Below, piece after piece: positions 1-64,000 of a DNA stretch of 64,000 nucleotides. The notes beneath the pieces were generated by a model that saw nothing but the letters and a program-made list of their open reading frames with translations, searched no databases and was not told the origin of the DNA. Location: NCBI GenBank assembly GCA_022701275.1, contig CP031740.1, positions 1,747,001 to 1,811,000 of the forward strand. The letters are read 5' to 3'. How positions within the stretch are numbered: the stretch's first letter is position 1; every line of letters starts with the position of its first letter. Origin of the DNA: Microcoleus vaginatus PCC 9802. Lineage in GTDB: Bacteria; Cyanobacteriota; Cyanobacteriia; Cyanobacteriales; Microcoleaceae. The position numbers and the translations under genes are program-made.

Positions 1-2
1 CG

Positions 3-1184
3 ATCGACTTCATCATCGACAAACTAGCAACAAAGAAATCCTCCCAACAACCGCCCGAACTCCGCACCATCTTACATTTAGGTTTATATCAACTCGAATA
101 TCTCAACCAGATTCCCCCCTCCGCCGCCGTCAACACCACCGTTCAACTAGCAAAAGAAAACGGATTTTCAGGACTCAGCAGTTTTGTCAACGGTTTGTTG
201 CGCCAATACATCCGTTTAACAGATAACGACTTAAACCCCTTAACCGTTACTAATTATAAATCAACCGTTGAACGCCTAGGAATTTTGCACAGCTTCCCCG
301 AATGGCTGGTGAAATTGTGGATCGAACAAATAGGCGAAACCGAAACCGAACAACTCTGTGAATGGTTCAACCAATCCCCCACAATTGACCTGAGAATCAA
401 TCCCTTAAAAAGCTCGATCGCCCAAATCGAAGCTGCCTTCAAAACCCACAACATCTCAACTAGCAGAATCCCCAACTTGCCACAAGCATTAAGACTAAAT
501 GGCAGCATTGGCGCCATCCAAAACCTCCCCGGATACAGCGAAGGTTGGTGGACAATCCAAGACAGCAGCGCTCAATTAGTCACCCATATACTAGGGGCGC
601 AGCCCGGGGAAACTATCATCGACGCCTGCGCCGCGCCGGGGGGAAAAACCACCCACAGCGCCGAGTTAATGCAGGATGAAGGCACAATTTATGCCTGCGA
701 CAAAACCGCCAGCAGACTCAAAAAACTTAAAGAAAATGCAGACAGACTCCAGATGAAATCCATTAAAATTCATACCGGAGACAGCCGCCATTTCCCAGAG
801 TTTGTTAACCTTGCAGACAGAGTTTTACTAGACGCACCTTGTTCTGGCCTCGGAACCCTCCACCGCCGCCCCGACGCCCGCTGGCGCCACACGCCCGAAA
901 ACATTCAACAACAATCTCAACTGCAATCGGAATTACTAGCAAATGCAGCGACATTTGTCAAGTCCGGCGGCGTATTAGTTTATGCAACTTGCACAATTCA
1001 TCCCTTGGAAAATGAAACAGTTATTCGATCGTTCTTAGACAGCAATCCTCACTGGCAAATAGAACCGCCAACAATTGATTTACCCGTACAGCCATCACCC
1101 GAAGGATGGGTGAAAGTGTGGCCGCACAGACATCACATGGACGGCTTTTTTATGGTGAGGCTAAAGCAATTGAAAAACGAGTAA
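3..1184 (+). CDS. rsmB: 16S rRNA (cytosine-C5)-methyltransferase RsmB, 5' truncated by window
   Basis: The reading frame is open from the window edge, so the start lies upstream. The first 65 codons encode the helical NusB-like RNA-binding domain (LRTILHLGLYQLEYL, then a conserved NGLLRQ). The rest is a Rossmann methyltransferase: the SAM-binding DACAAPGGKT, the DAPCSGLGTLHRRPDARWR segment and YATCTIHPLENE, which supply the two cysteines typical of RNA m5C methyltransferases. Family knowledge: it methylates C967 (E. coli numbering) of 16S rRNA in the cytoplasm. An internal TTG at 195 is not the true start, because the upstream codons are clearly part of the domain. The gene converges with the penicillin-binding protein gene 23 bp downstream. 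Confidence 0.95.
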   Translation: MDFIIDKLATKKSSQQPPELRTILHLGLYQLEYLNQIPPSAAVNTTVQLAKENGFSGLSSFVNGLLRQYIRLTDNDLNPLTVTNYKSTVERLGILHSFPEWLVKLWIEQIGETETEQLCEWFNQSPTIDLRINPLKSSIAQIEAAFKTHNISTSRIPNLPQALRLNGSIGAIQNLPGYSEGWWTIQDSSAQLVTHILGAQPGETIIDACAAPGGKTTHSAELMQDEGTIYACDKTASRLKKLKENADRLQMKSIKIHTGDSRHFPEFVNLADRVLLDAPCSGLGTLHRRPDARWRHTPENIQQQSQLQSELLANAATFVKSGGVLVYATCTIHPLENETVIRSFLDSNPHWQIEPPTIDLPVQPSPEGWVKVWPHRHHMDGFFMVRLKQLKNE

Positions 1185-1207
1185 AGTCCTTACTCCAAAC
1201 AGATAGT

Positions 1208-3814
1208 TTAATATCCCGGTTCTTGATAAGCAGGTTCTTCATAAGCAGGCTCTTGATAAGCAGGCTCTTGATAAGCAGGCTCTTGATAAGCAGGCTCTTG
1301 CGGTGGGTTATACTTCGGTTCAGGATTAGGATTGTAAGGTACGATCGCACCATCCTCATTCACAATCATCCCGCGAATAATCCTCTTAGGCTCCACCGGT
1401 TTGGGCTTAATACTGCGTTTGCGGCCCTCCAACTCCGGCAACTTCGGAAACTTCTCAACCGGCATTCCCTTAACAGCTTGACTCATAAAATCGCGCCAAT
1501 TATAGGCCGCCGTACCGCTAGTTCCCCAGGTGGGATAATTGTCATCATTCCCTAGCCAAACCCCAGTCACCACCTGTGGAATGTAACCAATAAACCACAA
1601 ATCCCTGACATTTTCCGAAGTACCAGTTTTGCCCGCTACAGCGCGATCGGACAAAGCCGCAGGCCCCCCCGTACCGTCTTGCACAACACCTTCCAACATC
1701 CAAGTAGTAATCGCAGCGCTATCCTTATCCAAAACCCGCTTCGGTTTAAAATTAGCCTGATAAATCACATCTCCCCGCTGATTAACCACCCGAGTAATTC
1801 CGTGGGCTTCAATAAAATTCCCTTGCGATGCTAATGTACCGTAAGCATTGGTTAACTCCAGCAAATTCACCTCCGAAGAACCCAAAGCCAGGGAATAAAT
1901 GGGACTCAATTTAGACTTAATTCCCATATCGTTGGCTAATTTTATCGTCGGTTCAAACCCTACATCCATCAACACCTTCACAGCTACGACATTCACCGAA
2001 CGCGTCAAAGCATCAGACATCGATCGCCAACCGCTAAATTTTTTGCCATAATTATTCGGTTGATAGCCGTCGATAATAATTGGTTCGTCTTCGTAACCGT
2101 CATAGGGAGAAAAACCAGCCGCCATCGCCGCGGCATAAACCAACCCTTTAAACGTCGATCCGGGCTGCCGCAAAGCCTGCGTAGCACGATTAAATTGACT
2201 TGCCTTAAAATCTCCCCCTCCTACCAGCGCCTTAACTGCCCCAGTCTTAGTGTCCATAGAAACTAAAGCGGCCTGTTCAAAACCCTGACGGCGGCCATCA
2301 ACTTCGATCGCATTTTTAACAACCTCTTCCGCTATTTTCTGCCACTTCAAATCCACCGTCGTCTCAACAGTCAAACCGCCAGCTTCCAAAGCATCCTGAG
2401 AAACATAGCGCGGCAATTCCTTCCGAATGTAACTAGCAAAATAAGGTGCGACTACTTTAAATCGCTTCGGCGCACTTGGTTTAACGGCGATAGGTTCCGC
2501 CATCGCCTCCTTCGCCTGAGCCTCTGTAATTACCTTTGCTTCCTGCATTTGTTGCAGCACAAGATTGCGGCGTTTCTTAGCAATATTCGGATTAACCAAA
2601 GGCGAATATTCGCTCGGGGCCGGCGGCAAACCCGCCAAAGTTGCCATCTCTGCCAAAGTTAATTTATCGACAGTTTTGCTAAAGAAAACCCAAGCCGCAT
2701 CTGCCACCCCGTAAGCATCCGAACCCAAATAAACCAGATTTAAATACCGTTCTAAAACTTGGTCTTTACTCAACTCTCGCTCTATTTTCTGAGCTAAAAG
2801 AGCTTCCCGGACTTTCCGCCTAATACTTCTTTCCTGATTAAGAAAAACAACGCGAGCCAATTGTTGCGTAATTGTACTGCCACCCTGCACTAAATCTCTT
2901 TCTATCAAATTAGAAACAATGGAGCGCACAATACCTTGATAATCCACCCCGCGATGTTTGTAAAAACGGCGGTCTTCTATGGCAATAAAAGCTTTAACCA
3001 ACAATTCGGGAATTTCTTTAAGTTTCAGTTTCTCTCTGGTTGCAGGCCCCGACTGCAACAAAATAGTATTATCTGCTGCCTTAATTGTCAGCGTTCCGTC
3101 GCGGTTAAAGGCTGACAAATCGTTAACATCCGGCAAACCTTTGTCTAAGGTGTACAAAATCCATAAACCGTAGATTAAAGCGCCCCCGCCTATACTAGCA
3201 ACACCTAAACTTATCCAAAATCTAGGGCGGCGGGAGATCCGTTTTTTAGTATTTTCCTGCGGTGCGCTATTTTCCTGCGGTGTGCTAATTTCCTGCGGTG
3301 CGCTAATTTCCTGTAGTTCCGTATGTCTCTGCAGTTCGGTGTTCTGCGATGCGCTCTTTTCCGGCAATTTGCTACTATCGGATTTTTGGGGTGATTTAGT
3401 TCCCCGCAAACTTAATCCCGGTCGCAGCAATTCTTTTCCCTTGCTTTGCAAGCTAGTAACTTGAGGTTCAATTTCCAACCAAGCGATTAAGCGCTTCAAC
3501 CCTTCCCAATCGCGCTTGACTATTGGATATCGAGCGTATTCTGGCTCTAAATATTCTGAATCTAAATATTCTGACTCTAAATATTCTGACTCTTCTAGAG
3601 GTGCAGCATCTTCTGATACCACATACTCCGCTCGCTCATCCCTTGTCCGTGTAGAAAATTCCGCCTCCGATTCCGGCGAGTTGAGCTTATTACCCTTCGC
3701 AGTCTTCGGCGGTTCTCGATCGGAATTACCGCTTATTGCGTTAGTGACTTTGCTCAATGTATCTTTGATATTTGAGAAAAATTCTGCCACGTTCAGACCT
3801 TCAAACCTCATCAA
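1208..3814 (-). CDS. Class A penicillin-binding protein (PBP1A family)
   Basis: Bifunctional peptidoglycan glycosyltransferase/transpeptidase of 868 residues. A cytoplasmic low-complexity tail (1-198) precedes one membrane anchor (199-222). The GT51 domain shows AIEDRRFYKHRG (278-289, catalytic Glu) and QGGSTITQQLA (310-320). The transpeptidase has STFK (553-556, nucleophile Ser), SVN (606-608) and KTGT (729-732), so both activities look intact. Two repeat tracts are unusual: an acidic SEYL/ESEYL tract at residues 75-93, and a C-terminal EPAYQ tract of about six units ending EPGY. Both come from 15-bp DNA repeats. The long N-terminal tail could bind divisome or elongasome partners (inference). 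It lies upstream of nothing on its own strand and converges with rsmB. Confidence 0.95.
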   Translation of the reverse strand: MMRFEGLNVAEFFSNIKDTLSKVTNAISGNSDREPPKTAKGNKLNSPESEAEFSTRTRDERAEYVVSEDAAPLEESEYLESEYLDSEYLEPEYARYPIVKRDWEGLKRLIAWLEIEPQVTSLQSKGKELLRPGLSLRGTKSPQKSDSSKLPEKSASQNTELQRHTELQEISAPQEISTPQENSAPQENTKKRISRRPRFWISLGVASIGGGALIYGLWILYTLDKGLPDVNDLSAFNRDGTLTIKAADNTILLQSGPATREKLKLKEIPELLVKAFIAIEDRRFYKHRGVDYQGIVRSIVSNLIERDLVQGGSTITQQLARVVFLNQERSIRRKVREALLAQKIERELSKDQVLERYLNLVYLGSDAYGVADAAWVFFSKTVDKLTLAEMATLAGLPPAPSEYSPLVNPNIAKKRRNLVLQQMQEAKVITEAQAKEAMAEPIAVKPSAPKRFKVVAPYFASYIRKELPRYVSQDALEAGGLTVETTVDLKWQKIAEEVVKNAIEVDGRRQGFEQAALVSMDTKTGAVKALVGGGDFKASQFNRATQALRQPGSTFKGLVYAAAMAAGFSPYDGYEDEPIIIDGYQPNNYGKKFSGWRSMSDALTRSVNVVAVKVLMDVGFEPTIKLANDMGIKSKLSPIYSLALGSSEVNLLELTNAYGTLASQGNFIEAHGITRVVNQRGDVIYQANFKPKRVLDKDSAAITTWMLEGVVQDGTGGPAALSDRAVAGKTGTSENVRDLWFIGYIPQVVTGVWLGNDDNYPTWGTSGTAAYNWRDFMSQAVKGMPVEKFPKLPELEGRKRSIKPKPVEPKRIIRGMIVNEDGAIVPYNPNPEPKYNPPQEPAYQEPAYQEPAYQEPAYEEPAYQEPGY
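1220..1305. repeat. 15-bp tandem repeat encoding EPAYQ
   Basis: About six copies of a 15-bp unit (plus strand: cttgataagcaggct and close variants) at the 3' end of the penicillin-binding protein gene. The unit length is a multiple of three, so copy-number change adds or removes EPAYQ pentapeptides without a frameshift. Confidence 0.9.
3536..3597. repeat. 15-bp tandem repeat encoding (E/D)SEYL
   Basis: About four copies of a 15-bp unit (plus strand: tctaaatattctgac with variants) near the 5' end of the same penicillin-binding protein gene. They encode the acidic (E/D)SEYL tract in the cytoplasmic tail. Confidence 0.85.
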
Positions 3815-4055
3815 GTCCGATTAAAAATTAAAAATTAAAAAAGCTAGCTTTCTTAAATTCTTAATTTTTAATTCGACATTTTTTCTTGAATAACACGCTG
3901 CCTTGAATTAGGTTTTTTGAATTAAAAATTTTTTAATTCACCACTCAAAATTCAAAACTTTTCTTAACGCTGCAGAGCTTGGTATTTTTTTGAGAAGTGA
4001 ATTAGATTTTTTGAATTCAAAATTTTTTAACTCAAACCTCAACTCAAAACTCTGC
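3815..4055. other. AT-rich intergenic region with imperfect duplicated segment
   Basis: Between chlG and the PBP gene, both on the minus strand. It starts with nearly three copies of the heptamer AAAAATT (about 3821-3842). Two imperfect copies of a segment about 100 bp apart follow: one begins gaattaggttttttgaatt near 3905, the other gaattagattttttgaatt near 4008. No gene seen. The A/T-rich context suits a PBP promoter, but no single promoter can be assigned. Confidence 0.5.
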
Positions 4056-5066
4056 TTAACTCGCATGACCCAGTGCCAAGGCTGCTACCAGCATACCCAA
4101 AACCAGGAAAGGCTGAGCACTTGCCTGATATTTAACATCATTTTCCAGGGGATTACGCAAAAAGTACATATCCTGAAAAGTAATTTGGGGAATTATCAGT
4201 AGCAGCAGAATGACAGCGTAAAGGTTTTGGTGGATGCTGATCAGGTAGCCTGCAATCCCAGCTTGAAAGATGTCAATCATCAACACGCAAATCCAAGCTG
4301 CTGTGCTGATGCCAAACATCACTGGCAAAGATTTTAACCCTAATTGCCGATCGCCTTCGACACTTTTGAAATCATTGACGATCGCAATTCCCAGCCCTGC
4401 CAAACTGTAAAACAGGGTCAAAATCATAATCGTGGGATCTAGTGTACCAAACAAAGCTTGACCCGCCCACCAAGGCAGGGCAATGTAACTAGCACCCAGG
4501 GCATAATTTCCCAACCAGCCATTCTGCTTGAGTTTCAGCGGGGGCGCAGAGTAGATATAAGCTAGAAACGCGCCGCCGAGAGTCAAAACAGTCATTATCG
4601 GGAATTCATGACCCGCCCACAAGTCTAGAGCATAAGCCACCCCAATCCCAGCGGCTAATAATACCAAAATTTGCGTTACTACTTGGGGAATCGAGATGAT
4701 ACCGGAGGGAATTGGACGGTAGGGCTCGTTAATGGCGTCGATGTCGCGATCGTAAAAATCGTTCAAAGTTTGAGTGTACCCGGCCAGCAGCGGCCCTGAC
4801 ATCAACATACAAGCTGCTGCGATCAAGAAATTTTCTAGGTTCCAAACATAGTTTCCAGAAGAGGCAGCCCCGCACACCACGCCCCAAATTAAGGGAATCC
4901 AGGTAATCGGTTTCATCAATTGCAAGCGAATCTTCCAGATAGAAGTTTCCCCGCTAGCGGCCCCTTTCATGCCCAACAGTTGCCTAGTTTTGGCACTGCG
5001 GTTTTCGGTAGCAGCACTTTCCGGTGCAGCTTCTGGGGAGATTTGGGATGGAGGAGAGTCAGACAT
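4056..5066 (-). CDS. chlG: Chlorophyll a synthase ChlG
   Basis: UbiA-type prenyltransferase of 336 residues that esterifies chlorophyllide a with phytyl or geranylgeranyl diphosphate, the last step of chlorophyll synthesis, in the thylakoid/plasma membrane. The diagnostic first Asp-rich motif NDFYDRDIDAINEPYRPIP (102-120) binds the diphosphate. About eight to nine membrane helices follow, and a second Asp-rich segment, NDFKSVEGDRQLG, lies near residue 235. The Ser/Ala-rich N-terminus of about 40 residues is cytosolic and usual in cyanobacterial ChlG. The start ATG at 5066 gives the expected length. It lies upstream of the PBP gene on the same strand, 241 bp away. Confidence 0.97.
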   Translation of the reverse strand: MSDSPPSQISPEAAPESAATENRSAKTRQLLGMKGAASGETSIWKIRLQLMKPITWIPLIWGVVCGAASSGNYVWNLENFLIAAACMLMSGPLLAGYTQTLNDFYDRDIDAINEPYRPIPSGIISIPQVVTQILVLLAAGIGVAYALDLWAGHEFPIMTVLTLGGAFLAYIYSAPPLKLKQNGWLGNYALGASYIALPWWAGQALFGTLDPTIMILTLFYSLAGLGIAIVNDFKSVEGDRQLGLKSLPVMFGISTAAWICVLMIDIFQAGIAGYLISIHQNLYAVILLLLIIPQITFQDMYFLRNPLENDVKYQASAQPFLVLGMLVAALALGHAS

Positions 5067-5714
5067 AATTTGATGTTAGCGGTACTGCTACTATTGTGTC
5101 GTTTTGCATTTCAATAATAATTCAGATAGCTTACCACTGATATTTAAGGTAAATTCTTGAAAACGTACCCTGGCTTGGAGTTGATGCTAGGGAAAAGTAG
5201 GAGTTTCACAATATACTGAAATATCATTTTTTTGTGTAAATGTCAAGAGGATAAATACTTTTCTTGTAATTTCGCTGAGCCCGCCTTCTGGGGGAGATTT
5301 TTGCCAGCCGGTGCATTGAATGTCAATTACCAGCAGGCGATCGAGTTTTTTGCCATGCTACCCTTGACTCATCTCATCTGGCAGAAAATCAATCGATTTT
5401 CGATTTTCGATTTTCGATTTTCGATTTTCGATTTTCGATTAAAGAGATGCTACCACTTCTTTGATCCGGTTGAAATTGCCACTTAAGCAAGTCCAGGAGA
5501 ATTACCACCAAATTACTTTCTCAACTCCGGTGTTACCTTCGCCCCATGTCTTCTATTTCTGCAATCAGATTTTCCCAGTGGATGTTTGAATAGTCGCGAC
5601 CCCGCAACTTTTCCACAGTGGTTTGACTTCATCTCAGGTAATCTGTATTATACAATTTTTGTCTGTCAACTTCTAATTTTGTTTTCATAAGCTGTGCGTG
5701 CTAACAACTGCAAC
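5067..5714. other. 648-bp intergenic region upstream of chlG
   Basis: No convincing gene. It holds the CGATTTT heptamer array (5394-5440) and the chlG promoter region. Plus-strand reading frames here run straight through the heptamer array and lack family resemblance. Confidence 0.5.
5394..5440. repeat. Heptamer tandem repeat (CGATTTT)6.7
   Basis: Six full and one partial uninterrupted copies of CGATTTT. One of at least twelve heptamer arrays in this window, resembling the STRR repeats known from filamentous cyanobacteria. Confidence 0.95.
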
Positions 5715-6452
5715 TTAACAAATATGGCGGTATGAATCAAAAGGCAGTCCCGTCCGCCGCTTGACTTCTACAACTGATTTGTAAGCGCCTTTTCTCTGCC
5801 TTTCTCTAACTATTTTTTCCGCCACAATCCGATCTAAACCGTTGGCGATCAACTCTTCCGGCGAAAGAATGTTTAACCGTTTCCAAGTAAACTGCAATTC
5901 TTTTTGATAATTGTAGCTGAAGCAAATCATCGGGGCGATGCGTCTGACGTGGCTTTCGGGAACTCCGGCTATTTCTGATAACTCTTCGGCGTGGGTAAAA
6001 ATGTAGCCTTCGTTTTGCAAAGATTCAATATCGTTGGCGTAGACGATCGGCAAACCCAAGATTCTGACCATATCGTCTTTGGTACACTCGTTAATATCTA
6101 TTTTGCCGCGCACGTTTGCCAGTTCTTCGGCATTCGTCGCAGTTGCAGGAACCAGTATACCTCTGGGTGCGGTTTTGATGAGATAACGCTTTTTCAAACT
6201 AAAAGCAGTAACAATTTGAGCAATCCACACGATCGTACCCAAATTAGTTGAAGAAGATACCGCTAGTGCTGCTAAAGTAATTACAACACCCCATCCCATC
6301 CAACTACGAATATTTGACTTTTGGCCTGCATAGGCGATCGCCAATCCGCCGAAGTAGGGAATAAAAGCATACCACACCCAGTTGGGAGTTTGACGCAGCC
6401 AGTATAAATCTTGAGACACTTTAATTTTATCCTTAAATAGTTGTGTTCTCAC
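5715..6452 (-). CDS. Membrane protein with helix-hairpin-helix (ComEA-like) domain
   Basis: 245 residues. The first ~90 contain two to three hydrophobic stretches (WYAFIPYFGGLAIAYAG; WMGWGVVITLAALAV; LGTIVWIAQIVTAFSL), so it is membrane-bound. The C-terminal 140 residues are soluble, with ComEA/helix-hairpin-helix-like segments: KIDINECTKDDMVRILGLP near 115-133 and IVAEKIVRERQRKGAY near the C-terminus. Helix-hairpin-helix motifs usually bind DNA non-specifically, but in membrane proteins they can also serve as protein interaction modules. Function unknown. It precedes chlG by about 650 bp on the same strand, with no sign of cotranscription. Confidence 0.7.
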   Translation of the reverse strand: MRTQLFKDKIKVSQDLYWLRQTPNWVWYAFIPYFGGLAIAYAGQKSNIRSWMGWGVVITLAALAVSSSTNLGTIVWIAQIVTAFSLKKRYLIKTAPRGILVPATATNAEELANVRGKIDINECTKDDMVRILGLPIVYANDIESLQNEGYIFTHAEELSEIAGVPESHVRRIAPMICFSYNYQKELQFTWKRLNILSPEELIANGLDRIVAEKIVRERQRKGAYKSVVEVKRRTGLPFDSYRHIC

Positions 6453-6510
6453 ACTTTCTTATGTCACTCCCACTTTTTTAATAGTGGGCTTTCTTCTTCC
6501 TTCTTCCTGA

Positions 6511-6556
6511 CATCCGTTACATCCGTTACATAATCCGTTGCCGAACTTCCTTCTTA
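6511..6556. repeat. Dispersed intergenic repeat, copy 1
   Basis: A segment beginning catccgttacatccgttaca and ending ccgaacttccttctt. It recurs with a few changes at 11202-11246. Both copies adjoin a pyrimidine tract of TTCTTCC heptamers, so the shared unit may be longer. Confidence 0.75.
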
Positions 6557-6557
6557 A

Positions 6558-6905
6558 TTACAATTCTCGCAGCAATTTTTGGCGTTTTTCTTCATATTCT
6601 TCGGCCGTAATTGCGCCCATATCGTAAAGTTTTTTCAATTCGCCGATCGCCCCAGTAACATCTTTTGCCGCTCTGAGGGCATACCCAGACGGCAACGTGC
6701 CACCATTGTACTGTACCTGAAAAGCTTGTTCCGACATCAGCAGCAGGCCGATAAAATCGAAAAATGCGATCACTGACGGAATTAATGTCCAAGAAAATAG
6801 CAAGTATAATACCCCTGCTAAGTTATTGCCCAAATAAAATTTGTGAACTCCGAAACCTCCAACAAAGAAAGCTAACACAACTGCTACGCTTTTATCTTTT
6901 ACCAT
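6558..6905 (-). CDS. TM2 domain protein with C-terminal SHOCT-like motif
   Basis: 115 residues. The N-terminus is a TM2 domain: VAVVLAFFVGGFGVHKFYLG, a polar turn, then the second helix VLYLLFSWTLIPSVIAFFDF. The C-terminus ELKKLYDMGAITAEEYEEKR is a SHOCT-like short helical pair, often found at the ends of bacterial membrane proteins and thought to mediate oligomerisation. An SD-like GGGGAAAG lies a few bases before the ATG. Small inner-membrane protein of unknown function. It sits between two other small membrane-protein genes on the same strand. Confidence 0.85.
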   Translation of the reverse strand: MVKDKSVAVVLAFFVGGFGVHKFYLGNNLAGVLYLLFSWTLIPSVIAFFDFIGLLLMSEQAFQVQYNGGTLPSGYALRAAKDVTGAIGELKKLYDMGAITAEEYEEKRQKLLREL

Positions 6906-6999
6906 TTTTACTTTCCCCAGTTTTTTATTTTAACTTCCGCGATCGAATTTGAAGGCGGGACATTGAACGATCAACCTAAGTAATCTTACTAATTTTTAC

Positions 7000-7212
7000 T
7001 CATTTATTTGGGTTTTTGCGAAACTTAGACATCGCAAAATACAGCAGAACTATACCGACTTGAGCTTGTAGAATCACCAAGTAGCCTCTCAAGAAATAAT
7101 TGAGTTCGCTGCCTGAATTGAGAGAAAATATTAAAATGCCCAGGGCTGCGTAGGGTGCGAAACGTATCCAAATCGGCGTTCCCTCTAAGTTGCGGCTGTT
7201 CAAATTACTCAT
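7000..7212 (-). CDS. Small hypothetical membrane protein
   Basis: Chosen start ATG at 7212 gives about 70 residues beginning MSNLNSRNLEG. A frame-consistent ATG 15 bp upstream (7227) is less likely, because the SD-like AGGATGAGG lies about 9-10 bases before the inner ATG and overlaps the outer one. One or two hydrophobic segments are visible (WIRFAPYAALGILIFSL; YLVILQAQVGIVLLYFAMSK), with a basic C-terminus, KFRKNPNK. No family recognised. It resembles small cyanobacterial membrane proteins with no assigned role. Confidence 0.55.
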   Translation of the reverse strand: MSNLNSRNLEGTPIWIRFAPYAALGILIFSLNSGSELNYFLRGYLVILQAQVGIVLLYFAMSKFRKNPNK

Positions 7213-7227
7213 GGGTTTAAGCCTCAT

Positions 7228-7564
7228 CCTAAATTAAAATTTAGCTATAAATTAGCCGGATTGTCAACTTCCGTTTGGTGCGACCGCCCGGGTCAGTCTC
7301 TCAATCATCAGCCGACAAGATATTACTTCCATGTTAAACCCTGTTTTTCCGCTCAAGTAAGGAACCGGGGCGGGTCGATCTGGATCTGTGGCTGATATTA
7401 CCGATTAGGGTGAACCCGCCCCTAATAAAATTCCGGTTATTTTACCGGACTAGATATCAGGGGCGCACCGAGCAGGCTACTGCTATTTATGGTAAGAGTC
7501 GATCGCCCTGACGATCGCTCTCAAAAAAACTCGGTTAATTCACAATTATTAACAACCGCCCGAA
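7228..7564. other. Intergenic region with two inverted repeats
   Basis: No gene seen. A 9-bp inverted repeat, GGGGCGGGT (7367-7375) and ACCCGCCCC (7414-7422), encloses 38 bp. A small hairpin CCGGT/ACCGG follows at 7433-7448. These lie downstream of the CPBP protease gene on its strand and resemble dispersed palindromic repeats more than an intrinsic terminator, as no T-run follows. Confidence 0.5.
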
Positions 7565-9157
7565 TTAACTCGCGCCGCCGCCCAAAAGAAACAGACTCAG
7601 GAGAGTACCGCTGTTCCAAAGACTGTGGAGAAGCATAGGAGCAAGGAGATTGCGCGATCGCGTGTACACAAACCCCAAAACCGCACCCAAAGTCGCCAAA
7701 GGCAGAATCTCAGAGACACTCAAGTGAGCCACCGCAAACAAGAAAGCAGAAGCAGCGATCGCCCCCCAAACAGGCAAATAGCGAGTCAGAGAAGGCAGCA
7801 GAAAGCCTCGAAACACGATTTCCTCAAAAACCGGAGCGGCGATCGCAGCAGTGCCGAAAAACACCGCCAAAGCCACGTTGTCCCTACCTTCGAGAACGAT
7901 CGGCAAAATCGGATTACTGCCACCTTGTCCCTGCCAAAATTGCTGATTAATCAGCGACACCAAAACTACCAAAGGCAAAGCAACAAAATAGCCGCCAAAA
8001 CCCCACAAAAACCAACTTCCTCGCCAATTAATCCGAAACCAACCTTCAGGCAAAGGCAAAAAAGACTTGACCGAAAAATACAGTACCGAAAGCCCCCCAG
8101 CCGACAGCAACAAATAAGTAGCAAAGATATAAAAAGCCTTGTCGCGCGGGTCAAAAGTAGCTGGGTTGAGTTTTAAAACAGCCAGAGAAACAGGCAGCAA
8201 CAAATAGGGAATCAAGATTTGCCCGACAAAGAAAAAGCCGACCACAAGCACCTGCCAAACAATCTCACCATCCCAAGGCACATCCCAAGTCAAGCTCGCA
8301 TTTCGCGCCAACAGCGGCCCCGAATCTGCTTTCTCTAACGGCTTCCGCTGCAACAGCCACTGCACAGTCAAACCAACCAGCAAAACCGTGCCAATACAAA
8401 GTGCGATCGCCGGAACGCCAACGACAATTGCCAACTTTTCTACAGCTTGCTCAGCCGTTGCTTGCTCGGCTGCTTGCAGCGCCACCAGCTCTTTAGAACG
8501 TTCTTGCAGCTTGTAAAGTTGACCTAGAGCGCGATAGCGAAACCAGCCCTCCAAAGACTTTTGAATGCTCGGCTCGGCATCGGGCAGCAGTTGAGCCGGA
8601 TTGCTCCAAATTCCCGTTAAAACTTTAGCAGTTACCACCGAAGAGTCGTAATCTATTTGAGTTTTGTAGCGCTCAACTAAATTTGTCCAAGTTTGGAGCG
8701 CCGCCTCAGTTTTGCCACTGCTTGCCTGCAAAATTCCCAATCGCAAGTCAAGTTCGTTTAGCAGGGCTGACTGTTGCTCTATTGACTCTAACGCCGCCTT
8801 ATTTTGAGCAAAATTCAGAGTATTATCATCAGACTTAGAGGCGATAGCCAACTGAATTTCTTTAACTTGTGCTTGAGTTGTTTCGAGAGTTTTGCGAGTC
8901 GAGTCTCGCGCTTCTTGATATTGTGTCAAAGCCGTATTTAAAGGATCTGCACCGACAATATTGTTGCGCGCCGAACTTAAATTAGCACTCTGATTATTTT
9001 CTCCTTGCCACTCCGAGGCGTGCAGCAGCAAATTTGTCTGGTAGAGTTCCAGCCGGCTTTGAATTTGCGGCTGATTCCAACTAGCAAGTAAAGATAAACC
9101 GACCATGGCGATCGCGATCGCCGTTAAAATACCTAAAATAACCCGCTTCAGTGTCAT
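7565..9157 (-). CDS. CPBP (CAAX/Abi) family intramembrane metalloprotease with coiled-coil N-terminal region
   Basis: 530 residues. One N-terminal membrane helix (8-26) is followed by a soluble helical region of about 200 residues (QARDSTRKTLETTQAQVKEI), then a second helix near 240 and a multi-helix membrane core. The core carries the CPBP motifs: FEEIVFRG (EExxxR), FAVAHL (His) and LLHSLWN (HxxxN). The catalytic set is complete, so it should be an active membrane peptidase. Relatives act in prenyl-protein processing, bacteriocin self-immunity or protein quality control. The substrate here is unknown. The long soluble N-terminal extension is beyond the minimal family core. It ends close to palindromic repeats. 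Confidence 0.88.
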   Translation of the reverse strand: MTLKRVILGILTAIAIAMVGLSLLASWNQPQIQSRLELYQTNLLLHASEWQGENNQSANLSSARNNIVGADPLNTALTQYQEARDSTRKTLETTQAQVKEIQLAIASKSDDNTLNFAQNKAALESIEQQSALLNELDLRLGILQASSGKTEAALQTWTNLVERYKTQIDYDSSVVTAKVLTGIWSNPAQLLPDAEPSIQKSLEGWFRYRALGQLYKLQERSKELVALQAAEQATAEQAVEKLAIVVGVPAIALCIGTVLLVGLTVQWLLQRKPLEKADSGPLLARNASLTWDVPWDGEIVWQVLVVGFFFVGQILIPYLLLPVSLAVLKLNPATFDPRDKAFYIFATYLLLSAGGLSVLYFSVKSFLPLPEGWFRINWRGSWFLWGFGGYFVALPLVVLVSLINQQFWQGQGGSNPILPIVLEGRDNVALAVFFGTAAIAAPVFEEIVFRGFLLPSLTRYLPVWGAIAASAFLFAVAHLSVSEILPLATLGAVLGFVYTRSRNLLAPMLLHSLWNSGTLLSLFLLGGGAS

Positions 9158-9347
9158 TCCTGCTTTTCCGTCCCGCGCGAATCCGTGGCTAAATCTTTTC
9201 CGTCTTTAATCATAGGTCGTTGCAGACGAGAGTATCCCGACAACTGGTAAAATTTCACTGGCTCATCTTTTTGACTCTCCTCAACAAGACTTACGCCACA
9301 AATCCTCGCTCCGCCATGTATGCGTAAGGTTCACACCTTAGCCCAAC

Positions 9348-9391
9348 GGTGCTGATGGCGCACCCTACAGGAGTAGTGCGCCATCAGCACC
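9348..9391. repeat. Perfect 16-bp inverted repeat
   Basis: Arms GGTGCTGATGGCGCAC (9348-9363) and GTGCGCCATCAGCACC (9376-9391) with a 12-base loop. The core resembles the TAGGGTGCGC-type palindromes near 29290 and 29385. It lies between divergent genes, so a terminator role is unlikely. Confidence 0.85.
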
Positions 9392-9442
9392 CGCGATGTA
9401 TGAGGTAATATCCGCACGGCGCAACCGCAGCGGGGTAGCAGG

Positions 9443-9477
9443 CTAAATCTAAAATCTAAAATCTAAAATCTAAAATC
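9443..9477. repeat. Heptamer tandem repeat (CTAAAAT)~5
   Basis: Four perfect copies of CTAAAAT (9449-9476) preceded by one copy lacking a base. The array ends two bases before the ATG at 9480, so it replaces the normal ribosome-binding region. Confidence 0.95.
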
Positions 9478-9479
9478 GA

Positions 9480-10841
9480 ATGACTCGCATTATCTTAGTC
9501 CGTCACGGCAAAAGCACCTACAATCAAGAACGCCGCATCCAAGGCCGCCTGGATAAATCGATTTTGACAGAAGCAGGCCGCAGCACCGCCTTGCAAGTAG
9601 GCGACACACTCAGCAGTATCGCCTTTGATGCCGCCTATACCAGTCCCCTGCAACGAGCCAAAGAAACAGCGGAAATCATCCTGTCGCGCTTGACAAATCC
9701 GCCACCACTCCAGCCAACTGATAATTTGATGGAAATCGATTTGCCTCTGTGGGAAGGAATGCTGCGCCAAGATGCGATCGACAAATTCCCCGAAGCATAT
9801 CAGCAGTGGCAAAAACAGCCAGACAAATTTTCCATGAAATTGCCATCTGCTGACGGAGAAATCGAACACTTCCCAGTATTAGCAATTTTTGCTAACGCCC
9901 GACACTTTTGGCAAGAACTTTTATCGCGCCACCACGACGGCACAATTCTAGTAGTAGGTCACAACGGAATCAACCGCGCTCTCATCGCCACCGCGTCGGA
10001 AATTACCCCGGATTACTATCAATCAATTCAACAGTCAAATTGCGGAATTAGTGTCATTAATTTTGGAAGTTCCCCTGTTACCAACGACGAACCGGGAGAG
10101 CCAAAAAAGAAAGTTGCAGTTCAATTAGAGTCGGTGAATTTAACTTCCCATACCGGGGAAATTTTCCCCAAACCGAGGGACGGACACCAAGGCCCGCGCT
10201 TGTTGCTGGTGCGTCACGGCGAAACCGACTGGAATAAAGCAGGTAAATTTCAGGGGCAGATTGACGTGCCTCTCAACGATAACGGCCGCGAACAATCCAG
10301 GCGAGCAGCAGAATTTCTCAAGGATGTAAAATTAGATTTTGCGATCAGCAGTTCGATGCTGCGCCCGAAAGAAACTGCAGAAATTATTCTCAAATATCAC
10401 GGCGGTTTGCAACTGGAACTCCGCGATGAGCTAAGAGAAATCAGCCACGGACTTTGGGAAGGAAAGTTTGAATCAGAAATAGAAGAATCCTATCCGGGTT
10501 TGCTACAGGAATGGAAAACATCTCCTGAAACAGTGCAAATGCCCGAAGGAGAGAATTTGCAGCACGTTTGGACTCGGGCGATCGCAGCTTGGCGAGAAAT
10601 AGTACAATCTGTTTCTGGTACTGGGATTGTCGTTGCTCACGATGCCATTAACAAAGCAATTCTCTGCCACCTATTCGGTTTGGAACCCGAACATTTCTGG
10701 AAATTCAAACAAGGAAACGGAGCCGTTAGCGTGATTGATTATCCCCACGGCCCCGATGGTTTGCCGGTATTGCAGGCGATGAATGTGACAACTCATTTGA
10801 GCGGTGGCGTTTTTGACCAAACAGCCGCAGGAGCACTGTAA
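9480..10841 (+). CDS. Tandem two-domain histidine phosphatase (phosphoglycerate mutase-like)
   Basis: 453 residues with two complete histidine-phosphatase domains. Each has its own RHG signature: LVRHGKSTYN near residue 6 and LVRHGETDWN near residue 242. Each also has a second catalytic His, in VVGHNGINRA and VVAHDAINKA. The phosphate is transferred to the first His. Members act on phosphoglycerate, phosphoserine, fructose-bisphosphate and other substrates, so specificity cannot be read from sequence. Cyanobacteria are known to use a histidine-phosphatase family enzyme as phosphoserine phosphatase, and this is one candidate (inference). The start codon directly follows heptamer repeats with no visible SD. 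Confidence 0.9.
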   Translation: MTRIILVRHGKSTYNQERRIQGRLDKSILTEAGRSTALQVGDTLSSIAFDAAYTSPLQRAKETAEIILSRLTNPPPLQPTDNLMEIDLPLWEGMLRQDAIDKFPEAYQQWQKQPDKFSMKLPSADGEIEHFPVLAIFANARHFWQELLSRHHDGTILVVGHNGINRALIATASEITPDYYQSIQQSNCGISVINFGSSPVTNDEPGEPKKKVAVQLESVNLTSHTGEIFPKPRDGHQGPRLLLVRHGETDWNKAGKFQGQIDVPLNDNGREQSRRAAEFLKDVKLDFAISSSMLRPKETAEIILKYHGGLQLELRDELREISHGLWEGKFESEIEESYPGLLQEWKTSPETVQMPEGENLQHVWTRAIAAWREIVQSVSGTGIVVAHDAINKAILCHLFGLEPEHFWKFKQGNGAVSVIDYPHGPDGLPVLQAMNVTTHLSGGVFDQTAAGAL

Positions 10842-10911
10842 TTAGTAAAATGCTGGGCGCGAACCCGTAGACGTATTACCGGTCTGCTGTTTGACGATTA
10901 GGCCTTCGAGC

Positions 10912-10985
10912 CCCCCTAGCCCCCCTTAAGAAGGGGGGAAAAGAAGCGTTCTCAAAGTCCCCCTTTTTAAGGGGGATTTAGGGGG
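10912..10985. repeat. MITE-like palindromic element with ~27-bp terminal inverted repeats
   Basis: The left end CCCCCTAGCCCCCCTTAAG (10912-10930, arm to 10938) matches the inverted right end (10959-10985) with few mismatches. Each end is itself palindromic around TTAA. The structure resembles small non-autonomous repeats of cyanobacterial genomes. It lies downstream of the phosphatase gene and could also end transcription. Confidence 0.75.
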
Positions 10986-11142
10986 AGCGAGACTCGTGTC
11001 AAAGCGAAATTTATCCAAGCTTTTAGGCCTAAGTTAACACCAGTGCCCACCGCTACGAGTACCCACCTGAAAAATGTTTTAATTTTTATAGCAACTGCCA
11101 AGATGGTTAGGACGTTCTTAATTACTAAAACCCTTGCTTTTA

Positions 11143-11170
11143 TTCCTTCTTCCTTCTTCCTTCTTCCTTC
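11143..11170. repeat. Heptamer tandem repeat (TTCCTTC)4
   Basis: Four perfect copies of TTCCTTC. A related two-copy tract precedes the dispersed repeat near 6495-6507. Confidence 0.9.
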
Positions 11171-11201
11171 GTGTCCTTCGCGTCTTCGCGGTTCCATCTT
11201 C

Positions 11202-11246
11202 CATCCGTTACATCCATTACAGAATCCGTTGCCGAACTTTCTTCTT
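11202..11246. repeat. Dispersed intergenic repeat, copy 2
   Basis: Matches 6511-6556 with a few substitutions (catccgttacatccattaca, ending ccgaactttcttctt). Also preceded by TTCCTTC heptamers. Confidence 0.75.
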
Positions 11247-11268
11247 CAATATATTTAAATCTTAAGTT

Positions 11269-12582
11269 ATGAGCCGCGAACTGCTACAAAATGTACGAGT
11301 GCTAGATCCAGTTTCAGGGAGCGATCGCATCGCTGATATTCTGATTGCTGAAGGTGATATCAAAGCAGTTGAGGAAAAAATTGCTGAGTTTCCCGCTGAC
11401 ACCCAAGTGCGGGATTGCCAGGGACTGATTTTGGGGCCGGGGTTAACTGATATCTACAGTCACAGCGGAGAACCGGGTTTTGAGGATCGGGAAACGCTGG
11501 AATCTTTGATGCAGGCTGCGGCGGCTGGGGGTTTTACGCGAGTGGCGATTTTGCCGGATACCTCGCCACCTGTTGACAATTTGGCGGGTTTAGCTTTGTT
11601 GCAGCAACATATCCGCAATTTGCCGCCCGGCCTGCCCCGCTTGTATTTTTGGGGAGCGCTCACAGCGGGCGTTAAAGGGCAGCAGATGGCAGAGTTGGGC
11701 GAGCTGGCCTCCTGTGCAGTGGTGGGTTTTGCGGACGGTTTGCCGCTGTCTAATCCGGCTCTGGTGAGGCGTTTGCTGGAGTATATCAAGCCTTTGGGCA
11801 AGTCTGTGGCTTTGTGGCCGTGCGATCGAACTTTGGCAGGAAATGGCGCGGCGCGGGAGGGTGCGGTGTCAGTGCGCTTGGGTTTGCCAGGAATTCCGGC
11901 GAGTGCGGAAACTTCGGCTTTGGCGGTAATTCTGGAGTTGGTGGCATCTGCGGGCACTCCGGTGCACATTATGCGCGTTTCTACGGCGCGCAGCGTGGAA
12001 TTGATTCGGGATGCCAAGGCACGGGGTTTGCCGGTGACTGCGAGTGTGACTTGGATGCACTTGCTGTTGAATGTCGGGGCAATTTCAGGCAACTCTAAAG
12101 ATTCCGGCGGGAAAAATGCTCTGACTGCTTCGTTGCCCTACGATCCGAATTTACGCCTAGAACCGCCGTTGGGCAATCTCAGCGACCAATTAGCGCTAAT
12201 TCAAGCTGTGAAAGATGGCGTAATTGATGCGATCGCGATCGATCACAACGCCCATACTTATGAGGAGAAAACTGTGGCTTTTGCTGATAGTCCGCCCGGG
12301 GCGATCGGCTTGGAATTAGCTTTGCCTTTACTGTGGCACGGACTGGTAGAAACCGGCGAATTTTCGGCTTTAGAACTGTGGCGAGTGTTGAGCGCAGGCC
12401 CTGCCGTTTGTCTCGGACAAACCCCCCCCATGGTTGCGCGGGGAGTCTCTGCTGAGTTGATTTTGTTCGACCCGAAAATGAGTTGGACTGTTGACGGGTC
12501 AAGTCTGAAGTCGCGATCGGCAAATACGCCTTGGTTGGGACAGCAATTAGCGGGAAAAGTTGTACAAAGCTGGATTTATTAA
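11269..12582 (+). CDS. Dihydroorotase-like amidohydrolase with altered catalytic residues
   Basis: 437 residues with the whole length and fold signature of type I dihydroorotase: ILGPGLTDIYSHSGEPGFED near 55-74, GLPVTASVTWMHLLLN near 252-267 and DHNAHTYEEKTVAFADSPPG near 324. In active enzymes the first motif is HxHxREPG. Here it is Y-S-H-S-G-E-P-G, losing one metal His and the substrate Arg. HxxHVST appears as HIMRVST, PHHL as WMHL, and DHAPH as DHNAH. This points to a non-catalytic relative, like the inactive PyrC' proteins that support aspartate transcarbamoylase assembly in some bacteria, or to a changed function. It is annotated pyrC by similarity only, so no symbol is given. Confidence 0.85.
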   Translation: MSRELLQNVRVLDPVSGSDRIADILIAEGDIKAVEEKIAEFPADTQVRDCQGLILGPGLTDIYSHSGEPGFEDRETLESLMQAAAAGGFTRVAILPDTSPPVDNLAGLALLQQHIRNLPPGLPRLYFWGALTAGVKGQQMAELGELASCAVVGFADGLPLSNPALVRRLLEYIKPLGKSVALWPCDRTLAGNGAAREGAVSVRLGLPGIPASAETSALAVILELVASAGTPVHIMRVSTARSVELIRDAKARGLPVTASVTWMHLLLNVGAISGNSKDSGGKNALTASLPYDPNLRLEPPLGNLSDQLALIQAVKDGVIDAIAIDHNAHTYEEKTVAFADSPPGAIGLELALPLLWHGLVETGEFSALELWRVLSAGPAVCLGQTPPMVARGVSAELILFDPKMSWTVDGSSLKSRSANTPWLGQQLAGKVVQSWIY

Positions 12583-12610
12583 TTCTTGCGATTGAAATTC
12601 ATCTGTTGTA

Positions 12611-12664
12611 GAACAGGCATCTTGTCTGTTTCTAAAAGTAGAACAGGCAAGATGCCTGTTTCTG
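12611..12664. repeat. Two copies of the AACAGGCAAGATGCCTGTT palindrome
   Basis: Copies at 12611-12634 (one mismatch, inverted centre) and 12641-12664, each flanked by AG and TCT. The same palindrome occurs at 33510-33528 inside a gene and as a pair at 49749-49811. Confidence 0.9.
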
Positions 12665-12704
12665 GGAATGCTAGATGAGGTGACTCAGAAAAGAAGATAA
12701 ATAC

Positions 12705-13460
12705 ATGATTACTGCTTTTCATTCGTGGAATTCTCCACCGCAAGACTTGACATTGGAGCTGGGCGAAATTCATGTTTGGCGCGTCTCTCTAGCTCAAACA
12801 GAATCTTGCTTGCAGAGTTTACAACACACTCTCTCTACCGACGAGCGGACAAAAGCTGAAGGTTTTCGGTTTGCAAAAGGTCGATCGCAATTTATTGTGA
12901 GTCGTGGCGCGCTGAGAGAAATTCTCAGTCGCTATCTTAACATAAATTCTCACCTTTTGCGCTTTGACTACAATCCCTACGGTAAACCTTCTCTCATCGC
13001 CGCCCAAGGGGGAAATACCCTGCGTTTCAATGTGTCTCACTCTGGCGCAATGGCTCTAATTGCTATTACCAAAAATCGAGAGATTGGTGTCGATATTGAA
13101 TGTATCAATCCCAAATTTCCTTGCCTGGAAATTGCAGAAAAGTTTTTTTCACCCTTAGAACAATCTGTGTTGCTTTCGCTACCAGAACCTCTTCAACCCC
13201 AAGCTTTTTTTACCTGCTGGACTCGTAAAGAAGCCTATATCAAGGCAGTCGGCAAAGGACTTTCAATTCCCCTGAATCAGTTTGATGTCAGCCTCGCCCT
13301 AGGAGAACCAGCAGCGCTGTTAAATGTTGAAAAAAGCCCCGAAGAAGCATCGAGATGGTCTTTAATTGAATTAATTCCCAGTTCAGATATGGTGGCGGCT
13401 GTTGCGGTTGCAGGAGATTGCTCGAAACTTTATTGTTGGCAGTGGACAGGGGAGTTTTGA
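12705..13460 (+). CDS. Sfp-type 4'-phosphopantetheinyl transferase (HetI-like)
   Basis: 251 residues, the usual size for Sfp/HetI enzymes. It transfers the phosphopantetheine arm from CoA to a carrier-protein Ser, activating fatty-acid, polyketide or peptide-synthetase carriers in the cytoplasm. Motifs: RFNVSHSGAMALIAI near 107, GVDIE near 129 (Mg2+ ligands) and FFTCWTRKEAYIKAVGKGL near 168-186 (W-x-x-K-E-A). Cyanobacteria typically have one such broad-range enzyme. A weak purine-rich stretch precedes the ATG. The gene follows the dihydroorotase-like gene by 122 bp with two palindromic repeats between them, so cotranscription is uncertain. Confidence 0.93.
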   Translation: MITAFHSWNSPPQDLTLELGEIHVWRVSLAQTESCLQSLQHTLSTDERTKAEGFRFAKGRSQFIVSRGALREILSRYLNINSHLLRFDYNPYGKPSLIAAQGGNTLRFNVSHSGAMALIAITKNREIGVDIECINPKFPCLEIAEKFFSPLEQSVLLSLPEPLQPQAFFTCWTRKEAYIKAVGKGLSIPLNQFDVSLALGEPAALLNVEKSPEEASRWSLIELIPSSDMVAAVAVAGDCSKLYCWQWTGEF

Positions 13461-13566
13461 TTTATACCGATCGCCAAGGGTAAAAGATAACGGCAACGGT
13501 CGCTACAATAGGTCTACTGGTTGAGCCTTCAAGCTCTTGCATTGTGCATCCTACACAGATAAATAA

Positions 13567-13587
13567 GGACACAACATTGTTGTGTCC
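13567..13587. terminator. Short palindrome between convergent genes
   Basis: Arms GGACACAACA and TGTTGTGTCC around one central base, in the gap between the phosphopantetheinyl transferase and response-regulator genes, which converge. It could terminate both, but lacks a clean T-run and also resembles dispersed GGACACAAC palindromes. Confidence 0.45.
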
Positions 13588-13636
13588 CTACGTCATATTC
13601 GACTACCACTTGCAACCCTACAACTGATTTAAAAAT

Positions 13637-14443
13637 TTAACCAAATCGATAGCCGAACCCACGTACCGTAATGATATATTCCGGTTGGCCCGGATCTATT
13701 TCCAACTTTTCGCGTAGCCAGCGGATGTGAACGTCAACTGTTTTGCTGTCTCCGATAAAATCTTGACCCCAAATTTTTTCCAGCAACTGATCGCGAGACC
13801 AAACTCGCCGGGGATAACTCATAAATAGTTCTAGTAAGCGAAACTGTTTAGGAGAAAATTTCACTTCCAGACCGCGAACCAACACGCGGCACTCTTCAGG
13901 ATACAGAGTTATGCTCTTATATTGCAGCATCCTCGGTTCCGGTAACCGACCGAGGCGCTGGCGCCGCATCAGCGCCCGACAGCGAGCGATAAACTCCCGC
14001 ATTCCAAAAGGCTTGGTCAGATAATCATCCGATCCGGCTTCTAGATAAAAAGCGCAATTGTTGGCACTTCCTCTAGCACCGATAATCAAAATAGGGACGG
14101 GATTTCCTTGATGCCGTAACATTCGACACAGATCCAAACCGTTAATTGAATCCATAATTAACAGGTTAAAGGTAAATTCACCGTGGTAGGACGAAGAACC
14201 CTGTACAGAAGGCAGAGCGTTGCGCCCGTCGCTAGTAACCACCACCTCGTAGCCCTGTTCTTTAAGGGCTAAAGCTAGCATTTCCCGCAACAGATCTTCA
14301 CCTTCCAATAACAAGATGCGGCCGGCTTGTCCAACAGCCAACCTTGAAGGACTTTCGCTTAATTCAGCAGAAGACATAAATAAAAGTGGGAGTGATGTTT
14401 GTATGTGGCTAGCGGGAGGTGCCTTCTTCAGTAGCTGAGGCAC
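13637..14443 (-). CDS. OmpR/PhoB-family response regulator with atypical receiver
   Basis: 268 residues from the first ATG; an inner ATG at 14377 (MSSAELSESP) removes a 22-residue tail and may be the real start. The receiver starts at RILLLEGED (42-50), where the usual acidic pair reads E-G-E. The phosphoacceptor region is IMDSINGLDLC (96-106): the Asp is kept but the usual DxxMPxxDG spacing is about three residues short. KPF (144-146) is intact. The winged-helix domain ends VDVHIRWLREKLEIDPG and GFGYRF and looks fully functional. It most resembles the cyanobacterial SphR/PhoB branch, with NblR-type atypical regulators an alternative. The kinase partner is not in this window. Confidence 0.85.
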   Translation of the reverse strand: MPQLLKKAPPASHIQTSLPLLFMSSAELSESPSRLAVGQAGRILLLEGEDLLREMLALALKEQGYEVVVTSDGRNALPSVQGSSSYHGEFTFNLLIMDSINGLDLCRMLRHQGNPVPILIIGARGSANNCAFYLEAGSDDYLTKPFGMREFIARCRALMRRQRLGRLPEPRMLQYKSITLYPEECRVLVRGLEVKFSPKQFRLLELFMSYPRRVWSRDQLLEKIWGQDFIGDSKTVDVHIRWLREKLEIDPGQPEYIITVRGFGYRFG

Positions 14444-14492
14444 TCTCGCGCGGAGATCGCTTGTACGAACGATCGCCAGAAAGTTCGATCGC

Positions 14493-14690
14493 TTAGAATC
14501 TTTCGCCCGTCCATCCCACAGACACGCGCTCGACCTTTGCTACTTGCTCGTGTAAGGAATACAGCCGTAGAGCAGTTGCCTGAGCTGCGCTGTCTGCCTG
14601 CGTCCAGGCCTCAGAAGTCTGGTCATTTTTCGGGGTCGGTGTTAATTTCATAAAACATTGCCCGCTATTAATTGACCACGTAACACCCAA
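14493..14690 (-). CDS. Small conserved hypothetical protein
   Basis: 65 residues, or 52 from the inner ATG at 14651 (MKLTPTPKNDQTSEAW). No signal peptide or membrane segment. The composition is polar, with a mid-region ADSAAQATALRLYSLHEQ and a C-terminus VERVSVGWTGERF that read like a real folded small protein. No function recognised. It lies 49 bp upstream of the response-regulator gene on the same strand and could share its transcript. Confidence 0.45.
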   Translation of the reverse strand: MGVTWSINSGQCFMKLTPTPKNDQTSEAWTQADSAAQATALRLYSLHEQVAKVERVSVGWTGERF

Positions 14691-14718
14691 TCTAGAGGGA
14701 GATGCTAGTTATACTACT

Positions 14719-14741
14719 CTTAAAAGGTTATTAAAAGGTAA
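14719..14741. promoter_or_regulatory. Direct repeat TTAAAAGGTTA/TTAAAAGGTAA with 11-bp period
   Basis: Two 11-bp direct repeats in the divergent region between the small gene at 14493-14690 and the creatininase gene. The 11-bp spacing is like that of PhoB/SphR-type boxes, but the sequence matches the cyanobacterial Pho box only loosely. Confidence 0.3.
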
Positions 14742-14915
14742 AGTTTTGGCTATCAAATGGTTAAATTATTAACGTTAAGTAATATAACGGTAAAGGTGCG
14801 ATGGCACTGTAGAGCTTTTTTTAAGAATACAATAATAAGTTGGCCGAAATTCCTTTTTCTTCCCGTGTCGGCTACGATCGACGATAGCAAGTAAAAATTC
14901 TGTAGACTGCCTATC

Positions 14916-15662
14916 ATGTTGCTGCATTTGAGTACCTGGCCCGAGGTAGAAGCTTATCTCGATAGCTCCCGAGGCATAATTATCCCGATCGGTTCCACCG
15001 AACAGCACGGGCCCACCGGCTTGATCGGCACTGACGCCATTGCTGCGAATGCGATCGCCTGCGGTGTCGGCGAAGCTGCCAATGCCTTAATCGGCCCGAC
15101 AATTAATGTAGGCATGGCTTTGCACCACACCAGCTTTCCTGGCACAATCAGCTTCCGACCGCAGACGCTGATACTGGTAATCAGGGATTATATCACATCT
15201 TTGGCAAAAGCTGGATTTGAGAAATATTTCTTCATCAACGGTCACGGCGGCAACATTGCCACGATGAAAGCAGCATTTTCCGAGACATACGCACATTTGT
15301 CGGACTTGAATTTACCGAATGCCGATCGAATCCAGTGTCAAATCGGCAATTGGTTCATGTGCGGTTCAGTGTACCAACTAGCCAAAGAATTGTACGGAAA
15401 CCAAGAAGGTTCCCACGCCACCCCCAGCGAAATCGCCTTAACCCAGTACCTTTATCCAGAATCAATCAAGCAAGCTCCGCTTTCGGAAGAAGTCGCTTCC
15501 GGGCACAAAATTTACGGTGCTGCTGACTTCCGCCGCCGATTTCCCGACGGGAGAATGGGTTCAAATCCAGGCTTAGCAACCCCTGAACACGGTCAGCAGT
15601 TTTACGAATTAGCAGTCAAAGAATTGACTAATAATTATTTGGAGTTTTTAAGTTCCGATTAA
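14916..15662 (+). CDS. Creatininase family amidohydrolase
   Basis: 248 residues of the creatininase/creatinine amidohydrolase fold. Metal-site motifs: IPIGSTEQHGPTGLIGTDAI near residues 27-46 (Glu, His, Asp ligands), HHTSFPGTIS near 69 and FINGHGGN near 108-115, with a late Glu in NQEGSHATPSE. All ligands appear present. Family members hydrolyse cyclic amides or formamides, including steps in riboflavin/F420-type and mycofactocin pathways; the cyanobacterial substrate is not known. The gene is monocistronic and converges with ndk. Confidence 0.9.
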   Translation: MLLHLSTWPEVEAYLDSSRGIIIPIGSTEQHGPTGLIGTDAIAANAIACGVGEAANALIGPTINVGMALHHTSFPGTISFRPQTLILVIRDYITSLAKAGFEKYFFINGHGGNIATMKAAFSETYAHLSDLNLPNADRIQCQIGNWFMCGSVYQLAKELYGNQEGSHATPSEIALTQYLYPESIKQAPLSEEVASGHKIYGAADFRRRFPDGRMGSNPGLATPEHGQQFYELAVKELTNNYLEFLSSD

Positions 15663-15673
15663 CTTTTTTTCTC

Positions 15674-15702
15674 CTCGTTACTAGGAATAGCTTGGTAACG
15701 AG
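15674..15702 (+). terminator. Hairpin downstream of creatininase gene
   Basis: Arms CTCGTTAC (15674-15681) and GTAACGAG (15695-15702), 12 bp after the stop codon. A short A/T-rich stretch follows, so it is terminator-like. Confidence 0.5.
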
Positions 15703-15783
15703 TAAAAATGTCAAACTCTTCTATATTTTACAGTTATGAGTGAGTCAGCGACCGGATAGTTCATCTATCTGAGAAAGGCTATA

Positions 15784-15806
15784 TCTCCCGATTAACCATC
15801 GGGAGA
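15784..15806 (-). terminator. Hairpin downstream of ndk
   Basis: Arms TCTCCCGAT and ATCGGGAGA with a five-base loop, 10 bp past the ndk stop codon. No clear T-run follows. It may act on both convergent genes. Confidence 0.5.
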
Positions 15807-15815
15807 ATATCAAAA

Positions 15816-16265
15816 CTACTCCACAATCCAAGGACTTAAACAAGGTGTCCAAGCACTCAATTCTTCTTCCTTGAACCAAAGGCTAATTTCCGCATGGGCA
15901 GTTTCCACAGCATCAGAACCATGAATAATATTGCGACCAACATTCACAGCCAAATCGCCGCGAATTGTCCCCGGTTCTGAATTCAGAGGATTTGTTGCGC
16001 CAATCATTTTCCTCGCCGAGGCCACAACGCCGTCGCCTTCCCACACCATCGCCACCATCGGCCCGGAAGTGATGAAGTCTACCAGTCCCGCAAAAAAGGG
16101 TCTTTCTTTATGTACGCCATAATGCTGTTCGGCAAGTTCGCGACTAGCCGTCATTAGCTTCATGCCAACTAGCTTAAAGCCTTTGGCTTCAAAACGACCG
16201 ATAATTTCGCCGACGAGTCCGCGCTGTACGCCGTCGGGCTTAATTGCTAAAAAAGTCCGTTCCAA
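15816..16265 (-). CDS. ndk: Nucleoside diphosphate kinase
   Basis: 149 residues, full length. It transfers the gamma-phosphate of ATP to nucleoside diphosphates through a phosphohistidine; the active-site His is in NIIHGSD near residue 115. Other conserved segments are [17 protein letters not shown] at the start and [15 protein letters not shown] before the active site. Translation begins at TTG (16263-16265), as the SD-like AGGAG lies six bases before it and [12 protein letters not shown] is the usual N-terminus. Confidence 0.97.
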
Positions 16266-16901
16266 GATTAACTCCTATAATTGTGTTAACTGATCCAAAA
16301 GATAGAGTAACTCAGAACGCACCTAAAGGCAATTCTGAGAATTGGAAATTGTCATTTGGAGACTTATGGCCACAGGAAGAAGGAAGAAGGAATAAGAAGA
16401 GGGAAGAGAAAAGAGGGAAGAAGCAATAAAAGCAAGGGTTAAAGAAACCGGGTTTCTCAGAAAAATTTTTGTGAGCAGCGATGAATCTCCGAAGAAACAA
16501 GGTTTCGAGACTCCTATGCGTCTAGGACTGATTTGCAGGGAGCATCCCGATTCTGTTAAAAGCATTGTTTAGCAGTTCGAGCAGAATGCTCACTTCCCTA
16601 TATAAGCTAACCAGTCTTTAAATTATCGTAAAAAAATAATCAACCTCTTGTGGGGTGGCTTTGAGCAACGCCCGAAATATGCAATCGAAATGTAGAACAT
16701 TTTATCTCTAGCGAACAAGATGCTCGAACTTCTGGCACACTATGATACAAGTCACAATTTCCTGTGACTGCAAACACTCTTACCTATGATCTAAAATACG
16801 AATATGTATGATAATAAACACAAGTATTTAGGCTCGAAAATATAGATAATTAACAGAAGTATGAAGATTATTTTGACAGCAACTATTCAGGCGAAAAAAG
16901 T
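16266..16901. other. 636-bp divergent intergenic region
   Basis: No gene seen. It has a purine-rich tract of GAAG/AGGAAG units (about 16374-16431), a small palindrome GAAACCGGGTTTC (16444-16456) of the family also seen at 55113 and 63348, and AT-rich sequence before the next gene. Confidence 0.5.
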
Positions 16902-17660
16902 ATGAAAGCCATTGTAGCATTCATTGAACCCAAAAAGCAAGAGTTTGCAAAATTGCCCTTGTTTGACTTTCTAGCCAATAAACATATTCACGCGAATCAA
17001 CGACTAATTTTTGCACCTGTACTCGCTCCTTTGGCTGTGGGATTGATCGATGTAAATAAATATGTGCTGCGAGAATCTTCTAGTAATAACAAAGTTCAGG
17101 AACTAATTAATAAATATACTTATAAAAAAAACTATTACTGGCACGACTATCTAGAATACCTAGAGGAACTGGGCTTAAACCAGTTAATGAGTTACGGCGA
17201 CTTCAGACTGCTTTGGGGTGAAGAAACTAAAAAAACTCGATCGCTTTGTTCAGTGATCGAACGCTACGCTTGGAAAGCCTCTCCCATTCAGAAACTGGTG
17301 TTAGTGGAAGCCCTCGAAGGAACCGCCCAAGTTTTTTTTGAAGCGGCGCTAGCAGTGGTAAAAGAATTACAGCCAATTACCCAAAAAGAATCTGTTGATT
17401 TTGGAGGAGGTTATGGGGGTTTAGAAAATTATCACCTTTTAAACACGCCAGAGATGTTGCAACTTTTAGCAGAGATCAAACTTACTAATGCGGAATGCCA
17501 AGCAGCTTTAGAATTAGCACAAAATGTATTTGAACTGTTTACAGAAGCGATGAACGAGCTGTTCCGACACAGCCAAAGAAATTCTTGCAAGACTGTGCTG
17601 CAAATATCCTCAATTTCTGCCTTCGCTCATTGCGCGATCGACTGTCTCGATATTTGTTAG
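16902..17660 (+). CDS. Hypothetical helical protein, possibly haem-oxygenase-like
   Basis: 252 residues, no signal peptide. The pattern suggests a helical bundle of the haem-oxygenase/PqqC-like superfamily: an N-terminal helix with LANKHIHANQRL, a long helix NYYWHDYLEYLEELGLN near 83-99, VEALEGTAQVFFEAA near 140-154 and ENYHLLN near 178. His and Glu residues are spaced as in non-haem iron members, but the motifs are not decisive. Function unknown. The stop codon lies one base from the end of the convergent proB gene. No clear SD precedes the ATG. Confidence 0.6.
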   Translation: MKAIVAFIEPKKQEFAKLPLFDFLANKHIHANQRLIFAPVLAPLAVGLIDVNKYVLRESSSNNKVQELINKYTYKKNYYWHDYLEYLEELGLNQLMSYGDFRLLWGEETKKTRSLCSVIERYAWKASPIQKLVLVEALEGTAQVFFEAALAVVKELQPITQKESVDFGGGYGGLENYHLLNTPEMLQLLAEIKLTNAECQAALELAQNVFELFTEAMNELFRHSQRNSCKTVLQISSISAFAHCAIDCLDIC

Positions 17661-17661
17661 T

Positions 17662-18771
17662 TTAAACAATCACTAAATTATCTCGGTGTACCGCCGTTTC
17701 TACGCCTGCATAGCCTAAAATCTCAGCAATTTTCTCGGACTTGCAGCCCTGGATTTGTCTCAATTCTAAACTGCTATAATTCACAAGTCCTCTAGCAATT
17801 TGCTTGCCGGCTGCGTCGCACAACTGCACGGAATCATCAGCTTGAAATTCTCCTTCTACTTGAGCAATACCCGCAGCTAAAAGCGATTTTCCGCCGTGGG
17901 AAATTGCCTTGACAGCACCCGCATCTAAATATAGTTTTCCTGCCGGAATTAGGACGTTAGCTATCCAGTGTTTGCGAGCGTTTACAGGGCGCGGTTGAGG
18001 CTCAAATTGAGTACCGATCGACTCTCCGTTAAGTATTTTCTCGATATTACCAGGAAAGCAGCCGTCAGTGATGACAGTCCGCACTCCCGATGCCGTTGCT
18101 ATTCTGGCTGCTTCAATTTTTGTCACCATTCCGCCGGTTCCCCAGCCGCTGCGGGAATCTCCTGTTTGCACCTGAAATTCTGTGAGCTGTGCCATACTTT
18201 GGACTAGGGTGATCGGCTGCGCGTCGGGATTGCTGCGCGGATCGGCGGAATACAGCCGATCGACATCTGTGAGCACAAACAACCAATCTGCTTCTACCAA
18301 ACTCGCTACTAGCGCCGAAAGCGTGTCGTTATCGCCAAATTTGAGCTCGTCTACCGCTACTGTATCGTTTTCATTGACGATCGGAATCACGCCCAACCTG
18401 AGCAGTTGCTGAAAAGTATTGCAAGCGTTAACATAACCGTTACGCTGCACTAAATCGCCCCTGGTGAGCAATACTTGAGCGATCGGCTGTTGCAGAGTAG
18501 TAAACAAGTCATCGTACACCCGCATCAGCCGCCCTTGGCCCACAGCCGCCACAGCCTGTTTTAAAGCAATGTTTCGCGGGCGTTCCGTCAAACCCAAGCG
18601 CGCGCAGCCCACCCCAACCGCACCCGAAGAAACCAAAACTACTCGATGGCCTTGCTGCCGCAAATTAGCTAAAATTTCGACCAATGCAGCAATAGTTGAA
18701 AGAGCTAAGTTTCCCGTAGTCGAGCGAGTCAGCGTCGAAGTTCCTATTTTAACAACAATAGTTTGAGTCAT
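17662..18771 (-). CDS. proB: Glutamate 5-kinase
   Basis: 369 residues: an amino-acid-kinase domain ([11 protein letters not shown] at the N-terminus, [38 protein letters not shown]) and a C-terminal PUA domain from about residue 280. It phosphorylates glutamate as the first step of proline synthesis and is usually feedback-inhibited by proline. It is the last gene of the minus-strand string with yqeG 10 bp upstream, so the two are probably cotranscribed. Confidence 0.97.
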
Positions 18772-18781
18772 TTAAATCTTT

Positions 18782-19303
18782 CTAATTTCTGCTATCAAGA
18801 GAAGCCCCCAAAGCTTGAGAAACCCAAACTTCAAAAGAGCGCACCGGATACTTGCGAAGCGCATAGCCAGCATCAACCATGGGTTCCACTAAAATAGTAA
18901 ACATACCCAAACGATTGCCTGCCAAAACATCAGTAAAAAGTCGATCGCCCACCATCGCCACCTGTTCCACCGGCAAATTCATCGCATTAATAGCCTTTCG
19001 CAACTTGCGACGCGACGGCTTAGCCGCACCCGTGATGTAAGGTAGATTCAAAGACTCAGCAATCCGACCGATCCGAGTCTGGCTTAAATTATTACTCGCC
19101 AACCACAGCGATACCACCGGTTTAATTTCTTCCACCCACAGGGTGAGTTCAGGAGAAGCATTCATTGCAGTGATGGGAACGAGAGTTTCGTCCACATCCA
19201 AAACTAATCCTTTAATATTATATTTCTGAAGAATATCAGCCGTTAACTTCATGACTGAATCGCCGAGAACTAAGTCAGGCTGTAGTATTTTACCCCAAGT
19301 CAT
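18782..19303 (-). CDS. YqeG family HAD IIIA-type phosphatase
   Basis: 173 residues. HAD motifs: LVLDVDETLVP (35-45, nucleophile Asp), the Ser/Asn segment WLASNNLSQ and VAMVGDRLFTDVLAGN (the motif IV acidic residues). No large cap domain, so it can act on bulky phosphorylated substrates. In plants and cyanobacteria members include phosphatidylglycerol-phosphate phosphatases, and in firmicutes YqeG-type proteins; the exact substrate here is not certain. The ATG lies three bases from a heptamer array on the upstream side, with no SD. Confidence 0.9.
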   Translation of the reverse strand: MTWGKILQPDLVLGDSVMKLTADILQKYNIKGLVLDVDETLVPITAMNASPELTLWVEEIKPVVSLWLASNNLSQTRIGRIAESLNLPYITGAAKPSRRKLRKAINAMNLPVEQVAMVGDRLFTDVLAGNRLGMFTILVEPMVDAGYALRKYPVRSFEVWVSQALGASLDSRN

Positions 19304-19306
19304 AAT

Positions 19307-19331
19307 GATTTTAGATTTTAGGTTTTAGATT
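19307..19331. repeat. Heptamer tandem repeat (GATTTTA)~3.6
   Basis: GATTTTA twice, a variant GGTTTTA, then GATT. The array ends three bases from the yqeG start codon on the minus strand. Confidence 0.9.
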
Positions 19332-19445
19332 GAGAAATAAGAAATTGGAAGTTAAAGATTAAAAAAGTAAAAAATCAAAAGTGAATAATTATTGCTTTTG
19401 CTTTGTGACTTTTGACTTTTTACTTTTGTATTAGTCATTGCCTAT

Positions 19446-20570
19446 CTATTGAGTCGATCGCAACTGCTGGTCAACTTTAGCAATCGCAGCATCGTGTTCC
19501 GCCTGCGTGCGGCTAAAAATGTGAGTGCCGTCGTATCGAGCCATAAAGTACAGGTATTCTGTCTTTTCCGGAGTCAGAGTAGCTTCCAGACTTGCTATTC
19601 CCGGAGATGCGATCGGAGTTGGTGGCAGCCCTACATTGATATAAGTATTGTAAGGAGAAGGCGTTTCCACCTGCTTGAAAGTCAAAGGCTTTTCCTTCGT
19701 TTGCCTAATGCCGAGGGCGTATTCAACCGTCGGGTCAGAACCCAAGGCCATACCCTTATTCAGACGGTTGTTGAATACCCCAGAAATACGATTGCGCTCG
19801 CCCGCAACCACCGCCTCTTTTTCGACAATACTCGCCAGCGTCACCCACTCTTTCAAATCCAGCTTAGTTTTCTTCTGATTCTTTTGATATATCGGCAAAG
19901 CCAACTCCTCGAAGCGACCGAGCATTTGCTTAATGACAGCTTCCGGGCTAATTGCATCGCCGTCTAGCTGATAAGTATCCGGGTACAAAAACCCTTCCAA
20001 GTGAGGCAGGCCACTCGGTAACCAAGGGTACTGAGCGTAGGGAACTTGACTCGCCACCGCCATAAAATCCTTAGCCGGGAAAAAACCTTGCGCTTCAAAA
20101 TAAGCGCTCATTTGTTGCAGCGACCACCCTTCTGGAATCGTGAAACTCTGCTGTACGACTTCGCCCTTCCAAATTTTGTCAGCAATTGCACTCAGAGGCT
20201 GAGTCGGCGACAGTCGGTAAGTTCCTGCTTGAAAACCTCCCTCGCGGTTTTGCAGAGTCAGCCAGCGGGTCCACATATTCCATGCCGAGCTCGATCGAAT
20301 CAACCCCGCTGCCTCTAAATCCCGACCGATTTTTTGACTGGGAGTACCCTCCGGGATTTGGATCGAAACAGCAGCATCTTCTGCCGGATTCCCCAATGAG
20401 GATGTGATTTTAGGCGGCGCCGAAGCCCAGCTCCACCAAGCCCAGCCTTGCCAAGCACAAACTCCCCAGATTGCCGGTAGCAACGCCAGATAAAACAACC
20501 ATTTAGAGACTTGCGGATTACCTTTTCGGCTCTCGCGCGCGCTGCCTTTTGTCATTTGTTCTTTACTCAT
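19446..20570 (-). CDS. mltG: Endolytic transglycosylase MltG (YceG-like)
   Basis: 374 residues: a cytoplasmic basic tail, one membrane anchor (WLFYLALLPAIWGVCAWQGWA, about 24-44) and a periplasmic YceG domain. Key segments: IPEGTPSQKIGRDLEAAGLI, LEGFLYPDTYQL and ASIVEKEAVVAGERNRISG, which holds the catalytic Glu. Family role: cuts nascent glycan strands and helps set peptidoglycan chain length. Its substrate strands would be produced by class A enzymes such as the PBP at 1208-3814. The conserved cyanobacterial neighbourhood ruvX-DUF3727-mltG-yqeG-proB supports the call. Confidence 0.95.
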   Translation of the reverse strand: MSKEQMTKGSARESRKGNPQVSKWLFYLALLPAIWGVCAWQGWAWWSWASAPPKITSSLGNPAEDAAVSIQIPEGTPSQKIGRDLEAAGLIRSSSAWNMWTRWLTLQNREGGFQAGTYRLSPTQPLSAIADKIWKGEVVQQSFTIPEGWSLQQMSAYFEAQGFFPAKDFMAVASQVPYAQYPWLPSGLPHLEGFLYPDTYQLDGDAISPEAVIKQMLGRFEELALPIYQKNQKKTKLDLKEWVTLASIVEKEAVVAGERNRISGVFNNRLNKGMALGSDPTVEYALGIRQTKEKPLTFKQVETPSPYNTYINVGLPPTPIASPGIASLEATLTPEKTEYLYFMARYDGTHIFSRTQAEHDAAIAKVDQQLRSTQ

Positions 20571-20817
20571 AGTCCGTTGTCCTGGATAAGCGGGGGTTAA
20601 CTAGCGACTAATGACTGATGACCTGCGATTGATGACCGAAAAGTTAGGAATACAAGCCCTTTAAAAGACCCTATTCACGCGGCCCAATTCAAACGCCCGA
20701 TCGCGAAGGCAGAAGCGGCCATCTCGAAAAAGTTCGATCGGGCGAGCAGTTTACTTTTTTATAAAATAGTAAAAAATTCTGCTTTTTGCCATCAGACCTT
20801 GTGTCTGCAATTAATCT

Positions 20818-21420
20818 CTAATCAAGATCGTCAAAGAACTGGTCTTCCAGCATAGGTAACATCGGTTCCAGCCTTTGGAACTCTTCTTCCGAAAGCAATT
20901 CTGGCTTGCCGTCGTCATCCATTCTAGCCAAGATAAAGAACGGGTCTAGAGGCGTATAAATGGCATATTCCTGTTCTTCGTGGTAGAAACTGGTCAGCCA
21001 CATCAGCTCCTCGAACTCGGACTCCTCATCTGGATCGACATCCGATGTCATATCCTCTTCGGGAAATTCCGGCAATTCGCCCACCACAGTCAGCGTCACC
21101 GCCGTGCGTCGGAGCGTCAAGTTCTGCTCTTGCAGCACAACTTTAGCTGTATCAAAAATTTTGTCAATTTCGGCTTCGTCTTCTACAGGAATTGCTGCTT
21201 CGTCGTTATCGTCTCCCTGCCAAGTAAAAATTTCTACGGGCGAGTCAATCGGAAGCAGCAAAGCGTATTCTTGACCTTCTAGATTCATAGAATATTCTAT
21301 GTTGCAAGCCAGCGATCGCCCAACTTCATCCGTCAGGGTGACGGACTCTTCGTTGGAATTGCCATTCTCTTTTTTGCGGTATGGGGATGAGGACATCGCG
21401 TGTATCTTATTTTCCGTCAA
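20818..21420 (-). CDS. DUF3727/DUF1292-type acidic protein
   Basis: 200 residues, very acidic, soluble. It reads as two related halves: VTLTDEVGRSLACNIEYSM-GQEYALLLPIDSPVEIFTW and a later HEEQEYAIYTPLDPFFILARM, both of the DUF1292/DUF3727 small-barrel type. Cyanobacterial and chloroplast DUF3727 proteins have been associated with YlmG/PSII-related work, but the role is not settled. It lies between ruvX and mltG in the conserved string. It ends FFDDLD, as in family members. Confidence 0.85.
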   Translation of the reverse strand: MTENKIHAMSSSPYRKKENGNSNEESVTLTDEVGRSLACNIEYSMNLEGQEYALLLPIDSPVEIFTWQGDDNDEAAIPVEDEAEIDKIFDTAKVVLQEQNLTLRRTAVTLTVVGELPEFPEEDMTSDVDPDEESEFEELMWLTSFYHEEQEYAIYTPLDPFFILARMDDDGKPELLSEEEFQRLEPMLPMLEDQFFDDLD

Positions 21421-21725
21421 TAATTCAGTAACGTTTGCTTGACAATGGGGAATTTTCGTGGCGATATTCTGGCTAAGTGGGCGATCACCAGTCCACCAGC
21501 TTAAACCGCGAGACTCGCGGCCTTTTCCACAGGCGAGGAGTGCAGCGTTTAAATCTCAGTCGAGTCAGCAAGCGACACTGAGGACAAATCACGATTTTGT
21601 GCTTCTTCAGTACCGAGGTACAGCAGAATTTTCTCCAGTTTGTCAAGGGTTACAGGTGTGCGTAGCAAACTTGCACAACCAGGATATCATGCCTTTGTTA
21701 CCAGCTATCAAGGATTAGGAATTGC
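21421..21725. other. 305-bp intergenic region
   Basis: No gene recognised between ruvX and the DUF3727 gene on the same strand. A small hairpin ccgcgagactcgcgg lies at about 21507-21521. Nothing else stands out. Confidence 0.4.
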
Positions 21726-22172
21726 TCAGATCTTTTGCCTCCGCTCGTCCAACCACTGCTGCAAAATCAGGGCGGCTGCTTTGCGATCGATCGAACCCTT
21801 ATTTTGGGACAGCGAAATCCCTGCTGCTTTCATCAATTCCTCTGCCTCAACCGAAGTCAGGCGCTCGTCCACGTATTCTAGGGGGAGCTCTAAGGCTGTG
21901 GCGATGCGAGTAGCATATTTCTGCACTTGTCGGGCTTGAGTGCCTAATTCCCGGCTCAGAGAGTAGGGCAAGCCTGCAACCAAAATTTGAACTCTCCGCT
22001 CTCGCACGAGCTCTCGGAGATAAGCTACGTCTCGCTCGAATGACGATCGTACCAGTGTTGTAATGCCCGTAGCTATTAAACCAGTGCCGTCACACCCGGC
22101 GATGCCGACTCGTTTGAGGCCGATATCTAATCCCAGAGCTGAAATCCATAATTTATCGTTGGACATTATCAA
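21726..22172 (-). CDS. ruvX: Putative pre-16S rRNA nuclease / Holliday-junction-resolvase-like RuvX (YqgF)
   Basis: 148 residues, RNase H-like fold. The conserved acidic residues are in ALGLDIGLKRVGIAG (near 12), the central GLPYSLSRELG, VDERLTSVEAEELM near 101 and the C-terminal DRKAAALILQQWL. Family role: 5'-end maturation of 16S rRNA (YqgF); earlier named as a Holliday junction resolvase. The ATG follows a heptamer array by eight bases with no SD. Confidence 0.93.
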   Translation of the reverse strand: MIMSNDKLWISALGLDIGLKRVGIAGCDGTGLIATGITTLVRSSFERDVAYLRELVRERRVQILVAGLPYSLSRELGTQARQVQKYATRIATALELPLEYVDERLTSVEAEELMKAAGISLSQNKGSIDRKAAALILQQWLDERRQKI

Positions 22173-22180
22173 TCAATCAA

Positions 22181-22210
22181 TTTTAGATTTTAGATTTTAG
22201 ATTTTAGATT
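22181..22210. repeat. Heptamer tandem repeat (TTTTAGA)4.3
   Basis: Four perfect copies of TTTTAGA plus two bases, eight bases upstream of the ruvX start codon. Confidence 0.95.
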
Positions 22211-22232
22211 TACTGTTTTTTTGCGGAAATAA

Positions 22233-22326
22233 TCTTCTTTAACGAACCGCTTCGAGGTGCGTTAGCCAAGCGGCGCGTTAGCGCTCTTGTTGCGAAGGAA
22301 GAAGAGAAGAAAGCAAGAAGAAGATA
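22233..22326. repeat. Composite intergenic repeat
   Basis: A gaaccgc...gaaggaagaagag unit like the one at 41567-41615, apparently interrupted by about 45 bp containing gcgttagccaagcggcgcg. This suggests one small repeat nested in another. Confidence 0.4.
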
Positions 22327-22455
22327 GGTAATCTTAAGTTGATATTAATCAAAAGCAGAAGGGAGATTTGGGGATTATGACAGAAAAAAGTAATTTATTG
22401 GATGATTAATTTTATTTTTTTCTGCCTTATACCTTTTACCTTCTGCTTTCACTTA

Positions 22456-23787
22456 TTAAGAATTGAGTTCTCCGGGCCAGCGACCGTCAAGAGGCAACTC
22501 TGGCAGATTTAAAGGCAAAATGCTGCTGCCATCAGTTGCTGCTGATTCGGAATTTTGGCCGCCCAAGGGGTTAACTTGATTCGTTTGGCTGTTTCCTGAG
22601 TCAGCCAAGAGCGGTTTAATCTCGGAGGATGCGGGCCCTGCTGCTGCTTCCCCAGCCATCGGGCCGAGCCAGGACATCCTGCCGGGTACGGGTTTGCGAG
22701 TTGGCTGGAAGCTTTGCAGCATTTCTGATAGCTGCAGTCCTTCGAGAGAGACCAACTTGGACTCGCGCAATTTGTGCCACACCGAGCGAGACATCAGCAA
22801 ACTGTGTTCCACGCGCACTGCTCCAAATTGCTCTAAATAAGCTTCCCGTTCCGGCTGATAGTCAGCGGAAGCCAGTTGCAGGCTTTGAACTGGGAAATCT
22901 TGAACGAGGCGCGCCATCTGGGACAGCAGTTCTGGGTAAAGCCAAGTGTAGGCCGGGTGTACAGTCAACTGGGCGACGTGCGGTTGCTGGCCGTTGCGGG
23001 ATAGCTGCACCTGAAAATAGCCGATCGCGGCTTTGCGCTGCGGTTCAAACACGTAGCCGCTAACTACTTCTGTTTTGCCCAGCCACTGTCTGACACCTTC
23101 GACTAAAGCGCCGAAAAAACTGGTTTTGAAATCTTGAATGTGGCGATCGAATACTTGGCGCACCAGCGGCGGCATAGACGCGGTATCCAGTTGGTAGAGC
23201 AACTGAGCGTCGGCGTTGCTGACCGGCAGCAGGTTGGGCAAATCTGGCGTCGAGTTGGCCATTTCTTGAAGGCGTTCTGGGGCGATCGTCCAGTAAGTCA
23301 TCTGCGCCAAAGGCTGAAACCCGTTTTGCCGATACAAAGCCAAGGAAGTTGTGTCGCCGACGTTCACTTCCAACAGCCACGTCCGCGCCTCCCAGACTGC
23401 CTCAAAGCAGTACCGCAGCAGCATAGAACCAATTCCTTTGCTGCGGGCTTCCGGGTCTACTCCTATGCGATCGATCCGCCAAGTGCTGCGGGTGCGGTTG
23501 AAGGGAGAAATCTGAATTATGCCCTTCACGCTCCCCTCTTCTTCGGCAACGTGGGCCCGGAACAGGGACTGACAAGGGTTGGGAAACAAGCTAAAAATCT
23601 TTAGCACTCCGTACCAGCGGCGAATCTGCTGCAACTTTCTACCCAGTACCACGTCGCAGCTTGCGCCCTTGCGATTTTCTGGCTCGTCGGCTGTTTCCGC
23701 GCACAGTTGTTCCATCACCTCGATGTCGCGATACTGAAACGGGCGAATCACAACCGGGTTTTGGTTTTGGGAGGGAAATGAAGTCAT
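22456..23787 (-). CDS. GNAT family N-acetyltransferase
   Basis: 443 residues. The N-terminal half (about 10-170) is a GNAT domain with the acetyl-CoA loop RIGVDPEARSKGIGSMLLRYC near 126-146 and LEVNVGDTTSLALYRQNGF. The C-terminal half has a second, weaker GNAT-like region (PHVAQLTVHPAYTWLYPELLSQM) and a Pro/Ser-rich tail from about 360 that is probably disordered. The substrate is unknown. It is found beside ruvX in several cyanobacteria, so the location fits the string on the minus strand, 283 bp upstream. Confidence 0.88.
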   Translation of the reverse strand: MTSFPSQNQNPVVIRPFQYRDIEVMEQLCAETADEPENRKGASCDVVLGRKLQQIRRWYGVLKIFSLFPNPCQSLFRAHVAEEEGSVKGIIQISPFNRTRSTWRIDRIGVDPEARSKGIGSMLLRYCFEAVWEARTWLLEVNVGDTTSLALYRQNGFQPLAQMTYWTIAPERLQEMANSTPDLPNLLPVSNADAQLLYQLDTASMPPLVRQVFDRHIQDFKTSFFGALVEGVRQWLGKTEVVSGYVFEPQRKAAIGYFQVQLSRNGQQPHVAQLTVHPAYTWLYPELLSQMARLVQDFPVQSLQLASADYQPEREAYLEQFGAVRVEHSLLMSRSVWHKLRESKLVSLEGLQLSEMLQSFQPTRKPVPGRMSWLGPMAGEAAAGPASSEIKPLLADSGNSQTNQVNPLGGQNSESAATDGSSILPLNLPELPLDGRWPGELNS

Positions 23788-23978
23788 AGCATAAAAGTGG
23801 AGAATGGAAATTTAAAAATAAAAATTCAGAAAGGGGAAGAGCTAGATAAGTTTTGAGTTGTGAATAGGTAAATTTTGATTTCAAAACTTATAACTTTTGA
23901 TTCTTCTCCCTTTCTTGATCGATCGAAAATTAAAAATTTCAAATCATCTTTTGGAATTTTTAATTTTCTGTTTTCAAC

Positions 23979-25175
23979 TCAAGATTTTTGTGGCAGAGGT
24001 CGAATTACAACGACCGGTGTTCGCTCGTCACCATTCCCGGCAGGGTTGCTTCGCAAAGCTTGCTCTAAGAATGTTACCGATAAATCGGAGGTCGCTGCTA
24101 ATATCTTAACTGCTTTCAAGTCATTAGCGTCTACGATCGCCGCCGCAAGTCCGGTTTCTCGTTGAATTTCTTCTACAACTTGCTGGGGATTGTCTGGGCC
24201 GAGGACAATAAATTGGTCAAAGGGAGGCAAAGTCCCGGTAACGTCGTCGATCAGCCTGGCTTGTTCCCCTGCTAGTTGGTAAAAGACTCCCGGTTTACCA
24301 AATATTTTAGCCACAGCGCCGATCGCAAATGCTGCTACTACGCGCCAAGGACCTACTACATCAACCAACGTCTGCATCCCGCAAGCCGTGGCCAAACTCG
24401 ACGTGGGCAAGAAAAACAAGCACACTCGCTTTGCCGCCCATCCTGGTTTGACTTCGCTGGGATGGCGGTAGCGTCCCTGCATCAAAGCTAGGGGAGTTTC
24501 TGCCAAGGCGACAATATCGCCTTTCTGGGCGCGCGGCAGCACGTACCGCTTGACTATTTCGACGGGATTGTCCAATTCGGCCAGTATGTGAGTGCGAATC
24601 GGCAAGACTTCTGCAACTCCGACATTTCTGGCGATGGGTACGGTGTCCGAGTTGGGGAATTGCAGCGGGACTACTACGTTACGGACTTTGGGGATGCGCC
24701 CGCCTGGGCCGTAGGTGACGAAGTGTACTTGCACCCAAGCTGATTGCAATTTGGTTAAATCTTGCCCTTGAATGTCTACAGAGACTTTAATTTTCGTGTT
24801 TTTTTGGGCTTTAACAATATACCCGAACCAGTAATCGTCTGCTCTGGCTGCTGCCTCTTTGTGGCAAGGAATCACCTTTGTCTGGGAAGTAACGCCATCC
24901 AAACTTCCGTCAGACAGCAGTTTCACCTGTGCCCGCACTTCCGGCAACATAATCTCAAACCGCTGTGTCAGGTTGCGGAACTCCATTTCCCCGACTAAAA
25001 GATAGCGGTTGGGTTCGGAGATGGCTAAGTGCCATTCTCCGGCTGTTAGTTCTAGTTTATTTGGACTTCCAGTCCGGCGATAGTTCAACTCTAGGCCTAA
25101 CCCGCCCAATGCTAGCAGCGAACCTGCTGCTGCGACTCCTGTTGCTAAAGTCTCGATCACTCTAATTACCGCCAA
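23979..25175 (-). CDS. CofE-like (F420-0:gamma-glutamyl ligase-related) protein
   Basis: 398 residues. An N-terminal membrane helix (11-28, GVAAAGSLLALGGLGLEL) is followed by a beta-rich region (30-195), then a CofE-like domain from about 200: VLPRAQKGDIVALAETPLALMQGRY and LIDDVTGTLPPFDQFIVLGPDNP. Cyanobacteria mostly lack a full F420 pathway, so the ligase activity is doubtful and the domain may act on another gamma-glutamyl substrate (inference). Start TTG at 25173-25175 gives MAVIRVIETLATG; a GTG five codons in is a close alternative. The neighbours do not indicate a pathway. Confidence 0.7.
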   Translation of the reverse strand: MAVIRVIETLATGVAAAGSLLALGGLGLELNYRRTGSPNKLELTAGEWHLAISEPNRYLLVGEMEFRNLTQRFEIMLPEVRAQVKLLSDGSLDGVTSQTKVIPCHKEAAARADDYWFGYIVKAQKNTKIKVSVDIQGQDLTKLQSAWVQVHFVTYGPGGRIPKVRNVVVPLQFPNSDTVPIARNVGVAEVLPIRTHILAELDNPVEIVKRYVLPRAQKGDIVALAETPLALMQGRYRHPSEVKPGWAAKRVCLFFLPTSSLATACGMQTLVDVVGPWRVVAAFAIGAVAKIFGKPGVFYQLAGEQARLIDDVTGTLPPFDQFIVLGPDNPQQVVEEIQRETGLAAAIVDANDLKAVKILAATSDLSVTFLEQALRSNPAGNGDERTPVVVIRPLPQKS

Positions 25176-25860
25176 TAATAATTTCTGTTTACTTTAGTCG
25201 ATCTCTGTCACTTCGATCGACGATCCGGTAGTAATTGAAGTTTTGGGGGTTGTTGGGGGCGATCGAACTTATGCCCAATTACACGTAAGTGCGATCGCCT
25301 CTGGTGGCGGCAGCGGTCAATTTGCTGTTCAAAGAGATCTCCTGGTGAGTTAGATCACTCCCAAATCTGGCGTGGCTTAATCAGGGTATGAAAAAAATCA
25401 GTTGAAAATCCCGAATCTTTGTGGATAGTGGTTTCTCTGACTTGCATATTTAGCCTTTCCTACCGTAAATCAGCAACGCCTACAAAACAAATCACTTAAT
25501 TCAATTATTTAATAGTTATTTTTTTAAAGACATATAATAATTTATTTTTTTTTAACGTTAATTTATAAGCTGGCACTCCACATTTTTTTAGAATATTTAT
25601 TAATAATCATTTAATCTGTAAATAACTCTGTATACATGAGTTATTTTTGGATCGCTAAGCTAAGACTGTTCCAGATGTCCGATCGCGCGCCTCCAGCTTC
25701 TTCAATGTCGAATGAACAGCGAGCCGCTAGCGCCGTAGTGGTCAGTACCTTTGAGAATCTACTTCTTAAGTAACAGTCAAAATCTAGTTCTTAGGCAGTA
25801 CATTTTCTGAGAAGTATATAGTTAGCCTAGTAAGTGTAGCAGTAATACTCAAGGATATCT
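25176..25860. other. 685-bp intergenic region with possible gene remnant
   Basis: The first part contains an uninterrupted start-less frame from about 25202 to 25354 (plus strand) that reads DDPVVIEVLGVVGGDRTYAQ and ends RDLLVS before a TAG. It may be the tail of a lost gene or chance. The remainder is AT-rich. The sequence before 25861 contains AAGGA, an SD for the next gene. Confidence 0.4.
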
Positions 25861-27120
25861 ATGACTGATAATAAGCAGCCTTTTAACCAGCCTGAAGCAA
25901 ATCCTGACTTCCAGGAAAAGAAAGTTGACAATAGCGAGAACCAGCAGATTCAGGCTCAGACTAACGAAAATGCAGAATCACACGAAGATCAATCATCAGG
26001 CTCAGGCATTGGTGCGAGGATAGCTGGAGCAGCAGTCGGTGGTATACTCGGTGCTCGTTCTGGAGGCATTATTGGTGCTGTAGCAGGCTCAGTTGCTGGC
26101 GCTATGATTGGTAAAGGTACTGCTGATACTGTTAATCGTGCTGTAGATAATTTAGGGGATGCAGCACACACTGTAGCAGACGGTATTAAACACACTGTAG
26201 AAGAGCTAGGGACAGTAGTAAAGGAAACTGCTGAGGAAGTTAAACCATCTATCAAAGCTACAGCAGAAGCAGTCAAGGAGACTGTTGAGGAAACTAAGCC
26301 TTCGATTAAAAGTATAGCCGAATCTGTCGATCAGACAGTTAAGGAAGTCAAGCCTTCTGTAGTAGATGCAGTCAAGAGCGCATCCGAGGAAGTCACACCT
26401 ACGATTAGAGAAGTAAAAGATTCAGTCAAGCAGACAGTCGAAGGTGTCAAGCCTTCTATACAAAGTGCAGCGGACTCTATTAAGAGTACTGCTGATGAAG
26501 TTAAGCCTTCTGTCAAAGCTGTAGCTCAGGAAATTGAGGGTGCCACTCAGGATCTTAGATCGACTGTAAAAGATACAGCGAAGGCAGTTGAGCCCTCTAT
26601 AAAAAGTGCCGCCGAATCGCTTAAGTCCTCTGGCCAAAGTGCCGCTGAATCAATTAAGTCATCTGCTCAAAGCGCCGCCGAATCTGCTAAAGGTGCAGCG
26701 CAGGATGTTAAGTCATCTGCCCAAAATGCTGCCGAATCTGCTAAAGGTGCAGCGCAGGATGTTAAGCAGGATGTTAAGTCATCTGCCCAAAATGCTGTCG
26801 AATCTGCTAAAGGTGCAGCGCAGGATGTTAAGTCATCTGCCCAAAATGCAACCCCATCTCCTCAAGGTGCAGCGCATGATTTTAAATCATCTGCCCAAAA
26901 TGCAGCCGGATCTGCTAAACCTGCAGTGCCTGATTTTAGGTCATCTGCCCAAAATGCAACCCCATCTCCTCAAGGTGCAGCGCACGATGTTAAGTCATCT
27001 GCCCAATATCTAGCCGAATCCGCCGCAGAGGAAAATAAGGATAGCGATATTCACATCTCCGGCAGTCCTGAACTCAAGGATCAAGTGGTCATTAATGACA
27101 AGAGAATCATTAAGGACTAG
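25861..27120 (+). CDS. LEA-like amphipathic helical repeat protein with glycine-zipper segment
   Basis: 419 residues. A polar N-terminus (1-47) precedes a glycine-zipper-like stretch (about 48-88, GIGARIAGAAVGGILGARSG) that can form membrane hairpins. A long region of Ala/Lys/Glu helical repeats follows (VKPSIKATAEAVKETVEETK-type, about 120-265), then six 18-residue units AKGAAQDVKSSAQNAAES (276-387), one with a four-residue QDVK insertion. Composition and periodicity resemble LEA group 3 proteins, which protect membranes and proteins during drying or freezing. That role here is inference. The SD AAGGA is close to the ATG. A perfect 209-bp tandem duplication follows the gene. Confidence 0.75.
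   Translation: MTDNKQPFNQPEANPDFQEKKVDNSENQQIQAQTNENAESHEDQSSGSGIGARIAGAAVGGILGARSGGIIGAVAGSVAGAMIGKGTADTVNRAVDNLGDAAHTVADGIKHTVEELGTVVKETAEEVKPSIKATAEAVKETVEETKPSIKSIAESVDQTVKEVKPSVVDAVKSASEEVTPTIREVKDSVKQTVEGVKPSIQSAADSIKSTADEVKPSVKAVAQEIEGATQDLRSTVKDTAKAVEPSIKSAAESLKSSGQSAAESIKSSAQSAAESAKGAAQDVKSSAQNAAESAKGAAQDVKQDVKSSAQNAVESAKGAAQDVKSSAQNATPSPQGAAHDFKSSAQNAAGSAKPAVPDFRSSAQNATPSPQGAAHDVKSSAQYLAESAAEENKDSDIHISGSPELKDQVVINDKRIIKD
26686..27021 (+). repeat. 54-bp tandem repeat encoding 18-residue helical units
   Basis: Six units (336 bp) inside the LEA-like gene, encoding AKGAAQDVKSSAQNAAES and variants such as PQGAAHDFKSSAQNAAGS. Unit two carries an extra 12 bp (QDVK). The second half of the units is more diverged. 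Confidence 0.9.
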
Positions 27121-27129
27121 GTAAAGTAA

Positions 27130-27547
27130 GGGCTTAACTCCAGCTTGTTAAAGCTAGCCCTAAGAGAGTTTAACAGAGAGTGGATCTTAGAAAAGAGTCC
27201 ACTCTTTTCTGTTTAGGAGGAATGCGATCGCCTATGGTGTAGCGCAGAGTATATTTATTGAGGAACTCTCTCCCTCAAGAACGAGATATTTCGTTCATAG
27301 TTGACAATTAGGTTGTCGCCCTTTGTCGTAACTGCTCAGGGCTTAACTCCAGCTTGTTAAAGCTAGCCCTAAGAGAGTTTAACAGAGAGTGGATCTTAGA
27401 AAAGAGTCCACTCTTTTCTGTTTAGGAGGAATGCGATCGCCTATGGTGTAGCGCAGAGTATATTTATTGAGGAACTCTCTCCCTCAAGAACGAGATATTT
27501 CGTTCATAGTTGACAATTAGGTTGTCGCCCTTTGTCGTAACTGCTCA
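27130..27547. repeat. Perfect 209-bp tandem duplication
   Basis: Copies at 27130-27338 and 27339-27547 read as identical over their whole length. Each begins gggcttaactccagcttgtt and ends gtcgtaactgctca. Each contains a hairpin (AGAAAAGAGT/ACTCTTTTCT) and a GCGATCGC octamer. It lies directly downstream of the LEA-like gene. Confidence 0.97.
27189..27210 (+). terminator. Hairpin in first copy of the 209-bp duplication
   Basis: Arms AGAAAAGAGT (27189-27198) and ACTCTTTTCT (27201-27210), repeated in copy two at 27398-27419. A short T-rich side is within the stem; it is terminator-like for the LEA-like gene. Confidence 0.55.
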
Positions 27548-27575
27548 CCGCAACTTTGTGGCGATGAGCAGTTAC
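27537..27575. terminator. Hairpin at the end of the duplication
   Basis: Arms GTAACTGCTCA (27537-27547) and TGAGCAGTTAC (27565-27575) enclosing 17 bases. The left arm ends exactly at the duplication boundary. Confidence 0.5.
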
Positions 27576-27855
27576 ACTTTAACTCAGAGCGCGCCACTTA
27601 ATATTTCCTTAGCTAATTATGAATTTTTCCACTGACTTACTTAGAGTGAAACTTTGTTTGGCGCTAAAATTGTTAAGGCTTTGATTGTTGTGGCTCTTGG
27701 GGGCGAAGATACGGAAATATTTGTGTGGGAGGCGAACAATTGCTCGACTACTGGCAAAAGTTTAAAACGGCTAAAGTTTTTTGTAGAAAAAGCTGCTTGA
27801 TAAATCGAGAAATAGTTAGGGTCAAGCTGATGTGGCCAGTTCAACCCTTAACTAT

Positions 27856-28596
27856 TTAATATCCAAATTGCAAAGTCACAGAAGCTTCTACCTGCTGTTC
27901 CCCTCCCACCACAGGCGTTGTAGCGTCAGCAGCAGCAGCGCGAGCACCTGCCAATTGCCGATACATGGGAGGTGGCGGGCTAGCACCGTTGACTTGAATG
28001 CCCAGAATCTCTCCCCGCTTGAGGTTGAGGGCGCTAAAGACTGCATCCGCTTGCGCTTGAGCATCTTGAGTTGCTTTGCGGAGTGCTTGTTTTCGAGCAG
28101 ATTCGATCGCACTTTCGGCAGCGGCAAAACTCACGCCGTCGATGCGTGTGGCTCCGGCATTCACCGCATCGTCAAGCAAAGTGCCGGCAGATGCAGTATT
28201 AATCCGAAAACTGACGGTATTCGTCGCCGTATAGCCAGTCAAGCGCTGTTGGTTGTTGTCGAAGTTATAAATGGGATTGAGGGAGATGCCGGCAGTTTCG
28301 AGTTTTTCGACTTGGCGCGATCGCAGCAACTCTACCACAGCGGACGATCGCCTCGCCACTTCCTGCTGCACCTCGGCCGCCGTTTTCCCCTGCACCTCAA
28401 CCCCCAGCCGCACTTGTGTTTGAGTTGTAGGAATCGCTTCCACACCCCGCCCAGTAACAGTCAGCGTTCTGATCCGCTGTTCTTGAGCAGCCGCCGGATC
28501 TAATCCCGCGAAACTCACGAGAGTTAAGGTTAAACACAACGCTGTTACCAGGCTACGGAAATTAATGCGATCGCGCGATCGTAAAGTTGAATTCAT
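27856..28596 (-). CDS. SIMPL domain (DUF541) secreted protein
   Basis: 246 residues. Start ATG at 28596, preceded by GAGGAGA nine bases upstream; an ATG 24 bp further upstream is less likely. Signal peptide: basic N-terminus, hydrophobic LVTALCLTLTLVSFAGL, likely cleavage near AAA-QEQ. The mature protein is a SIMPL domain from about 40 (VTGRGVEAIPTTQTQVRLGVEVQG) to the C-terminus VEASVTLQFGY. Family members are periplasmic or outer-membrane proteins, some linked to oxidative stress (YggE). Function here unknown. No operon partner. Confidence 0.9.
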   Translation of the reverse strand: MNSTLRSRDRINFRSLVTALCLTLTLVSFAGLDPAAAQEQRIRTLTVTGRGVEAIPTTQTQVRLGVEVQGKTAAEVQQEVARRSSAVVELLRSRQVEKLETAGISLNPIYNFDNNQQRLTGYTATNTVSFRINTASAGTLLDDAVNAGATRIDGVSFAAAESAIESARKQALRKATQDAQAQADAVFSALNLKRGEILGIQVNGASPPPPMYRQLAGARAAAADATTPVVGGEQQVEASVTLQFGY

Positions 28597-28882
28597 AAAT
28601 TTGATTCTCCTCACATACAACAGATGCTATACTTTACCTTCCCACTGAAATTGCTAAATATCCGGGTTGTTACATTTTTAGCAACTAAAAAAATAGTCCG
28701 TACTTCTGAATAAATTATGAGTTATTATGATGTCCGCAGGACGCTCCCCTAAAAAATTGGTGTTCTGGGTAAAATAAGAGGTTTGGCAACGATAAATATA
28801 GAAACCCACCCAGTTTATGACACTCCGACGCAACTACTATTTCATTTTAAATAAAATTTAAAAATGATAAAATTGTTAAAAG

Positions 28883-29266
28883 ATGCAATCCTTAAAACAA
28901 GTTGCCCGCCGACTCAAAAAAGAAACTTACGCTGTTTATTTAGCCAGTATAGACCCGAGAGTACCTTGGTACGCCAGAATTTTAGCAGGCCTTACGGTTG
29001 CCTACGCTTTTAGCCCGCTCGACTTAATTCCTGACTTCATACCAATTCTTGGCTACTTGGACGATTTGATAATTGTACCTTTGGGAATTTGGCTGGTACT
29101 GAAGATGATTCCGCCACAGGTTTTAGCGGATTGTCGGGAAAAAGCAGCCGCAGAAATAGAGCGAGGAAAACCGATAAATCGGGTTGCCGCTGTTGTGATT
29201 ATTGCCATTTGGATTGGCTTGGGAATATTAACAGCAATTTGGCTGACACGAATATTTAAACGTTAA
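28883..29266 (+). CDS. DUF1232 (YkvA-like) membrane protein
   Basis: 127 residues. The DUF1232 signature is clear: [42 protein letters not shown] membrane helix at the C-terminus ([20 protein letters not shown]) gives three helices in total. The family is widespread, and its biochemical role is unknown. It lies upstream of pcrA with two imperfect repeat units between them, so it is probably not in one operon. Confidence 0.9.
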
Positions 29267-29415
29267 AAAAAATCACCTATCTAGTTATTGTGTAGGGTGC
29301 GCGCCAAGCACCTTACCTTAAACAAGTCGTTTGACCGAAAAATATTTAAAGTTTAAAAAATTACCATTCTAGTTATAATATAGGGTGCGCCTAGCGCACC
29401 TTACGTTAAAAAAAC
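29252..29415. repeat. Two imperfect copies of an ~85-bp repeat with TAGGGTGCGC core
   Basis: Copy one (about 29252-29325, overlapping the end of the DUF1232 gene) and copy two (about 29341-29415) share the order aatatttaaa, gttaaaaaa, tctagttat, tagggtgcgc, caccttac. The core of copy two forms a GGTGCGC/GCGCACC hairpin, while copy one is imperfect. Confidence 0.65.
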
Positions 29416-29472
29416 TCGCCGTATCGCATCCCAGTATTATTTACCTTAAACAATAAAACTAACTTTTTAGCT

Positions 29473-31839
29473 ATGACTCAAACCACTGATTTCCTCAGCC
29501 ACCTCAACCCATCTCAGCGCCAAGCCGTCGCCCATTATAACGGGCCGCTATTAGTAGTAGCCGGCGCTGGTTCCGGCAAAACAAGAGCTCTAACTTACCG
29601 AGTTGCTAACTTAGTTCGCACGCATCGAGTTGATCCAGAAAATATTCTGGCGGTGACATTTACAAATAAAGCCGCCAGGGAGATGAAAGAAAGAATTGAG
29701 AAATTGCTGGCCACTCAGCAAGCTGAAGCGGAATATGGCAAACCTTTGGTAGAGTTGGCCCCGAATGTGCAAACCAAATTGCGATCGCAAATTTACCAGA
29801 GAATTACCAAACAGATTTGGATGGGGACTTTTCACTCTTTGTGCGGCCGGATTCTCCGCTACGACATTGAGAAATACCAAGACGAAAAAGGTCGCCAGTG
29901 GAAGAAAAACTTTTCGATTTTTGACGAGTCAGATGCTCAAAGCATCGTCAAACAAATCGTCACCAAAACCCTGAACCTCGACGACAAGAAATTTGACCCC
30001 AGAAAAGTCCGCTATGTCATCAGCAACGCTAAAAATAAAGGCTTGTCGCCTCAAGAATACCAAGCAGCAGAACCGGATTATCGCGGTCGTGTAATTGCCG
30101 ATGTTTACAGTCGCTACCAAGACGCTTTAGCAGCCAACAATGCCCTAGATTTTGACGATTTAATCTTGGTTCCCGTTAAACTTTTGAGCCAAAACGAGGA
30201 AGTATTAAGTTACTGGCATAAAAAGTTTTGCCATATTTTAGTTGACGAATACCAAGATACTAACCGCACTCAATACGATTTGATTCGGATGTTGGTGACA
30301 AATAACGCCGACCCGAAAAACTTCGATAAATGGCAAAACCGCTCGATTTTTGTCGTGGGCGATGTCGATCAATCAATTTACAGCTTTCGGATGGCAGATT
30401 ATACCATATTGCTGGAATTTCAAGAGGATTTTGGAGATGGTTTGTCCGATGCAAAAACTCAGACAATGGTAAAATTAGAGGAAAATTATCGATCGCGCGA
30501 AAACATCCTGCAAGTGGCGAACCACTTAATCGAACACAATACCGAACGCATCGAAAAAATTCTGCGCCCGACTCGCGAACCGGGAGCTCCGATTGTTGTC
30601 TGGCGGGCGGACAACGAATTAGATGAAGCGGAATTTGTAGCTGGTCAAATTCATTCCTTAAAGCGCCAAAATTCCGAATACGAAAACGGCAGTAACTTTG
30701 CGATTCTCTACCGCACAAATGCTCAATCTCGCTCCTTTGAAGAAGCGTTAATGCGTTTAGATATTCCTTACAATATTGTCGGTGGCCTGAAGTTTTACGA
30801 TCGCAAAGAAATCAAAGATATCCTAGCATACCTGCGGGCGGTTGCCAATCCCGACGATAGCGTCAGCCTCAAACGCATCATCAATACTCCCCGTCGCGGC
30901 ATTGGCGATACCACATTTTCCAAAGTGGAAGACGCTGCAACTCAATTGGGCATTCCCCTGTGGGAAATCCTCAGCGATGAATCTTCTGTCAATACTCTAG
31001 CAGGGCGATCGGCAAAAGCTATTATTAAGTTTGCCGAAATGATTGGTCGTTGGCAATCGCAACTTGAAACCCTGCCGGCTTCGCAAATTGTCCAAGGAAT
31101 TATCCAAGATTCAGGCTACATTGAAGATTTGAAAAATCAAGGAACCGACGAAGCCACAAATCGCATAGAAAACGTCATAGAATTGTACAATGCAGTGCTA
31201 CAATTTGAAGAACAAAACGAAGAACCGACGCTGACATCATTTTTAGCAAAAGCATCTTTAGCATCCGATTTAGATGACTTGCAGGAAGAAGATTCCCGCG
31301 TGTCGCTGATGACGCTGCACTCAGCAAAAGGGCTAGAATTTCCCGTAGTATTTCTAGTCGGAATGGAACAGGGTTTATTTCCCAATTTCCGCAGCTTGGA
31401 CGACCCAAAAGCGATCGAAGAAGAACGCCGTTTGTGCTACGTCGGCATCACTCGCGCCCAGGAATTGCTATTTCTCACCCACACTCGCGAACGCCGCCTC
31501 TGGGGAGGTTTCCGGGAACACTGCACCCCTTCGCTATTCTTAGGGGAATTACCGACACATTTGCTGGCTGGAAGTGCGAAGAAAACTCAAGGGGGGAAAA
31601 CGGCTACATCTAAGGGAAAAACTAATAATTCAGCCGCTAATTCCGGCAGTTCTCAAGCGGGAAACAATGGACAATCGGCGGATTGGCAAACGGGCGATCG
31701 GGTTTTTCATCATGCTTTTGGAGTTGGAGAAATTACGCACGTTTTAGGGGCGGGCGATAAAACTAATCTGGCAATTAAGTTTTCGGGTTTGGGCAGAAAA
31801 ATCATCGATCCGAGAACAGCTAAGTTGCAGCGAGTGTAA
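29473..31839 (+). CDS. pcrA: UvrD/PcrA-type ATP-dependent DNA helicase
   Basis: 788 residues, SF1A helicase. Motifs in order: Q-motif region LNPSQRQAVAHYNGP, Walker A AGAGSGKT (30-37), DFDDLI, motif II DEYQDTN near 258, GDVDQSIYSFR, LEENYRSRENIL, TLHSAKGLEFPVVFLVGMEQ and the motif VI VGITRAQELLFLTH. The C-terminal ~60 residues form a small domain (GDRVFHHAFGVGEITHV) typical of PcrA. It unwinds DNA 3' to 5' in nucleotide excision repair and replication-fork repair. Full length and intact. No repair genes adjoin it. Confidence 0.96.
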   Translation: MTQTTDFLSHLNPSQRQAVAHYNGPLLVVAGAGSGKTRALTYRVANLVRTHRVDPENILAVTFTNKAAREMKERIEKLLATQQAEAEYGKPLVELAPNVQTKLRSQIYQRITKQIWMGTFHSLCGRILRYDIEKYQDEKGRQWKKNFSIFDESDAQSIVKQIVTKTLNLDDKKFDPRKVRYVISNAKNKGLSPQEYQAAEPDYRGRVIADVYSRYQDALAANNALDFDDLILVPVKLLSQNEEVLSYWHKKFCHILVDEYQDTNRTQYDLIRMLVTNNADPKNFDKWQNRSIFVVGDVDQSIYSFRMADYTILLEFQEDFGDGLSDAKTQTMVKLEENYRSRENILQVANHLIEHNTERIEKILRPTREPGAPIVVWRADNELDEAEFVAGQIHSLKRQNSEYENGSNFAILYRTNAQSRSFEEALMRLDIPYNIVGGLKFYDRKEIKDILAYLRAVANPDDSVSLKRIINTPRRGIGDTTFSKVEDAATQLGIPLWEILSDESSVNTLAGRSAKAIIKFAEMIGRWQSQLETLPASQIVQGIIQDSGYIEDLKNQGTDEATNRIENVIELYNAVLQFEEQNEEPTLTSFLAKASLASDLDDLQEEDSRVSLMTLHSAKGLEFPVVFLVGMEQGLFPNFRSLDDPKAIEEERRLCYVGITRAQELLFLTHTRERRLWGGFREHCTPSLFLGELPTHLLAGSAKKTQGGKTATSKGKTNNSAANSGSSQAGNNGQSADWQTGDRVFHHAFGVGEITHVLGAGDKTNLAIKFSGLGRKIIDPRTAKLQRV

Positions 31840-31852
31840 TAGAAAATCCGGC

Positions 31853-31986
31853 GGTTTAAACCGCGTCTATACAGGCAAAACCCTAGAATAGCGGGTTGAA
31901 GAAGGGGGGGTAAAAATGCGGTAAAAATTACGTTTTTATCTTTAGTCCACGTCGGGGATCTCGTTTATGTAGACGCGGTTTCAACC
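31853..31986. repeat. MITE-like inverted-repeat element
   Basis: Left end GGTTTAAACCGCGTCTATAC (31853-31872) matches the inverted right end GTAGACGCGGTTTCAACC (31969-31986). About 96 bp lie between, including a GAAGGGGGGG run. It lies directly after the pcrA stop codon. Confidence 0.65.
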
Positions 31987-32031
31987 TTCGTTTTATCTAA
32001 GTAAAAAGTAGAAATAAAAACCTAAACTCTT

Positions 32032-32637
32032 ATGTCTTACAGTCAATTTACAACCATCGGCAAGGTTAAAGAAGCCTTCAATCTTACAGTAGTGGAAGGA
32101 ATCAGATTTCTGCCGGAAATCGAACCGATCGCACCCGCAACAGCATTGCAGACCATGCTGGAGACAAATTTGCCTTGGGCGATCGCCACTAGCACCGAAA
32201 AAGCCCGTTCTGAAGCTATTATTAACCCTGTATTGCTGGAAGTTCGCAGGATTCTGAACCAACAAATCAGCGTGTTTTCGGGTGAGGAATTTAATGTTGA
32301 TGTAGCTGTTGGACTTACAGGAGTTTGCGATTTTATCATCAGCCGTTCCCCGGAACAATTAGACGTGGAGGCCCCGGTAATTGTGATGGTGGAAGCTAAA
32401 AAAGGAGATTTGAAAGTAGGTTTGGGTCAATGTATTGCTGAAATGGTGGCGGCCCAGAGATTTAATGAAGCCAAAAGGCGATCGATTTCCGTCATCTACG
32501 GCAGCGTTTCCAGCGGCACAGCTTGGCGGTTTCTCAAGCTGGAAGGGCAAATAGTGACGATCGATCTTACCGATTATCCGCTACCTCCAGTAGATAAAAT
32601 ATTGGGATTTTTAGTGTGGATGGTGCGCGAAAATTAG
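32032..32637 (+). CDS. Predicted PD-(D/E)XK-like protein, copy 1
   Basis: 201 residues. No named family is recognised, but the core fits a PD-(D/E)XK nuclease fold: STEKARSEAIINPVLLEVRR (54-73), GVCDFIIS with Asp100, then VMVEAKKGDLKVGLGQ with Glu121 and Lys123 (ExK), and a helix GQCIAEMVAAQRFN. The spacing Asp-20-ExK is right for a metal-dependent nuclease, but activity is inference. A clear paralogue is encoded at 40878-41498. No methyltransferase or toxin-antitoxin partner adjoins. Its stop lies two bases from the convergent kinase gene. Confidence 0.6.
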   Translation: MSYSQFTTIGKVKEAFNLTVVEGIRFLPEIEPIAPATALQTMLETNLPWAIATSTEKARSEAIINPVLLEVRRILNQQISVFSGEEFNVDVAVGLTGVCDFIISRSPEQLDVEAPVIVMVEAKKGDLKVGLGQCIAEMVAAQRFNEAKRRSISVIYGSVSSGTAWRFLKLEGQIVTIDLTDYPLPPVDKILGFLVWMVREN

Positions 32638-32639
32638 CA

Positions 32640-33965
32640 TTATATCCCCATCGCCCCCCGCATCGCCAACAGCGCCACCCCGTAAGCAGCCGCAGTATGA
32701 ATCGGCGTTTCAACAGGGACTTTTAAATAACGCTTTCTAATCGCACTCCAAACCGCATTTTTTGCCCCGCCGCCAGCCGTATAAACTTTGGTCAAAGGAG
32801 TTGCACCCAATTCTTGCAATAATTGATATCCCCGCGCTTCAATTCGCGCTATACTTTCTAGCAAACCGTGCAGAAATTCCACAGAATCAGTGGGACGCGG
32901 TTCGAGTCGCGGCGGCAAATTCGGGTCATTAATCGGAAAGCGATCGCCCTTTTTCAACAATGGGTAATAATCCAGCAAACTCTCTTGTTCTGGATCAATT
33001 TGTGTGCTATAAGTTTCTAACTCAACATCAGTAAAAAAGTGTCGTAGCACCGCACCTCCGGTATTAGAAGCACCTCCAACTAACCACAAATCGCCTAATT
33101 TATGACTGTAAATCCCGTATCTAGAATCATCTACGCGGGTATGACTTAACAGTTTGACTGCTAGTGTAGAGCCGAGAGAACTTACTGCTTCCCCTGGTAA
33201 ATTGACACCGCTTGCTAAAAATGCGGCAATGCTATCGGTTGTACCAGCACAAATCATACAATCGCGGGGAAAACCGAAGCGATCGCCCACTTGAGCTCTC
33301 ACTTCCCCCACAGGCGTGCCCGGTGCCACAACTTGCGGCAATTCAGGAGTTGCAGCGCCCGCAATTCCCTCTATCAGCCAATTCGGATAGCACAAAGTAT
33401 CAACATCGAAACCGAGTTTCAAAGCATTGTGATAGTCGCTAATTCCCAATTTTCCGTGCAGCAGAAATGCCAGCCAGTCAGCTTGATGCAGGAAATAAAG
33501 CTTCTCAACAACAGGCAAGATGCCTGTTCCACAAAGACTGAATTGTTTTGTCGGGTGGGCTTCTAGCCCGCCCTCCTGCCACCACAGGAGTTTAGCCAGA
33601 CTGGATGTAGCGCTTAATACTGTGTGGTTGGCAGGGGCGATCGCCCGCAACCTCTCAGTCACCGCTGCACCGCGCGCATCATTGTATAAAATCGGCTCGC
33701 ATACTGGTATACCGTCGGTATTGCACAGCATGACAGTGGAAGATGTGCCGTCAAGGGCGATCGCCCTTACCTGATTGCGGATTGTTGGGGGAATTTGCTC
33801 GATCGAATCCCACAGCGCATTTTGCCACACCGAGGGCAATTCACGCTGTTGTTGCCCGTTGTTGGCAAAAGTATATTCAGTCTCACAATGTATTGTACCC
33901 TGGGAGTCTATGACAGTCGATCGAGCGCCAGTCGTGCCGAAATCTATTCCCAAATAAAGATTCAT
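32640..33965 (-). CDS. FGGY-family carbohydrate kinase, D-ribulose-kinase-like
   Basis: 441 residues. The N-terminal GIDFGTTGARSTVID (phosphate 1 loop), IALDGTSSTVMLC, ICAGTTDSIAAFLASG and TAGGGAKNAVWSAIR (ATP-binding) place it close to the cyanobacterial/plant sugar kinase shown to phosphorylate D-ribulose (SePSK/RBKS). From memory of that protein, the segment between WWQE and QADW is about 16 residues longer here. The extra part encodes KQFSLCGTGILPVVEKL from two palindromic DNA repeats (33510-33573). Both active-site regions appear intact. The gene is monocistronic. Confidence 0.88.
   Translation of the reverse strand: MNLYLGIDFGTTGARSTVIDSQGTIHCETEYTFANNGQQQRELPSVWQNALWDSIEQIPPTIRNQVRAIALDGTSSTVMLCNTDGIPVCEPILYNDARGAAVTERLRAIAPANHTVLSATSSLAKLLWWQEGGLEAHPTKQFSLCGTGILPVVEKLYFLHQADWLAFLLHGKLGISDYHNALKLGFDVDTLCYPNWLIEGIAGAATPELPQVVAPGTPVGEVRAQVGDRFGFPRDCMICAGTTDSIAAFLASGVNLPGEAVSSLGSTLAVKLLSHTRVDDSRYGIYSHKLGDLWLVGGASNTGGAVLRHFFTDVELETYSTQIDPEQESLLDYYPLLKKGDRFPINDPNLPPRLEPRPTDSVEFLHGLLESIARIEARGYQLLQELGATPLTKVYTAGGGAKNAVWSAIRKRYLKVPVETPIHTAAAYGVALLAMRGAMGI
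33510..33573. repeat. Palindromic repeats inserted in frame in the kinase gene
   Basis: AACAGGCAAGATGCCTGTT (33510-33528) and GGGTGGGCTTCTAGCCCGCC (33553-33572) lie about 24 bp apart inside the FGGY kinase gene. The first is the same palindrome as at 12611-12664 and 49749-49811. Together they encode the extra loop that contains GTGILPV. Confidence 0.85.
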
Positions 33966-34292
33966 TTGTTACTCCGGCGAATTTTTCTATTTTGAGGAAA
34001 CCACAAAGTTTATTTACATCTTATTGTTGTTTCTAACTCAGCTTCTTCAGCGAGAATATCAGCATTTATCTGGTCTTTGTCCTATTCTTTAAATAGGGGA
34101 TGATTTTCTAAGGTGCGAGCCCTAGGTCTGAAAACTTTTAGGTCTTCTACAGATTTTAATAGGGCATATCTAACCTGTATATGTTTTAACATAATTGGTG
34201 CGTTACACTTCGCTAACTCACCCTAAACTTCGTAAAAATAAGGTTCGATAAAAAAGACTTGACAAAGGGCTAAAATCGCTATAAATTACAGC
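33966..34292. other. 327-bp intergenic region
   Basis: Between the FGGY kinase (its upstream side) and the 3' end of the Ser/Thr kinase gene. AT-rich; no gene, repeat or strong hairpin seen. Confidence 0.4.
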
Positions 34293-35714
34293 TTACAGCT
34301 CTCGATGTGAAAGAAGAGAGAACCATACAACCAACCCTAACCACCCCAACACCCCAACAACCCAACCCAATCCTTCTCCCCCCCACGCAAACACACGCGC
34401 ACAGGACGGGAGGTGCCCCCGTGGTGCTTGCAAATTAAAGGTTAAATCATTGTAGCTCAACCACTCTTTCCTCCCCTTTCTCCTCTTTCGCCAACCGACA
34501 CGATCGCCTAGCTTGCATTCAGTGTCATAATCAACTTTACCGCCTATTTCTAACCAGATTTTTTTCTGGACGCTAAAGCCAAAGTGACCCTGACTGTATT
34601 TTACCCACAATTTGTCGATCGTCCGCAAATCATCGCCAGGAAAATTCTCGATCGAGTTCGTATCGAACCAACCTTCCTTCTCGCGTCTAGCAGCTTTTAA
34701 CATCACCTTGAATGTTTCCTGATCCGCCTCTTTCCACTCCCCTGTGGCCAATAAATCCCGGAGACGAGTATAGTCAACATCCCGCGCCGATTTCAGGGAG
34801 TCTGGTGGCGGAGGAGGTACTTGAGGTGATGGTTGAGGTGATTGAGAAGCAAGAGCCTGCAACACTTCAGTAGCAGACTGATAACGTTTCTTAATAGCAG
34901 GTTGTATCATTTTATCTAAAATCTGACCCAGTTCCGAACTGACAGATGTTTTTAAGTGTTCTCGCCACACCCACTCAAACTCGGTATCATCGAATAAATC
35001 AATTGGCTTAACCTGAGTTAACAGACACAGACAAGTGACACCCAGACTATAAATATCACTCGCATGAATAGCTTTGCCGTTGGCTTGTTCTGGTGCCGTA
35101 TATCCAGCCGTCCCGATCCTCGTTCCCGTTACCGCTAGAGCCGTTTGTGTCGCATATTTCGCGGCTCCAAAGTCAACTAAAACCAGTTGCCCATCTTGCC
35201 GAAGAATAATATTTTCTGGCTTGATATCTCGATGAATAACTTGGCGAGAGTGAATGAACTCGAATACTGGCAGTAAATTATTAAGCAAATTGCGAATCTG
35301 CGTTTCGCTAAAATATCCCTTAGATTCTAGTGTTTGGGCTACATTTTCACCGTCGATAAATTCTTGGACTAAATACTGCCGTCCATCTTGACTAAAATAT
35401 GCTAATAATTCGGGAATTTGAGAATGTTTACCCAACTGTTCTAGGCGTACTGCTTCAAGCTCAAATAACTCAGTAGCTTTCTGGATACTAGAAGTGCCTT
35501 GAAATTGGGGGTACAATTGTTTAATAACGCAGGGAGGTTTTGAGGGTTTATACTCGTCAATAGCTAGAAAAGTGCGCCCAAATCCCCCTTGTCCAATAAT
35601 TTTTTGGGCTCCGTAGCGATCGCCCAATAGCAGTTTATTGCCGCATTTTTGACAAAATTTTGTAGAGCCAGAGGGGTTTTGGAATAGGCAATCAGGGTTT
35701 AGACACTGGCTCAT
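34293..35714 (-). CDS. Zinc-ribbon / Ser-Thr protein kinase / GUN4 fusion
   Basis: 473 residues, three parts. (1) Zinc ribbon, with CLNPDC and FCQKCG in the first 24 residues. (2) Hanks-type kinase: GQGGFGRT (41-48), Lys65 (CVIKQL), HRDIKPEN (161-168), DFG (181-183) and APEQ, all present. (3) A Pro-rich linker (295-305), then a GUN4 domain from about 314 (DYTRLRDLLATGEWKEADQE to QAPRGHLPS). GUN4 binds porphyrins and activates Mg-chelatase. Kinase-GUN4 fusions are known in cyanobacteria, and tetrapyrrole sensing is the natural inference. The C-terminal hydrophobic stretch (GLGWVVGVLGWLGLVVWF) could be a membrane contact. Confidence 0.92.
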   Translation of the reverse strand: MSQCLNPDCLFQNPSGSTKFCQKCGNKLLLGDRYGAQKIIGQGGFGRTFLAIDEYKPSKPPCVIKQLYPQFQGTSSIQKATELFELEAVRLEQLGKHSQIPELLAYFSQDGRQYLVQEFIDGENVAQTLESKGYFSETQIRNLLNNLLPVFEFIHSRQVIHRDIKPENIILRQDGQLVLVDFGAAKYATQTALAVTGTRIGTAGYTAPEQANGKAIHASDIYSLGVTCLCLLTQVKPIDLFDDTEFEWVWREHLKTSVSSELGQILDKMIQPAIKKRYQSATEVLQALASQSPQPSPQVPPPPPDSLKSARDVDYTRLRDLLATGEWKEADQETFKVMLKAARREKEGWFDTNSIENFPGDDLRTIDKLWVKYSQGHFGFSVQKKIWLEIGGKVDYDTECKLGDRVGWRKRRKGRKEWLSYNDLTFNLQAPRGHLPSCARVFAWGGEGLGWVVGVLGWLGLVVWFSLLSHREL

Positions 35715-35858
35715 AAAATAGGCTTAGAGATTACAGATTAAAGCTCTCGATGCGATGCCAGCGGAGATGGTTTTAAATGAAACACCAGATCCGGGTAAGG
35801 ACATCGCATTGCCTTTCATCGTGTCAACTTAACCCCAAAAACCGCTTAACCCGAAAGC

Positions 35859-35884
35859 TTGGCAGGGGTTTAAACCCCTGCCAA
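35859..35884 (-). terminator. 26-bp perfect palindrome downstream of ilvB
   Basis: Arms TTGGCAGGGGTTT and AAACCCCTGCCAA with no loop, about 23 bp past the ilvB stop codon. It may act as terminator, but the same palindrome type is a common cyanobacterial dispersed repeat and no T-run follows. Confidence 0.5.
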
Positions 35885-35907
35885 ACCAAGCATTGCCGTG
35901 TCCCTAG

Positions 35908-37743
35908 TTAAACTTTTGTCCCGCACTCAGGACAAAACTTATTGCTCGAAACATTCTTCGCGCCGCAACTCGGACAATAAATCAACTCCGCAGATTGCAA
36001 CTTGCTGCGTTCGGGCAAACCAACCATTTGAGCGTTGCTCTTACCTGGAACTACCATCGGATAGCAGTTTTCGTCCCTCGTCACCTTCACGTTCATCACC
36101 ACTGGGCCGTCATGAGCGAGCATTTGAGCGATCGCATCTTTGAGTTCCTCCGGCCGCGAAACCAGCATCCCTCTCACCCCGTAAGCTTCAGCCAGCATCA
36201 CAAAATCTGGCATCCCCACAGTCATATTCGACGACGAATAACGCTCCCCATAGAACGCCTGCTGCCACTGCCGCACCATTCCCTGCCAGCCGTTATTTAC
36301 AATCACAATCTTGACATTAATGCCGTATTGTGTTAGTGTTCCCAACTCTTGAATATTCATTTGGATGCTAGCATCGCCAGCAATACAAATCACTTGCTCA
36401 TCGGGCAGGGCCATTTTCGCGCCCATCGCCGCCGGCAGCCCGAAACCCATCGTGCCCAAACCAGCGCTAGAAATCCAGCGGCGCGGCCCGTTGTTCAAGA
36501 ATTGAGCCGACCACATTTGATGTTGACCGACATCCGTTGTGTAGTAAGCATCCGGCGCTTGAGTAGCCAACTGAGAAATCACCTGTTGCGGAGACAAAAT
36601 GTCGGGGTAATGAGGCACAACTAACGGGTAGTCCTGTTTCCACTGATCGATCCTGTGCAGCCATTCCGCAGTCTGTCCGGTCTTCCCCGAAACTCCAGTT
36701 TCCCGACAGCGGCGCAGCAAATCGATCAAAACATGGCGGACATCTCCGACAATCGGCACGTCAGGGCCGCGATTTTTGCCTACTTCCGCCGGGTCGATAT
36801 CGATGTGAATCACCTTAGCGCGCGCGGCAAACTCGTCTAATTTCCCGGTCACGCGATCGTCAAACCTCGCCCCTACAGCAATCAGCAAATCGCACTCGGT
36901 AACGGCAAAATTAGCGTAAGCCGTGCCGTGCATCCCCAGCATTTTCACCGACAAAGGATGGTTTTCGTCAAAGGAACCTTTGCCCATCAGCGTTGTTGTG
37001 ACCGGCAATTGGAAAAGTTCGGCCAGTTCCTTAATTTCTTCGTGGGCCGCCGCTGCGATCGCCCCGCCCCCCACATAAAGCAAAGGACGCTTCGCTTCCT
37101 TCAGCAAATGAATCGCTTGATTAATCTGGCGGGGATTGCCCTTCACCGTCGGCCGATAGCCCGGAATTCTCACCGATCCGGGTTCCACGGGCAGATAGTC
37201 AAATTCTTCTAAACCCACATCCTTGGGCACGTCAACCAACACCGGCCCCGGCCGCCCTGTACTCGCGATGTGGAAAGCTTCAGCCACAATTCGCGCCATA
37301 TCTCCCGGCTCGCGCACTACATAGGAATGCTTGACAATTGGCAGGGTAATCCCGTAAATATCTGTTTCCTGAAACGCATCAGTGCCGATCGCGGGACGTG
37401 GAACCTGACCGGTAATAATTACCATCGGGATCGAATCCATGTGGGCCGTCGCAATCCCCGTCACCAAATTAGTTGCGCCCGGGCCCGAAGTAGCGAAACA
37501 AACCCCAACTTGTCCGGTAGCGCGGGCGTACCCGTCAGCCGCGTGAGCAGCACCTTGCTCGTGCCGCACCAGAATATGTTTGATAGCGCCAGTTTCTTCA
37601 GCGCGGTAGAGTTCGTCGTAAAGTGGCAGAATTGCGCCGCCGGGATAACCAAAAATATGCTTCACCCCGTGGCGGATCAAGCTGTCTATCAGAGCAAATC
37701 CACCAGTTGCACGCCTAACGGTCACTTTAGTTTTTAGTTGCAC
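35908..37743 (-). CDS. ilvB: Acetolactate synthase large subunit with C-terminal zinc ribbon
   Basis: 611 residues. It condenses pyruvate (or pyruvate with 2-ketobutyrate) in the first shared step of branched-chain amino-acid synthesis, using ThDP, Mg2+ and FAD. Evidence: [15 protein letters not shown] near 33 with the catalytic Glu a little further on, the [16 protein letters not shown] region, [14 protein letters not shown] and [14 protein letters not shown] (ThDP-binding GDx27-30N). The last 22 residues form an added zinc ribbon (Cys590, 593, 604, 607), a trait of several cyanobacterial AHAS enzymes. It may assist oligomerisation (inference). The small subunit is not in this window. Confidence 0.95.
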
Positions 37744-38130
37744 AGAATTTCCTTCCTTAAAGTAATTATGATTTTTAATGAAAGCTTTTATACTACTTTA
37801 ATCTTAATTAATGAAACTATGAAAATTTAAGTGGTGAGATTTTACGAAAGATTTCGCGCTCGAAGAGGGTTGGCCCGATCGAGACATTGTGGAACAGCAG
37901 AGGAAGAAAAGAAACAGAGAAAATAGCGGCCTCTATGGCTGTTTACCGCGATAGGACGCTTTTAGAGCATTCGTGATTCGGCATTCGACAAGAAAAACAA
38001 TCGTCTCAGCAATTAACTAACGTCCTCACCATCAGGGGGATTGCTATGTTAGAGATCGATCGCGAAAAGAAAGCCCTTTTCCTTCTTCTTCCCTCTTCCT
38101 TCCGTCTGCATTCTTCCTTCTTGCCAAAGT
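37744..38130. other. 387-bp intergenic region upstream of ilvB
   Basis: AT-rich ilvB promoter region with a pyrimidine-rich TTCCTTCTTC-type tract near 38080-38122 at the 3' end of the MFS gene. No gene seen and no attenuator-type leader peptide recognised. Confidence 0.4.
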
Positions 38131-39429
38131 TCACAGAACATCCTGCAAGACTTTGCGAGTATGTCGCCAAGCTACCATGCCCATCACTGAGACCAAAAAG
38201 CCCAAACTCAGTAACACGATCCGCAAGCCGAGGTCATCCGATCGGACGGCTTTGCTGACAGCATCTGTCAGCGGGCCGGTAATCGCTAAAGGCACGCTCA
38301 GAGCAATATTAATCGCATTGTTTTCCAATCCAAAGACCTTGCCCCGCATTGATTCTGGAGTTTTTTCTTGAATCAGAGCCTGCATCGGCCCGTTAATTAA
38401 CGAAGCACCAAAACCGAACAGAGCACTCAATCCGAATCCCACCCACAACTGTCGGGTAAAGGCAAACATTGCTAATACAAAACCCATCATCAAGAAACCG
38501 ATTAACGGCAGAGGTTTGTGGTGGAACCGACTGCCCCAGTGTCCCAAAAAGCCTGCGCCGAAGACCATTCCGACTCCCGCAGCAGCTAGCAAAAAGCCAA
38601 ATTGAGTTTCTTTGAGACCTATTTTGCCTGAAAGTGCGATCGCCAGCACCTGAAGCGCCGCAAACACGGAATACAAAATCGTCAACTGCACCATCGCGTT
38701 GCTGACAAGGTGATTGTGTTTCAAATAGCGCAAACCTTCCTTGAGGTCTTGCCAAGGATGGACGTTTTTGCCACTGCTGCCTACATGACCTTCTTTGATC
38801 TGCATGGCATAGATCAAACCTGCTGAGATCAGGTACAATGCGCCCAGCAAAAACTCTTGAGAAGCTGATCCGAAGCTGTGTTTGACCCAACTAAACAGCG
38901 GTTCGCCGATCGTCATCCCGATAATGATCCCGCCCATTGTGGACGAGGCGAACAGAGCATTTGCTGACATCAGTCCCTCTCGCCCCACGACTAGGGGGAC
39001 GGCTGCCGCTTCTGCAGGAGCAAAAAATTGCGTTACGGTAGAGATCAAAAACGTCATCGTCAACAAAACCACAAAAGCTTTGGGCAAAAACGGCAAAGCT
39101 ACAATCAACCCGGCTCGAATCACGTTGCAGGCGATCAGCATTTGCTTTTTGGAAAAGCGGTCTACGACGATACCGGCTGCGGAACCAAAGACGATCGCCG
39201 GCACCGTGTAGGCGATCATCACCGCTGACAGCATAGAATTTCCCGAATGCTGCCAAGAAACAGGCCAGGGTAGGTAGTCGCCTGTTTTTAGTAGAATAAT
39301 CAGCAATACGTAAAAGATTTTATCCGCCACTTGGGCTAATAACTGGCCCGTCCACAAGGCGAGGAAGGGGCGATTTCTCAGTAGGGCATCAAGCCCGCTG
39401 CGGTCAGGGGGAGGGCTGGCTGGGTGCAT
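38131..39429 (-). CDS. MFS transporter
   Basis: 432 residues with about 12 membrane helices. The N-terminal LLRNRPFLALWTGQLLAQVADK and the loop VDRFSKKQMLIACNVIRA (MFS motif A-like) are typical of the major facilitator group including MdtH/EntS-like exporters. A central loop of about 20 residues near 205-225 separates the halves. Substrate not predictable. No transport partner or regulator adjoins. It is transcribed away from glnB. Confidence 0.85.
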   Translation of the reverse strand: MHPASPPPDRSGLDALLRNRPFLALWTGQLLAQVADKIFYVLLIILLKTGDYLPWPVSWQHSGNSMLSAVMIAYTVPAIVFGSAAGIVVDRFSKKQMLIACNVIRAGLIVALPFLPKAFVVLLTMTFLISTVTQFFAPAEAAAVPLVVGREGLMSANALFASSTMGGIIIGMTIGEPLFSWVKHSFGSASQEFLLGALYLISAGLIYAMQIKEGHVGSSGKNVHPWQDLKEGLRYLKHNHLVSNAMVQLTILYSVFAALQVLAIALSGKIGLKETQFGFLLAAAGVGMVFGAGFLGHWGSRFHHKPLPLIGFLMMGFVLAMFAFTRQLWVGFGLSALFGFGASLINGPMQALIQEKTPESMRGKVFGLENNAINIALSVPLAITGPLTDAVSKAVRSDDLGLRIVLLSLGFLVSVMGMVAWRHTRKVLQDVL

Positions 39430-40121
<692 letters not shown>

Positions 40122-40128
40122 GATACTG

Positions 40129-40158
40129 GGGCATTGGGCATTGGGCATTGGGCATTGG
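40129..40158. repeat. Heptamer tandem repeat (GGGCATT)4.3
   Basis: Four perfect copies plus two bases, starting seven bases after the glnB stop codon. Confidence 0.95.
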
Positions 40159-40274
40159 TAATTGATCCTTAGTAACTGTCATTGCCAACGAAAAACCTCT
40201 TTCCTGTTTAGTTGTGATACCTAAGTGTCAATATCCAATGCCACAGTTACCCCCGGTTTTGGCTTTTTTCCTGA

Positions 40275-40862
40275 TTATGGGTTGACAATTTTCGCAAGTT
40301 GTGGTATAAGAGCCTGGAAGGCTCGGCCGCGGTGAGAGTGCGATCGCTTGATATCGGGTGTCATTTCGGCAAAAGTCTGTTGCTGTGCGGGTACGTAGAA
40401 AATGGGGTCATATCCGAAACCTCCCGTACCGCGAGGAGTCTGCAGGATTTCGCCTCGGCAAATTCCTTCTACTTGCAAGGCAATGGTACCGTCGGGACGG
40501 GCGATCGCGATCGCGCAAACAAATTGTGCTTCCCGGTTTTGTTCGCTTCCCAATTCTGTGAGAAGTCGAGATATCCTGTCAGCATCGGTTTTGCCGTAGC
40601 GTGCGGAGTAAATCCCAGGTTGGCCGTCGAGTGCGTCTACCATTAAACCAGAATCATCGGCGATCGACCATTGACCAGTTGCTTTTGCCACTTCAGACGC
40701 CTTCAAGCAAGCATTAGCAATAAAAGTTTCGCCTGTTTCCTCAATTTCCAACTCTTCGGGTTTGAGCTGCAATTCCCATCCCAAATCCTGAAGATAAACT
40801 TGCATTTCCTTGAGTTTACCCGGATTGCCCGTAGCTACAACTAGCAATTTGCGATCGCTCAT
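40275..40862 (-). CDS. rdgB: XTP/dITP diphosphatase (RdgB/HAM1 family)
   Basis: 195 residues, full length. It hydrolyses non-canonical purine nucleotides such as XTP and dITP to prevent their incorporation. Motifs: VVATGNPGKLKEM near the start, IADDSGLMVDALDGQPGIYSARY (substrate and metal site), GFGYDPIF and the C-terminal KRSHSHRGRAFQAL. It lies 15 bp downstream of the PD-(D/E)XK-like gene on the same strand, so the two are probably cotranscribed. Confidence 0.95.
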   Translation of the reverse strand: MSDRKLLVVATGNPGKLKEMQVYLQDLGWELQLKPEELEIEETGETFIANACLKASEVAKATGQWSIADDSGLMVDALDGQPGIYSARYGKTDADRISRLLTELGSEQNREAQFVCAIAIARPDGTIALQVEGICRGEILQTPRGTGGFGYDPIFYVPAQQQTFAEMTPDIKRSHSHRGRAFQALIPQLAKIVNP

Positions 40863-40877
40863 TATTTCTCTTAAAAC

Positions 40878-41498
40878 TTACGGCTCCATATTAACAAAAG
40901 ATTGGGAAAAGGGTTGCAACAAAATTCCCAAAATCTTATCAACATCTTGAATATAGTATTCAATCGGATCGATATAAACAGTAGTTTCCTCCAAAATCAA
41001 GAATTTCCAGTTAGTTCCCGTCGTCACCGCGCCGTAAATGCGATCGACCTCAGTGTCTTGGTTTCGATTGAAACATTGGGCCGCTACCATTGCGGCTACG
41101 CATTGACCCAAACCGCCAATGATATCTTCCTTTTTTGCCTCAAAAATTGTTATAACCGGAGCACTGATGAACAATTGTTCTGAAGATCCGCTAATAATAT
41201 AATCGCAAAATCCTTGCAAACCTCTTTCTGGATCGACAGTAAAATCCTTACCGGAAAAAAGAGAAACTTGTTTGTTTAACAATCGCCGGACTTCTGCTAA
41301 TATGGGGGCAATCAAAAATTCTGAGCGAGCTTTTTCGGTGGAAATAAAAGTGGCTAGCGGTACATAATCAATTAGGATTGTTGTTAAAATTTCGGATGGT
41401 GAAACTCGTTTTGTCTCGGCAAATAAATTGCGACTTTCATCTAAGGTTAATCCAAAATCTTTTTTGACTCTCGCAAGGCTGAAATCGCTGTATGCCAT
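40878..41498 (-). CDS. Predicted PD-(D/E)XK-like protein, copy 2
   Basis: 206 residues, paralogue of 32032-32637: it shares STEKARSE, VRRLLNKQVSLFSGKDF, GFCDYIISGSSEQL and the ExK segment FEAKKED followed by GLGQCVAAMVAAQCFN. Asp99, Glu120 and Lys122 match the putative nuclease residues of copy 1. The C-terminus has an added tail. It is upstream of rdgB by 15 bp on the same strand, so it may be cotranscribed. No methyltransferase or restriction partner is seen. Confidence 0.6.
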   Translation of the reverse strand: MAYSDFSLARVKKDFGLTLDESRNLFAETKRVSPSEILTTILIDYVPLATFISTEKARSEFLIAPILAEVRRLLNKQVSLFSGKDFTVDPERGLQGFCDYIISGSSEQLFISAPVITIFEAKKEDIIGGLGQCVAAMVAAQCFNRNQDTEVDRIYGAVTTGTNWKFLILEETTVYIDPIEYYIQDVDKILGILLQPFSQSFVNMEP

Positions 41499-41566
41499 TT
41501 GCTTTTATCCTAAAATTAACCTGATCTAGCAATAGTATTTCATTGGTGAGTAAGATTTTTTTTACG

Positions 41567-41740
41567 AACCGCGAAGACGCGAAGGACGCGAAGAAGAGAA
41601 GAGAAGAGAAAGAGTTCACAATTGATGGGAGGATTGCTACGGCAATACTTTTTTTAACCGCAGAGGGCGCAGAGGACACGGAGAAAGAGAGATTTTATCT
41701 CAAGTAATCCGCGTTCATCTGCGTTTATCTGCGGTTGAAA
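41567..41740. repeat. Run of dispersed intergenic repeats
   Basis: A cgcgaaggacgcgaagaag unit with a gaagagaa purine tract (41567-41620), then a cgcagagg unit (41655-41690) and a hairpin-like gttcatctgcgtttatctgc unit (41706-41740). All are common in cyanobacterial intergenic DNA. No gene. Confidence 0.55.
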
Positions 41741-41747
41741 ACTCCGA

Positions 41748-43172
41748 TTAATTATGCGCCCAAGCTTTCGCCCAGTTTAAGTTTTGCATAACTTCTTTCA
41801 ATGTCGCCGCTTCTGAATACAGCCGCAACACAGGTTCGGTTCCGCTAAACCGAATTAACAGCCAACTTCCGTCTGCTAAACGGAATTTATATCCGTCAGC
41901 TTTGTTGCAATCTACAACTGCTTTGCCGGCGATTTCTGTTAAGGGTTGATTTTCCAACAGTCCCAGCAAGCGGGAACGTTCGTCCATGTTTGCTAGGTGT
42001 AAGTCGATTCTGTCATAAGCTGAAGTAAAGCTTGTTTCTTGTTGGAGTCGGCTGTAAATTTCGCTTAAATCTTCCCCGGATTTGACAACTGCTTCTAACA
42101 AGTACAGCGCTGACAGTAAAGCATCTCGTTCGGGGATGTGTGTACCGTAGCCAATTCCTCCCGATTCTTCGCCGCCGACTAAGACTTGGGTGGTTAACAT
42201 TCGATCGGCTATATACTTGTAACCGATCGGCGTTTCAAATAAGGGCAAGTTGTACAGCTTGGCAATTTTGGGAATTATGTCTGAACCGCTGACTGTTTTG
42301 ATGACTTCCCCCGTCAAGCCGCGGCGTTTTGCTAAATGTTCGATTAAGATGGGAACTAGGATTTGTGAACTGAGAAAGTTGCCGCTAGAGTCAACGGCTG
42401 CAATTCGATCGCTATCTCCGTCAAATACAAATCCGATTGACAAACCAGAACTTTTTCGCTGGTGAGTACGCATCACGCGGAACAACTGCGACAGGTAGCG
42501 CGGCAAAGGTTCCGGTGCACCGCCACCGAACAGCGGATCTCGATCGCTGTTGACTTCATGTACTGTTTCTTCTAAAATTTGAGCTAATCCTCCGGCGGCG
42601 GCACCGTGCATTACATCTACAAATACTGTAATTTTGCCGCTGGCGATCGCTTCTTTAATCGCCTCAATATCTACCATTTCCCGCAAGGTTTTGCAGTAAG
42701 CCGGCCAAGGATTGAAATTCTCCAATTTCCCGGGAGTTGCTGAAAGTGCCGCCGGATTTTCGAGTTTTTCTTCTATATGTTGAGTAACTTCGGGCGAAAC
42801 TGAACCGCCAAATCCGCCCTTGACTTTTAACCCTAAATATGCACCGGGATTGTGGCTGGCGGTCAGGACGATCGCACCCAAAGCATTTAATTGTTTGGCA
42901 GCTAAACTGAAAGCTGGAGTAGGGGCGTAGGATTCGCTAAGCAGCACGTCAAATCCTGCGTTTTGGATGGCAACAGCCGCTGTTTTGGCAAATTCTTCAG
43001 CCAGAAATCGGCGGTCGTGACCGACAATTACGGTACCGCTGCTGCCATCGCTGCCGCCGGTTTGTGCGAGAACTTGTGCCGCTAGGGGAGCTACTAACGC
43101 CACGCGATCGAATGTAAAATCGTCAGCAATGATGCCGCGCCAGCCATCTGTACCGAATTTAATAGGATTCAT
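41748..43172 (-). CDS. Phosphoglucomutase/phosphomannomutase family protein
   Basis: 474 residues. Alpha-D-phosphohexomutase motifs in order: KFGTDGWRG near the N-terminus, TASHNPGAY (phosphoserine loop), DGDSDRIAAVD (Mg2+ loop), GGEESGG (sugar-binding loop) and RFSGTEPVLRLYSE (phosphate loop). All are intact. It interconverts hexose-1- and hexose-6-phosphates (glucose, mannose or glucosamine), linking glycogen and envelope sugar pools. The exact substrate is not certain. Heptamer repeats lie 59 bp before its start. Confidence 0.92.
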   Translation of the reverse strand: MNPIKFGTDGWRGIIADDFTFDRVALVAPLAAQVLAQTGGSDGSSGTVIVGHDRRFLAEEFAKTAAVAIQNAGFDVLLSESYAPTPAFSLAAKQLNALGAIVLTASHNPGAYLGLKVKGGFGGSVSPEVTQHIEEKLENPAALSATPGKLENFNPWPAYCKTLREMVDIEAIKEAIASGKITVFVDVMHGAAAGGLAQILEETVHEVNSDRDPLFGGGAPEPLPRYLSQLFRVMRTHQRKSSGLSIGFVFDGDSDRIAAVDSSGNFLSSQILVPILIEHLAKRRGLTGEVIKTVSGSDIIPKIAKLYNLPLFETPIGYKYIADRMLTTQVLVGGEESGGIGYGTHIPERDALLSALYLLEAVVKSGEDLSEIYSRLQQETSFTSAYDRIDLHLANMDERSRLLGLLENQPLTEIAGKAVVDCNKADGYKFRLADGSWLLIRFSGTEPVLRLYSEAATLKEVMQNLNWAKAWAHN

Positions 43173-43230
43173 TAGTCACAAGTCATGAGTCACCCGTCTA
43201 TTTTATGGGTTTATTAGTCGATCGTCATCT

Positions 43231-43262
43231 GATTTTAGATTTTAGATTTTAGATTTTAGATT
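43231..43262. repeat. Heptamer tandem repeat (GATTTTA)4.6
   Basis: Four perfect copies plus GATT, upstream of the phosphohexomutase gene. Confidence 0.95.
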
Positions 43263-43402
43263 ATGGAATTGCTCCCACAGCCTTTACTCTGGCTATTGAC
43301 TGTTGACTGCTGACTGTTAGCTGCTGACTGTTAGCTGTCATTAGCCTTGCTTGATAGATTATGTTGGGTTTCGTCCCTCAACCCAACCTACTAATTACTG
43401 TT

Positions 43403-43444
43403 AACTGCCAACTGCCAACTGCCAACTGTCAACTGTCAACTGAC
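43403..43444. repeat. Heptamer tandem repeat (AACTGCC/AACTGTC)6
   Basis: Six units, three AACTGCC, two AACTGTC, one AACTGAC, ending against the folE stop codon. Related TGACTG/TTAGCTG units lie just before, near 43300-43335. Confidence 0.9.
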
Positions 43445-44178
43445 TAAAAGAATGCGGGTTGGTGGCGGATCAAATTCAGGAATTCTTCGCGAGTTTTCTG
43501 TTCATCTTGAAAGACGCCCAACATGGCACTCGTAACCGTCCAAGCACCTGGTTTTTGCACACCCCGCATCGTCATGCACATATGGCTGGCTTCCATTACT
43601 ACAGCTACTCCCTGCGGTTCCAATATTGTCTCAACTGCTTCGGCAATTTGGCGCGTCAAACGTTCTTGCACCTGCAACCGGCGGCTGTACATCTCGGCAA
43701 TTCTGGCTAATTTGCTCAGTCCCACTACTTTTTGGTTGGGAATGTAAGCGATGTGAACTCGGCCCATAAACGGCAGCATATGGTGTTCGCACATACTGAA
43801 TACGCTGATGTCTCGCACCAGTACCATTTCGTTGTGACCTTCGTCAAAGATAGCGCCGTTGAGGAGTTCTTCGAGGGATTGACTGTAGCCGCTGGTGAGA
43901 AACCGCATTGCTTCTGCTACCCGCTTCGGGGTTTTGAGCAATCCTTCGCGTTCGGGGTCTTCCCCTACTCCCAGCAGTATTGTCCGAACGGCAGCCATCA
44001 TTTCTTCCTGGCCTACTTCTGAGGGTACGGGTACGTTGGATTCTTGACCGTGCGAGGAATTGCGATCGGGTCGAGTGGGGATTCGCGGGATGTTGTTCTC
44101 TGCGGTTTGTAACAGTTTCATGCTGTCAGTCGAGAGTGGGTTCGAGCCATTGGAATCGGTGGAAGATGCAATTGTCAT
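43444..44178 (-). CDS. folE: GTP cyclohydrolase I
   Basis: 244 residues. An N-terminal tail of about 55 residues precedes the FolE domain. It converts GTP to dihydroneopterin triphosphate for folate synthesis and, in cyanobacteria, pterin glycosides. Evidence: [16 protein letters not shown], the zinc segment [21 protein letters not shown] and the third Cys in [11 protein letters not shown]. The N-terminal tail lacks conserved features. It lies downstream of the SDR gene on the same strand, with a heptamer array 24 bp from its start. Confidence 0.96.
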
Positions 44179-44201
44179 AACAAGTTGGTGTGAGGGTGAA
44201 T

Positions 44202-44234
44202 CGATTTTCGATTTTAGATTTTAGATTTTCGATT
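44202..44234. repeat. Heptamer tandem repeat (CGATTTT/AGATTTT)4.7
   Basis: Two CGATTTT, two AGATTTT and a partial copy, upstream of folE. It shows base-6-of-unit variation between arrays (C, A or G). Confidence 0.95.
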
Positions 44235-44302
44235 GGGGGATATAGCTAGAGATTCAAAGATTGTGGAATTCGAGAAAAATCCAGCAGTCTAAAATCTCAA
44301 GT

Positions 44303-45028
44303 TCACAAAACTCCTGCGTTGGACATGAGGGTAATTTCTTCAATTACTGCACTTGCTGGCAACTGAACTGCGTGCAGAATTGATTGGGCGACGATTTCTG
44401 GGGTTAACATGGCACTGCGATCGAAGTCGGCGTCCACGGTGTCTGTGTCCCACATGGGAGTATTGACAGAACCCGGACAGATTGCTGTTACGCGAATTCC
44501 GCGAGCCCGTTCTTCGGCGGCTAAGGTTTTAGACAAAGCCATGAGACCGAATTTGCTGACGCAGTAGGCTCCCCAGTTGGGGAAGGTTTGGCTGCCGGCG
44601 ATCGAAGAAACGTTGATGATGATTCCCGATCCGCGATCGCGCATGGAGGGCAAAACTCCTAGAATGCACTGCCAAACGCTTGTAAGATTGAGGTCTAGAA
44701 CGCTCTGCCAGTCGGCTAGGGACGTTTCCGTCAAGGAGCCGGTGTAGCCCATGCCAGCGCTGTTGACCAGGATATCTACGGAACCCAATTGAGCTGCGAT
44801 CGCGCTGATGCTGCTTTGCACTTGCTCAATTTTGGCTAAGTCTAAGGGATAAGCTTCTGCTTTCACTCCGACTTCTCGGGCTGCTGCGGCAACGGCTTCT
44901 AAGTTTTCCGACTCTCGGCTAACTAATGCCAGATTTATGCCCTCGGCGGCGAACGCTAGAGCCGTCGCTTTGCCAATACCGCTGCTGGCTCCGGTAATCA
45001 GAGCCTGCTTTGTTGTTCGATGGTTCAT
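44303..45028 (-). CDS. SDR family NAD(P)-dependent oxidoreductase
   Basis: 241 residues, classical SDR. TGASSGIGKA (13-22, cofactor loop), NSAGMGY, a Ser in INVSSIAGS and the YCVSK catalytic Tyr/Lys near 152-156. The C-terminus lacks the FabG signature, so it is a general SDR; such a gene occurs beside accA/aar/ado in several cyanobacteria, but its substrate is unknown. It lies downstream of accA, with a strong hairpin between, and upstream of folE. Confidence 0.9.
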   Translation of the reverse strand: MNHRTTKQALITGASSGIGKATALAFAAEGINLALVSRESENLEAVAAAAREVGVKAEAYPLDLAKIEQVQSSISAIAAQLGSVDILVNSAGMGYTGSLTETSLADWQSVLDLNLTSVWQCILGVLPSMRDRGSGIIINVSSIAGSQTFPNWGAYCVSKFGLMALSKTLAAEERARGIRVTAICPGSVNTPMWDTDTVDADFDRSAMLTPEIVAQSILHAVQLPASAVIEEITLMSNAGVL

Positions 45029-45202
45029 TCAGTGTCCTAATACTTTCGCTCGGCAACTCCCTCAAGCGTTGCAGCCTTCTTCGGCAAATTAGAAAGCTGT
45101 TTGCTGCGGGTTATAACAGTTAATTATGAGATCGACATTAAGAACTGTTAAGCCGTGTCACCTGAGAAATTATAACACTGCTGACAGAACCGCAGAATAG
45201 TG

Positions 45203-45256
45203 AGTTATCAGTTATGAGTTTAAAGTTAAGAGATTTTTAACTCATAACTGATAACT
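45203..45256 (-). terminator. 18-bp hairpin downstream of accA
   Basis: Arms AGTTATCAGTTATGAGTT (45203-45220) and AACTCATAACTGATAACT (45239-45256), 15 bp past the accA stop codon. It has no T-run after it but should strongly affect readthrough into the SDR gene. Confidence 0.6.
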
Positions 45257-45270
45257 TTGAATCGATCGAC

Positions 45271-46251
45271 TCAAGCAGAAATTTCAGTGAATACACCGAT
45301 GTGGCGAAACTTTTGATACCGAAGCTCGCGTCGCTGCTGAGCCGTAAGCTGTGTGAGTTCTGCTAAGTTTTCCAACAAAGCTTGTTTGAGCATGGAAGCG
45401 GCTTTGAGGGGATTCGAGTGAGCGCCACCGATCGGCTCGGGTACGATTTGATCGAGAATGCCGAGGTTTTTCAAGTCCCAGGAAGTGATTTTCAGGGCTT
45501 CTGCAGCCAAGTTAGCTTTGCCAGAGTCTTTCCAGAGAATGGCCGCGCAAGCCTCGGGCGTGGCGACGGTGTAGACGGAATGTTCCAGCATCAACAACCG
45601 CTCGCCGACACCGATACCCAATGCGCCGCCGGAACCGCCTTCGCCGATGACGGTGCAAATAATGGGAACGTCGAGGCGAAACATTTCTCGGAGGTTGCAG
45701 GCGATCGCCTCTCCCTGTCCGAGCTGTTCTGCTTCTAAGCCCGCCCAAGCTCCGGGAGTGTCGATAAAGGTGAAAATTGGCATTCCGAAGCGATCGGCGT
45801 GTTCCATCAACCGCAGGGCTTTGCGGTAGCCGCCGGGAGCAGCCATGCCGAAGTTGCGGGCGATATTGTCTTTAGTGTCACGCCCTTTTTGATGGCCGAT
45901 GATGACGGTGGGACGCCCGTCTATGCGGGCAATTCCGCCGACGAGGGCCGGGTCGTCTCCGCCGCGCCGATCACCGTGAAGCTCGATCCACTCGTCGCTA
46001 ATTGCCTGAATGTAATCGAGGGTGCTGGGGCGGCGCGGGTGACGGGCGAGTTGCAGCCGCTGCATGGGGGACAAGCTGCTGAAAATCTCTTGTCGCAGTT
46101 GTGTCGAGCGAGCTTCGAGTTTGCGAATTTCGTCGGTAACATCGACGCTGTTTTCTTCGGCGAGTTCGCGGATCTGGTGAATTCGGGTTTCTAGTTCCGC
46201 CAGCGGCTTTTCAAAATCTAGGAGTAGTGGTTTGCGGTCGGGGTTTGCCAC
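45271..46251 (-). CDS. accA: Acetyl-CoA carboxylase carboxyltransferase alpha subunit
   Basis: 326 residues. It pairs with AccD to transfer the carboxyl group to acetyl-CoA, committing carbon to fatty acids. Segments: [68 protein letters not shown] and [14 protein letters not shown], all typical. Start GTG at 46249-46251 ([17 protein letters not shown]). It is downstream of aar on the same strand, with a terminator-like hairpin between, so coupling to alkane synthesis by shared supply is inference. Confidence 0.97.
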
Positions 46252-46460
46252 GCTGATAATTTCTATAAGGTTTTAAGGTTTTGTCGATCAACTATTTTCC
46301 GATCCTACCCTGTCTGAGGATAGTAAAAAAGACGGAAAAATTGCCAACTTTGAGTTTTAAATTTTGTATGATATCAAATTTGGTCACATCATAATTATCA
46401 TATGGCGCGCTCCGGAAGCTCGCGCTGCACTCCGAAAAATATTATTCCCATGCCAACGAA

Positions 46461-46500
46461 AGAGTCAACAGTTAAAATTTCCCATTTAACTGTTGACTCT
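46461..46500 (-). terminator. 16-bp hairpin downstream of aar
   Basis: Arms AGAGTCAACAGTTAAA (46461-46476) and TTTAACTGTTGACTCT (46485-46500), five bases past the aar stop codon on the minus strand. The T-rich run after it is short. Confidence 0.7.
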
Positions 46501-46505
46501 TAACA

Positions 46506-47531
46506 TCAAACTGACATTAATAAAGGTCGGAAACCGTGTTTGACAGAAATAAGACCGATTTGCTCCATCTTTTCCACAGTAATTTGATTCCGTCCCCAAG
46601 AAAAATTGGTATACAATTTTTCAAATTCCAGCAGCATTGATTCGGCAAAACACGCAAACAACTGTCGGCCCGGTACATCCATATTGACAATCTTCATAAT
46701 TTTCCACTCAATATCGAGGGAATGCTCGACAATCCCGCCATTTAGTACGTAAATTCCGGGATGCTGAACCTGAGTTGCCAGATTTTTCGGATAGCCACCG
46801 TCAATCAATAAACAGGGTTGCTTCAATGTCTTGGGGTCAATTTCTACTCCCTTGGGCATACTCGCTACCCAGACTACAATATCCGCTTGGGGCAGGGCTT
46901 CTTCCAAATCCATGATTTTGCCTCGCCCTAATTCCGATTGCAAATCTTGCAATCGTTCTTTGTCGCGGGCAATGAGCAACAATTCTGCTACATTTGTTTT
47001 AACATTGAGCCAGCGACACACAGCACTGCCAATATCGCCAGTAGCACCGCAAACGGCTACAGTGGCTTTTGAAAGTTCAATCCCCAATTTAGGGGCTGCT
47101 TCTTCTACTTGGCGGCAGAGGATGTAAGCCGTGTGAGTGTTACCAGTGGTGAATCGCTCGAACTCCAACTTGAGATTGCGAATTTGCTTAATTTGCTGCA
47201 AGTTGAAAGTCTCAAAAATGATGGAAGAAAAGCCGCCTAAAGCAGTGATGTTAATCCCGTGTTTTTGAGCGTGTGCCATCGCATTAAGGATTTTGCGAGT
47301 GGCTGCTTTAATCCGGCGAGTTGCGAGCATTTCGGGCAGAAAACAGGACTCCACATAGTGGCCTTCTATTTTTTGTCCAGTGATGCTTGTTACCGTGATA
47401 TGATCAACTATTTGGGGCGGCGCGCTGCACCAAAAATCGAGACCTTGATCGGCATATTCTGGATAGCCCAGCTCGTTAGCTACTGATTGGGCGTGTTCTA
47501 AGCTGGTTAAGTGACCGATTAGACCAAACAT
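46506..47531 (-). CDS. aar: Long-chain acyl-[acyl carrier protein] reductase
   Basis: 341 residues, full length. It reduces fatty acyl-ACP to fatty aldehyde with NADPH in the cytoplasm. N-terminal [20 protein letters not shown], the Rossmann loop [18 protein letters not shown] near 158-175, and the C-terminal region [26 protein letters not shown] are typical of cyanobacterial AAR. The aldehyde passes to ADO, encoded just upstream. A heptamer array sits 17 bp before the ATG in place of an SD. Confidence 0.97.
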
Positions 47532-47548
47532 TAAGTTGTCAAATGAAG

Positions 47549-47604
47549 GAAGTTTGAAGATGGAAGTTTGAAGATGGAAGATGGAAGATGGAAGATGGGA
47601 AGAT
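47549..47604. repeat. Heptamer tandem repeat (GGAAGAT) and variants
   Basis: Eight 7-bp units, alternating GGAAGTT/TGAAGAT then three GGAAGAT, between the aar and ado genes, 17 bp from the aar start. Confidence 0.9.
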
Positions 47605-47687
47605 TAAAAAATTATATTTTAAAATGAGGTATCCCATTTTTTATTTTTTATTTTTAATTGTTTTCCCATTCCTTTTTTCCAAATTAA

Positions 47688-48380
47688 CTAGGCTGCGAGG
47701 CCTTGTGCTGACATCCGCATGATATCGCGGTTGTTAAAGCCTATGTTGCCTAGGGCTTCGCCGTAGGCAATCATAAAGTCTTCGATTAAAGCGTCTTTTT
47801 CCATTCCCAAGACGCGGGCATCGTCTGCGACAGCGTTTAGCAGTTTCCAGATGATGGGCAGGTTTTGGCGGTTGGCGGCTTCTAGTTCCGCTTTGGATTC
47901 CTCAAAGTGAGCTTGCAGCCAGACTTCCCCAAAGTTGAGGTGGCTGTATTCTTCTTTGACGACGCCTTCGGTGATTTTGCGAGCAAAATCATCGGCGACG
48001 GGGATATAGATGTTGTAGGCTGCGATCGCAAAACACTCGATAATTAGCGATTGAATCAGCAAGCAAGTTACAATCTGACCCTCAGCCGCGGCCGTTTGGA
48101 AGTTTCTGTGCAAATCCGAAAAGAACTGTTTGGCAAATGCCATGTCCGGCGTGACTTTAAGATTCCGGCCGCAAGCTTGGAAGCCCTTCATGTGGCGGTT
48201 CTCCATCTTGGACAAGCCAATTAACTCTGCTTTTTTGTCAGCCAACAGTTCGGCCAGTGTCAGGTAATTGTCGTGAGCTTCTTGTTCGCCTTCAATCACA
48301 ATGGCGTTGATGCGGCTGTAAGCATCTTTGTAAGTTTCGGTTTGAAAGTCAATTGTTGGGCTAGCCTCAAGCTGGGGCAT
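47688..48380 (-). CDS. ado: Aldehyde-deformylating oxygenase
   Basis: 230 residues. A ferritin-like non-haem diiron enzyme that turns fatty aldehydes into alkanes (n-1) plus formate. The helices carry the diiron ligands, with Glu/His in [52 protein letters not shown] and [18 protein letters not shown]. No signal peptide; cytoplasmic. It lies 157 bp upstream of aar on the same strand, the standard cyanobacterial arrangement. Confidence 0.98.
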
Positions 48381-48876
48381 AGATATGTAGTCTCCTCATA
48401 TAAGCTTCTGGGATGTTTGGAAACCCCTTTAAAATTCGGGGTCAGTGACAGTGCACTTTACCTATTTTGAACGCACCCCATCTAAATCAGAGATTATAGC
48501 TGAGGATTCTTTCGACAAAGAACTTTTCTTTGACTACCGGGAAAAACTGGCGTCCTCAGCGTGTTAGCCGGACTTTGGCCCTCGAACACTCCAGAAAGAC
48601 TATCGCTAGAATGCTATCTATTTACTAATTACTGGAATTAGTCGTTAGTCGATCTTTTGCCCGGAAATAGATGATAGAAATACGGTCTATGTCTCCACCT
48701 TTAAAGGTTTTACAGTACCAAATCTATCTCTAACATTATATCCTAACCACAACTTCCTCGCTTGGTACTCCTTCTTTCCCTCTACGACATATTATGTTGT
48801 TGTATGGGAATCTTCGGGGAGGCGATCGGGTTGGATAACCTCACAGGCTTATTATTTTAGGTTAATTCACAAATTT
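48381..48876. other. 496-bp divergent intergenic region
   Basis: No gene seen. It contains the ado promoter on one side and the ABC permease upstream region on the other. No strong hairpin or tandem repeat identified. Confidence 0.4.
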
Positions 48877-49695
48877 ATGGGTAAATCCTTTGACAGATCT
48901 CAAGCGCTGGAATTGCTGAGTTTTATTTTGTTGCTGGCGGGGGCTGCGCTGGTGCTGCTGCCGCTGGCTGCTGTATTTTTGGTTTCGCTGTCACCATCTG
49001 GTGTTGGTGTCAAGGCCACAGGCTTGACTTTGGCGAACTATCAGGAGGCTTGGCGACGGGGTAATTTTTTATTGGCATTCTTTAATTCTACTCTAGTGGC
49101 GCTCGCAGTGACGGGTTTTCAGGTTGTGACTTCTGCTTTGGCCGGTTATGCTTTGGCCAGGCTGAAGTTTCGGGGGCGACAGGCCATTGTGTTGGGGGTT
49201 TTGGCAACGCTGGTAATTCCGTTTCAGCTTTTGGTGATTCCCATTTTCATGGTTTTGAAGTGGGGCCATCTGCTGAATACCTACGGGGCGCTGATTTTGC
49301 CTACGGCGGCTAACGGTTTTGGGATTTTTCTGCTGCGCCAGTATTTTATGACTGTTCCGGTGGAGTTGGAGGAGGCGGCAATGCTGGATGGGGCGAACCG
49401 CTGGCAGGTTTTGTGGCAGGTGATGTTACCTTTGGCCCGCCCTGCTTTGGTGACGCTGTTTTTGTTTACGTTTATCGGGGAGTGGAACGATTTGTTTAAG
49501 CCGCTGGTGTTTACGACGCGGCCGGAGTTGCGGACTGTGCAGTTGGTTCTGGCTGAGTTTCAGGAACAGTTTACTAGCAGTTGGCAGTTGTTGATGGCGG
49601 CGGTGGTAATTGGAACAGTGCCGGTGGTATTGCTGTTTTTGGCCGGTCAACGGCAGTTTATTCGGGGGATTGCGGCGACGGGGATTAAGAATTGA
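48877..49695 (+). CDS. Carbohydrate ABC transporter permease (MalG-like)
   Basis: 272 residues with six membrane helices. The cytoplasmic EAA loop, EEAAMLDGANRWQVLWQVML followed by PLARPAL, is the contact with the ATPase. The C-terminal segment of MalG-like permeases is present. Family: CUT1 sugar importers. No second permease, binding protein or ATPase is in the neighbourhood, so it probably works with components encoded elsewhere, as often in cyanobacteria. Start ATG at 48877; no clear SD. Confidence 0.9.
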   Translation: MGKSFDRSQALELLSFILLLAGAALVLLPLAAVFLVSLSPSGVGVKATGLTLANYQEAWRRGNFLLAFFNSTLVALAVTGFQVVTSALAGYALARLKFRGRQAIVLGVLATLVIPFQLLVIPIFMVLKWGHLLNTYGALILPTAANGFGIFLLRQYFMTVPVELEEAAMLDGANRWQVLWQVMLPLARPALVTLFLFTFIGEWNDLFKPLVFTTRPELRTVQLVLAEFQEQFTSSWQLLMAAVVIGTVPVVLLFLAGQRQFIRGIAATGIKN

Positions 49696-49748
49696 GTTGG
49701 AGATGCTTGGCAATTAAGTTTGTAGTCATTTGTGCAACCATTCTCAAG

Positions 49749-49811
49749 AACAGGCAAGATGCCTGTTCCACAAGAACATTTAGTATTTGTGGAACAGGCA
49801 TCTTGCCTGTT
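49749..49811. repeat. Paired palindromes forming a 25-bp stem
   Basis: AACAGGCAAGATGCCTGTT and its inverted partner lie at 49749-49767 and 49793-49811. With the flanks (CCACAA/TTGTGG) they form a 25-bp perfect stem and a 13-base loop, a transcribed hairpin downstream of the permease gene. Confidence 0.9.
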
Positions 49812-49939
49812 GCTGACATTGGTACAAGATGTGAATTTGTAGTCACTGGGCGATTGAACTCGCTACTATACAAACGAAGTTCACTCCAAGTGGACTAAGA
49901 GATAAAGGGAATATCAAAGCTGTATTATTATGTGTATCT

Positions 49940-50188
49940 ATGCAAAAGCTCGGTTTGTTTTTATTTGTCATATCTTTTTTGCCGTGGCTGGCAATCTTTT
50001 TGGTTGTGCCCTTCCTGCCGCTGGATCTTACCCAAAAAACTACTTTATCTGTCGTTCTGGCTGTTGGGGCGGAAGTTTGTTTTTGGATTAGCGTAGTGCT
50101 GTTGGGGAAAGAAGTAGTTACCAAATATCGGCGTTATTTGCATCCCCGCTATCTTTGGAAAAAACTCAGAAATTTTAACCGCAGATGA
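49940..50188 (+). CDS. Transporter-suffix-domain small membrane protein
   Basis: 82 residues. Two hydrophobic segments, LGLFLFVISFLPWLAIFLVV and LSVVLAVGAEVCFWISVVLL, then a basic tail VTKYRRYLHPRYLWKKLRNF. This matches the small transporter-suffix proteins found alone or at transporter C-termini. Role unknown. About 245 bp downstream of the ABC permease. Confidence 0.75.
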   Translation: MQKLGLFLFVISFLPWLAIFLVVPFLPLDLTQKTTLSVVLAVGAEVCFWISVVLLGKEVVTKYRRYLHPRYLWKKLRNFNRR

Positions 50189-50240
50189 ACAGGGTTCGAC
50201 GCAGATAATGAGCCTGGATGTTGGCGCTTATCTGCGGTCA
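50180..50240. repeat. Inverted intergenic repeat
   Basis: Begins accgcagatgaacagggttc and ends ggcgcttatctgcggtcaag; the ends pair (ACCGCAGAT/ATCTGCGGT). It is a common cyanobacterial intergenic palindrome, located between convergent genes. Confidence 0.65.
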
Positions 50241-50248
50241 AGGTTGAG

Positions 50249-51277
50249 CTATTCGCTAAAAATTTGCAAGCGAATAGAGCGTTCTCCGTCTCCGAAATCC
50301 ACTTCTATCTTTTCTCCCGAAAGAGTGTCCAAGCATCCCAAAAGCAACCGCAAGTTGGGTGTGCTTGCTCCTGTATCCACGTACAATCTATCTGCCAAAC
50401 TGCCTAAACGCTTCCAAATCGTGTAGAGTTTGACTACTGTTTGTTCGAGCTGTGCGGCTTGTTTTACAACGTCGGCGGTGGTTCCCAAACAGCCTACTCG
50501 CAAAGATTCTTCTAAGGCCATTTCCATGTCTAAATGAGACTGATTGAGAGCTTGCACTTGGGCGGCGGCGTCGAGATATTTTGATAAGTTCTTGGCGTCG
50601 GATGTTAGCTGTTTGACAGTATCTACGTCGGGATTTTCTGCTACTTCTTTTTGAATTTCGCTTTGGTGAGATGGGGAGAGTTTCTCCATTTCTTTGACTA
50701 AAGGAGCGAGGTAGCGCGAAGGTAGAGAACCAGTAGATGCTTTTTCTTTGACTTCTTCGGGCAATAAATCTGAGTTCATTGCCATCCATTCGTCGGATAG
50801 TTGTTTGACTTCGCGGCGGGTGATGCGATCGCCATTGGCTGCTGCATCTGTTACCATTTGCTGGACTTCGGGAGATGCTTTGGCGGTTTCTACAAAGGCT
50901 CTTTTGCTGAAGTTTCTAATGGAATCAGGGTCTAAATCTCCTTGCTGGATCAGAGTATCGGCACTATTAGCTAATTCTATCAAAGAATAGGCTTGACTTT
51001 TGCCAATTTCTCTTTCTTTGAGCCAGTTCAAAAAGCCTGTACCGCGTCCTTCGCCGCCTTTTTTTTCTCTGTCTCGGACTGTTCGGAGAATGCGTCCCCG
51101 CCAAATGTCGGTTTGCAAGTCGAAGCGATCGCACACTTTCCAGGCATTGTCAACCTGATTTTCAAAATCAAACTCTGGTATTTGTTCGTCTTCGGGGTCT
51201 GGCAATTGGAAATTGATATCGGTAAAGCCGTTGAGGGCTTCTGCAAGTTCTGCGGGATTTAGGGGGACTTCAGCCAT
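50249..51277 (-). CDS. Conserved hypothetical protein, DUF3102-like central region
   Basis: 342 residues, soluble and helical. The N-terminus is acidic (LPDPEDEQIPEFDFENQVDN). A central part, FLNWLKEREIGKSQAYSLIE then LANSADTLI, resembles the DUF3102/ParB-associated helix-turn-helix style. It then has RRILTR/REVKQLSDEWM-like and SPSHQSEIQKEVAENPDVDT segments and long helices. The C-terminus ends DFGDGERSIRLQIFSE. DNA binding is possible but not shown. No partner gene adjoins; repeats flank it. ATG at 51277. Confidence 0.65.
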   Translation of the reverse strand: MAEVPLNPAELAEALNGFTDINFQLPDPEDEQIPEFDFENQVDNAWKVCDRFDLQTDIWRGRILRTVRDREKKGGEGRGTGFLNWLKEREIGKSQAYSLIELANSADTLIQQGDLDPDSIRNFSKRAFVETAKASPEVQQMVTDAAANGDRITRREVKQLSDEWMAMNSDLLPEEVKEKASTGSLPSRYLAPLVKEMEKLSPSHQSEIQKEVAENPDVDTVKQLTSDAKNLSKYLDAAAQVQALNQSHLDMEMALEESLRVGCLGTTADVVKQAAQLEQTVVKLYTIWKRLGSLADRLYVDTGASTPNLRLLLGCLDTLSGEKIEVDFGDGERSIRLQIFSE

Positions 51278-51626
51278 TAGGAAAAATTTGTGTAGTGCAA
51301 CAGCCGGTTGAATTGGGAACTTGCACGGGTTGACAGTTGAGACGCTATATGTAGCGGTAAGGTAGGCAAGATTTACCTACTAATAGAGTTTTTGTGCAAG
51401 TCATATTATTATTGCACGATGGGGGGCGATCGGCGAAAAGATACCCAAAATGACTCCGGGCACGCCCCTGATGGGACTTGATGCGAGTGCTGGCTGTGCG
51501 GGGATTGAGTTAAAGTGAATGAGGAAATTAAAGGAACTAATAAAATTCTGGAAACTACCAAACGTTACGAGTGCTCTATCCCTTTGTTAAGCTAGAATTG
51601 AGAACAGTAGCTAAAGGAAAAATGCC
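51278..51626. other. 349-bp divergent intergenic region
   Basis: No gene seen. Small inverted repeats GTAGG/CCTAC (51362-51380) and GTGCAA/TTGCAC (51394-51417) lie here; either could be an operator, but this is a guess. Confidence 0.35.
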
Positions 51627-51824
51627 ATGTCAGAACAAGACATCGCTAATATCATTACTATCGAACCGGGGAAGCGAGGCGGTAAACCCTGTATTAGAGG
51701 CATGAGAATTACAGTTTATGACGTGTTGGAATATCTCGCTTCTGGGATGAGTTATGAAGAAATCCTAGATGATTTTCCCTATCTTACCCAAGAGGATATT
51801 TGGGCTTGTTTGAGTTTTTCTTAA
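51627..51824 (+). CDS. DUF433 domain protein, antitoxin-like, C-terminally shortened
   Basis: 65 residues. The DUF433 core is clear: ITIEPGKRGGKPCIRGMRIT and VYDVLEYLASGMSYEEILDD, ending LTQEDIWACLSFS. Typical members continue about ten more residues (AYAADRE-like). DUF433 proteins are VapB45-type antitoxins, usually followed by a PIN-like DUF5615 toxin gene. None follows here; the next gene is the pentapeptide protein, so this is an orphan or remnant. An SD-like AAAGGAAAA precedes the ATG. Confidence 0.85.
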   Translation: MSEQDIANIITIEPGKRGGKPCIRGMRITVYDVLEYLASGMSYEEILDDFPYLTQEDIWACLSFS

Positions 51825-51886
51825 ATAGTTATCATATTAGGTTCGGTAATCGCTAATAATGATTTTATAGTAAGAGCGTAAGGCTC

Positions 51887-51903
51887 GCGAGCTAGAAGCT
51901 CGC
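51887..51903. repeat. Small palindrome GCGAGCTAGAAGCTCGC
   Basis: Seven-bp arms around AGA, between the DUF433 gene and the pentapeptide-repeat gene. Resembles other GCTAGAAGC-type palindromes such as the one at 33553-33573. Confidence 0.6.
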
Positions 51904-51956
51904 ACTGTAGTCGTAATTAATTGACTGGACATAATATTATCTCCCTGCGTGAAATC

Positions 51957-53810
51957 ATGCCCAAAGACTTCTCCGGTAAAAATCTCCGAGGCCGCAACTT
52001 CAAAGGTCAAAACCTCACAGGTGCCAAATTCATCGGTGCAGACATCCGAGGCGCAAACTTCACCAATGCCATCCTCAGAGAAGCTGACTTCACCCGTGCC
52101 AAAGCCGGACTCCAACACCGCTGGACAATTTTTCTAGTAACTGTCTCGCTATTTCTATCGGTAATATCGGGATTGATGTCAGCTCGTGCTACTTTGTGGA
52201 TAGCAGTTTTTTTCACTCCAGATATCATCAAACAGTACACCATTCGTCCCGGTGTAGTTGTGTTGATAGTTTTGGCAATTTCCTTTATAGCTATTATCCG
52301 CCAAGGTCTAGGGGCAGCGACAGAGGCAGGGGCAGCGGCAGTTGCAGTGGCAGTGGCAGGGGCAGGGGCAATGGCAGTGGCGGCGGCAGGGGCAGGGGCA
52401 GTGGAAGTGGCAGCGACAGGGGCCGTGGGAGTGGCAGGGGCAGTGGCAGCGGCAGGGGCAGCAGCGGTGGCACTGGCAGCGGCAGCGGCAGTGGCAGGGG
52501 CAGCGGCAGGGGCAGTGGCAGCGGTAGTGACAGCGGCAGTGGCAGGGGCAGCGGCAGGGGCAGCGGCAGGGGCAGCGACAGGACTAGGTATTTACGTTGC
52601 TTGGCGTGCCCTGGCTGGGGATGAGAAACACGCCTTGATTCGCACCGTTGCCATTTCCTTTGCCACTACAGGTGGCACTAGCTTTCGCAGTGCGGATTTA
52701 ACTGATGCCAATTTCACTGAGGCAACTCTCAAAAGTACAGATTTTAGAACAGCCAATCTCACTCGCACTTGCTTCCGCAATACAGAAAAACTCGATCGCG
52801 CGCGTGTCGCTAATTCGATATTAGCTGATACCCGCGTCCGAGAATTACTCATCACTGGCAATGGCTACAAAAAATCCTATGTTGGTGCGAATCTCCAAGG
52901 AGCAAACCTGACAGGCGTTAATCTCAACGAAGCTAATCTCAAGCAGGCTAATCTCAACGAAGCAACTTTGCATCTAGCTAATTTGGAATGGGCAAACCTC
53001 AGTGAAACTCAAGCCTTGGCAACAGATTTTACAGAAGCTTATTTTACAGGTGCTTGTTTGGAAGCTTGGAATATTGACGGTAATACAAAGCTCGATCGCG
53101 CTGACTGTCGGTTTGTTTATCTTCTAGAAGATCCCAAACCGGGAACTGACGATCGCGATCGTCGTCCTCACCACATCAACAAGTGTTTTGAACCGGGGGA
53201 TTTCGAGAAACTCTATAAAAAGATTATGGAAACCGTGCAAATCCTGATCAAAAATGGGCTTAACCCAGAAGCTTTTACCGCCGCTTTTCAGAAGTTAATG
53301 CAAGAATTTCCAGAGATTACACGGGCTTCCATTCAAGGAATTGAGAAAAAAGAAAACGATGTTTTACTGATTCTCAAGGTTTCCGAAGGAACGGATAAGG
53401 GAAAAATAGAGCAAACTTGGGACGAAGTTTATCAAGCAAGGCTGGAAGCTCAAAGACAAGCCGAACACTTAAAATCTAAAGATGAAATTATTGAAATTGA
53501 AAGACATAACTACCGTGTCTTTCAAGACTTTGTGAAAGGAGTGTTTAGTCAATACTTAGTAAATCCTTCAACCGTGCTTCAGCCATCGAACCCTACAATT
53601 AATATTCACAATCAATCTACAGCAGAGAATAAAGTCGCAAGCGAGAACATCGACCAAAGTCGCAAAGCTGAAATTTCAGGCGGAACGGTTCACGCTACCG
53701 GTGCCGGATCATTAAGTTTAGGAGATAATGACGGTACAACAGCCAACACGATCGAAGAGTTGCCTGATTCAGCCGTTAGCGCAGCCCTCGAAGAGGATCG
53801 CCCTTCCTAA
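51957..53810 (+). CDS. Pentapeptide-repeat membrane protein with Ala/Gly/Val-rich segment, cluster gene 1
   Basis: 617 residues from ATG 51957 (MPKDFSGKNLRGRNF). A TTG 36 bp upstream would add 12 residues. Order: pentapeptide repeats (FKGQNLTGAKFIGADIRGA, 14-50); two hydrophobic helices (56-82 and 100-115); a 95-residue Ala/Gly/Val tract (about 119-213); a second pentapeptide block (FRSADLTDANFTEATLKSTD, then YVGANLQGANLTGVNLNEAN); an IQGIEKKENDVLLILKV domain; a coiled coil (AEHLKSKDEIIEIERHNY); and a C-terminal Gly/Ser motif (GGTVHATGAGSLSLGD). The last three recur in the next two genes. Pentapeptide repeats form right-handed beta helices. Overall function unknown; membrane-linked structural or defence role is inference. 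Confidence 0.8.
   Translation: MPKDFSGKNLRGRNFKGQNLTGAKFIGADIRGANFTNAILREADFTRAKAGLQHRWTIFLVTVSLFLSVISGLMSARATLWIAVFFTPDIIKQYTIRPGVVVLIVLAISFIAIIRQGLGAATEAGAAAVAVAVAGAGAMAVAAAGAGAVEVAATGAVGVAGAVAAAGAAAVALAAAAAVAGAAAGAVAAVVTAAVAGAAAGAAAGAATGLGIYVAWRALAGDEKHALIRTVAISFATTGGTSFRSADLTDANFTEATLKSTDFRTANLTRTCFRNTEKLDRARVANSILADTRVRELLITGNGYKKSYVGANLQGANLTGVNLNEANLKQANLNEATLHLANLEWANLSETQALATDFTEAYFTGACLEAWNIDGNTKLDRADCRFVYLLEDPKPGTDDRDRRPHHINKCFEPGDFEKLYKKIMETVQILIKNGLNPEAFTAAFQKLMQEFPEITRASIQGIEKKENDVLLILKVSEGTDKGKIEQTWDEVYQARLEAQRQAEHLKSKDEIIEIERHNYRVFQDFVKGVFSQYLVNPSTVLQPSNPTINIHNQSTAENKVASENIDQSRKAEISGGTVHATGAGSLSLGDNDGTTANTIEELPDSAVSAALEEDRPS
52311..52595 (+). repeat. GC-rich hexamer array inside pentapeptide gene
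   Basis: About 285 bp of GGCAGN/GGGGCA-type 6-bp units, such as ggcagtggcaggggcagcgg. The array is open in all three forward frames. In the gene frame it encodes A/G/V-rich sequence; the other frames give RGSG- or QWQG-type runs. Base composition is far from the AT-rich flanks. Confidence 0.9.
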
Positions 53811-53867
53811 CAAAGTGAGTAATGCTATAATTTTAGTCAAACTCTGGTAACAGCGGAAATCAAAGCT

Positions 53868-54407
53868 ATGAGCGTATCAGTAGGTTCAGAGAAACCGGAA
53901 TTTAAAGAATTACTGCTGCAATTGCAAGCTGCGATTGCGAATGAAAATACAGAATTGTCAATCCAGAGTATAGAAAATTCCGAAAAGGGAGTAATTGCAA
54001 TCTTTGTCAATGCTCTGACCGAGGATAAGCAAGCTATAATTTATCACGAGTTAAAGCAAAACTACGAACTACTGTTAAAGGCTATTGAAGATAAATATCA
54101 AGCTGAATTGCGAGCCAAAGATTGCGAGATTGCCATGTACCGTCAAGAGATAGCTATTTCCGAAGCAGTTTCTAAAAGTTTAACAGAACTTGAAACCGAT
54201 GCTCATTCCAGTCAGGAAGATGAGTCGATCGCCGAATCAGAGGATGTGGAGTCACTAAGGGCGATCGCCCAAAAATACAAGGATGAATTAAAATATAAAG
54301 ATGAGGAAATCGCCTTATATCGCCAGCAAATAGCTGAAATGAGAGAACTAACAGAGATGTTAGCTAAACAACCGCTGTCGATTAATATTATTCAGGAGGA
54401 TAAGTAA
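53868..54407 (+). CDS. Coiled-coil protein, cluster gene 2
   Basis: 179 residues, no signal peptide or membrane helix. It starts EFKELLLQLQAAIANEN, as does the C-terminal module of gene 3. Next comes LSIQSIENSEKGVIAIFV, matching the IQGIEKKENDVLLILKV domain of gene 1. Then two copies of a coiled coil: KYQAELRAKDCEIAMYRQEI near 83-102 and KYKDELKYKDEEIALYRQQI near 135-154. The end is LAKQPLSINIIQEDK. Highly charged. It lies 57 bp after gene 1 and 21 bp before gene 3, so probably one transcript. No known family. Confidence 0.75.
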   Translation: MSVSVGSEKPEFKELLLQLQAAIANENTELSIQSIENSEKGVIAIFVNALTEDKQAIIYHELKQNYELLLKAIEDKYQAELRAKDCEIAMYRQEIAISEAVSKSLTELETDAHSSQEDESIAESEDVESLRAIAQKYKDELKYKDEEIALYRQQIAEMRELTEMLAKQPLSINIIQEDK

Positions 54408-54428
54408 GCATAAAGTCTTACCCAAACC

Positions 54429-55070
54429 ATGCAAAGTGACGAAAGTCTTACTCGAATTATCCAGGCCTATGAGCAAATTATCAAAGATTTAGAAGCCAAG
54501 CACAAATCTGAACTGCAAGCTAAAGATAGAGATATAGACTTTTACCGTCAAAAAAGTTTGGAGTTAAATGAACTTCTAAAAGTGTTGGCGACGCGACCTG
54601 TTAATGTTATTATTAATAATGAAGTTAAATCTACATCAGAGAGTAAAGCTATGAGTGACCAAATCGACCAAAGTCGCAAAATAGAAATTACAGGCGGAAC
54701 CGTTAACGCTAGCGGTGCAGGAGCTTTAAGTTTAGGTGATATCAGCGGTACTGTTGCCAATACAATTAATCAATTATCTGATTCTGCTAAACCAGATGAA
54801 CCGGGAATCAAAGAATTATTGACTGAGTTACAAACAGCGATCGAGGCGGAAACTGATTTATCTGATGATGATAAAGCTGAAGCATTGGAGCAGGTAAAAA
54901 CTTTGGCAGAAGTAGGGAAAAATCCCCAAGAAAGTACATTGCAAAAGGCGGGGAAAACGGCCATGAAAATTTTGAAAGGGACTATTGCTGGTTTACCTAG
55001 TGCGGCGACGTTGGTGGAAGCTTGCAGTAAATTGTTGCCCGCGATCGCAAGTCTTTTACTTTTACCCTAA
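54429..55070 (+). CDS. Modular protein with Gly/Ser motif and hydrophobic C-terminus, cluster gene 3
   Basis: 213 residues. N-terminal coiled coil KHKSELQAKDRDIDFYRQKS, then LATRPVNVIINNE, as at the end of gene 2. The Gly/Ser motif IDQSRKIEITGGTVNASGAG and ALSLGDISGTVANTINQL (79-116) matches the C-terminus of gene 1, with near-identical DNA over the first 18 bases. A helical module, IKELLTELQTAIEAETDL, follows, and the tail AMKILKGTIAGLPSAATLVE then CSKLLPAIASLLLLP is hydrophobic and could insert in a membrane or oligomerise (inference). I recall similar modules in other filamentous cyanobacteria, but know no function. Confidence 0.75.
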   Translation: MQSDESLTRIIQAYEQIIKDLEAKHKSELQAKDRDIDFYRQKSLELNELLKVLATRPVNVIINNEVKSTSESKAMSDQIDQSRKIEITGGTVNASGAGALSLGDISGTVANTINQLSDSAKPDEPGIKELLTELQTAIEAETDLSDDDKAEALEQVKTLAEVGKNPQESTLQKAGKTAMKILKGTIAGLPSAATLVEACSKLLPAIASLLLLP

Positions 55071-55112
55071 AATTATTTATAAATTCAGACAGAACTTACA
55101 CACTTCGACCAA

Positions 55113-55177
55113 AGAAACCGGGTTTTTTCGCAAATCTGCGCGTTTCAACGAAGTATTCTCGAAAAAACCCGGTTTCT
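55113..55177. terminator. 18-bp hairpin after the three-gene cluster
   Basis: Arms 55113-55130 (AGAAACCGGGTTTTTTCG) and 55160-55177 (CGAAAAAACCCGGTTTCT) with a 29-base loop. About 43 bp after gene 3's stop. The core AAACCGGGTTT is shared with palindromes at 16444 and 63348. Confidence 0.65.
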
Positions 55178-55227
55178 GACCACCCGTGCGTAAATCCTAA
55201 GCTACTCACTCAGGATGACAACGCAGC

Positions 55228-55497
55228 TTACCGTCCAGATTTTTTCGGCGGTGTACCGTTAGCCCGCGAACGACGGATCAGCACGCTCATCACCTGCTTC
55301 GGATTGGCTGCACGCTGTACGGGGCTCCAATCGCCGACTTCGGCAAATCCCAGTCGGTACAAAGTGAGTATGGTTTCCCTGACTCCCTTGGGCGAACCGA
55401 CAACCGTTAACAGCACCACTTCCTGTTCCGATACTGCTGCTGAGTCGTCATTTGGGCGATCGAATTTGTTGTCGTCAGGCACGAATTCCTGTGACAT
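55228..55497 (-). CDS. Small conserved hypothetical protein
   Basis: 89 residues, soluble. An acidic N-terminus (FVPDDNKFDRPNDDSAAV) precedes a compact region VVLLTVVGSPKGVRETILTL-YRLGFAEVGDWSPV and a basic C-terminus RRSRANGTPPKKSGR. It resembles a small cyanobacterial family of unknown role. AGGAGA lies six to eleven bases before the ATG, so the start is well supported. It is monocistronic between the cluster and the efflux operon. Confidence 0.7.
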   Translation of the reverse strand: MSQEFVPDDNKFDRPNDDSAAVSEQEVVLLTVVGSPKGVRETILTLYRLGFAEVGDWSPVQRAANPKQVMSVLIRRSRANGTPPKKSGR

Positions 55498-55914
55498 AAT
55501 ATGTTCTCCTGGTTTTGGGTTTTCTAGAAAAACCCAAAAACCCAGCCGCCCCGCATTTCAACGCATAGCAGGGCGGCTACAGAGGATGTTATGATGCTCC
55601 GTTAGCCTCCAGACTGCTGATACCAGTTTGGCGGTTAGCTGTCCATTGCTGTTACGAGCAGCTTTGGGCAGTGCAACTAGATTTTTGGGCGACGCGGGCT
55701 GCCTCCTCTACAAGCAAGCAACCTCTCACTTCAAAGCGTAGCCGCAGATGGGGGCCGCCGTCAATCGATTTTGGATTTTGGATTTTGGATTTTGGATTGA
55801 AGAATTGAGCCCCGGACTAATCTGGGGACTTTGGGGGTTTTGATGCGGGATTGGCGGGTTTTGGGCGATCGCACCAATTCTACTCACAAAACGATAGTAT
55901 TTGCCACTTACCAA
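55498..55914. other. 417-bp intergenic region
   Basis: No gene seen. Two small inverted repeats, TTTTGGGTTTT near 55513-55539 and AGCCGCCC/GGGCGGCT at 55544-55578, and the heptamer array 55766-55798 fill part of it. Confidence 0.45.
55766..55798. repeat. Heptamer tandem repeat (GGATTTT)~4.7
   Basis: CGATTTT once, GGATTTT three times, then GGATT, downstream of the RND permease gene. Confidence 0.95.
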
Positions 55915-58900
55915 TTAAAACGGCGATACTTTATCGCGTTCTACCTCCTCGCCTGCAGTCGTTTTCCCATTCAAAATTATTGTGCCATCATCGGGCAGAT
56001 TGTCTAGTCGATCGCGCTTCCGAAAGCGATCGCGAGCCGAGACAACCACCACATACAGAACCGGCACTATAAACAAACTCAAGACAGTAGAAACAACCAT
56101 CCCCCCGGCGATCGCATTCCCTAGCGATCGGCGGCTCGCTGCACCCGCACCTTCTGGGTTAACCAGAGGAGCAATCCCCAAAACAAATGATAAAGAAGTC
56201 ATCAAAATCGGTCGTAAACGCTCTTGAGAAGCCTCAACTGCCGCCTTAGCAATTGAATATCCCTGCTCCCGTAACTGGTTAGCAAACTCCACGATTAAAA
56301 TCGCATTTTTACTAGCCAACCCAATCAACATCACCAAACCAATCTGGCAATAAACATCATTCGCCAAACCCCGCAACGACTGAGCTAAAAGAGCACCTAA
56401 AATCGCCAGAGGCACCGATAGCAAAATAATGAAAGGATCGACATAATTTTCGTACTGAGCCGCCAACACCAAAAACACAAAAATCAGCCCCAAACCGAAA
56501 ATAATCGGTGCTTGACCGCCCGACTCAATTTCTTCTAAAGAACTCCCCGACCATTCATAGCCAAAACCCGACGGCAAAACTTCAGCCGACACCTTTTCCA
56601 TCGATTTTAGCGCCTGTCCAGAACTCGCTCCCGGAGCCGGAGTGCCAGTAATTTCAATTGACCTATATAAATTGTAGTGGTTAACACTTTGCGCCCCCAC
56701 CACCGGAGTTATCTTCACCAAATTGCTCAAAGAAATCATTTCATTCTTTCCAGAACGCACATACAATTTCCCAATATCTTCAGGGTTATCACGAAACTGT
56801 TTATCCGCCTGAACATACACCCGATAATTGCGCTGCTGGAGATTAAAATCATTCACATACTGAGCCCCCAGAGCCGTTTGTAGCGTACTGAAAACATCAT
56901 TAATGGGAATATCTAGAGCCTTAGCTCGATTGCGGTCAACCTCCACAATTAATTGAGGCGTATTCGCAGCAAACGTACTAAATACCGCTTGCAATCCCGG
57001 TGTCTGATTTGCCTGCTTCAAAATCCCGCCCATAGTCTGGACTAAGCCATCTAAACCGCTGTTACCTTTGCGGTCTTGCAATTGAAATTGGAAACCCCCA
57101 AATTGACCTAAACCTTGAATCGCAGGCGGATTCACGGGGAAAATTCTCGCTTCGGGAATCGAGAAAAACTTACCCCGCAACTTACCAATAATCGCTTGTA
57201 CAGTTTGATCTTCTCCGTGACGTTCTTCCCAGCCTTTAAGTGTAGTAAATATAATCCCCTGGTTGGAACTGTTACCACTAAAACCAAAGCCACCTACAGA
57301 AAAAGTCCCCACAACTTCAGGAACTTTGAGGATTTCTTGTTCCACTTTGTCCATCACCTGCTGGGTGTATTGCAGCGAAACCCCTTGAGGCCCTTGAATA
57401 ATTGTCAGAAAATAACCCTGGTCTTCCTCTGGGATAAATGCTGTCGGTACTGCTAAATAAAGCCAAGCGGTGAATCCCAGAGAAGCGATAAACAACAGGG
57501 TAACAATGGTTTTAAATCGTGTTAAGAATATTAAGGAATCTCTATATTTCTTTTGCGTCCAATCCAGAAAAATATTAATCCGGTTAAACACCCAACCCAA
57601 CGGGCCGCCAAACTTCTTACCTGGGCGCAGTAATATAGCGGCAAGTGAGGGAGTAAGAGTAACTGCCATAAAGGTAGAAAGCAGGACTGAAAAAGCAATT
57701 GTCAGGGCAAATTGTTTATAGAGTGCTCCCGTTGTCCCAGGGAAAAATGCCACTGGTACGAACACGGCCATCAATACTAAGGAAGTGGCAATTACAGCAC
57801 TAAAAAGTTCCCGCATTGACTCGGAAGCTGCTTGGCGGGCATTCATACCTTGGCGGACTAGACGGTCAATATTTTCGACTACGATGATAGCGTCATCAAC
57901 CACTAAACCTGTTGCTAAGGTAAGACCAAATAGAGACAAACTGTTAATCGTAAATCCGAAAGCTTTGATAAAGGCAAATGTCCCAATCAACGAAATCGGA
58001 ATTGTGAGGGTGGGAATAATCGTAGTGCGCCAATCTTGCAGAAACACAAAAATAACTATCACCACTAGCAAGACTGCTTCAAACAGAGTTTTGACTACTT
58101 CTGCCATTGACTCTTGGACAAATTGAGTCGTATCTAGTGCGATTCTATGTATCACTCCGGGAGGGAAGTTTTTAGCTAATTTTGCCATTTCTGCTTTGAC
58201 GGCTTGGGCAACATTTAGAGCATTACTTCCGGGTAATTGGTAAATCCCTAAACCCACAGCGTCATTCCCTCGAAATCGCAGGAAAGAGTTATAATTTTCT
58301 GCTCCTAATTCTGCTCTCCCAACATCTTTTAACTTAACTAAAGTTCCATTTGTTTCGCTTTTAATAACGATGTCTTCAAATTCGGTGGGGCTTTTTAGAC
58401 GACTTTCTGCCGTCAAATCAATCTGATACATTTGCCCTTCTGGGGCGGGTTCTTGACCAATTCTTCCTACACCAACTTGCAAGTTTTGTTCATTAATTGC
58501 TCTTGTAACATCTTGCATTGTTAGATTACGAGCCGCCAATTTATTGGGATCTATCCACAGGCGCATAGCATAGCGTCTTTCCCCAAAAATCCGCACGTCG
58601 CCCACGCCTTTTACTCTTTTTAAAGTATCTGCTAAATAGAGGTCGGCGTAGTTGCTTAAAAATATGGTATCGTATTCTTTATTTTCGGTAAATAATCCTA
58701 TAGCCAGCAGCAGGCTGTTAGATTGTTTTGTAACTGTAACTCCTGTGCGTTGTACGACATCTGGCAATTGTGGTTGAGCAACTGCAACTCGATTTTGCAC
58801 ATCGACGGCGGCGATATCTTTGTTGCGGGAAGTATCAAAGGTGGCTGTAATGGTGCTAGTTCCACTGTTGGTGCTACTGGAAGTTAGATATTTCAGTCCT

Positions 58901-59121
58901 TCAATGCCGTTGATTTGCCTTTCTAGGATGTTTGTTACCGCATTTTCGACAACTTCAGCATTCGCACCGCTATAGTTGGCTGTGACGTTGATTTGGGTGG
59001 GGCTGATGTCGGGGAAGCGTTCGATCGGCAATGTGGGAATGCTGATTGCGCCTACCAAAACAATAATTAAGGCGCAGACGCTAGCAAAGACTGGTCGTTT
59101 AATAAAGAAATCTGCAAACAT
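55915..59121 (-). CDS. RND efflux permease, HAE1 (AcrB-like) family
   Basis: 1068 residues, the inner-membrane proton-driven pump of a tripartite efflux system. N-terminal MFADFFIKRPVFASVCALII, large porter loops and 12 helices. The TM4 Asp pair for proton relay is in GLVVDDAIIVVENIDR near 400-415. FLVLAAQYENYVDPFIIL and the C-terminal GMVVSTVLSLFIVPVLYVVV are typical. Substrates are probably hydrophobic or amphiphilic compounds. It is downstream of the adaptor gene (149 bp). No outer-membrane channel gene is seen here, so a TolC-type partner must be encoded elsewhere. Confidence 0.96.
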   Translation of the reverse strand: MFADFFIKRPVFASVCALIIVLVGAISIPTLPIERFPDISPTQINVTANYSGANAEVVENAVTNILERQINGIEGLKYLTSSSTNSGTSTITATFDTSRNKDIAAVDVQNRVAVAQPQLPDVVQRTGVTVTKQSNSLLLAIGLFTENKEYDTIFLSNYADLYLADTLKRVKGVGDVRIFGERRYAMRLWIDPNKLAARNLTMQDVTRAINEQNLQVGVGRIGQEPAPEGQMYQIDLTAESRLKSPTEFEDIVIKSETNGTLVKLKDVGRAELGAENYNSFLRFRGNDAVGLGIYQLPGSNALNVAQAVKAEMAKLAKNFPPGVIHRIALDTTQFVQESMAEVVKTLFEAVLLVVIVIFVFLQDWRTTIIPTLTIPISLIGTFAFIKAFGFTINSLSLFGLTLATGLVVDDAIIVVENIDRLVRQGMNARQAASESMRELFSAVIATSLVLMAVFVPVAFFPGTTGALYKQFALTIAFSVLLSTFMAVTLTPSLAAILLRPGKKFGGPLGWVFNRINIFLDWTQKKYRDSLIFLTRFKTIVTLLFIASLGFTAWLYLAVPTAFIPEEDQGYFLTIIQGPQGVSLQYTQQVMDKVEQEILKVPEVVGTFSVGGFGFSGNSSNQGIIFTTLKGWEERHGEDQTVQAIIGKLRGKFFSIPEARIFPVNPPAIQGLGQFGGFQFQLQDRKGNSGLDGLVQTMGGILKQANQTPGLQAVFSTFAANTPQLIVEVDRNRAKALDIPINDVFSTLQTALGAQYVNDFNLQQRNYRVYVQADKQFRDNPEDIGKLYVRSGKNEMISLSNLVKITPVVGAQSVNHYNLYRSIEITGTPAPGASSGQALKSMEKVSAEVLPSGFGYEWSGSSLEEIESGGQAPIIFGLGLIFVFLVLAAQYENYVDPFIILLSVPLAILGALLAQSLRGLANDVYCQIGLVMLIGLASKNAILIVEFANQLREQGYSIAKAAVEASQERLRPILMTSLSFVLGIAPLVNPEGAGAASRRSLGNAIAGGMVVSTVLSLFIVPVLYVVVVSARDRFRKRDRLDNLPDDGTIILNGKTTAGEEVERDKVSPF

Positions 59122-59270
59122 TATTTGGGTAATGGGTAGTTGCGGATGGCTAATGAGTAATTGCTAATGGTGTGCCGGATTTAAGGATTTAAGGATGAAC
59201 AGGATTAATTTTAGTCACCCTCAATTTAATCCTGTAAATCTTGAAAATCTTGTTCAACCTAATTCAGATA

Positions 59271-61142
59271 TTAATTTTTGCTACCCACTGGTAATTTTGT
59301 CTTTTTCTCTTCTGGTACCTCTGGTTGTTGAGCCATAATCGGAACACCGTCTGTGAGGTTAAGGATGCCTGCGGTAACAATTTTTTCGCCTGCTTGCAAA
59401 CCTTCGATAACTTGATAATTATTCCCCTCAATGGCTCCCAATTTCACGGACTTTTGCCGTGCTATTAAAGGTGGCGCTCCAGGTTGTGGCTGTTCTGGCT
59501 TTTGAGCTGTGAAGACAAAAGTTTCTCCACCTAAGCGAGTGACTGCTGTTACTGGAACTAAAATTCCGGGGTTCTGTTTCCAGATGACTTTAGCTTTTAC
59601 AAACTGGAGATTAAGCAGTTCGCCGGTGGGGTTGGGAAAGGTGGCTTTAGCTAAAATTGTTTGGGAATTGGCGCTGACGTTGGGGGAGATAAAACTGATT
59701 TGACCTTGGGCGATCGCCTTACCTTGAGCGTCGAGCATTTGTACTGGCAGCCCTAAGCGTAATTGAGGCTGCCGTTCCAAAGGAATTGATAACCGCAAGT
59801 CTAGCAATTGGTTCTCTGTCAGGGTGGCAATGGCGTTACCTTTTTGCAAGTAATCACCTACTTTCACTGGTATGTCGCCGATGACTCCCGCGAAGGGCGC
59901 GATGACAGCAGTTTCTTGTAGTTGTACTTCAAAGCCGCGCACTTGAGCCGCGGCCTCGGCAACTTGCGCTTGGGCTTGATCGAGCTGTTCTTGGCGAGTG
60001 CCGTTGGCTAACTGCGCTAATCTGCTCTTGGCTTGTGCGACTTCTGCTTCGGCTTTGGCTATTTCCTCTGGGCGCGAACCGTTTTGCAATTGCCGCAAAG
60101 CTTGCCGCTGCTGTTGCAAGGCTGCTGTCCGGCGCTCGATCTCAGCTTGTCTGTTCTTTTGCCGCTGCTGGAAACGTCTTTGAGCTTCTCGGAGATTGGC
60201 TTTGGCGGTGCCTTCTTTTTGGGTGTATTGTTCGAGGGTGTTGGCGGATTCTGCGCCTTCTTTTGCCAATGCCTGATATCTGGCAAGCTGCTGGGTGGCT
60301 AACTTTGCTTCGGCTGTGCTTGCCTCTATTTGCGCTCTTGCTTGGGCGATGTCTTCTAAGAGGCTACCTGTTTGGGCGTCGGCGAGGTCGGCTTCAGCTT
60401 GGCTAACGCGGGCTTGGGCTTGACCAATTTCTTCTGGCCGAGAGCCCGATCGCAGTTGGGCTAGGTTGGCTTGGGCTTGGGCGACTTGGGCTTGAGCTTG
60501 GGCGATTTCTTCGGGCCTGGCTCCTGCTTGCAATTCGGCTAAGTGGGATTGAGCGCGAATCAGGTTGGCTTGGGATTGCCTCAAGTCAGCTTGGGCGCTG
60601 TCGCTTTTCATGCGGGCGATGGCTTGCCCTTTGTTTATGAAGTCCCCGGATTTGACAAAAATCTCCGTGACTAGCCCTTCTACTTCGGGTTTGATTTCTA
60701 CCGAACGCTTGGCCTCTAAGCTGCTGACAAATTCCGAGGAATCTTGGACTGAGCTGGTTTCTACGGCTGCAAGCTTGACTGGTATGCCTGGGGGTTGGGC
60801 TGCTGCTGCCGGTTGCTGGGCGCGATTATGACCCGATTGCCACGAGTACCAGCCGAAACCTGCTGCGCCTGTGGCGATCGCGAGCGCGGCAATTAAGGGC
60901 CAGCGCGATCGTGGTTTAGCAACAGGTTCGGGGCGATCGGCAACGGCTGCAAAATCCTGCGGTCGATCGCTGTCTGCATCGGTTGGGTGCTGTTCGGGTT
61001 TAGCAACAGGTTGGGGGCGATCGGCAAGGGGGGCCAAATCCTGCGGTCGATCGCTGCCTGCATCGGTTGAGTGCAGTTCCGGTGTGGCAGATTTTTGCTC
61101 TTCAGCTTCAACCACGGATTCTGGGGATTTAGAATAACTCAT
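59271..61142 (-). CDS. RND efflux periplasmic adaptor (MFP) with extended coiled coil
   Basis: About 623 residues from ATG 61142; a GTG 12 bp further upstream is an alternative start. N-terminus: two 26-residue units of the type HSTDAGSDRPQDLAPLADRP, basic residues, then a membrane anchor (WPLIAALAIATGAAGFGWYS). The barrel/lipoyl half (VKPEVEGLVTEIFVKSGDFI) precedes a long coiled coil made of RPEEIAQAQAQVAQA-type repeats, in two blocks, followed by APFAGVIGDIPVKVGDYLQK and a beta-barrel. The coiled coil is longer than typical. It links the RND pump with the outer-membrane channel. Confidence 0.93.
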   Translation of the reverse strand: MSYSKSPESVVEAEEQKSATPELHSTDAGSDRPQDLAPLADRPQPVAKPEQHPTDADSDRPQDFAAVADRPEPVAKPRSRWPLIAALAIATGAAGFGWYSWQSGHNRAQQPAAAAQPPGIPVKLAAVETSSVQDSSEFVSSLEAKRSVEIKPEVEGLVTEIFVKSGDFINKGQAIARMKSDSAQADLRQSQANLIRAQSHLAELQAGARPEEIAQAQAQVAQAQANLAQLRSGSRPEEIGQAQARVSQAEADLADAQTGSLLEDIAQARAQIEASTAEAKLATQQLARYQALAKEGAESANTLEQYTQKEGTAKANLREAQRRFQQRQKNRQAEIERRTAALQQQRQALRQLQNGSRPEEIAKAEAEVAQAKSRLAQLANGTRQEQLDQAQAQVAEAAAQVRGFEVQLQETAVIAPFAGVIGDIPVKVGDYLQKGNAIATLTENQLLDLRLSIPLERQPQLRLGLPVQMLDAQGKAIAQGQISFISPNVSANSQTILAKATFPNPTGELLNLQFVKAKVIWKQNPGILVPVTAVTRLGGETFVFTAQKPEQPQPGAPPLIARQKSVKLGAIEGNNYQVIEGLQAGEKIVTAGILNLTDGVPIMAQQPEVPEEKKTKLPVGSKN

Positions 61143-61410
61143 TGGCAGCACCACTTAGATTTTTTTTAACTTCTGACTTACTGAGACTTGGGCGGAATAT
61201 TTGATTCTCCGTGGCCCCCTCAAACATGGGGGAATAACGACAAGCGATTTTAAACAGGATGGAATCGGGAAAGTACCTTTTTAATGAGGTTGGGGTATGT
61301 GCAGGGCTTTAGTCTGATCACAGTTAGCAAAGCCAGCGAGTGATTCTTTTTAGGAAAGCTTCTTGTTATCTCTCAAAAGTTACGATGGCAGGAATGATTA
61401 CACATCCTTC

Positions 61411-62019
61411 TTATGAGTCACCTGAGTGGGTGAGTTGCAAGGATTTTCCCTTGGAGTCGGCGGATTCAGGGGAGGTTGGGGAGTCACGAACTCCGGCGAT
61501 CGCGCTTTTTTCCTTGGCTAGTTGCTCGGTTAACCACTCTATCTCTGACGCCAGCACTGACTTGCAGCGATCGCCAGAGGCGAATTGATAGTCGTCGGTT
61601 AGTGGATATTCGCTTTTGAGGCTTTCGATGTAGTCTTGCCGGGTGTAACAGGCTCGCAAGCGGTGTTCCAATAGCTTCAGCCGTTCTTCGGGTTCTAAGT
61701 TACCAAAAAAGAAAAACTTAATTCGGAACCGGGAACCGCTGTTAACCCAGCTTTCTTGAGGGTGTTCGAGCATTTTTTGCCGCCAGAGTTCGCGCCCTTT
61801 GGCGGTAATTCCGTAGATTTTGCGCGGACAGCCCGCATCTCCGGCTTCTTCGGCTATTACCGAAATCTCCCCTCGCTCTTCCAAGCGCTTCAGCAGCGGG
61901 TAAATCGCTCCGTAGTTGACGCTGATGCAACTGCTCATAAACAGCTCCAGTTGTTGCTTTAACCGATAGCCGTGCAGGGGTTGCAACTGTAGCAGCCCAA
62001 GGGCTGATAATTCAAGCAT
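61411..62019 (-). CDS. PadR family transcriptional regulator
   Basis: 202 residues. N-terminal winged helix: LGLLQLQPLHGYRLKQQLEL, then VNYGAIYPLLKRLEERGEIS and RKIYGITAKGRELWRQK. The C-terminal half is a dimerisation domain. PadR proteins are ligand-released repressors, often of efflux genes. It lies directly upstream of the adaptor and permease on the same strand, so it probably controls the operon. A palindrome (62022-62036) sits two bases from the ATG and leaves no room for an SD. Start ATG 62019. Confidence 0.93.
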   Translation of the reverse strand: MLELSALGLLQLQPLHGYRLKQQLELFMSSCISVNYGAIYPLLKRLEERGEISVIAEEAGDAGCPRKIYGITAKGRELWRQKMLEHPQESWVNSGSRFRIKFFFFGNLEPEERLKLLEHRLRACYTRQDYIESLKSEYPLTDDYQFASGDRCKSVLASEIEWLTEQLAKEKSAIAGVRDSPTSPESADSKGKSLQLTHSGDS

Positions 62020-62021
62020 TT

Positions 62022-62036
62022 ATATCAAATTGATAT
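62022..62036. promoter_or_regulatory. Candidate PadR operator ATATCAA-A-TTGATAT
   Basis: Perfect 7-bp arms around one base, two bases from the padR start codon. The position suits autorepression. A further TATA-N8-TATA pair lies at about 62036-62055. Confidence 0.5.
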
Positions 62037-62238
62037 TATAGTCTGGATTATATAACTATATCTGACTCATGGGCGATCTGGTCAATAGCTAGTTTCAAAG
62101 AAAATTAAGAATTAGATACACATTTAATAAGCTTTGTCAATACCCTTAAGATATGTTATTTTAGGTTCGAGAAAGGGCGATCGCTTTATATAAACCCATT
62201 TGAGATAGAAGAAGAGTGCTTATTTACCTCGATTTCGG

Positions 62239-62295
62239 TCAAAGACCAAGCAGCATCTCACTTTGAACACAACTGAGATGCTGCTTGGTCTTTGA
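62239..62295. repeat. Perfect 22-bp inverted repeat
   Basis: Left arm 62239-62260 starts TCAAAGACCAAGCAGC; right arm 62274-62295 is its exact complement ending CTTTGA. The loop is 13 bases (62261-62273). No T-run follows on either strand, and no gene lies within 200 bp on one side. Confidence 0.9.
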
Positions 62296-62737
62296 TGTCT
62301 CCGAAGTGCTTTAATAGACTCTGCTCAATAGCTGCGATTTCTGCCACATATCTCTTCTTGGTAAGAGCACCAGAACTTTTCTTGGCATGGGTTGGTTGAA
62401 TTTTAAAACCCTCACACATTTTAGTATTTTTTGAGAATTTATCGCCGCCGCTGTTTTTTGGTAGTTGATAGTCCTATCATTTGTGTCAAGTCTTGCTACA
62501 AAAGAAGTGTTGGGTTTATTTTCAGAGGCCCTGTTTCTAAGGTGCCGATATGTGAGATTGTCGATTTTTATTGAGAAATTAAAGAATAACAACTCACCTT
62601 AACGCTAGTTAAATCCCGATGTTATTACCTGCGAACAATCATCCTCTAATATACTTTATTAAGTCCAAATAATCCCCGATTAGATGCTCTTACCATGACA
62701 CATCCAGAGTGATTTATGTTTATCCTACAACCCCAAC

Positions 62738-63250
62738 TCAACGCCCTGTAACTACTCGAAATAACCACCCAAAAAGCATCACGCTCAAGAAAATTACACC
62801 TCCGACAATTAACATCAAACCCAACAGCAAAGCCGCAACAAATAACCAATTGGCTTTTTTACCCGGTTCGGGGGAACCTAAATGAGCATCTAGCAATTCT
62901 ATATTTTTGACATTAGCTTTCCAAGTAACATCTAACAAGTCTCCGGCAACGGGTACAGTACCGGCAACTGTATCAAATACGATGTTAGTGGCCATTTTGA
63001 CTAAAGTCTCTTGTGGCACTCCCATTTGAGCGGACTTGAAGACAACATAGCCTGCAAAAAGTGAACTGATTAAATCGCCGCCGCCCGGTATAAGTCCCAA
63101 TATCGGATCGAGTCCAATGCGGTATTTTGTGCCGGGAATCGGAATTGCATTGTCTAGTAAATGGCTGATGCGGCGGAGACGGCGCAAGGATGCAACATGA
63201 GATTTATTGGGAGTATTTGCGGAGGAATTTTGTATAGGAGAACGTGACAT
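62738..63250 (-). CDS. DUF4112 domain membrane protein
   Basis: 170 residues. DUF4112 core: LRRISHLLDNAIPIPGTKYRIG, LDPILGLIPGGGDLISSLFAGYVV, TNIVFDTVAGTVPVAGDLLDVTWKAN (cut here in the reading; positions about 85-110). A C-terminal hydrophobic segment (WLFVAALLLGLMLIVGGVIF) follows. Family role unknown. The start is supported by GGAG nine bases before the ATG. It lies downstream of dnaK on the same strand, across a terminator. Confidence 0.9.
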   Translation of the reverse strand: MSRSPIQNSSANTPNKSHVASLRRLRRISHLLDNAIPIPGTKYRIGLDPILGLIPGGGDLISSLFAGYVVFKSAQMGVPQETLVKMATNIVFDTVAGTVPVAGDLLDVTWKANVKNIELLDAHLGSPEPGKKANWLFVAALLLGLMLIVGGVIFLSVMLFGWLFRVVTGR

Positions 63251-63347
63251 TTTAGATTACTCCTGACTTTACTTCTTAGTCCGCTTGGAGTGGACTTCGT
63301 TTGACAAGAAGCGACTTCAATCGCCGAATCATCTTTCATCATACAGA

Positions 63348-63378
63348 GAAACCCGGTTTTTGTTCAAAACCGGGTTTC
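63348..63378 (-). terminator. Terminator hairpin downstream of dnaK
   Basis: Arms GAAACCCGGTTTT (63348-63360) and AAAACCGGGTTTC (63366-63378) with a five-base loop, 34 bp past the dnaK stop codon. The T-run is on the stem side, making it a good terminator candidate. Its core matches the palindrome family at 16444 and 55113. Confidence 0.75.
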
Positions 63379-63411
63379 TTGTTTCTAGCTTAGGGCTTTT
63401 AGTTTAGCCTG

Positions 63412-64000
63412 CTATTTGTTGCCTTCAGTGAAGTCGGCGTCAATTACGTCGTCGCCGCCGCCAGTGGGGCCGCCGTCTCCATAGCCACCAGGGCCACCGG
63501 GGCCACCAGGGCCGTCAGTTGGGCCGCCTGCTTGCTGGTACAGGTTGCTGCTGATAGCGTAGAATGCTTGCTGCAACTCTGTTGTCAAGGTTTTGATGCG
63601 ATCGTCATCTTCACTATTTATCGCATCGCGCAAGTCTTTGATCAACCCTTCAACCTTAGTCTTGTCATCAGCAGGAACCTTATCACCCAGTTCCGCCAAC
63701 TGTTTCTCAATTTGATAGGCTAGAGAATCTGCTTGGTTTTTGCGATCGATCCTTTCGCGACGTTCCTTGTCAGCAGAAGCATTCGATTCGGCTTCCTTCA
63801 CCATGCGTTCGACTTCATTGCTGGGCAAAGTAGAAGCACCAGTAATGCTAATCGATTGCTCCTTGCCAGTACCTTTATCCTTAGCAGCTACATTCAAAAT
63901 ACCGTTAGCATCGATATCGAAAGTAACTTCAATTTGAGGTACGCCACGGGGGGCTGGTGGGACTCCATCTAAGCGGAAGGTTCCCAAATCCTTGTTATCA
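63412..64000 (-). CDS. dnaK: Molecular chaperone DnaK, C-terminal part (gene continues past window)
   Basis: The frame is open to the window edge, so the N-terminal ATPase domain lies outside. What is seen is the end of the substrate-binding domain ([40 protein letters not shown]), the helical lid ([20 protein letters not shown]) and the acidic Gly-rich tail ending [16 protein letters not shown]. The VIDADF end is the usual DnaK C-terminus that contacts co-chaperones. The tail has a Gly/Pro-rich linker, [20 protein letters not shown]-type. Hsp70 works with DnaJ and GrpE in protein folding. Confidence 0.97.

Follow-up and report, generated by a model that had tools for sequence, protein, structure and literature searches.

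A three-gene cluster of Microcoleus vaginatus assembled from the modules of a single cyanobacterial pentapeptide scaffold protein, a probable variant of a cell-suicide-type system

Bacterial amyloid signalosomes with BASS motifs have been described (Dyrka 2020, reviewed in PMC7889193), as have conflict systems of the ternary, EAD and TRADD-N kinds in multicellular prokaryotes (Kaur 2020, 2021; PMC7159879, PMC8195603). In known analogues, one adaptor is found on both a sensor and a nearby effector (PMC10907252, PMC7889193). PMC11811056 credits Payne et al. 2021 with the PDC candidates. Here we analysed a stretch of 64,000 nucleotides from M. vaginatus PCC 9802 (the window), in which three adjacent genes share protein modules. 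Judging from sequence comparison, the cluster is probably an undescribed variant of an anti-virus system of the cell-suicide type.

The cluster resembles the BASS systems in several respects. A short motif occurs in the proteins of adjacent genes (z=25 for genes 1 and 3 of the window, and also at loci L198, L208 and L211), a helical membrane domain or CHAT occurs among the partners, and the motifs vary between loci and agree within them. By this pattern of sharing, the glycine-rich (Gly) motif may be likened to the amyloid BASS motifs. In contrast to BASS, the window cluster has no NLR/STAND NTPase in Pfam searches, and its motif links a membrane pentapeptide scaffold to a helical domain, TAIL, in reversed order, with the motif before the bundle. 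The ternary, EAD and TRADD-N systems of filamentous cyanobacteria likewise place adaptor domains between exchangeable effectors (caspase) and sensors (pentapeptides). However, no TRADD-like_N or other EAD profile matched here, and the IQIE domain and TAIL lie outside Pfam. The assignment of IQIE to TRADD-N was rejected, as TRADD-like_N had no match at E<=1 in genes 1-3. A search of the genome itself with PF20694 gave no match, and its control was equally silent. A cyanobacterial AbiTii (PF18864) protein shares the Gly and TAIL module with the cluster, but the AbiTii domain is found only in this relative (L113) and is absent from genes 1-3. Gene 1 shares the pentapeptide beta-helix fold with HetL and MfpA/Qnr, and such proteins were among its best PDB matches; it differs in having two blocks around a membrane insert, and it scores far below the HetL and Qnr family cut-offs. 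The C-terminal ~100 positions of PDC-M14B from PADLOC match TAIL weakly but repeatedly, with best E values of only 7e-5 to 1e-3. The window matched only this C-terminal part (E=5e-4), and the remainder of PDC-M14B is unmatched here. A literature search by name found no mention of PDC-M14.

The ORFs lie exactly where an earlier note on this DNA had put three neighbouring plus-strand genes. Gene 1 (51957..53810, +) encodes 617 aa from its ATG, gene 2 (53868..54407, +) 179 aa, and gene 3 (54429..55070, +) 213 aa. An alternative TTG start of gene 1 is possible at 51921. In the window, the intergenic gaps are 57 bp between genes 1 and 2 and 21 bp between genes 2 and 3, and this spacing is retained in most orthologous loci; the gene order is conserved and the spacing is nearly constant. 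Genes 1, 2 and 3 are present together in an identical set of 8 genomes of the genus; across the genus, gene 2 was found in full length at this single locus only. The dN/dS ratio was 0.14-0.59 for genes 1-3 and below 1 in every comparison of each gene. This purifying selection indicates that the three genes are real.

Using the ORF, Pfam, module HMMs and AlphaFold2, we read gene 1 as a membrane scaffold with the order pentapeptide, hydrophobic insert, pentapeptide, IQIE, coiled coil and Gly motif, without TAIL (all modules on the plus strand, as in genes 2 and 3). The N-terminal pentapeptide block (51957..52109; Pfam) is a beta-helix in the model with pLDDT 84-93, and the C-terminal block (52590..53150; HMM, Pfam) is also modelled as a beta-helix. 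The Pfam Pentapeptide family matched with E 3e-29 and 100.5 bits against a curated cut-off of 20.2. Hydropathy windows of 19 residues revealed the hydrophobic insert (52119..52577, residues about 55-207), which is probably a multi-pass membrane segment, AlphaFold2 confidence being low there. The Ala/Gly/Val-rich part of the insert is encoded by an in-frame hexanucleotide repeat, GGCAGT, with 43.8 copies (52313..52582); its copy number in orthologues is 35-56. These data agree with the earlier description of gene 1 as a pentapeptide beta-helix membrane protein. Further downstream lie the alpha-beta-beta-alpha IQIE domain (53172..53438; alignment A5 and model), for which no matching Pfam family was found, a degenerate coiled coil (53397..53543; helices in the model, direct similarity weak), the Gly/Ser-rich motif (53649..53774) and a small dispersed repeat (53778..53801), where the similarity of gene 1 to fused proteins ends. 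This repeat has 4 exact copies in the genome, and the reversed control has 0.

Gene 2 consists of a KELL segment, IQIE and two coiled coils (ORF, BLASTP, HMM, shuffles, hydropathy), without a membrane part, Gly motif or TAIL. Its KELLxxLQxAI segment (53898..53948) resembles the start of TAIL (TAIL HMM 7e-4), the IQIE segment (53937..54071) was detected by HMM, and the KDxEIxxYRQ coiled coil is present as two tandem copies (54045..54377; z=9.8, copy against copy). Gene 3 (ORF, HMM, model) appears to be a detached effector-slot protein made of a coiled coil (54432..54593), modelled as a single long helix with pLDDT mostly >80, the second copy of the Gly/Ser-rich motif (54663..54788; BLASTP, shuffles) and TAIL (54792..55067). 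Residues 60-99 of gene 3 have no confident structure in the model. The model and hydropathy present TAIL as a helical bundle whose last helices are cationic and hydrophobic, which fits the hydrophobic helical tail noticed before. The hydrophobicity of the last helix is mild, with a mean of 1.28 and a single 19-residue window reaching 1.68, and therefore membrane insertion of TAIL is a prediction only. TAIL matched no Pfam family above the cut-off and no PDB fold at E<=0.001. The structure models were built on 20 sequences, and the mean pLDDT of the gene 1 model was 57.

To control the module similarities, we used 1000 shuffles, including heptad-preserving ones. BLASTP aligned genes 1 and 3 with E=5e-23 across the coiled coil and the Gly motif, and the motif itself gave z=25, or 16.6 with heptads kept. 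For genes 2 and 3, the values were E=7e-10 and z=11-12 for the coiled coils (9-10 with heptads kept) and E=5e-4 and z=6.2 for the KELL segment; for genes 1 and 2, the IQxIE region gave E=2e-3 and z=4.9. An IQIE profile made without gene 2 recovered gene 2 in the window as well as orthologous copies (E 3e-6 to 3e-3), and separate profile searches confirmed the modules over many genomes. The earlier note had reported an IQxIExxE domain common to genes 1 and 2, a Gly/Ser motif common to genes 1 and 3, and a KELLxxLQxAI helix common to genes 2 and 3, and all of these hold. It had also placed the KDxEIxxYRQ coiled coil in all three genes; this is correct for genes 2 and 3, but within the window alone the coiled coil of gene 1 reaches only z=1.0-2.6 against the other two, hardly above generic coiled coil. 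Its kinship can be recovered via homologues, e.g., L035 and L131. We also considered whether KELL of gene 2 corresponds to the helix preceding IQIE in gene 1 instead of TAIL, and rejected this (z=0.7, not above shuffles). That the shared modules are a generic coiled-coil or low-complexity coincidence is extremely improbable: the coiled coil of gene 1, which in the window hardly exceeds chance, would fit it, but the remaining modules are far above shuffles with heptads kept, and profiles confirm them in many genomes.

It turned out that the modules are parts of one cyanobacterial protein family of ~640-750 aa with the order pentapeptides, hydrophobic insert, pentapeptides, IQIE, coiled coil, Gly-rich motif and C-terminal TAIL bundle. 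Single genes that encode all modules as one fused chain are widespread outside the window's genus; the homologues are thus mostly fused, the opposite of lying mostly apart, and the cluster is not a free-standing three-gene system. The IQIE scaffold (pentapeptide-IQIE-coiled coil) was found in 57/291 sampled cyanobacterial genomes and TAIL, patchily distributed, in 35/291; stand-alone Gly-TAIL genes also exist. The neighbourhood survey yielded mainly fused homologues and no partner gene that accompanies the fused form in general, a HEAT-repeat neighbour being confined to a six-locus subgroup. A phage search gave no match, and a plasmid search gave four cyanobacterial records, all annotated as pentapeptide proteins. 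An apparent fusion in G003 (L038) was discarded because of a run of N inside the gene. By module comparison, genes 1-3 almost certainly derive from one ancestral gene by partial tandem duplication, shuffling and deletion. Tandem duplication and gene breakage might then have left gene 2 and a truncated gene 1 as role-less by-products, as the rearranged variants at the same chromosomal site (L039, L040), the small dispersed repeat at the point of tail loss and, in G007, an in-frame stop that interrupts gene 3 ahead of its Gly motif could suggest. We consider this improbable, since the three-gene loci keep their order and spacing, dN/dS stays below 1 for every gene, and gene 1 keeps its Gly motif despite losing the tail behind it.

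In the window's genus, the three-gene form occupies one accessory chromosomal site. The left flank gene that marks it (50249..51277, -) is kept in 29/30 genomes of the genus, and comparison of the genus loci places an RND efflux gene (55915..59121, -) on the right; where the cluster is missing, the two flank genes are about 295-372 bp apart. The site is empty in L144-L146 and L150, and in L143 it holds an NB-ARC-like ATPase and TPR pair instead. No known defence gene was found adjoining the window cluster, and the flanks look housekeeping-like. This absence, the big membrane part with pentapeptide solenoids and the purifying selection would also suit a scaffold in the membrane or envelope of filamentous cyanobacteria, where TAIL and CHAT serve turnover or signalling. 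Such a non-defence role seems rather unlikely to us in view of the patchy presence of TAIL and IQIE, a site empty or otherwise occupied in relatives, and the conflict-type partners AbiTii, CHAT, AAA_35, FGE and caspase.

The C-terminal slot of the scaffold is exchangeable; besides TAIL, it can hold a caspase-like CHAT domain or either of two further tails. The scaffold ends in CHAT in L154, L155, L157, L192 and L194, and TAIL is fused to AbiTii in L113 (Pfam 7e-34) and to CHAT in L041, beside a caspase C14 gene; Pfam detected no CHAT or caspase domain in genes 1-3. CHAT on the same scaffold and TAIL fused to AbiTii or CHAT point to a conflict or cell-death role, which on balance we favour slightly and which improves on the earlier statement that no function was known for this set. 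Tentatively, TAIL may be a membrane-active effector rather than an adaptor. A minority possibility is that TAIL serves as an adaptor or for oligomerisation and not as a toxin, so that membrane assembly signals and another TAIL protein (AbiTii-TAIL or CHAT-TAIL) kills. TAIL does stand behind two different toxic or protease domains, as adaptor domains behave, shares one scaffold chain with CHAT in L117 and occurs in the stand-alone genes; in most scaffolds, however, it fills the place of CHAT, as an effector would, and at most loci no other candidate effector is conserved alongside.

In at least three other loci (L198, L208, L211), a scaffold neighbour shares a Gly/Asn-rich motif with the scaffold C-terminus. 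Therefore, a connector role is probable for the Gly motif shared by genes 1 and 3. The domains of these neighbours differ, being Gly-CHAT-AAA_35 or motif-FGE, with AAA_35 partners only in L198 and L208. Motif types agree within a locus (z 11-36) and between types mostly do not match (z about 2); the L206/L211 motif matches are low-complexity. In L037 and L040, the motif type switches as a block. Within the genus, simple descent or one recombination could also account for the matching, and its permutation gave 171/10000, a modest value from loci that are not independent. The products of genes 1 and 3 quite likely pair physically, if their motifs are a guide. The co-assembly or scaffold-effector pairing proposed earlier is thus supported, with the Gly motif behaving as a locus-matched connector, but an independent three-gene system is not.

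A membrane-anchored pentapeptide scaffold with a separately encoded effector part is our best overall reading, and we give it an even chance. Comparison with the fused proteins shows that gene 1 is the scaffold, that gene 3 corresponds to the C-terminal part of that protein which gene 1 lacks, and that gene 2 is an extra piece with IQIE and a double coiled coil. The scaffold may oligomerise at the membrane via IQIE and the coiled coil, and its Gly motif would recruit the matching motif of gene 3 homotypically. Assembly would follow a trigger, infection or damage, and the clustered TAIL bundles, with the membrane as their most likely target, would then harm the infected cell of the filament. 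Gene 2 may tune the stoichiometry as an adaptor or decoy. More doubtful is the broader proposal that in membrane-anchored pentapeptide immune scaffolds a fast-changing, locus-specific Gly motif wires a separate effector (TAIL, CHAT-ATPase) or FGE sensor. If true, this would add to bacterial homotypic signalling a new class of motif and to the cell-death effectors a new fold, TAIL; the locus-matched Gly motifs could be new specificity codes, akin to the motifs of amyloid signalling. The system exists in nature both fused and split, which allows direct tests of the necessary contacts. If our reading is right, the modular machinery of immunity and cell death in filamentous bacteria gains an unannotated scaffold family, with two domains outside Pfam and its scaffold domain in about a fifth of the sampled cyanobacterial genomes.

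Three adjacent plus-strand genes that share modules in different orders had been claimed in the earlier note, and the three ORFs were confirmed in the window (gene 1, 51957-53810; gene 2, 53868-54407; gene 3, 54429-55070). In a direct comparison, gene 1 resembled gene 3 with E=5e-23, gene 2 resembled gene 3 in a coiled coil (E=7e-10) and in the KELLxxLQxAI (KELL) segment (E=5e-4), and gene 1 resembled gene 2 in the alpha-beta-beta-alpha domain with IQxIE (IQIE; E=2e-3). Composition shuffles and heptad-preserving shuffles were used as chance controls. Chance was exceeded by the Gly/Ser-rich motif (Gly motif) shared by genes 1 and 3 (z=25), by the coiled coil that genes 2 and 3 have in common (z=11-12), by the two internal coiled-coil copies of gene 2 (z=9.8), and by KELL (z=6.2) and IQxIE (z=4.9). 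The sharing proposed for the coiled coil of gene 1 did not hold at this level: its z values of 1.0 and 2.6 are not clearly above chance, and alignments make its kinship visible only via homologues. Measured against orthologues (Nei-Gojobori), dN/dS ranged from 0.14 to 0.50 in gene 3, from 0.22 to 0.59 in gene 2 and from 0.42 to 0.53 in gene 1.

The structural model of gene 1 (mean pLDDT 57) is good for both pentapeptide helices and poor for the hydrophobic insert and the Gly motif. In the PDB, these helices are most similar to pentapeptide solenoids, both synthetic and natural, HetL and MfpA among them. The insert is partly encoded by an in-frame hexanucleotide minisatellite (GGCAGT, 43.8 copies, window 52313-52582), present in 35-56 copies in orthologues and missing from locus L037. 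In L131, a single-gene relative, another unit, GCCGTA, likewise builds part of the insert. Gene 3 (mean pLDDT 79) is modelled as a single long N-terminal helix, unstructured residues 60-99 and a high-confidence C-terminal helical bundle (TAIL), which ends in a cationic helix (+4) followed by a hydrophobic one. The bundle gave zero fold matches in the PDB at E<=0.001.

A Gly+TAIL profile matched in 35 of the 291 sampled cyanobacterial genomes, mostly within frames of ~640-760 aa. According to HMMs, these fused proteins consist of an N-terminal pentapeptide block, the hydrophobic insert, a C-terminal pentapeptide block, IQIE, coiled coil, Gly motif and TAIL, in this order. Among the named carriers are Nostoc, Tolypothrix, Hassallia, Dendronalium, Leptolyngbya, Nodosilinea and an Acaryochloris MAG. 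A subgroup (L104, L105, L106, L108, L115, L139) has a neighbouring gene for a HEAT-repeat protein, which the other loci lack. A tree built from the pentapeptide-IQIE part by a quick method, with SH-aLRT as the only support, places nine split gene-1 sequences together in a single group, with full support, amid TAIL-bearing single-gene proteins. Gene 1 of L035, otherwise an ordinary three-gene locus, falls among CHAT-bearing proteins, which suggests a swap of the scaffold gene (pentapeptide-IQIE-coiled coil) at this locus. At the same site as the cluster, L039 and L040 carry further rearranged forms: a Gly-TAIL-then-coiled-coil gene and a gene 1 continuing into a gene-2-like end. A 24-bp dispersed repeat lies where gene 1 loses likeness to the fused proteins; it is found four times in the genome without mismatch, its reversed control not once. 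The fused forms, the tree grouping, the rearrangements and the repeat all point to one origin of the differently ordered modules, a reading that is secure on sequence comparison: parts of one gene were duplicated in tandem, others were deleted, and a repeat was inserted. In L197 (2558-4597), a scaffold gene directly abuts a separate gene for a 108-aa tail; this split, too, is near the Gly region, but independent.

Matches to an IQIE-plus-coiled-coil profile occurred in 57 of 291 genomes, and the region after the coiled coil varies: it holds Gly+TAIL, CHAT or one of two other tail types. CHAT was found by Pfam in L154, L155, L157, L192 and L194 and judged by eye from protein ends in L193, L195 and L196; in L117 it is followed by TAIL. 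The tail type 'SAAKKA..PNK..L..V' occupies the slot in L200, L206 and L211, and 'LKARVIGALKAGGTEALKELIDNP' in L201, L202, L208 and L210. Gly+TAIL is preceded by an AbiTii domain in L113 (E=7e-34; PADLOC AbiTii 1e-35) and by CHAT in L041, where a caspase C14 gene adjoins. PADLOC PDC-M14B profiles matched TAIL repeatedly but weakly. By analogy, a slot refilled with proteases and other tails resembles the scaffold-effector proteins of conflict systems, which favours such a role, short of proof. Module composition, origin and exchange can be considered established by these comparisons. A stand-alone Gly-TAIL gene of ~137 aa occurs in the window's own genome near G000:C1:2276902 (L051) and in L042, L043, L052 and L055-L057. 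Upstream of it lies a conserved, weakly DUF6232-like gene of 185-216 aa; in L051 and L055 the two genes are separated by ~45 bp.

In 79 loci, the post-IQIE region of scaffold-like proteins was compared with the other ORFs of its own locus. Outside the split clade, the scaffold of L198 ends with DLRNSQIGGSLINAETVNADQIGGNIHN, and the next gene opens with DLRNAQFGGGLINAESVNAGRVGGDIYN and continues into CHAT and AAA_35. In L208, a motif of this kind occurs in three adjacent genes, the third being CHAT-AAA_35. The L211 scaffold is paired with a motif-FGE protein, and in L206 (3747-5393) a gene with a similar start has its end overlapped by a DDE transposase gene; the motif matches in these two loci are low-complexity and count as weaker evidence. 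With a fixed search space, matches in other loci were nearly all relatives of the L198, L208, L211 and L206 tails or partners, or CHAT proteins; two were apparently accidental. Motifs match strongly within a locus (z 11-36 for the L198/L208 type, 25 for the window); between types there is next to no match (z about 2-5). The gene 1 sequences of L037 and L040 are ~96% identical across 540 residues and then change abruptly to different Gly motifs, each resembling that of gene 3 of its own locus. A single recombination of the whole 3' block would fit this switch as well as selection for matching, and it is suggestive only; a permutation test of motif matching gave 171 of 10000 for ten non-independent loci. 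A putative pairing of gene 1 with gene 3 is supported.

The genome containing the window is 6.7 Mb; Microcoleus, Tychonema and other Oscillatoriales make up its close relatives with names. Eight genomes of the genus have the full three-gene set, and the carriers of gene 2 are also the carriers of gene 3. Where flanks are visible, the left gene (50249-51277) adjoins the cluster in several set-carrying genomes, and the RND efflux gene (55915-59121) flanks it in some. The locus is accessory cargo at a variable site, because the cluster is absent from L144 (G013), L145 (G006), L150 (G319) and L146 (G002), where the two flanking genes lie ~295-372 bp apart, and in L143 (G014) the gap is filled by an NB-ARC-like ATPase gene together with a gene for a TPR protein. 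This ATPase/TPR pair (L143, 2299-4977) may mark a defence hotspot between the two flanking genes. Upstream of the cluster lies an orphan DUF433 antitoxin-like gene (window 51627-51824); in L037 (2453-3117), a DUF433-like gene is directly followed by a small DUF5615-like gene, toxin-like by eye.

Modular conflict systems of filamentous bacteria carry one adaptor on both sensor and effector (PMC8195603, PMC10907252), and the cluster appears similar to them in its working mode. In bacterial amyloid signalosomes, neighbouring genes that encode BELL or CHAT domains have a short motif in common (PMC7889193); the cluster resembles them in having such a motif. Since the cluster has neither TRADD-N nor NLR, we rank it as a probable variant akin to both kinds of system rather than as an established member of either. 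Most likely, the scaffold would be located at the membrane and oligomerise via IQIE and the coiled coils, the gene 3 product would be recruited by the Gly motif, and the gene 2 product would be a modulator. We infer that the clustered TAIL would then act locally, probably on the membrane, upon some trigger, and that the cluster may have a role in defence.
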